From positions 24,070-61,378 of IMG/VR virus record IMGVR_UViG_3300030101_003894: DNA of 37,309 nucleotides; one strand, written 5' to 3'. Both the position numbers and the translations under genes were made by a program. This document shows, piece by piece, positions 1 through 37,309 of this stretch. Source of the stretch: a virus. The notes under the pieces were generated by a model, which had not been told where the DNA came from, did not search any database, and saw only the letters and a list, made by a program, of their open reading frames with translations. The stretch's first letter is position 1, and every line of letters begins with the position of its first letter.

Positions 1-347
1 TGTGAAAATGCTTTTATATCATATAATCTATCTGACATTCCGTTTACAACAATGTCAACAAACTTTGGAATAATGGGTACTGGTTTCCAGTCTAAATTAA
101 GATATGATAAATCACCATTTATAGATAATTCATCTTTATATTTTTTTACAGATTGTTCGCCTCTAGCGTAAAGACGCAATCTATGAAACTCATCTCTGTT
201 AGAATAAAACCTAGTTGCACCCGAGTCTCTTTTAAACCATTCATGCTCAATAGCACGTGCAACTTTTAAACCATATTCTTGGCTAGCTTTTTCAGCGTCG
301 CTAGCTATTTGGCTAGGAAATGAGCTTTTTAATATTTGTTCAGCCAT
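1..347 (-). CDS. Portal protein, N-terminal part (cut by window edge)
   Basis: Reading the minus strand from ATG at 345-347 gives 115 residues, open to the left edge. It starts MAEQILKSSFPSQIASDAEK and continues through EHEWFKRDSGATRFYSNRDEFHRL, ARGEQSVKKYKDEL and NLDWKPVPIIPKFVDIVVNGM. This is the N-terminus typical of portal proteins in uncultured marine phages: a helical start, then the 'IIPKFVDIVVNGMSDRL' segment that leads into the portal core. Portal forms the dodecameric DNA entry ring and docks the terminase encoded just upstream (1-nt gap to the terminase stop). Identification rests on family resemblance and on position after the large terminase. Confidence 0.72.
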   Translation of the reverse strand, partial: MAEQILKSSFPSQIASDAEKASQEYGLKVARAIEHEWFKRDSGATRFYSNRDEFHRLRLYARGEQSVKKYKDELSINGDLSYLNLDWKPVPIIPKFVDIVVNGMSDRLYDIKAFS

Positions 348-348
348 G

Positions 349-2556
349 TTATTTAATTATTTCTGAATGCAATCCTTTATTACTAAATCTTGATATTTTT
401 AAATCTAATGTTGGTTTTTCGTATTTAGGTTTTGGATGATATAAGTTTCTATTGCATGCCATAATAGCAAGCCCTGAACTAATAGAAGCATCATATTTAG
501 TTCTTCTATTTATATCAAACTTAGCCCAATCATTTAATGTTTTGTTAAAATATATATTACCACCGCCTTCTTCTGTTATGCCTACATATTTTTGTATATA
601 TGTTTCAATAGCAGCAGCATGCGCTTGTTTTATATCTTCTGATGTATTAGGTATACCACCTATTTCTTTTTCAGTTACAGATAACTTATTCCAAAGTTTA
701 TCTGGCCGGTTCATTGAAAATTGTCTATAACCTCTTCGTTTTAAATAATATAACAAACGCGGTTTATTATTTTCTGCAAGTATTGGCATTCCATAATATA
801 CTAATGACATTAATACATCTTCAAAAAATAACTCTGCTGTTTGCGGCCTAGCTATATATTCTAAAAAAAATGTATTAGGTGGTGCATCTTCCATACTAAA
901 CTTAGTTAAACCGTGAAGTGCACCTTTTGAACCTTGTCCATCAGTTGTTCCAGAAATATCATAAGAATCGCATCCAAATGCACCCATATGCTCATTACCT
1001 GGATATTTAATCCCTTGCTTAGTTATTACATTGTTTTCAAGGTTCTTAGGCGGTGTCCAGCTAATTAAAAATCTGCCGTTTTTATTTGGTGTAAATAATA
1101 CTTTTGTGTCTTTAATACCATTTTCCCAAATAAAAGATCCTCGATTTATAAAACCTTTTCTTTCTAGATCTTCATTATAATCAATTTGCTCGTATATTTT
1201 AGTTAAATTAAATATACTATTTTTAGCTTCATCTCTAAATGCGTGCTCTTCTGTTCTAGGAAACTGCCTATAATATTCATTTAAACCGTCAGAATCATGA
1301 CGTAATCCTTCAACTTCGTTTTGCCAAAAATCTATTACCCCCGTTTCAATTTCGTATCCATCATGGTCAATAGCGGGTACTTCTGGCGTATCAAACACAG
1401 GGTGTCCATAAGTATCAATGTATCCTTCGTAGTTCCATTCCATAGGTATGAACAAAGAATATAATCCTGAACTAGTCTGGCCATTTTTATTTCTTTTGAT
1501 AACGTCTGAGTCATAATATAGTTTTTTAAAGTTATCTCCTCCTTTATCTAATGAATTTGATGTTGAGCCCATCATACATTTTCCTATAATTCTGCTACCT
1601 AATCTTAATGTAGTTTTTGTAACTCGCCAGTTATTTAATATATTATCAGGTCTTTCCCATTTCCCTGATTCATCATGTATTAATAATCTTAACTTCTCAC
1701 CATCATAACTGTTATCTCCCGTATTTTTCCAGTCAATAGTTGTATCTAATCCTTCTAATATTTGTTTTTCTTCAGTATTCGTGATGGATTTTCTGGTAAG
1801 CTTGGAAGCTGGGACTCTATACGCAAGCTCTGTTTTGGGACGATCCATTCCGTCTTGTATCGGTTTGAAAAAAAACGGGTAATTGACCGATATGGGTACA
1901 ACTTTGTCGGTGAACATTTTCTTAGCATCAGCGCCAGATTTGGACAATATCCCGAAGCGTGCGTCTGAAGTAATTGTTGCCTGAGCGACGGATTCAGCCG
2001 AAGACATAAATGAGAACCCAGACCTTCTGTTTTTAAGATAGCACATTCCATAACATCTATTGTCGGCCTTACACGCTTCCCAGAAGATATAGAATATTCT
2101 ATTAGCTTCCCTGTACTCTGGCTTCCCAACATCAATTTTGGTGTGTTGCAAGTACATATAATGAGAACCAGTAATATAAATAGGAATATTTTTATTATAA
2201 AACCAATAACCTTCTTCTCTTCTAACAAATTCTCTATCAATATATGCATACCATTTATTTTTAAAAGCTTCTGGATACGATTCCCAATCAAATATTGTTG
2301 CTATTTGCTTTAATTCTTTTGGATATATATGCGCTTCCCATTTATTATTATTATTATCAATACTTTTAGGTTTGGCGGGTAAAGCAATTTTTAAATTTTG
2401 TATTTCAACAATTTCACCTACAGTACCGTTTTTACTAATTATAATAATATCAAATTCTTTATTATAACCATATTTCCATTTTTTATATCTATTATTTTTT
2501 TTAATAATATTTTCTTTTACAGGAAATATTGTTTTAATTAACGTTTGCTCGTACAT
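349..2556 (-). CDS. terL: Terminase large subunit (packaging ATPase/nuclease)
   Basis: 735 aa. This is the motor that pumps DNA through the portal and cuts the concatemer. The ATPase part has a Walker-A-like loop at residues 175-184 (KNRRSGFSF, lacking the canonical GKT/S), then the strongly conserved block SDARFGILSKSGADAKKMFTDK, and a Walker B with catalytic Glu at 291-296 (LLIHDE). The nuclease part shows the acidic motif AFGCDSYDISG (about residue 530) and a late Asp in TKYDASISSG. The start overlaps the preceding stop by one base (TAATG). Codons 170-260 (about 1775-2050) use clearly more G/C-ending codons than the rest of the gene. Family assignment is firm; catalytic residues are assigned by pattern only. 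Confidence 0.93.
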   Translation of the reverse strand: MYEQTLIKTIFPVKENIIKKNNRYKKWKYGYNKEFDIIIISKNGTVGEIVEIQNLKIALPAKPKSIDNNNNKWEAHIYPKELKQIATIFDWESYPEAFKNKWYAYIDREFVRREEGYWFYNKNIPIYITGSHYMYLQHTKIDVGKPEYREANRIFYIFWEACKADNRCYGMCYLKNRRSGFSFMSSAESVAQATITSDARFGILSKSGADAKKMFTDKVVPISVNYPFFFKPIQDGMDRPKTELAYRVPASKLTRKSITNTEEKQILEGLDTTIDWKNTGDNSYDGEKLRLLIHDESGKWERPDNILNNWRVTKTTLRLGSRIIGKCMMGSTSNSLDKGGDNFKKLYYDSDVIKRNKNGQTSSGLYSLFIPMEWNYEGYIDTYGHPVFDTPEVPAIDHDGYEIETGVIDFWQNEVEGLRHDSDGLNEYYRQFPRTEEHAFRDEAKNSIFNLTKIYEQIDYNEDLERKGFINRGSFIWENGIKDTKVLFTPNKNGRFLISWTPPKNLENNVITKQGIKYPGNEHMGAFGCDSYDISGTTDGQGSKGALHGLTKFSMEDAPPNTFFLEYIARPQTAELFFEDVLMSLVYYGMPILAENNKPRLLYYLKRRGYRQFSMNRPDKLWNKLSVTEKEIGGIPNTSEDIKQAHAAAIETYIQKYVGITEEGGGNIYFNKTLNDWAKFDINRRTKYDASISSGLAIMACNRNLYHPKPKYEKPTLDLKISRFSNKGLHSEIIK

Positions 2557-2831
2557 TACCTAGATCTTTTTTCAGCAAAACCGCTAAAGCTTTTTTTATC
2601 TTCAATCGGTTTATCTTCCATAATATTTTTTTCTGTTTCTATACGAGAAAGTATTTCAAATGCATCAAATATTGCAAGCTTTTTTGTGGCTGCAGCATTT
2701 TTTAATCTATCTGCTGCTAGTTCATCTTCTCCACCATCTACAATAATTTCTTCTTCGGCTACACGTATAAGCTCATGAACAGCTTTATAGCCAGCTTGGA
2801 TTATATTCGACTTCAGTTCCTTTTCTGTCAT
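2556..2831 (-). CDS. Small protein upstream of terL; candidate terminase small subunit
   Basis: 91 aa, acidic and predicted largely helical (KAVHELIRVAEEEI, then AADRLKNAAATKKLAIFDAFEILSRIETEKN), with a basic tail. It sits directly before terL with a one-base TAATG overlap, and its first 47 nt overlap the preceding gene. Size, helical character and position are those of a small terminase, which would select the DNA to be packaged. No DNA-binding motif is recognisable, so this is positional inference. Met1 is used because the only later Met is near residue 71. Confidence 0.6.
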   Translation of the reverse strand: MTEKELKSNIIQAGYKAVHELIRVAEEEIIVDGGEDELAADRLKNAAATKKLAIFDAFEILSRIETEKNIMEDKPIEDKKSFSGFAEKRSR

Positions 2832-3381
2832 ATTTAATTGAAATAGAATTTAATGGTACACGATATAATCTTTCATTATCAATAACAAATTCATATTCGC
2901 TATTTGGTGTAAAACCAACTAAATCATTAATTTTTAAATTAAAGCTTCTTAAATCGCGCCCTAAGTGCTTTAAAACGCCTGTTAAAGGCTTTTCTTTTTG
3001 ATCAGATAAAATATTATCTTCTAAAATAGGCTTTACAAAGCAAAAACCGTTAGGTGCATACCATTTATTATTATGTTTATACAAAAATATTTGATCATCA
3101 AAACAAAAGTACTTATCTTCTTTAAAATAGCTCATACTATTTTTACTTTTTCCTTTCATATCATAAAACCTTCTGAATACATTGTGATGTACTATAACTG
3201 TATCGCCTATTTTAAGATTTGATTCTTTATTTATAGGTGTTTGTACAATTTTACCGTATCTATTTACAAATTTATGATTTTCAATTGATGTATTTAATAT
3301 TAAACTTGAATCACCTATTTTTTTATTGTTATTATATCTACCGTCAATAGGCTCAACAATATATGCATATAAATGTTTCAT
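2785..3381 (-). CDS. Conserved phage protein, possibly GroES-like fold
   Basis: 198 aa, no signal or TM segment. The segment LKIGDTVIVHHNVFRRFYDMKGKSK, followed by DDQIFLYKHNNKWYAPNGFCFVKP, looks like the 'GDxVIxxxxxG' strand-loop of Cpn10-type folds, and the N-terminus (YAYIVEPIDGRYNN) also reads like a Cpn10 first strand. This resemblance is weak and by eye. A clearer GroES is present at 13121-13381. It is joined by a one-base TAATG overlap to the 72-aa gene upstream and overlaps the small-terminase candidate by 47 nt. Function unknown; a chaperone or head-assembly role is only a guess. Confidence 0.6.
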   Translation of the reverse strand: MKHLYAYIVEPIDGRYNNNKKIGDSSLILNTSIENHKFVNRYGKIVQTPINKESNLKIGDTVIVHHNVFRRFYDMKGKSKNSMSYFKEDKYFCFDDQIFLYKHNNKWYAPNGFCFVKPILEDNILSDQKEKPLTGVLKHLGRDLRSFNLKINDLVGFTPNSEYEFVIDNERLYRVPLNSISIKYDRKGTEVEYNPSWL

Positions 3382-3599
3382 TAATATTGTAAATCATACT
3401 CAACTGCAATGGCCATATTTTTATTAAAGTGCTTCCATGGCAGCGTTTCATCTTCTTTATTTATATATATTTTGTATTCTCCTTGATCTTCAATAATTTC
3501 TGTTATTGTATGGCCACCAAATACTTCTTGACCAACACTATAATGCATTGCATCGTTTTTATAATCACGACCAATACTAATTTTTCTTATTAGATTCAT
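3381..3599 (-). CDS. Hypothetical protein, 72 aa
   Basis: Small beta-rich protein: YSVGQEVFGGHTITEIIEDQGEYKIYINKEDETLPWKHF reads as a short beta barrel (SH3/KOW-like pattern), ending in EYDLQY. It is linked by one-base TAATG overlap to the next gene, and the upstream 49-aa gene overlaps its start by 23 nt. No recognised family. Confidence 0.65.
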   Translation of the reverse strand: MNLIRKISIGRDYKNDAMHYSVGQEVFGGHTITEIIEDQGEYKIYINKEDETLPWKHFNKNMAIAVEYDLQY

Positions 3600-3726
3600 T
3601 TTTAGTTTGATTTGATTCTTGTAAAATTCCTGAAATCGCTTGTACTCTTGCTAATTCACGAATAGGAAATTCGTTTAATATTTGAGTAATACGATTAATT
3701 TGAGATTCATTTAATTTTATTTCCAT
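3577..3726 (-). CDS. Hypothetical protein, 49 aa
   Basis: Start ATG at 3724-3726, stop TAG at 3577-3579. Product MEIKLNESQINRITQILNEF, then PIRELARVQAISGILQESNQ and a short polar tail. One or two helices; it resembles a small coiled or helix-turn adaptor. It is the first intact gene of the terL block and follows the frame-broken tail fragment. The only upstream space is the AT-rich gap 3727-3765, where transcription of the block could be renewed. Confidence 0.55.
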   Translation of the reverse strand: MEIKLNESQINRITQILNEFPIRELARVQAISGILQESNQTKNESNKKN

Positions 3727-3765
3727 AGTTTTTAATTTAAATTAATATTATATTATTACATATTT

Positions 3766-4053
3766 TTATGCAATCGCTAAATAAAAATAAGTGTAACCAT
3801 TAGAGTTTCCTCCATAAGCTGTGTTCCAATAAAAACCAGTGCTACTAAATGTTATTCTATCATATCCAGTATTTTCTGTAGCGCTAGAATTAGCAAAAAG
3901 TAAACCGTCATTTGTGCCTCCACTTAAATTTAATCTTTCTGAATCAAGTAAATACCAGTCTTCAGAATGTGAACTAGCTTTAACAAGTAAAAATCTAGGC
4001 TGGAATCCTGTTGTTATTTCATTACTAGACCCATTGGCCGGCTGCTGTTTTAG
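3766..4053 (-). pseudogene. Out-of-frame tail-tip domain (DUF7483-like fragment) without a start codon
   Basis: From 4053 down to a TAA at 3766-3768 the frame is open and plainly protein-like: NGSSNEITTGFQPRFLLVKA, then SEDWYLLDSERLNL, and a C-terminus TFSSTGFYWNT...GYTYFYLAIA. The 'TTGFQPxFLxVKxxxxxxDWYLxDS' pattern and the '(Y)xAIA' end match the receptor-tip domain common in marine phage fibres. The frame has no ATG, GTG or TTG. It begins just inside the end of the 97-aa gene, in a different frame, and that gene ends in tandem TAG-TAA-TGA. It is either a remnant left by recombination or needs a +1/-2 shift to be made; no slippery site was seen. Confidence 0.55.
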
Positions 4054-4318
4054 TTACTTGTATTAAATTAGCAACAGAGCCGTCATATGTACCTGAAATT
4101 ATTTTAGTGCCTGAAGGCCAAGTAATTGCATAATCTCCTGTTAAAACAAGATCTTTAACCATACCAATTGCGTCATTAGTATATGTAAAAGTTGTAGCTC
4201 CACTAAGTGTTTTTGTAAATACTTGTGAAGCAGTCCAATCTATTGCGGTTCCAGACAATGCTGATGATGTTGTAAATTCATCACCTAATACTTTTGATGT
4301 TATTTTTGTTAATGCCAT
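4025..4318 (-). CDS. Short tail-fibre/tip module, 97 aa
   Basis: Starts MALTKITSKVLGDEFTTSSA and continues with ASQVFTKTLSGATTFTYTND and GMVKDLVLTGDYAITWPSGTKIISG. This is the beta-rich module found in fibre proteins of marine phages, where it carries 'xFxKTLxGxTTFTxxN' and 'TWP' signatures. It ends at three consecutive in-frame stops (TAG TAA TGA, 4019-4027). The next domain, DUF7483-like, continues in another frame, so the protein is probably a truncated form of a longer tip protein. Five bases separate it from the 388-aa gene upstream. Confidence 0.7.
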   Translation of the reverse strand: MALTKITSKVLGDEFTTSSALSGTAIDWTASQVFTKTLSGATTFTYTNDAIGMVKDLVLTGDYAITWPSGTKIISGTYDGSVANLIQVTKTAAGQWV

Positions 4319-4323
4319 AATTA

Positions 4324-5490
4324 TTAGTTAAATTGTATATTTCCAGTTCCTGCTGTAAATGTTGTTATTTTATCTGACCCAGACGTAGCTGTAGTACCTG
4401 TTAATCCAGAACCTATTGTTATTGTATAAGTATTTGAGTATCTAAGTATTACTACTCCACTACCGCCTGCTCCTCCTGAATAGTATTGGTAACCGCCACC
4501 GCCACCACCGCCACCGCCTGTATTAGCTGTTGCATTTCCTCCAGTAGAACTTTTACCACCACTAGCACCACCACCTGTTCCTCCTGATCCAGGATTTCCG
4601 CTTGAATTAAGTCCACATCCACCTCCGCCACCACCAGCATAATTAACTGCTGATCCAGTTATAGAGTTAGACAATCCAGCTCCACCATTTCCACCTGCGT
4701 TTTTATCTGTAGAACTTACTCCTACAGCACCAGCTCCACCGCCACCCCCAGCGGCTGCATTACCAGATGAAACATTAGGTGAACCAGATCCACCATCATT
4801 TCCTTCTCCAGATATACCACTACCACCAGCACCTGAAACATAAGATCCTCCGCCCCCAGAGCCACCGTTTGCACCATCTATAATAGCATCACTACCACCA
4901 CCACCACCAGCAGTTGATGTAATTGTACTAAAAACAGAGTTATTACCATTAACTCTTTGACCAGATTGAGCTGCACCAGCACCTCCACCACCTACAGTTA
5001 CTGTGTAATTTGTTGCTGCAAATCCAGAAAAAGATGTTCCTTGATAATTAGTCTTATATCCACCAGCTCCGCCTCCACCACCATAAGCCCATCCTCCACC
5101 ACCACCACCAGCAACCACTAAGTAGCTAACATCAATAGTTTGTGGAGTAATATTTTGTGCGGTCCAACCTTTGACGGAATCTTGATATACTAATGTTGTT
5201 GTAGCGTTTTTAGTTGTTATTTGTCCAGCAACAGTGTCTCCTTGAATTTTTTCAGTACCATTTGCATTTAATACAGCATTATTAGTATCAAAAGTACCAG
5301 CGTAGTCTTGTATTGATATTTGGGCACCTACAACCCCTGCTGGTAATGTAATTGTTATAGATCCTGATGTTGTATCAACAAAGTAACCTTTTCCAGCTGC
5401 TGCTGTAAAATTACTTGTTTGAATAGCCGATTGCCAATCAGTGCCTAGTCCTCCATCTATTAATTCAGGTTTTATTTTAGTTTGTGCCAT
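4324..5490 (-). CDS. Glycine-rich tail-fibre/tip protein, 388 aa
   Basis: Order of parts: short N-terminus (MAQTKIKPELIDGGLGTDWQ); a beta module about residues 18-118 with FTAAAGKGYFVDTTSGSITI; a glycine-rich domain about 120-350 opening with VSYLVVAGGGGGG and containing NYTVTVGGGGAGA, the common Gly-rich adhesin domain of marine phages; and a C-terminal strand set (TITIGSGLTGTTATSGSDKI). Such Gly-rich domains pack polyglycine helices at fibre tips and bind host receptors. The module before the Gly-rich region and the C-terminal piece are near-copies of those in the 1141-aa protein, so the two genes share recombining modules. It overlaps the 124-aa gene by 14 nt. Confidence 0.8.
   Translation of the reverse strand: MAQTKIKPELIDGGLGTDWQSAIQTSNFTAAAGKGYFVDTTSGSITITLPAGVVGAQISIQDYAGTFDTNNAVLNANGTEKIQGDTVAGQITTKNATTTLVYQDSVKGWTAQNITPQTIDVSYLVVAGGGGGGWAYGGGGGAGGYKTNYQGTSFSGFAATNYTVTVGGGGAGAAQSGQRVNGNNSVFSTITSTAGGGGGSDAIIDGANGGSGGGGSYVSGAGGSGISGEGNDGGSGSPNVSSGNAAAGGGGGAGAVGVSSTDKNAGGNGGAGLSNSITGSAVNYAGGGGGGCGLNSSGNPGSGGTGGGASGGKSSTGGNATANTGGGGGGGGGYQYYSGGAGGSGVVILRYSNTYTITIGSGLTGTTATSGSDKITTFTAGTGNIQFN
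4341..4456. repeat. Fibre-module repeat, copy A
   Basis: About 115 bp coding the end of the 388-aa fibre, closely repeated at 5871-5986 (offset 1530 bp) at the end of the 1141-aa fibre; both encode 'TITIGSGLTGTTATxGSDKITTFTAGTG'. A diverged third copy is near 6725-6840. Confidence 0.7.
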
Positions 5491-5851
5491 CCTCTATCCA
5501 ATTTTTATTTTCTTCGCTCCATGAGTATCTCTTACCATCAGACGGCATTTCTACTGGAGGATCCCATAGACATGTATCTTCATTCAAAATCCAACTATCA
5601 TATGGTTTTGGTGGTATAAACGCATCTCTGGTTTCATCGTAAGTATACCCAATTCCAGCATAGTTTTTTCTAAAAGGAGTACCGCCATCTTTGTGTTTCC
5701 CTCCTGACGTATTGTAAGAGGTTCTTTTGCAAACCTGTTCACGTATGTTACCATAATGAATTTCCCAGTTTATATTTCCGTCTGTTTCGTCTTTACCTAC
5801 TATTACTTCGGTTACAACGTTTTGCATATTTAAAAAAGCGTAATGTGCCAT
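5477..5851 (-). CDS. Conserved tail-associated protein, 124 aa
   Basis: MAHYAFLNMQNVVTEVIVGK begins the sequence; then KRTSYNTSGGKH, RKNYAGIGYTYDETRDAFIP, PKPYDSWILNEDTCLWDPPV and YSWSEENKNW follow. This is the small protein widely found among fibre genes of marine cyanophages and related phages ('MAHFAxLDxxNxVxxVIV...RKNYAGIGYxYD...FIPPKPxxSW'). Its exact role is unknown; location inside the tail-tip cluster suggests a tip or fibre-attachment component. It starts 3 nt after the 1141-aa gene and overlaps the next gene by 14 nt. Confidence 0.8.
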   Translation of the reverse strand: MAHYAFLNMQNVVTEVIVGKDETDGNINWEIHYGNIREQVCKRTSYNTSGGKHKDGGTPFRKNYAGIGYTYDETRDAFIPPKPYDSWILNEDTCLWDPPVEMPSDGKRYSWSEENKNWIEDGTN

Positions 5852-5853
5852 AA

Positions 5854-8800
5854 TTAACTAAATGTTATTGTTCCTGTTCCTGCGGTAAATGTTGTTATTT
5901 TATCAGAACCGTCTGTAGCAGTTGTTCCAGTTAATCCAGAACCTATTGTTATTGTTTTAGTATTGGGGTATCTCAGTATAACTACTCCAGAACCACCAGC
6001 ACCTCCATAATATGATGTATTATTACCAGCTGAACCACCACCGCCACCACCAGTATTCGCAGTACCAGCTGAACCTCCGCTGTTTTGTGATTGACCTCCA
6101 GCACCACCTCCACCAGAGCCTCCTTGGCCTCCAGATTTGTTATTATCATGGCTAAATCCACAACCTCCACCTCCACCTCTTGTTACGGCAGATCCTGTTA
6201 TAGATGAACTCAGTCCATTCCCTCCATTAGCACCACTGTCACTAGCATTGCCACCTACAGCACCTGCACCCCCACCACCCGCAGATCTATAAGGAGAACC
6301 AGAATCACCAGTACCTCCAGCATATCCGTGTACAACAGGTGAAGTAACTGCCGCTGCTCCTGGATTTGATGTATTATATATACCACCACCACCACCAGAG
6401 CCCCCTGATGTAGGTTGAGTTGATACTCCAGCACCGCCACCACCTCCAATTGATGTAATTGTAGCAAAAACAGAACTAGATCCTTGGAGCCCTGTTGCAC
6501 TAGTTCCGCTAGCCGCTGCTGCACCTGCTCCTACTGTTACAGTATAATTTGTATTATCTGCAAAAGCAAAACTTGATTCCGAAGAACCACCACCTCCTGT
6601 TACAGACCCATAAGAAGTTCTATAACCACCAGCACCAGCTCCTCCACCATAATTATTACCACCAGATCCACCACCAGCTACTACTAAATAATCTAGTATT
6701 AATTGTTCAGTGGTTTCAAATGTTATATTGCCTGTTCCTGATGTAAATGAAGTAATTCTATCATTTCCGTCTGTAGTAGTTGAAGAAACTAATGTTCCTC
6801 CTACATGCACATAATAGTTAGATGGATATCTAAGTATCACTATACCTGAGCCTCCAGCTCCACCACCTCTATAAGCACTATCGTAACCACCACCACCTCC
6901 ACCAGAGCCGCTATTAGCTGTTGCATCAGTACCATTTGTTGGAGATGTTGCTACACCAGATCCACCTCCTGCCGCACCAGTTCCAGGTGTTAAAATAGAA
7001 GGTTTGCCTGGTCCACCACCCCCACCTGCTCTTGTTATAGATGATCCTGTTATAGATGAAGCTAGACCAGCTCCCCCGTCTCCAGATGTATTGCCTCCTG
7101 TACCATTGCCTCCAACTCCTCCAGCACCTCCACCACCGGCACCAGGATAACCTGAAGCTTGTGGTTGTCCATTTCCTCCAGCATATCCCTGGTTTGCAGT
7201 ACCAGCAGCTCCATTAGATTGATTTCCTGATGATGAACCTCCACCACCAGACCCACCTATATTAGCCAAGTTACTATTATGTGCAGATCCACCTCCACCT
7301 CCAACAGAAGTTATAGAAGCAAAAACTGAATTAGCACCATTGTTTCCATTTGAAGTATAAGTTCCATCCGCAGTTGCTGCTCCTCCAGCTCCTACAGTAA
7401 CAGTATAGTTAGTTGATAATGATAAATTTGTTAATGCCGATTCAGAAGATGCACCACCTCCTGACTGTTCATTATTATATGAATTTCTATATCCACCAGC
7501 ACCACCTCCACCACCTAAAGCAGCACCACTACCTCCACCTGCTATTACTAAATAATCTACTACTAAAGGATCTATATCTTCCTCTAAAGAACCAGGTTTT
7601 GAAGCAACCCAGCCTTTTGTAGCATCTGAATAAACAAGAATTGCTGAATTTTTATTTGTTTTTATTGCTTTATTATCACTAGAGCCTTCAATATTATTTG
7701 AACTTGTTATAACAATTTTATTAGTTCCAGCAGTCCCTGAATAGTCAAGTAATTCAATAGTATCTCCTAATGATGGGTTTGATGGCAAAGTAACGGTAAT
7801 TTGAGCTGAAGTAGTATTAACAAAATAACCTTTACCAGCTGCTGCTGTAAAGTTTGATGTTTGTATTGTTGATTGCCAATCAGTGCCCGCTGCTGTTTGA
7901 TTTCCAACTGTTATACTATTAAAAGCCATAACTTCCACGCTAAATCCAGTTTGAGGCGCAGTCGTAAATGTTATTTGATTTCCTGATATAGCATAAGTTG
8001 ACTTTTCTTGGTAAACACCTTGTATAAATACAAATGTTTTTGCTTCATCATCAATTGTTTGAGACAAAGTAAATGCCGTTGTAGACCCATTGCCTGTAAA
8101 ATTGTTTTGATTAATTGATGTTGCATTAACTGCTTTTATATGAACAACCTCTACGGCAGCACCGTTTGGTGGAGCGGTAGAAAACGTTAATGTACTGCCA
8201 GAAGTTGTATAATTGTCTTTACTTTGATATACTCCATCTAAATATACTTGCGTGGCATTTTCATCTGAAATAGTCATAGAAAGAACATATGCTGTAGTTG
8301 AGCCGTTACCAGTAAAACTATCTCTTGCAATAACACCTGATGTAGAAGCCATGTGTATAAGTTCTACAGATGTGCCATTAGCAGGTGCAGTAGAAATTGT
8401 TACAGTGCTTGCATTAGTTGTATAGTTATCTTTAGATTGATAAACACCATCTAAATATACTTGTACATTATTTTCATTTGCAATTGCAGATGCAGTATTG
8501 AATGTAGTAGTTGATCCGTTTGCTGTATATACATTTTTTTCTACAGTAACAGTACCACCACTGCTGCCTCCACCTGTAACATTAATTGTTTTTGTTGCAC
8601 CGGTTCCAGATGCTGTAACACCTGAACCTGTAAAATTTAAAGTTGTTGCAGCTGTAGATAAAGCACTACCCTCATCTTGTACAGTTAGTGCCCCACCAGA
8701 TGCAGCAATAGTAACTTGTTGTGAATCATTTCTAGTAAGAGTTATATTACTGCCAGCGGTAAGTTGCACTGTTGAATCAGTACCCGACGCAGCATCTAAT

Positions 8801-9279
8801 TTAATATCAACATTGCTACCATCTTGTGTAGCATTAATAGAGTACGTATCACCTATAGTCCCTGTGCCATATTTAGTACAGCTGCCCATATAGCCATGAT
8901 TAGAGCATTGATAATGCAATACCGGGGGTATAGAATATGTTGGTGTTATTTGAGTATATGCACCAGATGTTCCAGGAGTGCCATTAGTGGTTACTCCAGT
9001 TGTATACTGAGTTGTTTTAGCAGCATCTTCATAAAATCTAAGTGGATGTCCATTGTTTGAACTATCTGATTGATCAAATTTATATGTATTTCCAGGAGTA
9101 AATTCTAAATAAGGACTTTCAACACCATTTATAGTATAACCTAAAGCGCTACCAACTCCAAAATATGGATGCGCGGCTGTTTTAGTTACAACTTTAACTA
9201 TTATTACTTGAGCGGAATCACTATGTGCTATAGCACGATGAGCCGACAGCTCTAGTGGCGATTGTAATTTAATGCCCAT
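5854..9279 (-). CDS. Giant modular tail fibre: cupredoxin-like domain, three repeats, two Gly-rich tips
   Basis: 1141 aa. Residues 35-142 look cupredoxin-like: GHPLRF (His78) and HYQCSNHGYMG (Cys125, His128, Met131) form a His/Cys/His/Met set. Residues 250-453 hold three tandem repeats of about 60 aa, each with 'GNGSTTxF...VYLDGVYQSKDNYTT...STAP.NG..VE'. About 466-565 is a beta module (TDWQSTIQTSNFTAAAGKGY), then two Gly-rich adhesin domains (about 575-830 and 860-1100, opening with VDYLVIAGGG and LDYLVVAGGG), each closed by a 'RYP...TTxDGxDxIT' strand set. Expected at the virion tail tip for receptor binding. Copper binding is inferred from residue pattern only. Long Gly-rich DNA (GGT/GGA repeats) makes the gene prone to recombination. 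Confidence 0.85.
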   Translation of the reverse strand: MGIKLQSPLELSAHRAIAHSDSAQVIIVKVVTKTAAHPYFGVGSALGYTINGVESPYLEFTPGNTYKFDQSDSSNNGHPLRFYEDAAKTTQYTTGVTTNGTPGTSGAYTQITPTYSIPPVLHYQCSNHGYMGSCTKYGTGTIGDTYSINATQDGSNVDIKLDAASGTDSTVQLTAGSNITLTRNDSQQVTIAASGGALTVQDEGSALSTAATTLNFTGSGVTASGTGATKTINVTGGGSSGGTVTVEKNVYTANGSTTTFNTASAIANENNVQVYLDGVYQSKDNYTTNASTVTISTAPANGTSVELIHMASTSGVIARDSFTGNGSTTAYVLSMTISDENATQVYLDGVYQSKDNYTTSGSTLTFSTAPPNGAAVEVVHIKAVNATSINQNNFTGNGSTTAFTLSQTIDDEAKTFVFIQGVYQEKSTYAISGNQITFTTAPQTGFSVEVMAFNSITVGNQTAAGTDWQSTIQTSNFTAAAGKGYFVNTTSAQITVTLPSNPSLGDTIELLDYSGTAGTNKIVITSSNNIEGSSDNKAIKTNKNSAILVYSDATKGWVASKPGSLEEDIDPLVVDYLVIAGGGSGAALGGGGGAGGYRNSYNNEQSGGGASSESALTNLSLSTNYTVTVGAGGAATADGTYTSNGNNGANSVFASITSVGGGGGSAHNSNLANIGGSGGGGSSSGNQSNGAAGTANQGYAGGNGQPQASGYPGAGGGGAGGVGGNGTGGNTSGDGGAGLASSITGSSITRAGGGGGPGKPSILTPGTGAAGGGSGVATSPTNGTDATANSGSGGGGGGYDSAYRGGGAGGSGIVILRYPSNYYVHVGGTLVSSTTTDGNDRITSFTSGTGNITFETTEQLILDYLVVAGGGSGGNNYGGGAGAGGYRTSYGSVTGGGGSSESSFAFADNTNYTVTVGAGAAAASGTSATGLQGSSSVFATITSIGGGGGAGVSTQPTSGGSGGGGGIYNTSNPGAAAVTSPVVHGYAGGTGDSGSPYRSAGGGGAGAVGGNASDSGANGGNGLSSSITGSAVTRGGGGGCGFSHDNNKSGGQGGSGGGGAGGQSQNSGGSAGTANTGGGGGGSAGNNTSYYGGAGGSGVVILRYPNTKTITIGSGLTGTTATDGSDKITTFTAGTGTITFS
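5871..5986. repeat. Fibre-module repeat, copy B
   Basis: Partner of the repeat at 4341-4456; same orientation. Recombination between the two would delete or swap the 124-aa gene and a Gly-rich tip. Confidence 0.7.
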
Positions 9280-9284
9280 ATTTA

Positions 9285-10472
9285 TTAATCTATTTTAGTA
9301 ACTAATACTCTAACATCACCTGAAGAAGGTGCAGCAGCAAATGATATTGTTGCAGTATCTACTGTTGTTCTAACAACATCTGCAAATACAGTATCATAAC
9401 TACTATTATCATATAGTTGTATTATAACGTCTCTTGAATTTAAATTATGCGTAACTGTTATAGCTGTTGCTGAACCATCACCTATTGAAGTACTGAAACT
9501 TCTAGCAGCTAATCCTGCAGCTGTTATGGCACGCGCTGTGTCAGTACCCGCTAAAGCCTCTGCTGTTGTAGCTAATTCAATAATACCTTTATTTGTTTCA
9601 GATGCATCTTCAGCATCTATAGTAATACTTCCTGCTCCGTTTGTAATGTCAATTCCTTCTCCTGCTGTTATAGTAGCAAGTTGCATATTACCATTTGAAG
9701 TATGACCTACAAGTATTTGACCGTTAGTAGGCGCTGCTCCACCTACTGATGTTATAGATCCTGCTAAGCTTATACCGTTTATATCAAGATTGCCTTTAGT
9801 GCCAGAAAATACTTCTGAAGAATTTGTAGCTGCAGTTAAAAATGTAAAATTGCCAGTTGAATCATCAAATCCAAAAAATCCTAATTTAGCATTAGATCCG
9901 TCGTGGTATCTAAATTCAATACCTCTATCTTTATTATCATCTGAAGATGGTGCTGTATCGCCACCTAAAGTAAATACGGGATCATCTACAGTTACAGTAT
10001 TTGAATTTACTGTTGTAGTTGTCCCGTTTACTGTTAAGTCGCCTGGCACTGTTAAATCACCAGATACACTTACTGTTACACTTGAAGCATTACCAATTGT
10101 AACGTTAGAAGCTACAGCACCTAAAGCTGCAACCGAAGTTGCACTTGCTGTAACAAAATCATATATTTGATCTCCTGTTGCTAAAGCTGTACCTCCATTT
10201 GTTACAGCTCCTGTTACAGTTGCAATACTAGGATTAGGCCCAGTTGAATCAGTAATCTGTAATGTTGTTGAAGTTGATGTGCCTATGCTTTTAATATCTC
10301 CTGAAGCATCAACAAAAGCTGAGCCATCATAAAAGAACAATTTATTATCTGTAGAATTATAATAAATTTGTCCTTCTTGTGGATTTGAAGGAGCGGAAGC
10401 TAATACATGGACCTTTGCATTTTGCAACTCATTTTTGTTAAGATCTATGCTAGATAAATATTTTACTGCCAT
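9285..10472 (-). CDS. Tail-fibre structural protein, 395 aa
   Basis: Starts MAVKYLSSIDLNKNELQNAK, followed by 'ASAPSNPQEGQIYYNSTDNKLFFYDGSAF', the N-terminal module common to marine T4-like and podoviral fibres. A middle region SGDLTVPGDLTVNGTTTTVN repeats a beta-helix-like strand, then 'DDNKDRGIEFRYHDGSNAKLGFFGFDDSTGNFTFL' and a C-terminal 'TVTHNLNSRDVIIQLYDNSS' module. No signal or TM. It lies at the head of the fibre cluster, 5 nt upstream of the 1141-aa gene. Structural role is clear from family; the exact position in the tail is not. Confidence 0.82.
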   Translation of the reverse strand: MAVKYLSSIDLNKNELQNAKVHVLASAPSNPQEGQIYYNSTDNKLFFYDGSAFVDASGDIKSIGTSTSTTLQITDSTGPNPSIATVTGAVTNGGTALATGDQIYDFVTASATSVAALGAVASNVTIGNASSVTVSVSGDLTVPGDLTVNGTTTTVNSNTVTVDDPVFTLGGDTAPSSDDNKDRGIEFRYHDGSNAKLGFFGFDDSTGNFTFLTAATNSSEVFSGTKGNLDINGISLAGSITSVGGAAPTNGQILVGHTSNGNMQLATITAGEGIDITNGAGSITIDAEDASETNKGIIELATTAEALAGTDTARAITAAGLAARSFSTSIGDGSATAITVTHNLNSRDVIIQLYDNSSYDTVFADVVRTTVDTATISFAAAPSSGDVRVLVTKID

Positions 10473-10478
10473 TTTTTA

Positions 10479-10817
10479 TTAGTTTAAATACGCTTTGCCT
10501 GAAAATGCAGAAGCAAATGTTAATGTTATTGAGCTATTACTGTTATATACTATTTCACCAAATACAACATTGTTACCACTATCAACTACTGTAACTGACG
10601 GAAATTTACTTAAAGTGTGTGTTATATTCCATGTTGAAGATGCTGAAGTTTGATCAAAAATTGTTGTAGTTGAGCTAAACGAAGCTTTACCTTCTATATA
10701 ACCTAATACAGAACTTAATGGATAATTTTTAGTAATATTACCATTAAAATCAGTTCCGATTAATTGGTCGTCATCGGTTAATACTGTATCGTTTGTATAA
10801 GTTGATATTCTTGCCAT
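10479..10817 (-). CDS. Short tail-fibre module protein, 112 aa
   Basis: The N-terminus MARISTYTNDTVLTDDDQLI matches the start of the 596-aa fibre at 16308-18098 (MARINTYPGD...SDDDKLLG), so both probably dock to the same tail partner. The C-terminal half (SSTWNITHTLSKFPSVTVVD...NSNSSITLTFASAFSGKAYLN) is a stand-alone copy of the fibre end module. A minimal fibre or fibre adaptor. Six bases separate it from the 395-aa gene. Confidence 0.75.
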   Translation of the reverse strand: MARISTYTNDTVLTDDDQLIGTDFNGNITKNYPLSSVLGYIEGKASFSSTTTIFDQTSASSTWNITHTLSKFPSVTVVDSGNNVVFGEIVYNSNSSITLTFASAFSGKAYLN

Positions 10818-10818
10818 T

Positions 10819-11238
10819 TTATCTGTGTTTATTATTACCGAAAACTTTTTCTACACCGCGTGATCCAAAATAGCCTCCTATTACGATTGTTAAGAGTCCT
10901 GTAATATTTTCTAAAGGGTATCCTAAATACCAGCCAGCTACATAACTTACTGTTAAAAATACTAAAGTTAAAGGCCTTACATTTGCCGCAAGCCACGATC
11001 CTGATCTTGCATCTGCGACCCAACGTTTTGTTGTGCCATCTATTTCAGCTCTTTCTAATTCTAATTTTTTTAATGCTATCTGTTTATCGCTATCACTCAT
11101 ATCGCTACCACCTATGATAGCTTGTATAACTGATCCTACAGGTGTGTCACCTGCTATAGCACCAACAACATTAGGTATTTTATTCAAAAGAAATTGACCG
11201 ACTTGTGTGTCTTTAAATTTCTTTTTTTCTTTAGACAT
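10819..11238 (-). CDS. Holin, 3TM family
   Basis: 139 aa. A helical N-terminal half (SVIQAIIGGSDMSDSDKQIALKKLELERAEID) leads into RSGSWLAANVRPLTLVFLTVSYVAGWYLGY and ITGLLTIVIGGYFGSRGVEKVF. The 'S(W)xAANVRPLT' turn and C-terminal hydrophobic segments are characteristic of 3TM holins like those of gene-transfer agents. It would permeabilise the inner membrane to release the M15 endolysin encoded nearby. It overlaps the upstream 59-aa gene by one base. Strong family resemblance. Confidence 0.82.
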   Translation of the reverse strand: MSKEKKKFKDTQVGQFLLNKIPNVVGAIAGDTPVGSVIQAIIGGSDMSDSDKQIALKKLELERAEIDGTTKRWVADARSGSWLAANVRPLTLVFLTVSYVAGWYLGYPLENITGLLTIVIGGYFGSRGVEKVFGNNKHR

Positions 11239-11417
11239 TATTTAGAAATTTTATCTTTTAATTCTTTTATTTCTTCTTTAAGATCAGCAAAAGTATCTTC
11301 AATAACATCTGCGATACCGTCTTTATCACGGTCACCTAAAATACCTTTATAAGCTAATACAGCTGTAATAACAGCAGCGAATAATAAAATAGATAAAATA
11401 ATTACAATAGTTTGCAT
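11238..11417 (-). CDS. One-TM protein with EF-hand-like loop, 59 aa
   Basis: Start chosen at ATG 11415-11417 (MQTIVIILSILLFAAVITAV): an upstream in-frame ATG would place 28 highly charged residues before the TM helix and overlap the previous gene. TM helix residues 2-22, then ILGDRDKDGIADVIEDTFAD, a D-x-D-x-D-G-x-x-D-x-x-E loop like a dockerin/EF-hand calcium site, then a coiled tail KEEIKELKDKIS. Located between endolysin and holin, so an accessory lysis role (antiholin or inner-membrane spanin) is plausible but unproved. Confidence 0.65.
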   Translation of the reverse strand: MQTIVIILSILLFAAVITAVLAYKGILGDRDKDGIADVIEDTFADLKEEIKELKDKISK

Positions 11418-11434
11418 AATATATGATTTTAAAT

Positions 11435-11755
11435 TTAACAATTCCAACGGCGCCTTGCCGCTTTTCCTCTTTCGCTTGTCCAACTTCTTGAACGTGCACA
11501 AAAAGATTTTCTTCTTTTAGCAGCTTTACTTCCTGGTTTTAATTTACTAGGAGGTGTTGTAACTGCTGTTTTTAATTTGCTACCTGGATTATCTCTACGA
11601 TATTTAGCAACACCTTTTTTAGACATACCCCCACCTGCATCTGCACCAGTACCTGTTTTATTAGCTTTATTATAATAGCCTAAAGATTTTTTCTTTGAAG
11701 GAGCCGGTGGCTTTTTTCTTTTTTGAATAGGTGATGTTACAATATTATAATTCAT
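11435..11755 (-). CDS. Small basic protein with C-terminal Cys motif, 106 aa
   Basis: Extremely Lys/Arg rich (pI well above 10). Conserved-looking parts are MSKKGVAKYRRDNPGSKLKT and a C-terminal KSFCARSRSWTSERGKAARRRW ending NC. Related C-termini ('FCARxxxW...RRRWNC') occur in many marine phage and virus proteins of unknown role. It may bind DNA or RNA, or be packaged as a core protein. The first 11 bases overlap the endolysin gene. Function unknown. Confidence 0.68.
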   Translation of the reverse strand: MNYNIVTSPIQKRKKPPAPSKKKSLGYYNKANKTGTGADAGGGMSKKGVAKYRRDNPGSKLKTAVTTPPSKLKPGSKAAKRRKSFCARSRSWTSERGKAARRRWNC

Positions 11756-12209
11756 AAGGTAAATATTTTGTTTTGCCGTTTTCTCTTATAGCTTTTAAAA
11801 CATTCATTCTGTTTTTAGCTAATCTATAACTTACGTGTACCCAGTCTGGTTGTTCATTATCTCCGAACTCCCATATCAATTGATCAAACTCTAATTTATC
11901 TTTTATATAATTAAAAAAATCTGCATTATTAGCTTTGCTATACACATCATCAATATCAATTGCTTCACCTAAACAATGCTGCGACCGGGAACTTCCCCCA
12001 ATCGCTGTATTTAATTCAGGTGAACGATAAAATGAAGATATATAAATAGGTTCATTAAAATTATTGCGTAAAGGTTCAAATATATGTTCAGCTGTTATTT
12101 GCATAGTTATTAGTGTATCATTATCAGGCATATTTTCTATACCTAGTCTTCTAGCTGTATTTGATCTTAATGCTTCTTTTAATGTTATGTGATCAGAAAT
12201 TTTAACCAT
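11745..12209 (-). CDS. Endolysin, M15-family zinc peptidase
   Basis: 154 aa. Cleaves peptide cross-links of peptidoglycan at lysis. Motif SRSQHCLGEAIDIDD carries His78 and Asp85, and PDWVHVSY carries His125; together these form the M15 Zn-binding triad, with Glu114 (IWEFGD) as a likely catalytic base. The N-terminal helix pair (LKEALRSNTARRLGIEN, then ITAEHIFEPLRNNF and ISSFYRSPELN) is that of Peptidase_M15_3. No signal peptide, so it should depend on the holin at 10819-11238. Family assignment firm. Confidence 0.88.
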   Translation of the reverse strand: MVKISDHITLKEALRSNTARRLGIENMPDNDTLITMQITAEHIFEPLRNNFNEPIYISSFYRSPELNTAIGGSSRSQHCLGEAIDIDDVYSKANNADFFNYIKDKLEFDQLIWEFGDNEQPDWVHVSYRLAKNRMNVLKAIRENGKTKYLPYEL

Positions 12210-12223
12210 ATTAAATTAAAGTA

Positions 12224-12358
12224 TTATTTTGTGCCTCTTCTGTGTATAAAAGTACAAGAACAAGTACCAATTTTACCAATAGGTATTTTACAACTTGGAC
12301 ATAATGGCGACTTAGATGCGGATGTTTGTGCATGAGCTCGTTTAGTTATAGGTATCAT
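12224..12358 (-). CDS. Zinc-ribbon-like microprotein, 44 aa
   Basis: Start ATG at 12356-12358, stop TAA at 12224-12226. The product begins MIPITKRAHAQTSASKS and then has LCPSCKIPIGKIGTCSCTFI: a CxxC followed by a CxC, a compact zinc-knuckle pattern. It fits exactly between the endolysin gene (14 nt away) and the HExxH gene (2 nt away). Function unknown. Confidence 0.6.
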   Translation of the reverse strand: MIPITKRAHAQTSASKSPLCPSCKIPIGKIGTCSCTFIHRRGTK

Positions 12359-12360
12359 AG

Positions 12361-12684
12361 TTATTTTTTTGTTTGTTTTTTATATGCTTCTGCTTCCCAT
12401 TGTAATTTTGGATGGCCTTCTCTCATATTTTTTCTTGGGTACTTTTTACCTCTCCAATATATATTTTCATCATCATAACTTAAATCACCTCTGAGTATTT
12501 GATCTCTATGAACTCTTTCGTGACTTAATGCTATTTTTTGTTGGACCGGAGATAAATTTTTGTTAATAGCTATTGTGCCATCATCATAAGTAACTCCTTG
12601 TATATTAGGTGGCAATTTTGCTTTTTCAACAAGTCCGTTTTCCATTATTATTTGGCCAACTGACTTTTTCATTTTATAACCCAT
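12361..12684 (-). CDS. HExxH zincin-like protein, 107 aa
   Basis: SHERVHRDQILRGDLSYDDE contains H55-E-R-V-H59, the metallopeptidase HExxH motif, and a later Glu in WEAEAYKK could be the third ligand. A short N-terminal part (NIQGVTYDDGTIAINKNLSP) precedes it. The family is common in marine phages as an unassigned protein; it may be a structural-protein protease or a lysis enzyme. Met1 is used because it overlaps the upstream stop by one base (TAATG); Met5 is an alternative. Confidence 0.72.
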   Translation of the reverse strand: MGYKMKKSVGQIIMENGLVEKAKLPPNIQGVTYDDGTIAINKNLSPVQQKIALSHERVHRDQILRGDLSYDDENIYWRGKKYPRKNMREGHPKLQWEAEAYKKQTKK

Positions 12685-13124
12685 TATCTTTTTAAATCTT
12701 TGTTCATATCGTCAATAGCTTTGTTATATACTTTATCTGTATAACTATTGTTTTTATTAAATACACTTCGTCTAGAAATAGGTAAATCTTCTTGTCCAAG
12801 AAGTATTCTATATATTCTACTTATTATGTATTTACATTTTGTAGATACTTTATAAACATTAAATTTAATTGTAGTATGATTTCTTTTAGCATATATTTGT
12901 ATCCAACCATCTTTACGCAATCGTTCCCAACGGTGTTTATCCCATGAATATATATACGTACCTTTTATATAATCATTACGTGTAAACCTCTCAAGACAAT
13001 CAAAATGAATTAGTAATTCTAATTCAGCGTCGGTTAAATTATAAGTTTTACATGCCCACTTTCTAATAAGCCTGTAATACTTAAATAAGCCTATATTTCT
13101 TAAATGATCTGGTTGTATTTTCAT
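12684..13124 (-). CDS. Hypothetical protein, possible winged-helix regulator
   Basis: 146 aa. Order and spacing of helices are MarR-like by eye: YNLTDAELELLIHFDCLERF, then WDKHRWERLRKDGWIQIY (helix-turn-helix plus wing) and FNVYKVSTKCKYIISRIYRI. The polar C-terminus has IDDMNKDLK. The start overlaps the GroES stop by 4 nt (ATGA). It lies inside the late operon, so a DNA-binding role in late regulation or packaging would be possible. Weak evidence. Confidence 0.6.
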   Translation of the reverse strand: MKIQPDHLRNIGLFKYYRLIRKWACKTYNLTDAELELLIHFDCLERFTRNDYIKGTYIYSWDKHRWERLRKDGWIQIYAKRNHTTIKFNVYKVSTKCKYIISRIYRILLGQEDLPISRRSVFNKNNSYTDKVYNKAIDDMNKDLKR

Positions 13125-13381
13125 AATACAACTACAACATCTTGTTCTTTTATTACGAGATAATATCCTTTTTCAAATTCAATACCGTAGCCAGCATGCT
13201 TATCATAATATATTATGTCATCTATATTTAATCCAGATATTTCACTTCCTACAGATATTACTTTAGCTTTTTTATATCTAATATCATTTTGATGCTTATC
13301 AGTAATTATTAATCCTGATTCTGTAGGTTTTATTTCTTCTTTTATTGCGTCAATGATTATAAATTTATTTACTGCTTTCAT
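13121..13381 (-). CDS. groES: Co-chaperonin GroES
   Basis: 86 aa, normal Cpn10 size. N-terminal strand AVNKFIIIDAIKEEIKPTES leads to the mobile loop with the hydrophobic GLIITDKH segment that would contact GroEL. Then come YKKAKVISVGSEISGLNIDD and IIYYDKHAGYGIEFEKGYYLVIKEQDVV, matching the 'GxVxxVG...GDxVxxxxxxGxxxxxxxxxYxIxxExDI' core. It caps the GroEL ring encoded immediately upstream (4-nt overlap). Gene order is groEL then groES, reverse of the usual bacterial operon, so this is not a recent copy of a host operon. Confidence 0.85.
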   Translation of the reverse strand: MKAVNKFIIIDAIKEEIKPTESGLIITDKHQNDIRYKKAKVISVGSEISGLNIDDIIYYDKHAGYGIEFEKGYYLVIKEQDVVVVL

Positions 13382-14928
13382 TGTTCGCGAACATTAGATA
13401 TTACACAATCTGCTGACATTATTGTTGAAGCAACTGATGCTGCATTTTTTAATGCTGTTTTTGTAACCAGTACAGGATCTATAATACCTGCTTTAATTAA
13501 ATCTACTAAATTTCCTGTTATAACATTTATACCTTTACCTTTTTCTAAAAATGGTGCATAAGGGATGCTAGCATTATGTAGTATTACTTTATAAGGTGCT
13601 TTAATAGCTTCAGCTAATATTTTTTCAGATGTTTTAGACCATTTGATTTCTGTTGCAGCATTATGCAGCGCTATACCCGCACCTGGAACTATACCTTCTT
13701 TTAATGCGGCTTTTACAGCATAAATAGCATCTTCAACTCTATCTTTCTTTTCTTTTAGTTCAACTTTACTATTTGCACCCACAAATATTATACCAACAGA
13801 ACCTGAAAGCATTGCTTTACGATCTGTTAGTTTTTTTAACAAATAAGGATTTTTTTCTTCCTTAATTTGTTTTTCAATTATTTTAATTCTTTCTTTAGTT
13901 TCATCATTTATATTAGATGTAGTAATTACTGTATCTTTTTCGTCAGTAACCGCTTTAATAGCTTGACCTAATGCAGATGAATCTATAAGATCTAAATCAT
14001 CACCTAATTCTTCATTTATTACTTTAGCTCCTGTAACAACTGCTAAGTCTTCTAACATTTCTCTTCTTAAATTAGAAAAACCAGGCGGATCAATTACATT
14101 TACTTTTATATTACCTTTTGCTTTATTCATAATTAAAGCAGATAAAGGTTGTTGAGCAACAGGCCCAATAATAAGTATTGATCTTTTATTTTTTATAGCA
14201 TATTCAAGTACCGATTGGATTTTACGGATCGTTTCAATCTCCGTGTCCACCAATAAAATAAGAGGGTTGTCAAGAATAGCTTTATTTTTTTCCTTATCAG
14301 TAATGAAATATTGTGATTTAATTCCAGAATCAAATTTAACACCATCTACAATTTCTATATATGTTTTATCGTCTTCAGACTCTTCCATTAATACAACGCC
14401 ATCTTTGCCAACTTTATTATATGCATTAGATATTATATTACCAAGCTCAATGTCATTGTTTGCAGATATGTTAGCCACATGGTTTAACATCTCTTCTTTT
14501 ACTGGAATAGTTATTTTATCTAAATATTTTATTACTTTTTTAATAGCATTATTTATGCCGTCTTTTATATCTCTAAGATTATCTAATTGTGAATTAGAAT
14601 ATTCTTTAATAATGGAGTGGGCCAGTACGGTAGAAGTAGTCGTACCGTCACCGGCCTCTTTGACTGTTTTCTGAGCTGCCTCTTTAATGAGGGTTGCACC
14701 GATATTCTCGGCAGGGTCCATAAGGATTACGCTATTTGCAACAGTTACTCCATCTTTAGTTACTATTGGTCTTCCTGTGCCATCTTCGTATATAACACAT
14801 TTACCAGAGGCCCCTAAGGTAGATGAAACTGCATTATTTAGTTTATCTACCCCGGCCATAATTTTAGTTTTAGCGTTATTGCCAAAGTTTAAATCTTTAA
14901 CAATATCACTGGGATGATTGAATTCCAT
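13378..14928 (-). CDS. groEL: Chaperonin GroEL (phage-encoded)
   Basis: 516 aa (bacterial about 545). ATP-dependent folding ring. Recognisable parts are RPIVTKDGVTVA (Asp59, equal to E. coli D52); the nucleotide loop EAGDGTTTSTVLA (Asp94, equal to D87); apical-domain VIDPPGFSNLRREMLEDLAV; DRVEDAIYAVKAAL (equal to D398); and GIVPGAGIALHNAA. All catalytic Asp positions are kept. The usual Gly-Gly-Met tail is absent: it stops after STIMSADCVISNVREQ. Codons around 14600-14830 are more GC-rich than the rest. Likely helps fold capsid or tail proteins; active-site conservation argues for an active chaperonin. Confidence 0.92.
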   Translation of the reverse strand: MEFNHPSDIVKDLNFGNNAKTKIMAGVDKLNNAVSSTLGASGKCVIYEDGTGRPIVTKDGVTVANSVILMDPAENIGATLIKEAAQKTVKEAGDGTTTSTVLAHSIIKEYSNSQLDNLRDIKDGINNAIKKVIKYLDKITIPVKEEMLNHVANISANNDIELGNIISNAYNKVGKDGVVLMEESEDDKTYIEIVDGVKFDSGIKSQYFITDKEKNKAILDNPLILLVDTEIETIRKIQSVLEYAIKNKRSILIIGPVAQQPLSALIMNKAKGNIKVNVIDPPGFSNLRREMLEDLAVVTGAKVINEELGDDLDLIDSSALGQAIKAVTDEKDTVITTSNINDETKERIKIIEKQIKEEKNPYLLKKLTDRKAMLSGSVGIIFVGANSKVELKEKKDRVEDAIYAVKAALKEGIVPGAGIALHNAATEIKWSKTSEKILAEAIKAPYKVILHNASIPYAPFLEKGKGINVITGNLVDLIKAGIIDPVLVTKTALKNAASVASTIMSADCVISNVREQ

Positions 14929-14946
14929 TAAATTAAATTTTAAATA

Positions 14947-15231
14947 TTACTTAAATGTTTTCACTACAATAGGTCCTTCTGTTAATTTAAGTTTTTTCTT
15001 GTAGTGTTCAATAGAAGAATCAATTGCTTTTTCAGCACCTTCTATTGTTTCACGTCTAGTTACACCCTGCCAGTTGTCATCATTATTAAATTCTGTTTGA
15101 TAAAAACCATTAGGCAATTGTGTAATTCGCCAGTTGCTTTTTTCAGCATATTCTTTCCAAAGGTTTTTGGTTTCTTCGGATACTTGTGGTTCGTTAGACC
15201 ATGTATTGGTCTTATAATAAAAATACGTCAT
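14947..15231 (-). CDS. Conserved hypothetical protein, 94 aa
   Basis: MTYFYYKTNTWSNEPQVSEE, WRITQLPNGFYQTEFNNDDNW, GVTRRETIEGAEKAIDSSIE and a C-terminal KKLKLTEGPIVVKTFK. The 'TRRxTIEGAExAIDxSIEHYKKxL' helix and the KTFK end occur in related marine phages. Soluble, mixed alpha/beta. It is the first gene of the chaperonin block (18 nt before groEL) and follows a 69-bp gap holding a candidate promoter. Function unknown. Confidence 0.72.
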   Translation of the reverse strand: MTYFYYKTNTWSNEPQVSEETKNLWKEYAEKSNWRITQLPNGFYQTEFNNDDNWQGVTRRETIEGAEKAIDSSIEHYKKKLKLTEGPIVVKTFK

Positions 15232-15270
15232 AGGTATTTGGTTTTAAGGTTAATAAATAATTATTTGGTT

Positions 15271-15290
15271 GTTTATTATATTACATTTAA
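15271..15290 (-). promoter_or_regulatory. Candidate late promoter (AT-rich -10 region) before the chaperonin block
   Basis: The minus strand reads ATGTAATATAATAAAC in the gap 15232-15300. Similar strings occur in other minus-strand gaps: CGTAATATAACAAG (18706-18718) and ATGTAATAATATAATA (3746-3761). No clear -35 box. In such AT-rich DNA chance matches are likely, hence low confidence. Confidence 0.3.
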
Positions 15291-15300
15291 TTAAATCTTT

Positions 15301-16308
15301 TTAGGTTACTGCATATTTAAATAACTTGTAAGAGTTATCTGTCATAAGACATACTATATAAAAAGTTCCAGTAGTTGCTCCAGAGTTTACAAAACTCATA
15401 TATAAAAGAGTTTGAACAGTTGCATTATTATCAAAATCATGCTCTGTTGTTACAGTTAAATTACTGCTTGATACCGATGTTGTTGAAACTAATTGTTTAT
15501 AGTTTGCAGGCATCCAATACCATTTTGATCCTAGATAATACGCGGCACCCATAGGCGTTCCACTTTGTTGTATTGTATTATCGTTATCGGGCCTAGCATC
15601 AGCAGAAGAAAAAGTAGCCCCAGCATCTGTTGAAACATTTGCACTTACAGAAGCATTTCTTAATATTCTAAAAAAGTTATTACTAGTACCGTCATTGCTA
15701 CCATTAACTAATGTAGGCTCTCCGCTTATTATTGTAAAAACATTTGATGTTGTACTAAAATCATCTGTTGTTCTTTTTATGTTTCCTCCTTGATCTAAAA
15801 GAATACAACCATTACCTTTTTCTACATCAAAGCTAGCTGTTCCTGTACCTAAAGATGTCCAACCTGTATTAAGGCCTGCGTTGTTAGTTCTATATGTTTG
15901 AGAACTATCACTTATATAATAATAGTTACCTATTCGTTTTATATATCTTATTGTGCCAAGCCCCGATATTCCAGTATTTATAACAGTTACAAAATTTGTT
16001 GCTGATTCAGTATAAGTATTTATAACACCATTATTTAAATATACAACCTTTGTACTCGCTGGTAATATTCTAGCTGTGTTCGCTACACTGTAACTTAAAC
16101 CTGCATTAGTTCCTCCTGCTACATTCCAGTTTGCTCCGTCATCTGTTGAAACATATAGACCAGCCCCACTTGCAGCAGAAGTTGTAGCATAAAGGTTACT
16201 ACCTAATTTTGTCATATAACTAAGAGGTGCAGGCAAAGATAAAAAGCTGCCGCCACCACTACTACTACTTTGATTATATGTACCTTGTAATATACTAGCT
16301 GGAAACAT
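15301..16308 (-). CDS. Tail protein with Asp-box beta-propeller
   Basis: 335 aa. At least two Asp-box-like motifs, SxDxGxxW/F: YVSTDDGANWNV and NVSTDAGATFSS, plus weaker relatives (RTNNAGLNTGW, RTTDDFST). These mark BNR/sialidase-type propellers. Other segments (TKVVYLNNGVINTY, YYISDSSQTYRT, YLGSKWYWMP) have the strand-turn rhythm of such folds. No signal peptide, so it is likely a virion tail component that binds or processes surface glycans. It shares a one-base overlap with the 596-aa fibre gene, suggesting the two work together. Confidence 0.7.
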   Translation of the reverse strand: MFPASILQGTYNQSSSSGGGSFLSLPAPLSYMTKLGSNLYATTSAASGAGLYVSTDDGANWNVAGGTNAGLSYSVANTARILPASTKVVYLNNGVINTYTESATNFVTVINTGISGLGTIRYIKRIGNYYYISDSSQTYRTNNAGLNTGWTSLGTGTASFDVEKGNGCILLDQGGNIKRTTDDFSTTSNVFTIISGEPTLVNGSNDGTSNNFFRILRNASVSANVSTDAGATFSSADARPDNDNTIQQSGTPMGAAYYLGSKWYWMPANYKQLVSTTSVSSSNLTVTTEHDFDNNATVQTLLYMSFVNSGATTGTFYIVCLMTDNSYKLFKYAVT

Positions 16309-18098
16309 TATGCTTGTGATATAGTAAATATAAATTCAGATGAACCTATACAAGTTACTTGTATATAATTTACTGTACTGTTTGTTTGGTCTAATGTTCC
16401 AGAAAGTTTAGTACCTGTTATGGTTGGTGTACCAGTACCACCTGATCCTGTTATTTTTATAACTTTAGTCATGCCAATAACCTGGTTGGAATAATTAATA
16501 GTTGTGTTAGTTGCGTCAGAAGGTAGTGTAATTTGAAACACAGCTGCTGTTGCAAAATCTAAAGTAGCAGTTGCTGAACCAGAACTTAAGGTTACAGCGC
16601 TAGCAATAGTTTTAAATTGATTTGCAAGCTCAGTAAACGTTATTGAGTTATTAGCAGTACCTCCTGCGGCTACATAACTAAATGTGCCGTCGCCATCTGT
16701 TTGTATTAATTGACCTGCTGTACCGTTATTTGCAAGACCATTAAGGTTTGTAGGGGTTACAGATCCTGAACCTGAACTTGATTTATCAGTCCATTCAAGA
16801 TCACCGTTACTGTCAACACCTAATATTTTACCAGCCGAGCCAGAATTAGTAGTTGTTATATCTGAAACGCCAACTGCAAGTGCTGAAAACTCAACAGCAG
16901 TAGCGCCGGAGTTTACTTTTAAATAATGGCCGCCTGCCCCTGAAAAAGAAGATGGAGTGTTAGGCAGGGATAAAAAGTCTGTAGTAGTTGTACTTATTGT
17001 TACCCAAGCTAAGTTGCCACCTGAAATACTTAAGAACTGGCCGTTAGAACCAGCTGAAGGTGAAAGTTTATTTATTGTAACCGCACCGTTTGTTATTTCA
17101 CTTGTTCCAACTGCATCTAATGTAGCAAGTGTGCCCGCATTTGTTATAGAAGACATATCATGCACATGGTCCCCCGCAGCTACATCTCCTGCTGAAGTAC
17201 CTGTAGATTTAAATGCAGCATCTCCAAAAGTATAAGTTGGAAAAGCAGAAGCAGCTAAACCACCTGCTATTTCAAAAGTTAGTGTATTAGTTGACTTAAC
17301 AATATTGTTTACATAAAAGTTACTTGCCGAATTAGCAGCCCAAGTCATACCTGCACCTCCATCTGATGTAAGTACGTATCCTGATATAGGTGTATTTGAA
17401 ACACTAAGCTTAGGTTCTGTTACAGATCCATCTGCTAGTTTACCTTCTGTTACAGCTCCGTTGTTTATATTACTGCTGCCAACACTATTTAATGTAGCAA
17501 GAGTACCTAAACTAGGCAAGTCCGACGCATCAATTGATGTTTTAACTTGATTTGTAATATCTGTTATAGATAAAAATGCACCTTGACCAAAAGTAAAAGT
17601 TTGGTTAGATGCACCGTTTACACTAAATGTTAATGTTTCTCCAGACTTTGTTATATCGTCTAAGAAAAAATTAGTATCAGAAGGATTAGTTACTGTAACC
17701 CAACTCATACTACCATCTCCATCAGATATTAAATATTGACCTGATGTGCCGTTACCATCTACGTTTAATTGTGTTGAAGTAATGCTGTTTGTTCCAACTA
17801 CATCACCTAAACTGTGTGTATGGCTAGCAGCGGCAAAATCAGTTGTTGCAGCAAAAGCAGCCGAACCAAAAGTAAATGTTTGATTTGTTGTGCCGTTTAC
17901 AGAAAAAGTTAATACATTTCCTGATTGCGTTATTCCGTCTAAATAAAAGTTTGTATCAGTAGCGCTACCTGTATTAAAATAAGTTGATAGCTCTCCTAAT
18001 GTATATGTAGCACTTCCGCCTGTGCCCGCATCTATACCTAATAACTTGTCGTCATCAGAAAAAGACGGATCACCAGGATATGTATTTATTCTAGCCAT
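16308..18098 (-). CDS. Tail fibre, 596 aa
   Basis: N-terminal docking module MARINTYPGDPSFSDDDKLLG, shared with the 112-aa protein at 10479. Then several copies of an approximately 45-aa unit 'TNFYLDGITQSGNVLTFSVNGTTNQTFTFGxAAF', seen near residues 45, 140 and 260 and separated by 'LNxVGxSxITNGAVTxxKL' and 'GQYLISDGDGSMSWV' linkers. The C-terminus carries FQITLPSDATNTTINYSNQV and a final module like that of the 97-aa tip protein (TGTKLSGTLDQTNSTVNYIQ). A trimeric fibre shaft with C-terminal tip is the natural reading. Confidence 0.82.
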   Translation of the reverse strand: MARINTYPGDPSFSDDDKLLGIDAGTGGSATYTLGELSTYFNTGSATDTNFYLDGITQSGNVLTFSVNGTTNQTFTFGSAAFAATTDFAAASHTHSLGDVVGTNSITSTQLNVDGNGTSGQYLISDGDGSMSWVTVTNPSDTNFFLDDITKSGETLTFSVNGASNQTFTFGQGAFLSITDITNQVKTSIDASDLPSLGTLATLNSVGSSNINNGAVTEGKLADGSVTEPKLSVSNTPISGYVLTSDGGAGMTWAANSASNFYVNNIVKSTNTLTFEIAGGLAASAFPTYTFGDAAFKSTGTSAGDVAAGDHVHDMSSITNAGTLATLDAVGTSEITNGAVTINKLSPSAGSNGQFLSISGGNLAWVTISTTTTDFLSLPNTPSSFSGAGGHYLKVNSGATAVEFSALAVGVSDITTTNSGSAGKILGVDSNGDLEWTDKSSSGSGSVTPTNLNGLANNGTAGQLIQTDGDGTFSYVAAGGTANNSITFTELANQFKTIASAVTLSSGSATATLDFATAAVFQITLPSDATNTTINYSNQVIGMTKVIKITGSGGTGTPTITGTKLSGTLDQTNSTVNYIQVTCIGSSEFIFTISQA

Positions 18099-18337
18099 TA
18101 TGTTGTATTGTTTATTTTAGTTCCTTTACCAAACCCAGATCGGTTTCGTTTTGCAGATACAAAAGAACTTGTGGTATGATCGTAATCCATACCATTAATG
18201 TTTTTTCCTTTTTTCTTTGCAGCTCTACGCTTGCGTTGGTTTTCAGCCTTCATAGCTTTACGCCGCGAAGTCATAGCGTATTTTTTATCTCGCTCTGCTT
18301 TACGGCGCTTTGCTTTAGGTGATAAGTGATAGGGCAT
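18098..18337 (-). CDS. Basic small protein, 79 aa
   Basis: MPYHLSPKAKRRKAERDKKY and further Lys/Arg blocks (RRKAMKAENQRKRRAAKKKG), then a distinct C-terminus INGMDYDHTTSSFVSAKRNRSGFGKGTK. The 'DYDHTTxxFVSxxRNR...G.GTK' end recurs in marine phage small basic proteins. Probably nucleic-acid binding. One-base overlap with genes on both sides. Confidence 0.65.
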   Translation of the reverse strand: MPYHLSPKAKRRKAERDKKYAMTSRRKAMKAENQRKRRAAKKKGKNINGMDYDHTTSSFVSAKRNRSGFGKGTKINNTT

Positions 18338-18663
18338 TATTTTTTCTTCTTGCCGTATCCGTACATTGCTTTAAAAGGAGCATCAGTAGGTTTTTTGTCT
18401 TCCATTGCTCTCATAGGTGGCATTTTTTTTCCGTAGCCTCCCATCATCATTGCATAATCTTTTTTCATAAGCATTGCACCGTCAACATCTTGGGTATAAC
18501 CCATATTTTTAACAGCTTTTTTACCTTTTTCAGATTTTGCTAATTTTTGAAGTCCTTCTTGGTCTTCTCCGATTTTTTTCATTATTGCCGCCATTGGCTC
18601 GGATTTAGGTTTCATTTGAAACAATGCGCCCATAGGCTTGGCTTTAGGTCCTTTCATTCCCAT
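18337..18663 (-). CDS. Met/Lys-rich small protein, 108 aa
   Basis: MGMKGPKAKPMGALFQMKPK, MKKIGEDQEGLQKLAKSEKG, KKDYAMMMGGYGKKMPPMRA, ending YGYGKKKK. Low complexity, basic and methionine-rich, with no predicted TM. It could be a scaffolding or minor virion protein; no family is recognised. Located at the upstream end of the fibre block behind a 56-bp gap with a candidate -10 element. Confidence 0.62.
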   Translation of the reverse strand: MGMKGPKAKPMGALFQMKPKSEPMAAIMKKIGEDQEGLQKLAKSEKGKKAVKNMGYTQDVDGAMLMKKDYAMMMGGYGKKMPPMRAMEDKKPTDAPFKAMYGYGKKKK

Positions 18664-18719
18664 AACTAATTAGTTTTATTTGTTTAACATGCATGTATTA
18701 TAACTTGTTATATTACGTC

Positions 18720-18911
18720 TTAATCTTTTGACTTAAGTGGTTTCATCTCATTATAAAGATGTTGTGCTAATAGAACTTCGTTTTGGTTACTTGTATTTAT
18801 ATTTTTAGTCTTCTGTCTGTAATCGTTTGCTAGACTTGTTTGACTTGCGCAGCTTGCTGCTAGACTTCCCACAAGTACAAGGGTCGTCCAATATATCATT
18901 AGTATTTTCAT
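18720..18911 (-). CDS. Small lipoprotein, candidate o-spanin
   Basis: 63 aa from ATG 18909-18911. N-terminus MKILMIYWTTLVLVGSLAAS is a signal sequence ending in a lipobox (L-A-A-S before Cys21). The mature part CASQTSLANDYRQKTKNINT and LLAQHLYNEMKPLKSKD is short and polar. Length, lipobox and overlap with another gene in a second frame (18805-19038) are typical of Rz1-like outer-membrane spanins. The overlapping partner has no TM helix, so the usual Rz/Rz1 pair is not complete here. An 11-codon longer start exists but would break the signal peptide. Confidence 0.6.
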   Translation of the reverse strand: MKILMIYWTTLVLVGSLAASCASQTSLANDYRQKTKNINTSNQNEVLLAQHLYNEMKPLKSKD

Positions 18912-19038
18912 AATGTTTGTTTGTTTGTGCGATATGTATTTCAATAAGCGCGTTAGTAAGTGCGTCGATACTTTTACGTATCTCCTTTAATTCATTTCGT
19001 ATACCATTACTTTTTATGTATACTGTGTCTTTGCTCAT
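18805..19038 (-). CDS. Hypothetical protein, 77 aa, overlapping the lipoprotein gene
   Basis: MSKDTVYIKSNGIRNELKEI, RKSIDALTNALIEIHIAQTN (amphipathic helix), then DDPCTCGKSSSKLRKSNKSS. A CTC pair follows the helix; the tail is Ser/Lys rich and may only reflect constraint from the overlapping lipoprotein frame (107 nt shared). First gene of the left arm after the central control region. Function unknown. Confidence 0.58.
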   Translation of the reverse strand: MSKDTVYIKSNGIRNELKEIRKSIDALTNALIEIHIAQTNKHYENTNDILDDPCTCGKSSSKLRKSNKSSKRLQTED

Positions 19039-19103
19039 AATTAAATCTTAATAAATGATTCTTGCATACTTATTTATTACATGCTATTATAAGAATACAA
19101 AAA

Positions 19104-19150
19104 TGTGACGTTAGCCCCCTACATTATTATATTATAACCCTATTGTCACA
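19104..19150. promoter_or_regulatory. 47-bp inverted-repeat operator candidate, copy 1
   Basis: Outer arms TGTGACG and TGTCACA enclose an AT-rich core with a minus-strand TATAAT-like box. A second copy with the same 47-nt spacing, a shared TAGC after the left arm and the same TAA after the right arm lies at 25094-25140, at the start of an HTH protein gene. Position in front of the left arm suggests control of the late genes. Confidence 0.55.
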
Positions 19151-19307
19151 TAAGTTGAGGTACCTAATTTTTAGTTAGATATATGTAGATTTTGTATTAC
19201 GCGTAACATATTGGCAACCAGCCACTTACACAAAACCCTTTTTTTAGCCCCACCCCGGCCCGAATCGTGTTACATATGTAAAACTTTTTACCTTTTACAA
19301 AAACAAA

Positions 19308-19340
19308 TTACATACAAAGCACGAACTAATTTGGATAATA
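19308..19340 (+). promoter_or_regulatory. 33-bp early promoter element, copy P1
   Basis: TTACAT, 5 nt, GCACGA, 8 nt, GGATAATA. GATAAT fits a -10 box. Start of the 50-aa gene is 25 nt downstream. First of seven copies with identical spacing. Confidence 0.75.
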
Positions 19341-19365
19341 TATATGAATTTAAAATACAAAAATT

Positions 19366-19518
19366 ATGACAACACTAGAAGAAATTATGTTTCACGTTGA
19401 GACTTACAATAAAGGCATTATTACAAAGGAAGATTGCGAACAGGCAATAGGCGAAATATTAAACGGAACAATCGAGCCGCCGTTTCCCGCGGAACTGGAA
19501 TTCCCACAGGCTTATTAA
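19366..19518 (+). CDS. Hypothetical protein, 50 aa
   Basis: MTTLEEIMFHVETYNKGIIT, then KEDCEQAIGEILNGTIEPPF and PAELEFPQAY. Short, acidic, one or two helices. First gene of the right arm, sole gene between promoter copies P1 and P2, so probably one of the earliest products (host takeover would be the usual guess). No family recognised. Confidence 0.55.
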   Translation: MTTLEEIMFHVETYNKGIITKEDCEQAIGEILNGTIEPPFPAELEFPQAY

Positions 19519-19549
19519 CCTCATCGGACACAGCGAGCCCGCAAGTTTT

Positions 19550-19582
19550 TTACATAGTTAACACGAACTTAAATGGATAATA
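19550..19582 (+). promoter_or_regulatory. 33-bp early promoter element, copy P2
   Basis: TTACAT, 5 nt, ACACGA, 8 nt, GGATAATA; drives the 72-aa gene. Confidence 0.75.
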
Positions 19583-19585
19583 AAT

Positions 19586-19804
19586 ATGAATATAAAAATT
19601 AAAAATATGATACCTAATAACTTTTCAGTACAATTGTACGACCAAATAACAGATAAAAAATTACAAACAATTTATATAAATAATACAATAAATTTAGATA
19701 ATGACGATGAAGATTTTACCAGAAAATTTGAAGAGGAATTGTTAGATGATGAATTAAGATTTGAAGGAATAGATATAACTGAAGTGTATTACTCAATATT
19801 ATAA
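19586..19804 (+). CDS. Hypothetical acidic protein, 72 aa
   Basis: MNIKIKNMIPNNFSVQLYDQ, KLQTIYINNTINLDNDDEDF, EEELLDDELRFEGIDITEVY. Strongly acidic second half. The first ATG (19586) lies only 4 nt beyond the promoter GGATAATA, at or before the expected transcription start, so the Met at 19607 (MIPNNF) may be the real start. Sole gene of the P2 unit; its small size and acidity resemble early host-inhibitor proteins, without further evidence. Confidence 0.6.
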   Translation: MNIKIKNMIPNNFSVQLYDQITDKKLQTIYINNTINLDNDDEDFTRKFEEELLDDELRFEGIDITEVYYSIL

Positions 19805-19823
19805 AAATAATTTGCTATACATT

Positions 19824-19856
19824 TTACAAACCTAACACGACCTCAACTGGATAATA
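19824..19856 (+). promoter_or_regulatory. 33-bp early promoter element, copy P3
   Basis: TTACAA, 5 nt, ACACGA, 8 nt, GGATAATA; perfect consensus. Followed by the 58-aa gene at 19875. Confidence 0.78.
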
Positions 19857-19874
19857 TATAAGAACACATAAAAT

Positions 19875-20051
19875 ATGAAAACACAAACAAATAAATCAAT
19901 CAACCTCAACCGAGAAGAAACAATAATAATATCTTATGCTCTGGAAGAATTACTAAACACAGATGATATAGAAGTTCCAACATCATTAGTTGATAAATTG
20001 TTAACCAAATTTGAAAAATTAACACACACACTCACAGACAAAGCACAATAA
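19875..20051 (+). CDS. Hypothetical protein, 58 aa
   Basis: MKTQTNKSINLNREETIIIS, YALEELLNTDDIEVPTSLVD and KLLTKFEKLTHTLTDKAQ. Two amphipathic helices around a short turn. Start ATG at 19875, 18 nt after the P3 -10 box. No family recognised. Confidence 0.55.
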   Translation: MKTQTNKSINLNREETIIISYALEELLNTDDIEVPTSLVDKLLTKFEKLTHTLTDKAQ

Positions 20052-20091
20052 CACATAACTAAAATTTAATAACAAATAAAATACACACCTT

Positions 20092-20268
20092 ATGACAACA
20101 CAATTAAATAAAAAATTAGCAAGACAAGCTAAGCAAACTGAAAGACAAATGACATTCTATAGACTTGGTTCTAAAGGCCCAACACAAATAACCTTTGCAA
20201 GAAATGCTCACTGGAACCATATCAACACAACTAAAGTCTACTATGCACATACTAGATTACAAGATTAA
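20092..20268 (+). CDS. Hypothetical protein, 58 aa
   Basis: MTTQLNKKLARQAKQTERQM, TFYRLGSKGPTQITFARNAH, WNHINTTKVYYAHTRLQD. Basic, with a beta-rich second half. Its last codons and stop overlap promoter copy P4 (TTACAA at 20257), so coding and promoter functions share the same bases. Function unknown. Confidence 0.55.
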   Translation: MTTQLNKKLARQAKQTERQMTFYRLGSKGPTQITFARNAHWNHINTTKVYYAHTRLQD

Positions 20269-20289
20269 CACGATGCAAATTGGATAATA
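20257..20289 (+). promoter_or_regulatory. 33-bp early promoter element, copy P4
   Basis: TTACAA, 5 nt, ACACGA, 8 nt, GGATAATA; perfect consensus, partly inside the end of the preceding gene. Drives a run of seven tiny genes (20317-21409). Confidence 0.78.
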
Positions 20290-20316
20290 TATATGAACAA
20301 CAAAAAACAAAATAAA

Positions 20317-20454
20317 ATGAAAGTATTAGATTGGAACATAACAGGAAGCTTAATAAGAGAAAAATTTAACCTTAACATTACATATGCTAATGGTAAAAAA
20401 GAAACAATAACAGATACATTATCAAATCTAATTAAAATAAAAAACACACTATGA
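20317..20454 (+). CDS. Hypothetical protein, 45 aa
   Basis: MKVLDWNITGSLIREKFNLN, then ITYANGKKETITDTLSNLIK, IKNTL. An in-frame ATG at 20293 coincides with the expected transcription start, so the one at 20317 is used. Stop overlaps the next start (ATGA). A small beta-hairpin plus helix; no family. Confidence 0.5.
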   Translation: MKVLDWNITGSLIREKFNLNITYANGKKETITDTLSNLIKIKNTL

Positions 20455-20576
20455 TAATAACAAATAAAATAACTGGACGCGATGTCTCGCAAGAATTTTG
20501 TGGACTAATGGAAGGTATAATAACAAACAAAGAATTTGAAATAATAACACTAACACCACCAAACAATGCTAAGTGA
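20451..20576 (+). CDS. Hypothetical protein, 41 aa
   Basis: MIITNKITGRDVSQEFCGLM and EGIITNKEFEIITLTPPNNA. Coupled by ATGA overlap to the gene before and by an 11-nt overlap to the gene after. No family recognised; supported by its tight fit in the operon. Confidence 0.45.
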   Translation: MIITNKITGRDVSQEFCGLMEGIITNKEFEIITLTPPNNAK

Positions 20577-20709
20577 ATATATAATAGAATTAATAGACAA
20601 ATGGGAACGTCACGGCGTCACTGAAGACGAAATGGTTTCTCGAATACTAAACAAATGGGATTTAGATGAACAAACAATAAGAACAATAATAAATTTTAAA
20701 AACAAATGA
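20566..20709 (+). CDS. Hypothetical protein, 47 aa
   Basis: MLSEYIIELIDKWERHGVTE, DEMVSRILNKWDLDEQTIRT, IINFKNK. Helical; spacing suggests a small three-helix protein. Overlaps neighbours by 11 and 4 nt, which supports translation as part of the P4 operon. Confidence 0.5.
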   Translation: MLSEYIIELIDKWERHGVTEDEMVSRILNKWDLDEQTIRTIINFKNK

Positions 20710-20882
20710 ACACAATGCTAGACGAACTAAAAGCAGTAAATGCAAAACTAGAATTGATACAAGAGTTATCAATTGAAGGTATGCCACTGGCTCAGCAAGG
20801 CCAATTGCTATACACCAACGAAAAGCTTATAGCTCGACGCAATTACTTAAAAAAACAAATAAGGAAAAATTATATAGTATGA
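20706..20882 (+). CDS. Hypothetical coiled-coil protein, 58 aa
   Basis: MNTMLDELKAVNAKLELIQE, LSIEGMPLAQQGQLLYTNEK, LIARRNYLKKQIRKNYIV. Two helices with heptad-like Leu spacing, like a small antiparallel coiled coil. ATGA overlaps at both ends. No family recognised. Confidence 0.52.
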   Translation: MNTMLDELKAVNAKLELIQELSIEGMPLAQQGQLLYTNEKLIARRNYLKKQIRKNYIV

Positions 20883-21061
20883 AAATAACAAAGAAAATGT
20901 TAGCCGAAAAACTAAAACAAGTTGAAGCCTTTGAAGCTCGCTGGGGTGAATGTACCTCGTCACGTGCAATGCGTAAATACTGCACCGATGCAAATTATAG
21001 AAAACGTTCCGACCAGTTTCAAAAAGCAATAACCGAATATATAGAATATAAAAGATTATAA
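20879..21061 (+). CDS. Hypothetical basic protein, 60 aa
   Basis: MKITKKMLAEKLKQVEAFEA, RWGECTSSRAMRKYCTDANY, RKRSDQFQKAITEYIEYKRL. Basic, helical, with two Cys residues. ATGA overlap with the preceding gene. No family recognised. Confidence 0.58.
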   Translation: MKITKKMLAEKLKQVEAFEARWGECTSSRAMRKYCTDANYRKRSDQFQKAITEYIEYKRL

Positions 21062-21063
21062 TT

Positions 21064-21243
21064 ATGATAGAACCAATAAAATATGTAACCGTATTAGATT
21101 TTGAACAAGGTGAGGTTTGCCAATATCCAATAAGTATTTGGCCAATAGAACATTTATCCCTTAAAACAAAATTAACTGAACTAGGCCATAACATAAAAAA
21201 CTGTAAATGGATGGTACATAAAAACAAACCAATAATACATTAA
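21064..21243 (+). CDS. Hypothetical protein, 59 aa
   Basis: MIEPIKYVTVLDFEQGEVCQ, YPISIWPIEHLSLKTKLTEL, GHNIKNCKWMVHKNKPIIH. Beta strands then a helix (HLSLKTKLTELGHNIKNCKWMV); this layout is frequent in small phage proteins of the P-loop-free 'LxxLGHxxxNCxWMV' type. Function unknown. Confidence 0.52.
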   Translation: MIEPIKYVTVLDFEQGEVCQYPISIWPIEHLSLKTKLTELGHNIKNCKWMVHKNKPIIH

Positions 21244-21244
21244 T

Positions 21245-21409
21245 ATGAAAGAATTAAATAGACAAGAAGCAAAAGATATATTAGAAAATACAAAATTTGC
21301 AATACACCGACTAGTTATGTTAGAAGCAGATTATGAAATTTGGCAAAATGCAAGAATCTCTTATACAAATCTAAAAAAAATTAAAAAACTTTTGCAAGCG
21401 GTTGGTTAA
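21245..21409 (+). CDS. Hypothetical helical protein, 54 aa
   Basis: MKELNRQEAKDILENTKFAI, HRLVMLEADYEIWQNARISY, TNLKKIKKLLQAVG. All-helical, last gene of the P4 block; its stop lies two bases before the TTACAA of promoter P5. No family recognised. Confidence 0.52.
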   Translation: MKELNRQEAKDILENTKFAIHRLVMLEADYEIWQNARISYTNLKKIKKLLQAVG

Positions 21410-21411
21410 AA

Positions 21412-21444
21412 TTACAAACCTAACACGATAGCAATCGGATAATA
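21412..21444 (+). promoter_or_regulatory. 33-bp early promoter element, copy P5
   Basis: TTACAA, 5 nt, ACACGA, 8 nt, GGATAATA; perfect consensus. Starts the 21480-22591 gene block. Confidence 0.78.
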
Positions 21445-21479
21445 ATTATGAATAACAATAACAATTAAAATTAAATATT

Positions 21480-21710
21480 ATGAACACACAAATACAAACA
21501 TACTTAGATATACAATCAAAAGTAACAAGAATTGATAATCTTACAAATGCTGACTGGGATTTACGATATGCATTTGAAAAATTTGTCCCTAAAATGTGGG
21601 AAGACGGCTACGACGTTGAAGACGTAATTGAATACATGATTGTAAAGCTTCATGCTTGGATTGATAAAGCTGAAATAAATGGCGAATTAAAACCAACAGA
21701 AACTAAATAA
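21480..21710 (+). CDS. Hypothetical acidic protein, 76 aa
   Basis: MNTQIQTYLDIQSKVTRIDN, LTNADWDLRYAFEKFVPKMW, EDGYDVEDVIEYMIVKLHAW and a charged end. Helical, acidic; no domain recognised. First gene of the P5 block, with a 35-nt leader after the -10 element. Confidence 0.62.
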   Translation: MNTQIQTYLDIQSKVTRIDNLTNADWDLRYAFEKFVPKMWEDGYDVEDVIEYMIVKLHAWIDKAEINGELKPTETK

Positions 21711-21711
21711 A

Positions 21712-21909
21712 ATGAAATTAGATAGATATAAACAAAACCTAAGAATAATTGGCAATGACGTCATATCATATGACACACACGTTGCTGAAATAAAAGATGG
21801 CAAACTATACAGATTAAACTGGTATGTGCCGGGTGTTGGATCACATAGCGTGACAACTACAAGACATCTTAATTATGTCGCACAAGAACTTAATCTTGAA
21901 ATAGTATGA
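21712..21909 (+). CDS. Conserved small phage protein, 65 aa
   Basis: MKLDRYKQNLRIIGNDVISY, DTHVAEIKDGKLYRLNWYVP, and a distinctive end SHSVTTTRHLNYVAQELNLE. The 'SxTTxRHxNYVAxELxL' tail is shared with many small phage proteins of unknown role (DUF8033-like, recalled from memory). One-base gap from the previous gene; ATGA overlap with the next. Confidence 0.68.
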   Translation: MKLDRYKQNLRIIGNDVISYDTHVAEIKDGKLYRLNWYVPGVGSHSVTTTRHLNYVAQELNLEIV

Positions 21910-22085
21910 AAGCTGAATTAGATGAAATAGCAACAAACGTTGCTGACGTAATAAATGAACACATTAATAATAGTATTGCATGGGCTGTTGATGGTACAGC
22001 GGTTGAAGAATTAGAGCATGATTATTTTTTTGAAGCAATAACAGATATAAGACAATTAGTAATTAAAAAATTAAAAGAATATTAA
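21906..22085 (+). CDS. Hypothetical acidic protein, 59 aa
   Basis: MKAELDEIATNVADVINEHI, NNSIAWAVDGTAVEELEHDY, FFEAITDIRQLVIKKLKEY. Helical, acidic. ATGA overlap with the gene before, one base before the next. No family recognised. Confidence 0.52.
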   Translation: MKAELDEIATNVADVINEHINNSIAWAVDGTAVEELEHDYFFEAITDIRQLVIKKLKEY

Positions 22086-22086
22086 A

Positions 22087-22437
22087 ATGGATAACATAAC
22101 CAAACTAGAAAAATTATTAAAGTGCAAGATCACTGAAAGTTTTACTTTGAACAAAGTAGATTTAGAGATTGGCACTTGGAGTACAGCTGACGGCTATGAT
22201 GTGCACGTAATAACAAGTAACCCTCATAATCTTGATTGGGAATACGACGTGTACTATTACGAACCTTCGTTCAATGTAGTCATAGACCGCATAAAAGAAA
22301 CCGTCGCAGATGTAGGTGAAGACTTTGCTATAATATATATGCATGATATTGAAACCTATTTAAACGATTACGAGCTAGATGATTATTTAGCGGAACACGA
22401 CGAAGAATTAACTGAAATATTAAATAATGAAAATTAA
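22087..22437 (+). CDS. Hypothetical acidic protein, 116 aa
   Basis: Strongly acidic: EIGTWSTADGYDVHVITSNP, DWEYDVYYYEPSFNVVIDRI, then DIETYLNDYELDDYLAEHDE. Looks like a small alpha/beta DNA-mimic-sized protein (negative charge spread over the C-terminal helices), though that role is a guess. Overlaps the following gene by 11 nt. Confidence 0.62.
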   Translation: MDNITKLEKLLKCKITESFTLNKVDLEIGTWSTADGYDVHVITSNPHNLDWEYDVYYYEPSFNVVIDRIKETVADVGEDFAIIYMHDIETYLNDYELDDYLAEHDEELTEILNNEN

Positions 22438-22591
22438 AAAAGATGATATGCCTTGGGATTTTTGGAATCACAACATCAATCCTATATTAGGTTATAAATA
22501 TTCGCCACCTCAAAATAAGCGAGGTGGTCGTGATAAGTTTGAGTTTCCTCCTGAAGACGATTACAACCCTAACACGGAGGATAACGGATAA
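22427..22591 (+). CDS. Hypothetical protein, 54 aa, 3' end overlapping promoter P6
   Basis: MKIKKDDMPWDFWNHNINPI, LGYKYSPPQNKRGGRDKFEF, PPEDDYNPNTEDNG. The last ten codons and the stop are formed by promoter copy P6 (22561-22593): TTACAA encodes part of Asp-Tyr-Asn and GGATAA gives Gly-stop. Aromatic- and proline-rich, probably unstructured. No family. Confidence 0.52.
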   Translation: MKIKKDDMPWDFWNHNINPILGYKYSPPQNKRGGRDKFEFPPEDDYNPNTEDNG

Positions 22592-22593
22592 TA
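22561..22593 (+). promoter_or_regulatory. 33-bp early promoter element, copy P6 (drives the RNA region)
   Basis: TTACAA, 5 nt, ACACGG, 8 nt, GGATAATA; one mismatch in the middle box. The next protein start is more than 430 nt away, so the first product of this promoter is RNA: the structured region and the tRNA. Confidence 0.75.
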
Positions 22594-22598
22594 AAATA

Positions 22599-22931
22599 AA
22601 ACAGCATCACAATTTTTCCATAATAAGAACTTTTTTGTTGTGTTGTTGTGTTCGCCCGGTAGTCGAGGTTTTTTAGAATTTCCCTCAGTTAATATAGCTA
22701 TCGGGCACTTTATACAGACGAGCCATAGTAACTCAATAAAACCGGCGTACCTCTTGGCTAGCATGGGAGAGTAAACGAAAAGCAAAGGTGAGGGTTGCAT
22801 AAAGTGATGACAATGTAGGCTCTGTGGAAATAAACCTACCTCGTCTGTTATTATATAGGGAAAAGTTTAGGGGAGGCGATGTAACTTCGTTCAGAAGCGA
22901 GCCCACAGTGAACTAAACAATTCCCTAACTT
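22599..22931 (+). ncRNA. Structured RNA region upstream of tRNA-fMet (novel candidate)
   Basis: About 330 nt with no reading frame of note. GC is about 43% over 22681-22920, well above the AT-rich surroundings. Perfect or near-perfect helices by eye: GCCCGGTAG (22654-22662) with CTATCGGGC (22698-22706), nine pairs including one G-U; CAGACGAG (22715-22722) with CTCGTCTG (22840-22847), eight pairs closing a 110-nt domain; GTAGG (22815-22819) with CCTAC (22835-22839), directly stacked on it; and AGGGAA plus GTTTAG (22857-22870) with CTAAAC plus TTCCCT (22913-22926) around a CTTC/GAAG hairpin. It lies between promoter P6 and the tRNA and would be the 5' part of the tRNA precursor. It matches no RNA class I can recall (not RNase P, tmRNA, SRP or group I intron by motif). 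Confidence 0.6.
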
Positions 22932-22933
22932 TT

Positions 22934-23006
22934 AGCGCGGTAGAGCAGTGGCCAGCTCGCAGGGCTCATAACCCTGAGGTCGCAGGTTCGAATCCTGCCC
23001 GCGCAA
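22934..23006 (+). tRNA. tRNA-fMet (CAT), initiator type
   Basis: 73 nt. Acceptor AGCGCGG pairs with CCGCGCA at six positions, leaving a 1-72 mismatch (A1/A72). D-stem GAGC/GCTC has the A11:U24 pair. Anticodon stem CAGGG/CCCTG around loop CTCATAA gives three G:C pairs below the loop (29-31/39-41). T arm GCAGG-TTCGAAT-CCTGC, discriminator A. The 1-72 mismatch, the three G:C pairs and A11:U24 are the known hallmarks of bacterial initiator tRNA and exclude elongator Met or Ile2. The 3' end is followed by CTA, so CCA must be added by the host. Confidence 0.9.
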
Positions 23007-23026
23007 CTAATTTTAAATTAAATAAA

Positions 23027-23290
23027 ATGAATAACACATATATAGACGATCGTATTGAACAAATGCTAATAGCTAAAATAGCTTATTACCGTTTGAATAT
23101 ACGAGAAGGATTTAAAGAAAGACACAAAGGTTTATGGCCTGAATTAAATTATAAAAGAATTATGGGCGACATTAGAGACCTAAAAGTATGGATTAGAATG
23201 GCTAAACTTGTTGATGAATCTAAATATAGGATGCCAATTAAATCTCTTGAACCATACACAGTTTATAAAGCTAAAGAATTATCAAAATGA
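23027..23290 (+). CDS. Hypothetical protein, 87 aa
   Basis: MNNTYIDDRIEQMLIAKIAY, YRLNIREGFKERHKGLWPEL, NYKRIMGDIRDLKVWIRMAK. Helical, basic; no domain recognised. First protein gene after the tRNA, 20 nt downstream, co-transcribed from P6. ATGA overlap with the next gene. Confidence 0.6.
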   Translation: MNNTYIDDRIEQMLIAKIAYYRLNIREGFKERHKGLWPELNYKRIMGDIRDLKVWIRMAKLVDESKYRMPIKSLEPYTVYKAKELSK

Positions 23291-23490
23291 CAATACAAGA
23301 TTTAAAAAAATATATAACTAATAAAAGAAAAGCCAAAGCTAAAGAGTGGGCTAAACAAAAAGCTCAATACGGTCCTTGTGAACCATTTACATTTAAAGAA
23401 TATATAAAGCACAGGGATATTATTATAGCTGGTAAACGTTCGTACAAAACGAAATTTGTACACAATAAATTATGGACAATTACAAAGTAA
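23287..23490 (+). CDS. Hypothetical basic protein, 67 aa
   Basis: MTIQDLKKYITNKRKAKAKE, WAKQKAQYGPCEPFTFKEYI, KHRDIIIAGKRSYKTKFVHN. Basic, helical at the N-terminus. Its end overlaps promoter P7. No family recognised. Confidence 0.58.
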   Translation: MTIQDLKKYITNKRKAKAKEWAKQKAQYGPCEPFTFKEYIKHRDIIIAGKRSYKTKFVHNKLWTITK

Positions 23491-23512
23491 ACACGAATAT
23501 ATATGGATAATA
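23480..23512 (+). promoter_or_regulatory. 33-bp early promoter element, copy P7
   Basis: TTACAA, 5 nt, ACACGA, 8 nt, GGATAATA; perfect consensus. Begins inside the end of the 67-aa gene. Drives the DnaA-like gene and probably the genes that follow it. Confidence 0.78.
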
Positions 23513-23517
23513 CAAAT

Positions 23518-23934
23518 ATGAAAACAAAAAGAAAAGTTGCAAGACCAATTGATATACTCAAAATGGTTGAGCTAGAATTAGATTTATATAATCTTAAAAC
23601 TAAAAAGCGTACACGTGAACTAACACAAGCAAGATTTATATATTTTAGATTAGCACGTAAGTTTTGTAATTACGCAAGCTTAGCAGCTATAGGCCGAGAA
23701 GTTAATAGAGATCACGCTACTGTACTTAACGGTTTAAAAAAGTATCGTATAGAGGCTATGCATGATGATTATATGAACGTAGTATATGATAAAATATATA
23801 GCGAATTAGATAAGAATTATATACCGCCCGCACCTACACCTCGGTTTTCAGATGTAATGATGCGCATTGAAAGATTAGAAAAACAATTAAATAATATTTT
23901 AATACAAAATGGGAATAAGAGTATTAGATCCTAA
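23518..23934 (+). CDS. DnaA domain-IV-like DNA-binding protein
   Basis: 138 aa from ATG 23518. An earlier in-frame ATG at 23503 lies inside promoter P7 and is rejected; since 23518 is close to the expected transcription start, a leaderless message is possible. Core: KKRTRELTQARFIYFRLARK, then YASLAAIGREVNRDHATVLN. This matches the DnaA C-terminal signature (helix, 'SLxxIGxxFxRDHxTVxxx'), including the R-D-H-x-T residues that contact DnaA boxes. There is no AAA+ part. The C-terminal RIERLEKQLNNILI is a short coiled coil, suggesting a dimer. Could mark a phage origin or compete with host DnaA. Confidence 0.78.
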   Translation: MKTKRKVARPIDILKMVELELDLYNLKTKKRTRELTQARFIYFRLARKFCNYASLAAIGREVNRDHATVLNGLKKYRIEAMHDDYMNVVYDKIYSELDKNYIPPAPTPRFSDVMMRIERLEKQLNNILIQNGNKSIRS

Positions 23935-24115
23935 AGAAGTATATATAATTGTTAAAACAATGTATGAAGAAGGTTATCGTGTTGGATACGATTTTAGTGA
24001 TCCTCGGCACTATACTAAGCATAGATTATTACAGGATAAAACAATTGAATACTGGGACAAAAATAGAATAAGAATGAAATTAATTAAATATCAAAAATCA
24101 AAACATTATGATTAA
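23909..24115 (+). CDS. Hypothetical basic protein, 68 aa
   Basis: MGIRVLDPKEVYIIVKTMYE, EGYRVGYDFSDPRHYTKHRL, LQDKTIEYWDKNRIRMKLIK. No domain recognised. It overlaps the preceding DnaA-like gene by 26 nt and the next by 8 nt. Confidence 0.58.
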   Translation: MGIRVLDPKEVYIIVKTMYEEGYRVGYDFSDPRHYTKHRLLQDKTIEYWDKNRIRMKLIKYQKSKHYD

Positions 24116-24341
24116 ATTAAATAAAGAAGTAGTACACGTAAATTCAATGGCTATAACAAAAGCTAAATATGACTTTGCTAATGAAATATTAGACTTAAAA
24201 TTTAATAATGGAAAAACTTATAGTTATATTGGTGTAGAACCGTTTATTTTTGAAGGTATGCGTAATTCTAAATCAATAGGTAAGTTTATCAATAAACACA
24301 TTATAAAAGCGAACAAATATGAATATGCATATAAAAAATAA
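24108..24341 (+). CDS. KTSC-domain protein, 77 aa
   Basis: VNSMAITKAKYDFANEILDL, KFNNGKTYSYIGVEPFIFEG, NSKSIGKFINKHIIKANKYE. Matches the KTSC fold: 'S..I....YD....L.l.F.nG..Y.Y..V....y..l..a.S.G.y.n..I'. It is found alone or fused to nucleases and lysyl-tRNA synthetase; role unknown. The N-terminal helix of the next gene overlaps its end by 23 nt. Confidence 0.75.
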   Translation: MIKLNKEVVHVNSMAITKAKYDFANEILDLKFNNGKTYSYIGVEPFIFEGMRNSKSIGKFINKHIIKANKYEYAYKK

Positions 24342-24519
24342 TATAACTGAAACAGCAACTAACCTTTGGAATTTTGTAAATGACTTTGAAGTTGGTAATA
24401 TAGCTGAATTACAATTAGATATAGACGAAGCAAATGCTATACACAGCATTATCGAAGCTTCTAAATCTATAGTAAATAGTAGTATTGATTTATATAAATT
24501 ATTAAATAATACTGATTAA
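24319..24519 (+). CDS. Hypothetical acidic protein, 66 aa
   Basis: MNMHIKNNITETATNLWNFV, NDFEVGNIAELQLDIDEANA, IHSIIEASKSIVNSSIDLYK. All helical, acidic. No domain recognised. The start lies inside the end of the KTSC gene. Confidence 0.55.
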   Translation: MNMHIKNNITETATNLWNFVNDFEVGNIAELQLDIDEANAIHSIIEASKSIVNSSIDLYKLLNNTD

Positions 24520-24538
24520 TGAGTAATATATAATTTCT

Positions 24539-24814
24539 ATGGCTTTAACTGAACAAGAAATTGAAAAAATTGCTGAGTTGTTATTTCAAAAGTTAATTAA
24601 GTATCAAGAAAAGTTTGAAAAAAATACACGAACATTTATGGTATCTGATGAATTTGGAAATAATACTCAAGTCTCGGAAATTGAATATTATGGTTATGAA
24701 TTACATAAACTTGAAAAATTACTTGATGAATATGTACATAATGAAGAATATGAAAAAGCTGATATAATTAAAAATAAAATTAGATTGTTGAGAATCAAAA
24801 TAAAAAAATTATGA
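24539..24814 (+). CDS. Protein with UVR-like coiled-coil motif, 91 aa
   Basis: N-terminal helix MALTEQEIEKIAELLFQKLI, a middle part with SDEFGNNTQVSEIEYYG, and a C-terminal LHKLEKLLDEYVHNEEYEKADIIKNKIRLL. The latter fits the UVR motif of UvrB/UvrC and Clp adaptors ('LexxmxxAaxnxdFEkAaxlRDxIxxL'), a helical hairpin for protein contacts. It may recruit a host factor. Nothing more can be said. Confidence 0.62.
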   Translation: MALTEQEIEKIAELLFQKLIKYQEKFEKNTRTFMVSDEFGNNTQVSEIEYYGYELHKLEKLLDEYVHNEEYEKADIIKNKIRLLRIKIKKL

Positions 24815-24881
24815 GTGAAAGCAATTAAATTATATAAGCATTTTATTTCAACTAATTATTTTAACATAAAAACAAAAATAA

Positions 24882-25091
24882 ATGATTTTAGGAAAGTTAA
24901 AAAGCAGGAAAAGCAAACACGTGACCGTAGTTCGAAATCACATACTCGATCTACATAAACAGTTAGCTAAAGAATCTCTTAAACTATCTGAGCTTGAAGG
25001 CAAAGAATTAAAATTAAAAGTTAAACAAATAAAATCTATTGGCTCACGTATGAAACAATACAGAAAATATTTAAATTTGGTATTGTTATAG
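24882..25091 (+). CDS. Hypothetical basic helical protein, 69 aa
   Basis: MILGKLKSRKSKHVTVVRNH, ILDLHKQLAKESLKLSELEG, then KELKLKVKQIKSIGSRMKQY. Lys-rich, two long helices. Its stop lies two bases before the TGTGAC arm of the second 47-bp element. No family recognised. Confidence 0.58.
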   Translation: MILGKLKSRKSKHVTVVRNHILDLHKQLAKESLKLSELEGKELKLKVKQIKSIGSRMKQYRKYLNLVLL

Positions 25092-25093
25092 TA

Positions 25094-25140
25094 TGTGACG
25101 ATAGCAAATTAATTATATATAATAATAAGCTAATGTCACA
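25094..25140. promoter_or_regulatory. 47-bp inverted-repeat operator candidate, copy 2
   Basis: TGTGACG at the left, TGTCACA at the right, both followed inward or outward by the same bases as copy 1 at 19104-19150 (TAGC after the left arm, TAA after the right), same total length. The core is AT-rich with a TATAAT-like box. The right arm contains the ATG of the HTH protein gene (ATG TCA CAT), so a protein bound here would cover both promoter and start codon. Confidence 0.58.
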
Positions 25141-25750
25141 TAAAAAACTCGAGTATTTACATCGAAGACGTATCGTATATCGACGCGGACCAATAACTGA
25201 TACCCCTTCTGAAACTTTTAGTTGGGGTAATTTTTATGAGAACGGAACATACCAATGCTATGAATTATTTAGAACTAAGGCTAAAATAACGTCATATAAA
25301 TCATTTAAATGGCATTTATTAGTAATATGGTATTTAAATAAAAATTTAACATATGATAAAATTTTAGAATTAACATACTATCTTGCAGATAAGAATAACG
25401 GATTCGTAAGTATTAAATTAAGTAAAGCGAGTCTTAAAAATTTAGTGGATGATGTTTTTAATAGTGATTTAGAATCACCTCCTAAAAACAAAATGCGTAA
25501 GATTATATTTAAAGAAAGCTCTGGTCTTAACACTATTGAAAAATTAAAAATAGTAGGCCATATAATTGGTAAAAGAAAAAAAGCTGAACCTCCAGATATT
25601 TATGAGGCAATGCTTAATATACATAGTAATAATAATAAAATAACAATATCAAAAATTGCAAATGTATTAAATGTATCTACGCGAACTGTTTATAGAAACA
25701 TTACACATGAAATTAAGCAGGAAAAGATATTATTAAATGAAGAAGTATAA
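25133..25750 (+). CDS. HTH DNA-binding protein, candidate transcription switch
   Basis: 205 aa, basic. A C-terminal helix-turn-helix, KITISKIANVLNVSTRTVYRNI (about residues 172-192), of the type that follows 'IA..LNVS.RTVYR'. The N-terminal 130 residues (YRRGPITDTPSETFSWGNFY, then TSYKSFKWHLLVIWYLNKNL) have no recognised family. It is translationally coupled to the sigma factor gene (14-nt overlap). Its start codon is inside a 47-bp inverted repeat also present before the left arm, so it may regulate itself and the late genes. That regulatory link is inference. Confidence 0.65.
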   Translation: MSHKKLEYLHRRRIVYRRGPITDTPSETFSWGNFYENGTYQCYELFRTKAKITSYKSFKWHLLVIWYLNKNLTYDKILELTYYLADKNNGFVSIKLSKASLKNLVDDVFNSDLESPPKNKMRKIIFKESSGLNTIEKLKIVGHIIGKRKKAEPPDIYEAMLNIHSNNNKITISKIANVLNVSTRTVYRNITHEIKQEKILLNEEV

Positions 25751-26480
25751 CATAGAAAACTATGTTAGATTTAAAAACGATTTAGCAAGTTACGGTGATA
25801 ACCCTAACACAGGAGACGGACGAAAAGATTTAATTATTACGCATGTTGGTTTAGTTGAAACTATAGCAAGAAAGTTTTCAACTTCTCAACAGGCATCAGG
25901 TGTAATGACCATTAATGATTTAATACAAGAAGGAATAATAGGATTGATAGCAGCAGTAGATAAAATAGATTGGAATCAAATTACAGATTCAATAGATCCC
26001 CAGCGTACACTTAATAGTTTTTTAAGTAAACGTATTAAGGGAGCAATAAGAAGAGCTATTGATATTAACAGAGGTAATATACGTATACCTGAGCATAAGC
26101 TTAATGAAATGCGCAAAAACTCCGATGTTGAAAAGAAAACTGTTCAGATGTTTTTTAATAGTATATTTTATTCGTTAGATGAAACTGATCAAGATAATAA
26201 TACTTTTTTTGAAATGCCTGACAATACAAAAGAATACAATATAGATATAATGAATAAATATTTATTATCTATAATGGAAGCTCATTTAAGTATAAAAGAA
26301 TACGATGTATTAAGAATGAGTTATGGCCTAGATTGCGATAAAATGTCCGCAAAAGAAATAGCAGATAAATTAAATATTAAAGGGTCTGCTTCATATGTAA
26401 GAATTTCACAAATAAAACGTGATGCTATTGATAAGTTAATTGATACTGTTGATCCATCACAAGTTGTTGACTTTCTTTAA
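25737..26480 (+). CDS. Sigma-70-family RNA polymerase sigma factor
   Basis: 247 aa. Region 2: RKDLIITHVGLVETIARKFS, NDLIQEGIIGLIAAVDKID, then SFLSKRIKGAIRRAIDINRG and NIRIPEHKLNEMRK, which line up with sigma70 regions 2.1 to 3.0 (NLRLV..IA.KY, DLIQEGN.GL..AVDKF, RI..AI.R.I.....TIRIP.H). Region 4: YDVLRMSYGLDCDKMSAKEI, ADKLNIKGSASYVRISQIKR, matching the region-4 'R..ERIRQIE..A' helix-turn-helix. Region 1.1 and the full region 3 are absent. It would redirect host RNA polymerase to phage promoters; whether these are the 33-bp elements or late promoters is open. Confidence 0.85.
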   Translation: MKKYNIENYVRFKNDLASYGDNPNTGDGRKDLIITHVGLVETIARKFSTSQQASGVMTINDLIQEGIIGLIAAVDKIDWNQITDSIDPQRTLNSFLSKRIKGAIRRAIDINRGNIRIPEHKLNEMRKNSDVEKKTVQMFFNSIFYSLDETDQDNNTFFEMPDNTKEYNIDIMNKYLLSIMEAHLSIKEYDVLRMSYGLDCDKMSAKEIADKLNIKGSASYVRISQIKRDAIDKLIDTVDPSQVVDFL

Positions 26481-26501
26481 TTTAAATTTTAATATAATAA
26501 T

Positions 26502-27044
26502 ATGACTATTCACGAAAAATTAAGTTTAATTCAACAAGAATTTAAAGCAAAAAAATCACGCTTTAATTCTTTTGGTAAATATAATTTTAGATCTGCTGAA
26601 GATATTCTTGAAGCGCTTAAACCATTTAACAAAAAGTATAATGTATACTTTACTGTTAATGAAAAATATTTAGGAGATGGCGTTATAGAATCTACAGCAA
26701 CTATCTTCGATTCTGAAGGTGCTAATTTTATAGCTGCCGCCGCTTTAGTTGGTGTAGACTTTAATCAAAAAGGTATGCAGGTACCTCAGCAATTTGGTTC
26801 TGCTTCATCTTATGGTAAAAAGTATGCACTAGGAAATCTATTATTGATAGATGATACAGCAGATGCTGATGCAACTAATACGCATAATAAATCTTCATCA
26901 AAACCTAAACTAATTAAAGGTTCGGAAAACTGGACAAAAGCAATTAGTTTTGTTGAATCAGGTGGAGCTTTGAGTGCAATACTTAGTAAATATGATGTAA
27001 CGAGTGATGATATGTTAACATTAAAAGTGCATGAGCCAAGATGA
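26502..27044 (+). CDS. Erf-family single-strand annealing protein
   Basis: 180 aa. Erf-superfamily core: FGKYNFRSAEDILEALKPFN (the 'Y.YRS.EDI...LKP' start), STATIFDSEGANFIAAAALV and QQFGSASSYGKKYALGNLLL, IDDTADAD (the characteristic 'GSA.SY.RKYAL..LL.ID...D.D'). A C-terminal short tail (SENWTKAISFVESG) follows. It anneals complementary strands in phage recombination. Immediately followed by a RecE-like nuclease with 14 nt overlap, forming a two-component recombination system. Confidence 0.87.
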   Translation: MTIHEKLSLIQQEFKAKKSRFNSFGKYNFRSAEDILEALKPFNKKYNVYFTVNEKYLGDGVIESTATIFDSEGANFIAAAALVGVDFNQKGMQVPQQFGSASSYGKKYALGNLLLIDDTADADATNTHNKSSSKPKLIKGSENWTKAISFVESGGALSAILSKYDVTSDDMLTLKVHEPR

Positions 27045-27759
27045 AATAGTTGAAAAGCTTAGAATTGATGAACATTACTACGGTAAATTTGGAAATCAAT
27101 TTTTAAGTAATTCAGATATTTCCGTATTACTTTCAAATCCGCTTAACTTTAAAAAACCCAGTAAATCATCACCCGCTTTTTTAGTCGGAGGATATTTTCA
27201 CACCTGTATACTTGAGCCTGATAAACTTAAAAAATATAAGATTATAGAAAGCTCTTCAAGAAATACAAAAGTATATAAAGAAATGTCAGGTGGGGAGTTG
27301 TGTTTATTACAGCACGAAGTTGATCAAATAGAAGTAATGCGAGACAAAATGCTTAACAATGAAATTATAAGTAAATTAATTACAGGCAATGTTGAGTATG
27401 AAGTTCCAGGTATTATTGAAATTGAAAATAATATGTGGAAAGGCAAAGCGGATATTATAAACCATGACGAGAAATTAATTATTGATCTCAAGACTACAAA
27501 TGATATTCAATCATTTAGATATAGTGCAAAACGTTATAATTATGACAGTCAAGCATATATTTATAATAAGTTATTTAATTATGACTTTTTGTTTATTGTT
27601 GTAGATAAGAATACTCATCAGTTAGGTTTATTTGATGTGTCTGATAAATTTTATCAAACAGGATTAGATAAAGTACAAAAAGCTACTGATGTTTATGAGC
27701 TGTTTTACAAAACAGAAAATTTTAAACCAGAAAATTATTTTATTAACCAAACATTATAA
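27031..27759 (+). CDS. RecE-like exonuclease (PD-(D/E)XK)
   Basis: 242 aa. Key motifs: SNSDISVLLSNPLNF (substrate-entry helix), AFLVGGYFHTCILEPDKL (the 'G...H...LEP' motif of RecE/exo VIII-like proteins), then WKGKADIINHDEKLIIDLKTT with the catalytic D..D-x-K core, and YDSQAYIYNKLF. It degrades one strand of linear DNA to give the tail used by the Erf protein. No P-loop domain. Start coupled to the Erf gene. Confidence 0.85.
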   Translation: MSQDEIVEKLRIDEHYYGKFGNQFLSNSDISVLLSNPLNFKKPSKSSPAFLVGGYFHTCILEPDKLKKYKIIESSSRNTKVYKEMSGGELCLLQHEVDQIEVMRDKMLNNEIISKLITGNVEYEVPGIIEIENNMWKGKADIINHDEKLIIDLKTTNDIQSFRYSAKRYNYDSQAYIYNKLFNYDFLFIVVDKNTHQLGLFDVSDKFYQTGLDKVQKATDVYELFYKTENFKPENYFINQTL

Positions 27760-27761
27760 AA

Positions 27762-28085
27762 ATGGCAGGAATTATAAAAACCAGTATTAATTTAAGTAAT
27801 ATACCAAAAGATAAAATCATTATGGGTAAAAAAGGTAAATACTTACCTATAACAATTACAGTTAATGATGAGATCGACCAATTTGGAAACCAAGGTCCAG
27901 TAATAGTTTCACAAACTAAAGAAGAACGTGATGCTAAAATGGATAAAACATATTTAGGTAACGTACAAGTTGCGTGGACTAACGGTGAATTTCCTTCACC
28001 TCCACCGAGAGAAGAAAAATCGAATGTTGAAATGCTACAAAATATAGCTAATACAGAAGCAAAGGAAGACGACTTACCGTTTTAA
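27762..28085 (+). CDS. SSB-like protein with acidic tip
   Basis: 107 aa. Beta-rich body (LPITITVNDEIDQFGNQGPVIVSQTKEERD, then LGNVQVAWTNGEF), a proline/polar linker, and the C-terminus EAKEDDLPF. The D-D-L-P-F end is the motif by which SSBs recruit partner proteins. No convincing OB-fold could be traced by eye, so the SSB call relies on the tip, size and position between RecE-like nuclease and primase. Confidence 0.62.
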   Translation: MAGIIKTSINLSNIPKDKIIMGKKGKYLPITITVNDEIDQFGNQGPVIVSQTKEERDAKMDKTYLGNVQVAWTNGEFPSPPPREEKSNVEMLQNIANTEAKEDDLPF

Positions 28086-28086
28086 T

Positions 28087-29802
28087 ATGAGTATAAGCAA
28101 TACGGAGATCAATGGATTTTTGATTGATAAGTTCAATCAATACGGTCTGCCAGAAGGAAAACGAGAGGGTACATGCCCTCTTTGTTCTTCTAGTAGAAAA
28201 CCCGAAAATAGGAAAAAAAAATGTGCTTCTTATGATTGGGAAAGAGGTCTTGGTACTTGTCATAATTGTAATTCAACTTTTCAATTACATACATATCAGC
28301 GTAAAAGCAATGCAAATAAAATATACGTTAAACCAGAAGTTACAAATGCGGATTTAGGAAGTAAGATTATTAATTGGTTTAATGGTCGTGGTATATCTCA
28401 GGAAACTTTAAGAGCTTTAAAAGTTTCTGAAGGTCCTGAGTATATGCCTCAGACTAATAAAAAAGAAAATGCTATACACTTTAATTATTATGCTGGTAAT
28501 CAATTAGTTAATATAAAATATAGAGATGGTCGCAAAAATTTTAAACTATATAAAGGAGCAGAAAAAATATTTTACAATATTGATAATATTGTTGGGTATG
28601 AATATTGTGTTATTGTGGAAGGCGAGATTGATGTTCTTAGCTTTTATGAATCTGGTATTCCTAACGTGGTATCTGTCCCAAATGGTGCAACATTAAATTC
28701 TAATAATTTAGAATACTTAGATAATTGTATAGATTATTTTATTGATAAAGAAAAAATAATTATAGCAGTTGATCAAGATGAACCAGGATTAGCATTACAA
28801 AATGAATTAATTAGAAGATTAGGAGCAGAAGTTTGTTACATTGCTAATTTTGATGATTGTAAAGATGCAAACGAATATTTATTAAAATATGGAAAAGAAA
28901 AACTGGCGCAGTGTATTTCAAAAGCAAAACCAGTACCGCTTGAAAACGTTACAACATTCAAAGACATTGAGGGAGAAGTTACAGATTTTGTTGAAAATGG
29001 ATTCAAAAAAGGCTATCAAGTTGGCCTGGAAAATTTTGATCAAATATTTTCAACATATACCGCCCAATTTATTACTGTTACTGGTATACCTTCTAGCGGT
29101 AAGTCTGATTTCGTTGATCAAATGGTAATAGGATATAATTCAAATTATGGTTGGAAAACTGCTTTTGCATCACCAGAAAATGCACCAACATTTTTGCATG
29201 CGCATAAACTATTAAGAAAGGTATGGAAAGACATGCCTAGAAAAGCTGATATCGGTGGAATTAAATGGAAATCAATAGCCGAGCACGTAAATGATAACTT
29301 CTTTTTTATAGACATGGAACGGTATACATTAGAGTCTGTATTAAAGAAAGGTGCTGAGCTTGTAAAGCGGAAGGGGATTAAGTGTTTGGTTATTGATCCA
29401 TTTAATAAAATTAGAGATATTGATAATAAAACAGAGGATGTAAATAAATACACTATGGAATACCTAACTAAGATTGAAATATTTGCTAAAAAATATGATG
29501 TTTTAGTTATTATAGTAGCTCATCCTACTAAAATGTATAAAGATGGAAATGGAAAAATTGAAGAACCAACTATGTATAATATTAAAGGAGGTGGTGAGTG
29601 GTATGATGCTTCTTATCATGGCCTGCTTGTACACAGGGATTACGATAATAAAACAGTTAAAGCAAAAGTTTTAAAAGTTAAGTTTCAAAATTTAGGTGAA
29701 AACGGTGCTGAAGCTTATTTTAAATGGGAACCTAAATCAGGTTGTTTTATACCTCATTATGAAACAGCAGTAAATGAAGTTATGCCATGGGAAGCGGATT
29801 AA
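28087..29802 (+). CDS. Primase-helicase (T7 gp4-like)
   Basis: 571 aa. An N-terminal zinc finger, CPLCSSSRKP...CHNCNS (Cys30, 33, 58, 61), then TOPRIM with VIVEGEIDVLSFYES (Glu about 180) and IIIAVDQDEPG (Asp about 225). The RecA-type helicase has Walker A GIPSSGKSDF at about 335-345 and Walker B-like CLVIDPFN; IIVAHPTKM follows. It primes lagging-strand synthesis and unwinds DNA at the fork. The DNA polymerase to pair with it is not in the window. ATG overlaps the SSB-like gene end region by one base spacing. Confidence 0.92.
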   Translation: MSISNTEINGFLIDKFNQYGLPEGKREGTCPLCSSSRKPENRKKKCASYDWERGLGTCHNCNSTFQLHTYQRKSNANKIYVKPEVTNADLGSKIINWFNGRGISQETLRALKVSEGPEYMPQTNKKENAIHFNYYAGNQLVNIKYRDGRKNFKLYKGAEKIFYNIDNIVGYEYCVIVEGEIDVLSFYESGIPNVVSVPNGATLNSNNLEYLDNCIDYFIDKEKIIIAVDQDEPGLALQNELIRRLGAEVCYIANFDDCKDANEYLLKYGKEKLAQCISKAKPVPLENVTTFKDIEGEVTDFVENGFKKGYQVGLENFDQIFSTYTAQFITVTGIPSSGKSDFVDQMVIGYNSNYGWKTAFASPENAPTFLHAHKLLRKVWKDMPRKADIGGIKWKSIAEHVNDNFFFIDMERYTLESVLKKGAELVKRKGIKCLVIDPFNKIRDIDNKTEDVNKYTMEYLTKIEIFAKKYDVLVIIVAHPTKMYKDGNGKIEEPTMYNIKGGGEWYDASYHGLLVHRDYDNKTVKAKVLKVKFQNLGENGAEAYFKWEPKSGCFIPHYETAVNEVMPWEAD

Positions 29803-30068
29803 AAAGCAGAAAAAAAAATAAATCAATGCCTAACTATTTTCCCAGTGAAGAGGAAAACAAATGGCGTAACTTTTGTGTCAATAAAAATATAAGAATATCA
29901 CCGCTAGGTATTTATAATGAAGAAAAAAAATGGCGTATAGGTATTGCTATTGGGCCATATAAAAAAAATGAAACAATACATATTGCTCCTAGTATTTATG
30001 ATCAGCATACAATATGGATTGAGTATTATAAAATGTGTAAATATTATTATGATAAATATAGAAGATGA
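29787..30068 (+). CDS. Conserved hypothetical protein, 93 aa
   Basis: The first ATG (29787) lies in the end of the primase gene; the Met at 29826 (MPNYFPSEEENKWRNFCVNK) is a good alternative start. Continues with IRISPLGIYNEEKKWRIGIA, IGPYKKNETIHIAPSIYDQH and a helical C-terminus. Related proteins occur beside replication genes in marine phages. Function unknown. Its end overlaps the thyA start by 20 nt. Confidence 0.6.
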   Translation: MGSGLKSRKKNKSMPNYFPSEEENKWRNFCVNKNIRISPLGIYNEEKKWRIGIAIGPYKKNETIHIAPSIYDQHTIWIEYYKMCKYYYDKYRR

Positions 30069-30861
30069 ATATATAGGATTACTATCAGGTATATTATATG
30101 GTGGTAAAGAAAAGCAAGACAGAACAGGGACAGGAACAAGAGCTGTATTTGGAAGAATGTTAAGACACGATATGAGTCTAGGCTTTCCAATTTTAACTAC
30201 AAAAAAAATATATTTTGAAAAAGCAGTTACAGAATTATTATGGATTTTATCGGGCCGTACTGATATTAAGTACCTTAATGATAACGGTGTTAGGTATTGG
30301 GATAGCGATTACACAAGATCTGGAAGGACCGACGGAACTCTGGGTCCTATTTATGGGCATCAGTGGCGTAACTTCGGTGGTGTTGATCAGCTACGAAGCT
30401 TATTGTCAGAAATTAAAAAAACACCATATTCTCGAAGGCTTATGGTTTCAGCTTGGAACCCCGCTGATATACCTGATATGGTATTACCTCCATGCCACTA
30501 TAGTTTTCAAATATATATTAATGATACACAAATGAGTTTAATGTGGCAACAAAGATCTGCAGATGTTTTTTTAGGTTTGCCGTATGATATAGTTATGTAC
30601 GGTTTGCTTTTAGAACTTCTTTGTTATGAAACTGAATATAAGCCCGGTCAGCTAATAGCTAGCTTAGGTGATTGTCATTTATATAATAATCATATAAATC
30701 AGGCTAAAATTCAAATAAAAAGATCTAAATTTGAATTACCTAAATTAAAATTAGCTTTTGGATTAACTATAGATAACTTACATATACCTTCTAAAAGTGA
30801 CATTAGTTTAAAAAATTATAAGCACCATGACGCAATCAAAGCAGATCTTTCAGTCGGATAA
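30049..30861 (+). CDS. thyA: Thymidylate synthase, ThyA type
   Basis: 270 aa from ATG 30049; longer in-frame starts only add residues that overlap the preceding gene. Motifs: DRTGTGT (Arg25, phosphate loop), YWDSDY, GPIYGHQWRNF, LPPCHYSFQ with the catalytic Cys149, RSADVFLGLPYDI, and GDCHLYNNH. This is folate-dependent methylation of dUMP to dTMP. The catalytic Cys, Arg and Asn/His residues are present, so the enzyme should be active. It supplies thymidine for an AT-rich genome together with NrdAB. Confidence 0.92.
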   Translation: MINIEDEYIGLLSGILYGGKEKQDRTGTGTRAVFGRMLRHDMSLGFPILTTKKIYFEKAVTELLWILSGRTDIKYLNDNGVRYWDSDYTRSGRTDGTLGPIYGHQWRNFGGVDQLRSLLSEIKKTPYSRRLMVSAWNPADIPDMVLPPCHYSFQIYINDTQMSLMWQQRSADVFLGLPYDIVMYGLLLELLCYETEYKPGQLIASLGDCHLYNNHINQAKIQIKRSKFELPKLKLAFGLTIDNLHIPSKSDISLKNYKHHDAIKADLSVG

Positions 30862-31624
30862 AAAAACTTATTATATTTATCATATTCCGGGTCAAAAAAT
30901 TGGCATGACGTGTAATTTAAATAAGCGCGTTGAACTTGAACAGGGATATAAAAAAAATGAATATGATGTACTTTTTTCATCAAGAGACATGAACAAGACA
31001 TCATGGATGGAAAGACAGTTGCAAAAATTTTATGGATATAAAGTTGATAGGCAATTATATAGTAATTTAATAAAAATAAAATCAATGAAAGTTAACCCTA
31101 CAGAACAAACCTCTACGTTTAATTGCGATAGAAAAGATCTAGAAAAAGTATTAGATCAGAATGATGGACTTGAATGGCAAACAAGTCTTGGCACGTTTGA
31201 AATAAATAACGAAACAAAAAAATGGATATTAGCTAATATTAAGCCGTCTATGTATAACAATGACCGTTGTTTTATATATAATAAAGCTTATTATGAAGCT
31301 TTTTTAGCAAAGCCCACATATAATAATGTTGAAATATTTAATCTTATTAGAAGCTGGGCAGATGAACGAGGCATATATAAAGAAGGTGATCCTAAAACAC
31401 AATTAATTAAATTATATGAAGAAACCGGAGAACTCGCCAAAGCATTACTTGAAGGTAATAAAAATGGTATTATTGACGCTATTGGTGATAGTGTTGTTGT
31501 ACTTACAAATCTCTCAAAATTGGTCGGATATGACATTGAAAGCTGTATTCAATCTGCTTATGATGAAATTTTTGATAGAACTGGCAGAATGGTAGATGGA
31601 ACATTTGTAAAAGATACGTTATGA
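30827..31624 (+). CDS. GIY-YIG-like and MazG-like fusion protein
   Basis: 265 aa. N-terminal part (residues about 10-85): YYIYHIPGQKIGMTCNLNKR, then SWMERQLQKFYGYKVD, resembling a degenerate GIY-YIG nuclease (strand pair, 'KIGxTxNLxxR', a Glu near the end). C-terminal part (about 165-258): NLIRSWADERGIYKEGDPKT, LIKLYEETGELAKAL with the EExxE helix of MazG, and IIDAIGDSVVVL (ExxD-like second metal helix; here DAIGD). The C-terminal half would hydrolyse non-canonical or (p)ppGpp-type nucleotides. The fusion order is unusual. ATGA overlap with the next gene. Confidence 0.72.
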   Translation: MTQSKQIFQSDKKTYYIYHIPGQKIGMTCNLNKRVELEQGYKKNEYDVLFSSRDMNKTSWMERQLQKFYGYKVDRQLYSNLIKIKSMKVNPTEQTSTFNCDRKDLEKVLDQNDGLEWQTSLGTFEINNETKKWILANIKPSMYNNDRCFIYNKAYYEAFLAKPTYNNVEIFNLIRSWADERGIYKEGDPKTQLIKLYEETGELAKALLEGNKNGIIDAIGDSVVVLTNLSKLVGYDIESCIQSAYDEIFDRTGRMVDGTFVKDTL

Positions 31625-31857
31625 GCCCAAGAAAAGATAAAATAATAAATAGCGTAATTGAAAAAATATTAAAACGCTCAGAAGCTGGATATAAAAAATA
31701 TGGTGTAGGCTTAGATAAAGACGAACAAACACTTGATACATGGCTTAAACACTTACAAGAAGAATTAATGGATGCTGTTAATTATATTGAAAAAGCAAGA
31801 TCTGTATTACGTGAAGAAATTGAAGAATGTTACGTAAGAGATGCGGAAGAACTATAA
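31621..31857 (+). CDS. MazG-like nucleotide pyrophosphohydrolase-related protein, 78 aa
   Basis: SEAGYKKYGVGLDKDEQTLD, TWLKHLQEELMDAVNYIEKA. The pattern 'GxKKYGxxL...WLxHLQEELMDAxxYxxK' belongs to a small all-alpha NTP pyrophosphatase-related family common in marine phages. It carries the EExxD helix (HLQEELMDAVNY) but is too short for both metal helices of a full MazG. Coupled to the GIY-YIG/MazG fusion by an overlap. Confidence 0.75.
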   Translation: MSPRKDKIINSVIEKILKRSEAGYKKYGVGLDKDEQTLDTWLKHLQEELMDAVNYIEKARSVLREEIEECYVRDAEEL

Positions 31858-32290
31858 AAGAAAAAAAGGCCCAGTACAATCAAAAAGAATAACCTATGAT
31901 GGAATAAATTTTGCATCAGGTTTAGAAAGATATATGTATATGGCCTTAAAAAAAAATAAGATAAAAGCTACGTATGAAGGAGAAACATTTATGCTTATAA
32001 ATGGTTTTCATTTATCAAATGAATCTTATGAAAGACAAGCAAATGCAAAAGGAGAATTTGTAAATAGAGGTGGTAAAAGAATATTACCTATAAAGTATAC
32101 ACCAGATTTTATAGGTAAGGATTTTATTATTGAAACTAAAGGAAGAGCAAATGAATCTTTTCCTATTAGATGGAAGTTATTTAAAAAATTAGTTTCAGAA
32201 CAATTTCCTAATTATATTTTATTTAAACCTCAAAATCAAAAAGAATGCGACAGAGTAATAAGTATAATAAAGGAGATGCGAAAGAAATAG
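31841..32290 (+). CDS. PD-(D/E)XK endonuclease, resolvase-like
   Basis: 149 aa. SGLERYMYMALKKNKIKATY (conserved Glu), IKYTPDFIGKDFIIETKGRA (Asp and the E-x-K motif), FPIRWKLFKKLVSEQF, the arrangement of T7-endonuclease-I/DUF1064-type phage nucleases. It would cut branched DNA formed during recombination and packaging. The C-terminus overlaps the following 57-aa gene by 46 nt. Confidence 0.82.
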   Translation: MRKNYKRKKGPVQSKRITYDGINFASGLERYMYMALKKNKIKATYEGETFMLINGFHLSNESYERQANAKGEFVNRGGKRILPIKYTPDFIGKDFIIETKGRANESFPIRWKLFKKLVSEQFPNYILFKPQNQKECDRVISIIKEMRKK

Positions 32291-32418
32291 CTAGAAGGCA
32301 TTACGCATCTAGACAGGTTGAAAAATGGATTAAATGGTCTATTGAAAACCGTGGTTTCATAAAGTATAAAGAAATAGTTGAAATACATAATAAATACGAC
32401 ATAAAATGTTATGGCTAA
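32245..32418 (+). CDS. Hypothetical basic protein, 57 aa
   Basis: MRQSNKYNKGDAKEIARRHY, ASRQVEKWIKWSIENRGFIK, YKEIVEIHNKYDIKCYG. Basic, helical; likely nucleic-acid contact. Overlaps both neighbours (46 and 8 nt), with ATG at 32245. No family recognised. Confidence 0.5.
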   Translation: MRQSNKYNKGDAKEIARRHYASRQVEKWIKWSIENRGFIKYKEIVEIHNKYDIKCYG

Positions 32419-32545
32419 AAATATTCAATCAAATTATATATTTAAACACAAAGTAAAAAGAAAAGGTGTGCACGCAAAAAGCAAAACATCAAAATTAAAA
32501 TTATCTAAAAATTATGTTAAACGTTATAAAGGACAAGGCCGATGA
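32411..32545 (+). CDS. Conserved basic microprotein, 44 aa
   Basis: MAKNIQSNYIFKHKVKRKGV, HAKSKTSKLKLSKNYVKRYK, GQGR. Very basic. The pattern 'SNYxFKHKxKRKGVHAKxKTSKLKxSKNYxKxYxGQGR' recurs in marine phages. Probably binds nucleic acid; ATGA overlap with the next gene. Confidence 0.65.
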   Translation: MAKNIQSNYIFKHKVKRKGVHAKSKTSKLKLSKNYVKRYKGQGR

Positions 32546-32691
32546 GATTAGTACCTAATAATTGGGAAATAACACTAGGATTATATCCAGGAATACTTCT
32601 GGGTATGAGATCTTATATAGAAAAAGAATATGTACAACACGTGTTTTATCTACCTTTTGTAGATATTTGCATAGAAATAGATAAACAATAA
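32542..32691 (+). CDS. Hypothetical protein, 49 aa
   Basis: MRLVPNNWEITLGLYPGILL, GMRSYIEKEYVQHVFYLPFV, DICIEIDKQ. One hydrophobic stretch, beta-rich; the spacing suggests a small fold conserved just before nrdB in such phages ('LYPGILxGxRxYxxxxxxxHVxYLPFVDICIEI'). Ends one base before nrdB. Confidence 0.58.
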   Translation: MRLVPNNWEITLGLYPGILLGMRSYIEKEYVQHVFYLPFVDICIEIDKQ

Positions 32692-32692
32692 T

Positions 32693-33661
32693 ATGGGATT
32701 ATTTGATGAAAGAATACCGTACAAGCCGTTCGAATATCCAGAATACTATACTGAGGGATGGCTTAAACAAGCTCAAGCATTCTGGTTACATACCGAGATA
32801 CCAATGTCAGGCGATGTTAAGGATTGGAACGAAAAACTTACACCCTCAGAAAAAAACCTGGTTGGAAATATCCTTTTGGGATTTGCTCAAACAGAGTGTG
32901 CTGTATCTGATTACTGGACACAAAAAGTAGTTGGGTGGTTTCCAAAACATGAAATACAGCAGATGGCTATGATGTTTGGTTCACAAGAAACTATTCATGC
33001 TGTAGCTTATAGTTATTTAAATGAAACATTAGGATTAGAAAACTTTGAAGCGTTTTTACAAGATGAAGCAACTATGGAACGCTTTGATAATTTAGTTAGT
33101 TATGATGGAAATAATACTACAGGAATTGCTAAAAGCCTTGCAATATTTAGTGCATTCGCAGAAGGAGTTAGCTTGTATTCTGCTTTTGCTGTGCTTTATA
33201 GCTTTCAGTTACGCAACCTCCTCAAAGGGATTGGGCAACAAATGAAATGGTCAGTAAGAGATGAATCATTGCATAGCAAAATGGGATGTCAATTATTTAG
33301 ACATATGTGTGGAGAAGATAATAAGTTATTAGAAAATTGTAAAAAAGATGTTGTCAATGCAGCAGAAGCAATGCTTACCGCAGAAGAAAAATATATCGAT
33401 AAAATGTTTGAACAAGGAGATATTGAAAACCTTAAATCTTACGACCTCAAACAATTTATTAGAAAAAGACTTAATGAAAAATTATCTGAGCTTGGTTACG
33501 TCAACCTCGGGAAATACTTTAGTTATAATGAAGAAGCATCAAACAACCTTGACTGGTTTTACCATCTTACAGGCGGGCATACTCACACCGACTTTTTTGC
33601 TGTTAGGCCTACTGATTATTCTAAAGCTAACGAAGGCGAAGATTTTGAAGATATATGGTAA
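32693..33661 (+). CDS. nrdB: Ribonucleotide reductase, beta subunit (class I)
   Basis: 322 aa. Radical-generating subunit. Metal ligands read as Glu68 (FAQTECAV), Glu99 and His102 (SQETIHAV), Glu157 (FAEGVSLYS) and Glu191/His194 (RDESLHSKMG). Tyr106, four residues after His102, is in place as the radical tyrosine. The first ligand is Glu where E. coli has Asp. The C-terminus EDFEDIW is the short acidic-aromatic tail that binds NrdA. Works with the nrdA at 34217. Confidence 0.93.
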   Translation: MGLFDERIPYKPFEYPEYYTEGWLKQAQAFWLHTEIPMSGDVKDWNEKLTPSEKNLVGNILLGFAQTECAVSDYWTQKVVGWFPKHEIQQMAMMFGSQETIHAVAYSYLNETLGLENFEAFLQDEATMERFDNLVSYDGNNTTGIAKSLAIFSAFAEGVSLYSAFAVLYSFQLRNLLKGIGQQMKWSVRDESLHSKMGCQLFRHMCGEDNKLLENCKKDVVNAAEAMLTAEEKYIDKMFEQGDIENLKSYDLKQFIRKRLNEKLSELGYVNLGKYFSYNEEASNNLDWFYHLTGGHTHTDFFAVRPTDYSKANEGEDFEDIW

Positions 33662-33828
33662 AGAATATAATTAAGTGTAGCCAATGTGATGCGCAATTCC
33701 CAAATGGACACGAGTATAGGACGCATTGGGAAAAAGAACATTTTTATCCTTATTTAAATGATACCAAAATCAATACTAAAATTAATGGTGAAACAAAGAA
33801 GGCTTTCACCACAAGAAAGAATAGCTAA
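33655..33828 (+). CDS. C2H2 zinc-finger microprotein, 57 aa
   Basis: Start ATG at 33655 overlaps the nrdB end by seven bases. Residues KCSQCDAQFPNGHEYRTHWE, KEHF make a classical finger: C-x2-C-x12-H-x4-H. The tail (DTKINTKINGETKKAFTTRK) is basic. Could bind DNA or RNA; rare but known in phages. The last 71 nt overlap the next gene's longest form. Confidence 0.6.
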   Translation: MVKNIIKCSQCDAQFPNGHEYRTHWEKEHFYPYLNDTKINTKINGETKKAFTTRKNS

Positions 33829-34024
33829 TAGACTTGGATATATGGGTGCTGGATTTATAATGCTTTCTCCTTATTTATTATCTTATGGTACTATAGGTGC
33901 CGTAACTTATGTAATAGGAGGGCTTTTAGCTTTACCGCAAGTTTGGGTGGCAAAACAATGGAACCTAGTATTAGTTAATGCTAATGTAGTTATAGGTTAT
34001 TTAATTTATTTATATATGTTATGA
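33758..34024 (+). CDS. Membrane protein, 88 aa
   Basis: Basic N-terminus (LMVKQRRLSPQERIANRLGY) and two or three hydrophobic segments: MGAGFIMLSPYLLSYGTIGA, VTYVIGGLLALPQVWVAKQW and LVLVNANVVIGYLIYLYML. The spacing, with a Q/W-containing turn, resembles a small half-transporter (semiSWEET/PnuC-like) by eye only. The first ATG gives an overlap of 71 nt with the zinc-finger gene; the Met at 33785 would shorten it. ATGA overlap with the next gene. Confidence 0.65.
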   Translation: MIPKSILKLMVKQRRLSPQERIANRLGYMGAGFIMLSPYLLSYGTIGAVTYVIGGLLALPQVWVAKQWNLVLVNANVVIGYLIYLYML

Positions 34025-34227
34025 AAGAAAGTAAACTACTAGAAATGTGGAATAGAATAGAAATTCTAGGCCAAAATGTACAACAAATAATACAAGAACT
34101 TAATAATCTTAGAGATTTATCTGTAGGCACAATGAGTTTAATTAAAAAGTTCCCTGATTATGAAAAAGGTATAGAAGCTTTAACTAAAGATTTAAAAAAA
34201 GAAAAAGAAAAAAAAGATGTGGAATAG
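34021..34227 (+). CDS. Coiled-coil protein, 68 aa
   Basis: MKESKLLEMWNRIEILGQNV, QQIIQELNNLRDLSVGTMSL, IKKFPDYEKGIEALTKDLKK. Almost entirely helical with heptads, Lys-rich end. It overlaps nrdA by 11 nt. No family recognised. Confidence 0.62.
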   Translation: MKESKLLEMWNRIEILGQNVQQIIQELNNLRDLSVGTMSLIKKFPDYEKGIEALTKDLKKEKEKKDVE

Positions 34228-35959
34228 CAACTGGAAAAAAGGTGAAGATTATCCTGTATGGGGAGATAATGATGTATATAAAAAAACAATATCTGGCGGC
34301 TATTTGTATAATGGTGAATCGCCTAAAGATGCATATATGCGCGTTGCAAAAACAGTTGCAAGACGTTTATATAAGCCTGAATTAGCAGATAAATTTTTTC
34401 AATATATATGGGATGGTTGGTTGTGTTTAGCTTCACCTGTTTTATCTAATACAGGCACAGATAGAGGATTACCAATTAGTTGTTTTGGTATTGATGTTGC
34501 AGATAGCATTCAAGATATTGGGCAAAAGAATTTAGAAATGATGCTTTTAGCCAAGCATGGTGGCGGTGTTGGCTTAGGTGTAAATATGATTAGACCCGCC
34601 GGCGCTAAAATTACAGGAAATGGAACAAGTGACGGGGTGGTACCTTTTTGCAAAATATATGATTCAACAATACTTGCCACTAATCAAGGATCTGTCAGAC
34701 GTGGAGCGGCATCAGTTAATATTAATATTGATCACTCCGACTTTGAAGAGTGGTTGGAAATTAGAGAACCAAAAGGTGATGTTAACAGACAATCCCTTAA
34801 TCTCCACCAGTGCGCTGTGGTCGGTGACAAGTTTATGCGAAAGCTTGAAAGCGGAGATACTGAAGCACGAAAAAAATGGAGCAAGCTATTACAAAAGCGT
34901 AAAGCAACTGGAGAGCCTTATATCTTATTTAAGGGAAATACAAACAAGGCTAATCCAAAAGCGTATAAATCAAACGGACTTAAAGTCCATATGACAAATA
35001 TATGTAGTGAAATAACATTACATACCGACGAGTCACATTCATTTGTTTGTTGCTTGTCATCAGTTAATTTAGATAAATATAATGAATGGAAGAATACGAA
35101 TTTAATATACGACGCAACTTGGTTCCTGGACGGTGTGCTCGAAGAATTTATTCAACGAGCAAAGAATATGAAGGGATTCGAGAACTCTGTACGCAGTGCG
35201 GAAAAAGGAAGAGCACTTGGATTAGGTGTCCTTGGATGGCACAGCCTATTACAAAAAAATGGTATAAGCTTCGAGAGTTTGTTAGCTCAATTCAAAACTC
35301 GGGAAATATTTTCAAAAATAAAAATTGAAACTGAAAGAGCTTCAAGAGCTTTAGCTGAAGTATATGGTGAACCTTTATGGTGTAGAGAAACTGGTTTTAG
35401 AAATACCCATTTAAGAGCAATAGCTCCAACTGTTTCTAATAGTAAACTTAGCGGAAATGTTTCACCTGGTATTGAACCTTGGGCAGCAAATGTTTTTACA
35501 GAACAATCCGCTAAAGGTACATTTATAAGAAAAAATAAAGAACTTAAAAAAGTATTAAGAAAAATTGGAATCGATAATAAAGAAACTTGGGACAAAATTT
35601 TGGAAGATGGTGGATCCGTTCAAGGAATTAAAGAACTCAATGGATGGTTTTACGATCACTCCGGAAGACTTAATGAAAAAGAAGGAGAGCCGGTAAAAAA
35701 TGTATATAAAACATTTAAAGAGATTAATCAATTAGAATTAGTTAATCAAGCCGGAATAAGACAGGATTATATAGATCAATCAGTAAGTTTAAATTTAGCA
35801 TTCCCTTCAGTAGCCGAACCTAAATGGATAAACAGAGTTCATTTAGAAGCATGGAAGAAAGGAATAAAAACATTGTACTATATGAGAACTGAATCTGTTT
35901 TAAGAGGAGATATTGCAGCAGCAGCAATGAATCCTGAGTGTTTAAGCTGCGACGGATAA
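34217..35959 (+). CDS. nrdA: Ribonucleotide reductase, alpha subunit (class I)
   Basis: 580 aa, no N-terminal ATP cone, so no dATP off-switch of the usual kind. Residues: Cys89 (ISCFG), N261-I-C263-S-E265 with the radical Cys and catalytic Asn/Glu, the second redox Cys in SFVCCLSSVNL, the paired tyrosines LYYMRTESV, and a C-terminal CLSCDG thiol pair. Reduces ribonucleotides with NrdB. No thioredoxin is in the window, so a host reductant is needed. Codons at about 34615-35290 are richer in G/C at third positions than the rest. Confidence 0.94.
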   Translation: MWNSNWKKGEDYPVWGDNDVYKKTISGGYLYNGESPKDAYMRVAKTVARRLYKPELADKFFQYIWDGWLCLASPVLSNTGTDRGLPISCFGIDVADSIQDIGQKNLEMMLLAKHGGGVGLGVNMIRPAGAKITGNGTSDGVVPFCKIYDSTILATNQGSVRRGAASVNINIDHSDFEEWLEIREPKGDVNRQSLNLHQCAVVGDKFMRKLESGDTEARKKWSKLLQKRKATGEPYILFKGNTNKANPKAYKSNGLKVHMTNICSEITLHTDESHSFVCCLSSVNLDKYNEWKNTNLIYDATWFLDGVLEEFIQRAKNMKGFENSVRSAEKGRALGLGVLGWHSLLQKNGISFESLLAQFKTREIFSKIKIETERASRALAEVYGEPLWCRETGFRNTHLRAIAPTVSNSKLSGNVSPGIEPWAANVFTEQSAKGTFIRKNKELKKVLRKIGIDNKETWDKILEDGGSVQGIKELNGWFYDHSGRLNEKEGEPVKNVYKTFKEINQLELVNQAGIRQDYIDQSVSLNLAFPSVAEPKWINRVHLEAWKKGIKTLYYMRTESVLRGDIAAAAMNPECLSCDG

Positions 35960-35974
35960 TTTAAATTTTATATT

Positions 35975-36163
35975 ATGACTTTAAAAGAAAAAGTAAAAAA
36001 GCTTGAATCTGAATTAGATGAAGCAAAAAGAAAAGCCGCTAACCTAATATTAAATACAGAAGATAATGTATTTACTAAAGACGAATTAAAAAAAATAAAG
36101 TTTTTAGAGGCTTGGGCGTTTTTGGGACCATGTGTTGGTATTGGATTAGGACTATTATTTTAA
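35975..36163 (+). CDS. Tail-anchored coiled-coil protein, 62 aa
   Basis: MTLKEKVKKLESELDEAKRK (heptad helix), then FTKDELKKIKFLEAWAFLGP and a C-terminal TM stretch CVGIGLGLLF. It is the last gene of the right arm, ending eight bases before the terminator. Membrane attachment through the C-terminus is inferred from hydrophobicity. No family. Confidence 0.62.
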   Translation: MTLKEKVKKLESELDEAKRKAANLILNTEDNVFTKDELKKIKFLEAWAFLGPCVGIGLGLLF

Positions 36164-36170
36164 AATAATT

Positions 36171-36197
36171 AAGGGGCCGCAAAGCCCCTTTTTTTAT
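36171..36197 (+). terminator. Rho-independent terminator between convergent arms
   Basis: Stem AAGGGGC (36171-36177) with GCCCCTT (36184-36190), six-base loop, then seven T. Ends right-arm transcription. On the minus strand the stem is followed by an A/T-rich but less regular stretch, so termination in that direction is possible but weaker. Confidence 0.9.
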
Positions 36198-36601
36198 TTT
36201 CCTTTTGGTGGATTATGTTTATCATCAAAATCAATAGCAGCTTTTAATATAATCTTATCCATAACATTATCTTGATTATCTAACATTTGCTTTTGCAAAT
36301 CTATTACCATCTGCTCTAATCTATCTTTTGCTTCAACCAACATTTCTATTTGGTTGTTTTTCTTTTCGACTTCATTTTTAAGTGCGGTTACATCATCTGG
36401 TTTAGCACCAGTAATAGTTGACACTACAATACCAATACTTGCCGAGATTGTTCCTATCAACATCATTACAACTTCTTTATTTGTATCTAATACAGGAAAC
36501 TGTATAAGGGCTACAATAATTCCTATAACAAATAAAAATATAAATAACGATCCTACGTAATGTCTTATTTCGCGCGCCACGCCGTTTCTGGGAATGCTCA
36601 T
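36194..36601 (-). CDS. Two-TM coiled-coil membrane protein, 135 aa
   Basis: N-terminus MSIPRNGVAREIRHYVGS, TM helix SLFIFLFVIGIIVALIQF, TM helix VVMMLIGTISASIGIVVSTI, then a long coiled coil (ALKNEVEKKNNQIEMLVEAK and DRLEQMVIDLQKQM). It looks like a holin- or superinfection-type membrane protein. ATGA overlap with the 50-aa gene upstream. Its stop is inside the terminator region. Confidence 0.68.
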   Translation of the reverse strand: MSIPRNGVAREIRHYVGSLFIFLFVIGIIVALIQFPVLDTNKEVVMMLIGTISASIGIVVSTITGAKPDDVTALKNEVEKKNNQIEMLVEAKDRLEQMVIDLQKQMLDNQDNVMDKIILKAAIDFDDKHNPPKGK

Positions 36602-36750
36602 TTATTTTCTTTTTTTAATCGTTTATAAATACCTATTACTGTATAAATAATACTTAATAGTAATACAAGAGTTTGTAAAACCGGTGTAACAGAAGTCATA
36701 CTAGTAGCTAAGGCTATCAAATTTATGCTATATATTTTCAAATCTTCCAC
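36598..36750 (-). CDS. One/two-TM microprotein, 50 aa, GTG start
   Basis: Start GTG at 36748-36750: MEDLKIYSINLIALATSMTS, VTPVLQTLVLLLSIIYTVIG, IYKRLKKENK. A hydrophobic helix between polar ends; similar 'MEDLKxYxxNxxAL...LQxLLLxxSIxYT' proteins sit beside other membrane genes in marine phages. Five bases after the DUF5872-like gene; ATGA overlap with the 135-aa gene. Could be a pinholin or its partner. Confidence 0.65.
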   Translation of the reverse strand: MEDLKIYSINLIALATSMTSVTPVLQTLVLLLSIIYTVIGIYKRLKKENK

Positions 36751-36754
36751 GAGT

Positions 36755-37108
36755 TTAAAATTTACGGGCTATTCTCATTGTAACTGGACTTACTCTTCTT
36801 GGTGATCCCGCCGGTTGTCCTAGTCTTGTTTTTTCTCTAATTTTACTTCTTTTTTCTGAAGCAGACATTTCTCCTGCTGTTTTACCTGTTTTACCAGATA
36901 TTTTTTTACTGGGTCTACAATATGGTACTCCACGCTTTTCACCTTTTCGTCTACCGCATGGCTTACCTGTACGAACATCAACCCATTTTTCTTTAAACCA
37001 TCTTTTAAGATTAGCACCTTGTTCTGTTTTTCTTACTTTTTTTAAAGCAGCTCTTTCATTTTTGCTGGCCCATACAGCTTTTCTTTGATCATCGCTTCTA
37101 TAAGGCAT
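36755..37108 (-). CDS. DUF5872-like basic protein, 117 aa
   Basis: MPYRSDDQRKAVWASKNERA, LKRWFKEKWVDVRTGKPCGR, GEKRGVPYCRPSKKISGKTG. The 'WFxExWVDVxTGKPCGRxxGExRxxPYCRPSxxI' block is shared by viral proteins of the DUF5872 type (name recalled from memory); two Cys residues in it may bind metal. Highly basic, probably with nucleic acid or as a minor virion protein. TAATG overlap with the gene upstream. Confidence 0.72.
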   Translation of the reverse strand: MPYRSDDQRKAVWASKNERAALKKVRKTEQGANLKRWFKEKWVDVRTGKPCGRRKGEKRGVPYCRPSKKISGKTGKTAGEMSASEKRSKIREKTRLGQPAGSPRRVSPVTMRIARKF

Positions 37109-37269
37109 TATTTTTTCTTTTTCGGTGTGTGATTGTAACCTAGTTTTTTAAGTCTGTTATGATCGGCCATTGTCTTAGCTATTTTTACTATTCCCGTTTT
37201 GCTATACATTTTATGTACTTTAAATTTTTTAAGTAAAGCAGAATTTTTTTTAGGTTTTTTTGTATTCAT
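37108..37269 (-). CDS. Basic microprotein, 53 aa
   Basis: Start ATG at 37267-37269: MNTKKPKKNSALLKKFKVHK, MYSKTGIVKIAKTMADHNRL, KKLGYNHTPKKKK. Lys-rich, likely nucleic-acid or virion-associated like its neighbours. Stop overlaps the next start by one base (TAATG). No family recognised. Confidence 0.58.
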   Translation of the reverse strand: MNTKKPKKNSALLKKFKVHKMYSKTGIVKIAKTMADHNRLKKLGYNHTPKKKK

Positions 37270-37280
37270 TTTTATATATT

Positions 37281-37309
37281 TTATTTTATATTACCGCCAC
37301 GTTTACGAC
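37281..37309 (-). CDS. Possible C-terminal end of a basic protein cut by the window edge
   Basis: The minus strand from 37307 reads RKRGGNIK then TAA (37281-37283), open to the edge. Eight residues only. Composition fits the small basic proteins of this cluster. Confidence 0.3.

Follow-up and report, generated by a model that had tools for sequence, protein, structure and literature searches.

Does a phage that encodes both GroEL and GroES operate a folding machine of its own, and where did it acquire these genes? We examined these questions in a window of 37,309 nucleotides (i.e. the whole stretch of DNA analysed), which covers 24070-61378 in a virus record of 61.4 kb. Its source is a virus of aquatic bacteria whose chaperonin-bearing relatives form a widespread aquatic podovirus family. 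We propose, with a probability of about 0.75, that the locus encodes a self-sufficient and virus-specific folding cage, driven by ATP and closed by its own lid. The features discussed below are the following:

13378-14928, minus strand: groEL, a 516-aa group I chaperonin subunit with an intact ATP site, without GGM tail and with shortened ring-ring contact segments
13121-13381, minus strand: groES, an 86-aa co-chaperonin with a mobile loop carrying the hydrophobic motif GLIIT and a shortened dome loop
13378-13381, minus strand: 4-nt ATGA overlap of the groEL stop and the groES start, read 13381-13378
12684-13124, minus strand: phrog_17028, a 146-aa protein without assigned function that overlaps groES by 4 nt
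12361-12684, minus strand: 107-aa protein (phrog_10499), next in the gene run and overlapping the 12684-13124 gene, HERVH motif seen by eye
14947-15231, minus strand: 94-aa protein immediately upstream of groEL, present in 54 of 74 related loci
2785-3381, minus strand: second co-chaperonin-like protein of 198 aa in the terminase cluster, predicted tandem Cpn10 (Cpn20-like)
349-2556, minus strand: terminase large subunit (phrog_6681)
11745-12209, minus strand: peptidase M15 / endolysin, possible client
10819-11238, minus strand: holin-like protein (phrog_3427)
5854-9279, minus strand: tail-fibre-like protein of 1141 aa, possible client

The groEL-groES pair stands at the head of a tightly packed run of minus-strand genes. 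The open reading frames and the ATGA at 13381-13378 confirm the coordinates, strand, groEL-before-groES order and 4-nt overlap given in a preliminary description of this DNA. Its placement of the pair in the late arm is also reasonable by gene content: the endolysin, holin, tail-fibre-like, terminase and portal genes are found further on along the same strand, and the sigma-factor-like, exonuclease, primase/helicase and ribonucleotide reductase genes on the opposite one. The ATGA overlap suggests translational coupling of the two chaperonin genes. A scan for Bacteroidota-type promoter motifs revealed none that could serve groEL on the minus strand at 14.9-20.7 kb, and overall this motif shows little excess (9 observed versus 6.5 in shuffles). 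In the opposite arm, the product of 25737-26480 (plus strand) matches RNA polymerase sigma factors (phrog_351, E 7e-22) and may serve the phage's own promoters. Within the chaperonin gene run, the HERVH of the 107-aa protein is a possible HExxH metalloprotease motif.

The gene order, described earlier as the reverse of that of bacterial operons, is indeed so throughout the family. Scanning viral contigs with the window GroEL detected 68 loci, which together with further loci provide 74 viral pairs; the related viral GroELs are 55-84% identical to that of the window. In all 74 loci groEL precedes groES and overlaps it by 1-31 nt, whereas groES comes first in all 35 bacterial loci (30/30 from Bacteroidota and 5/5 from other bacteria). 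The reversed order is a family trait that was already present in deposited annotation, namely that of the elemoviruses and of the Manatee Spring podovirus. Furthermore, the 146-aa protein adjoins groES in 73 of the 74 related loci and also lies beside the pair in the elemovirus and Manatee Spring phages, although on the other strand. Chaperonin pairs had also been called rare in phages. This calls for some qualification: GroEL-like products are encoded in 289 of the 50,697 phage records, some of which are bacterial contamination, and within this podovirus family the pair is standard. The 22 related records with groEL, among 30 examined, leave eight that lack it; these are all 52.6 kb or shorter and are probably fragments rather than cases of gene loss.

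Some loci depart from this scheme. In L063 (6001-7568), groEL is split into two overlapping ORFs by a frameshift or a sequencing error. L013 (10281-12314) contains a 677-aa ORF that begins as a tail fibre and whose final 450 residues are the end of a host-type GroEL, sharing about 65% identity with host GroEL; we judged this apparent second groEL to be an assembly chimera. In the phage collection, records L008, L123 and L124 (Acinetobacter phage MD-2021a, Salmonella, Enterococcus Efs) harbor a host-type groES-groEL pair that is probably bacterial DNA.

The origin of the viral GroEL was explored by trees in which cells were represented by Bacteroidota and five others. Maximum likelihood recovers the window clade as monophyletic (100/100), with a long stem, and groups it with the elemovirus, Manatee Spring and Panino phages, then with phi38:1-type phages (99/97), apart from all sampled cellular GroELs. 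No grouping with EL or BpSp was seen, but their branches are very long. The clade still stands apart from the sampled cells once the long phage branches are removed (99/98). We thus reject a recent host capture, the clade lying outside all sampled cellular GroELs, unlike those of SJC03 and of a 735-kb phage, which are nested in Bacteroidota. The GroELs of Bacteroides phage SJC03 (L007), of the 735-kb phage (L125) and of a Vibrio phage (L009) nest in bacterial clades and represent separate, more recent captures.

The view of an old and independent viral chaperonin therefore holds in part. Its age is supported by the monophyly (100/100), the long stem, the separation from all sampled cellular GroELs (99/98), the 55-84% identity and the conserved reversed operon. 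Independence from hosts does not follow from the trees: a tree that nests the clade within one Bacteroidota subclade, with the long phage branches free to move, withstands rejection (p 0.18). Absence of the GGM tail is a weak sign of independent origin, since host-derived phage GroELs (SJC03, Vibrio VaC) also lack it and many Bacteroidota tails are degenerate. Capture of the genes from a Bacteroidota host long ago, after which they diverged fast and the operon was rearranged, is compatible with the cage mechanism, and we give it even odds. Besides the nesting result, the viral GroELs side with Bacteroidota when set against the five other cells (98/93), and the closest solved sequence is a reconstructed ancestor of the Fibrobacteres-Chlorobi-Bacteroidetes (FCB) group. 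Elemovirus hosts are Bacteroidota, and two virus-clade contigs (G001:C26 and G001:C28, with loci L085, L086, L128 and L129) were binned into a Sphingobacteriales MAG, which suggests Bacteroidota hosts for the clade as well. G001:C28 is 63 kb long and many genes in its first 40 kb match the phage of the window. However, the best trees set the clade outside all sampled cellular GroELs (99/98), and forcing it together with all Bacteroidota cells, other phages being in the tree, is rejected (p 0.0001).

Whatever its source, the GroEL gene is under constraint. The protein matches Pfam PF00118 over residues 30-512 (E 3.7e-52; 178 bits against a cut-off of 34.3) and exceeds the cut-offs of two NCBIfam GroEL subfamily models (459 versus 397 for NF000592), but falls below that of the stricter equivalog TIGR02348 (450 versus 582). 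All three domains are retained, identity with host GroEL being only about 40%. In E. coli numbering, the ATP-site residues T30, G32, D52, D87, G88, T89-T91, S151, D398 and D495 are all present in the window GroEL. They are unchanged in 57/57 full-length viral GroELs, including D52, D87, T89-91, D398 and D495, and the GGM tail is found in none of the 57; retention of the ATPase aspartates and loss of the tail, both noted before, thus extend to all of them. Substitutions between relatives are mostly silent (groEL dN 0.12, dS 0.80-0.97; groES dN 0.27, dS 1.46), and dN/dS values of about 0.12-0.19 for the two genes indicate purifying selection. These ratios and the invariant ATP site rule out a decaying gene. 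In the apical groove, L237 is kept, F204 is kept as F or L and V264 remains hydrophobic, and Y203 varies. Position 234, which is hydrophobic in GroEL, is Q in 57/57. Judging from the sequences, L234Q and the variable Y203 may make lid or client binding differ from the textbook case, and the presence of Q in every member hints at a private lid specificity.

The lid is likewise recognizable. GroES matches Pfam PF00166 (E 3.8e-10; 40.1 bits against a cut-off of 21.1) and keeps the hydrophobic tripeptide of the mobile loop (GLIIT, GLILT or GLLLA), with G23 invariant and L24 in at least 90% of the sequences. Its AlphaFold model (pLDDT 87.5) matches Cpn10 structures (1wnr: Z 11.6, rmsd 1.8, 75 aligned residues) and T4 gp31 (Z 10.1, rmsd 1.5, 64 aligned). 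The dome segment comprises 16 residues in 71 of 76 phage sequences versus 19-25 in cells (25 in Salmonella), the cellular loop being also fairly short (19-20 residues) in 10/35 sequences. The dome hairpin does not define a GroES since T4 gp31 lacks it; in T4 this lack helps to enclose a large capsid protein.

The preliminary description missed a further co-chaperonin-like gene product, that of 2785-3381. This protein adjoins the terminase, was found in 30/30 related records and belongs to PHROG 13932, named co-chaperonin GroES. The best match of its AlphaFold model (pLDDT 80.7) is Chlamydomonas Cpn20 (Z 10.0, rmsd 4.5, 157 aligned); single Cpn10 chains match the second half of the model at Z of about 7-8.7, with unrelated rows at 5.9 or less. 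A nearly invariant LILN motif in the loop of the first domain recalls the mobile-loop tripeptide of GroES. The Pfam match is below the cut-off and profile comparison with phage GroES gives 45% probability. Hence, a tandem Cpn10 is here a structural prediction, with weak support from sequence. A literature search for Cpn20 with phage brought up no tandem Cpn10 from phages, a result that does not prove their absence.

The clearest departure from GroEL lies at the contacts between rings. Compared with Salmonella GroEL, 18 internal residues are deleted, 15 of them at 106-107, 427-433 and 465-470. These deletions adjoin residues 105/109, 434 and 452/461-464, which make the ring-ring contacts. The contact residues are free to vary in the viral clade (452 is mostly K) and are conserved in cells, except 434. 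Moreover, segment 420-437 is reduced from 18 to 11-12 residues in the viral clade, segment 448-476 from 29 to 22-25 and segment 98-115 from 18 to 15-18; the control segments show no change in length. The 24 Bacteroidota cells have interface segments of canonical length (one with 30 residues for 29). Phage EL departs from GroEL at the end of helix D and in helix Q (462-471), and its double ring comes apart with ATP (PMC7185714). The deletions predict a single or labile ring, with a weak or absent double ring.

The invariant ATP site, the silent substitutions and the mobile loop and Cpn10 fold of GroES support an ATP-driven, lid-closed chamber. From the genes and their order, the ATP site, the lid-docking motif, the interface deletions, the conservation under purifying selection and the predicted folds, its operation can be proposed as follows. 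Since groEL and groES are co-directional and overlap, ribosomes could make first the barrel and then the lid from one message. Seven GroEL-like subunits would assemble into a ring, bind phage proteins that are unfolded and hydrolyse ATP, and the phage's own short-domed GroES would close the ring by docking through the mobile loop. As the contact segments are cut back, the rings would probably act singly or as a weak, transient double ring. The tandem-domain protein of the packaging cluster would probably provide an alternative or joint lid.

Virion proteins had been put forward as clients. They plausibly fit the arm in which the pair is located, but this attribution is a guess. The endolysin is as good a candidate, being a reported client of the phage EL chaperonin (PMC7185714, PMC9598537); by analogy and by its nearness, it is plausible too. 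Such phages inspire another reading, in which the ring, as in EL, OBP and AR9, would hold unstable phage proteins such as the endolysin and guard them from aggregation without encapsulation or true lid cycle. The ring interface is altered in the same elements as in EL (PMC7185714), the apical site carries L234Q and changes at Y203, and the endolysin gene lies about 1.2 kb downstream of groEL. However, EL, OBP and AR9 are reported to work without co-chaperonin (PMC9598537), whereas here every locus has a conserved GroES, its docking motif intact, that overlaps groEL, and the window GroEL is only 26% identical to that of EL, so that we hold this reading to be unlikely. Slightly less probable still is a new chaperonin architecture, in which a viral single-ring GroEL would be capped by a hetero-oligomeric lid of short-domed GroES and tandem Cpn10. 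If so, one GroES and three tandem chains, for example, would supply seven domains, and the cage would be enlarged for a capsid or tail-fibre client. Least probable of all is that the phage proteins form no machine of their own and instead mix with host GroEL rings, or modify these, so as to turn them towards phage clients: the degenerate ring-ring contacts, a second co-chaperonin-like protein that could act on host GroEL and the precedent of T4, which redirects host GroEL by means of gp31 (PMC6318259), would suit it, but the ATP site of the phage GroEL is complete, all three domains are present, identity to host GroEL is only about 40% and every locus pairs it with a private GroES.

The self-sufficient cage is thus our preferred reading. 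Some phages are known to have both GroEL and GroES (PMC7185714), and GroEL is known in marine Bacteroidetes phages (PMC5332604). Phage GroEL-GroES pairs and the groEL-first order had been recorded before; what this analysis adds is the operon shared across the family, the deletions at the ring interface, the shortened GroES dome and the predicted tandem second lid-like protein. The phage chaperonins studied biochemically work without a lid, and T4 supplies a lid alone. A family with a barrel, a lid, a second tandem lid-like protein and a reduced ring-ring interface can be viewed as a natural test of which parts of the GroEL cycle (two rings, tail, dome) are dispensable in encapsulated folding.

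Among known systems, the closest are those of other podoviruses. The window virus is elemovirus-like in having the terminase, the portal and the chaperonin module in common with the cultured Flavobacterium phages vB_FspP_elemoA-F. These also share the 146-aa neighbour, a groEL followed by groES with a 1-nt overlap and a 180-aa GroES-like protein beside the terminase, but their GroEL and GroES are only 37% and 34% identical to those of the window, and the pair and the late genes occupy opposite strands. Since elemoviruses are in culture, the role of the chaperonin can be tested through deletion. Manatee Spring podovirus ctfjg026 (MW202828) has the same gene order on the late strand, a tandem GroES-like protein, an M15 peptidase and a terminase 62% identical to that of the window, but 36% GroEL identity and no deletion at 420-437. 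Cellulophaga phages phi38:1 and Calle_1 (Pervagoviridae) and related ocean genomes (PMC5332604) are likewise Bacteroidota phages with GroEL and Cpn10, and their GroEL groups with the window clade (99/97); however, groES is upstream, with one gene between, beside DNA replication genes. The EL, OBP and AR9 chaperonins are also phage-encoded and ATP-dependent, with an altered ring interface (PMC7185714, PMC9598537), but belong to giant phages with no co-chaperonin reported, whereas GroES overlaps groEL in 74/74 loci here. T4 gp31 shares the phage GroES fold but acts on host GroEL, T4 having no GroEL of its own. Finally, chloroplast Cpn20 (7ekq chain R), the best fold match of the 2785-3381 product, also has two Cpn10 domains per chain, but it is a plastid protein with 14% identity to the viral one, in which the loop of the second domain looks degenerate.
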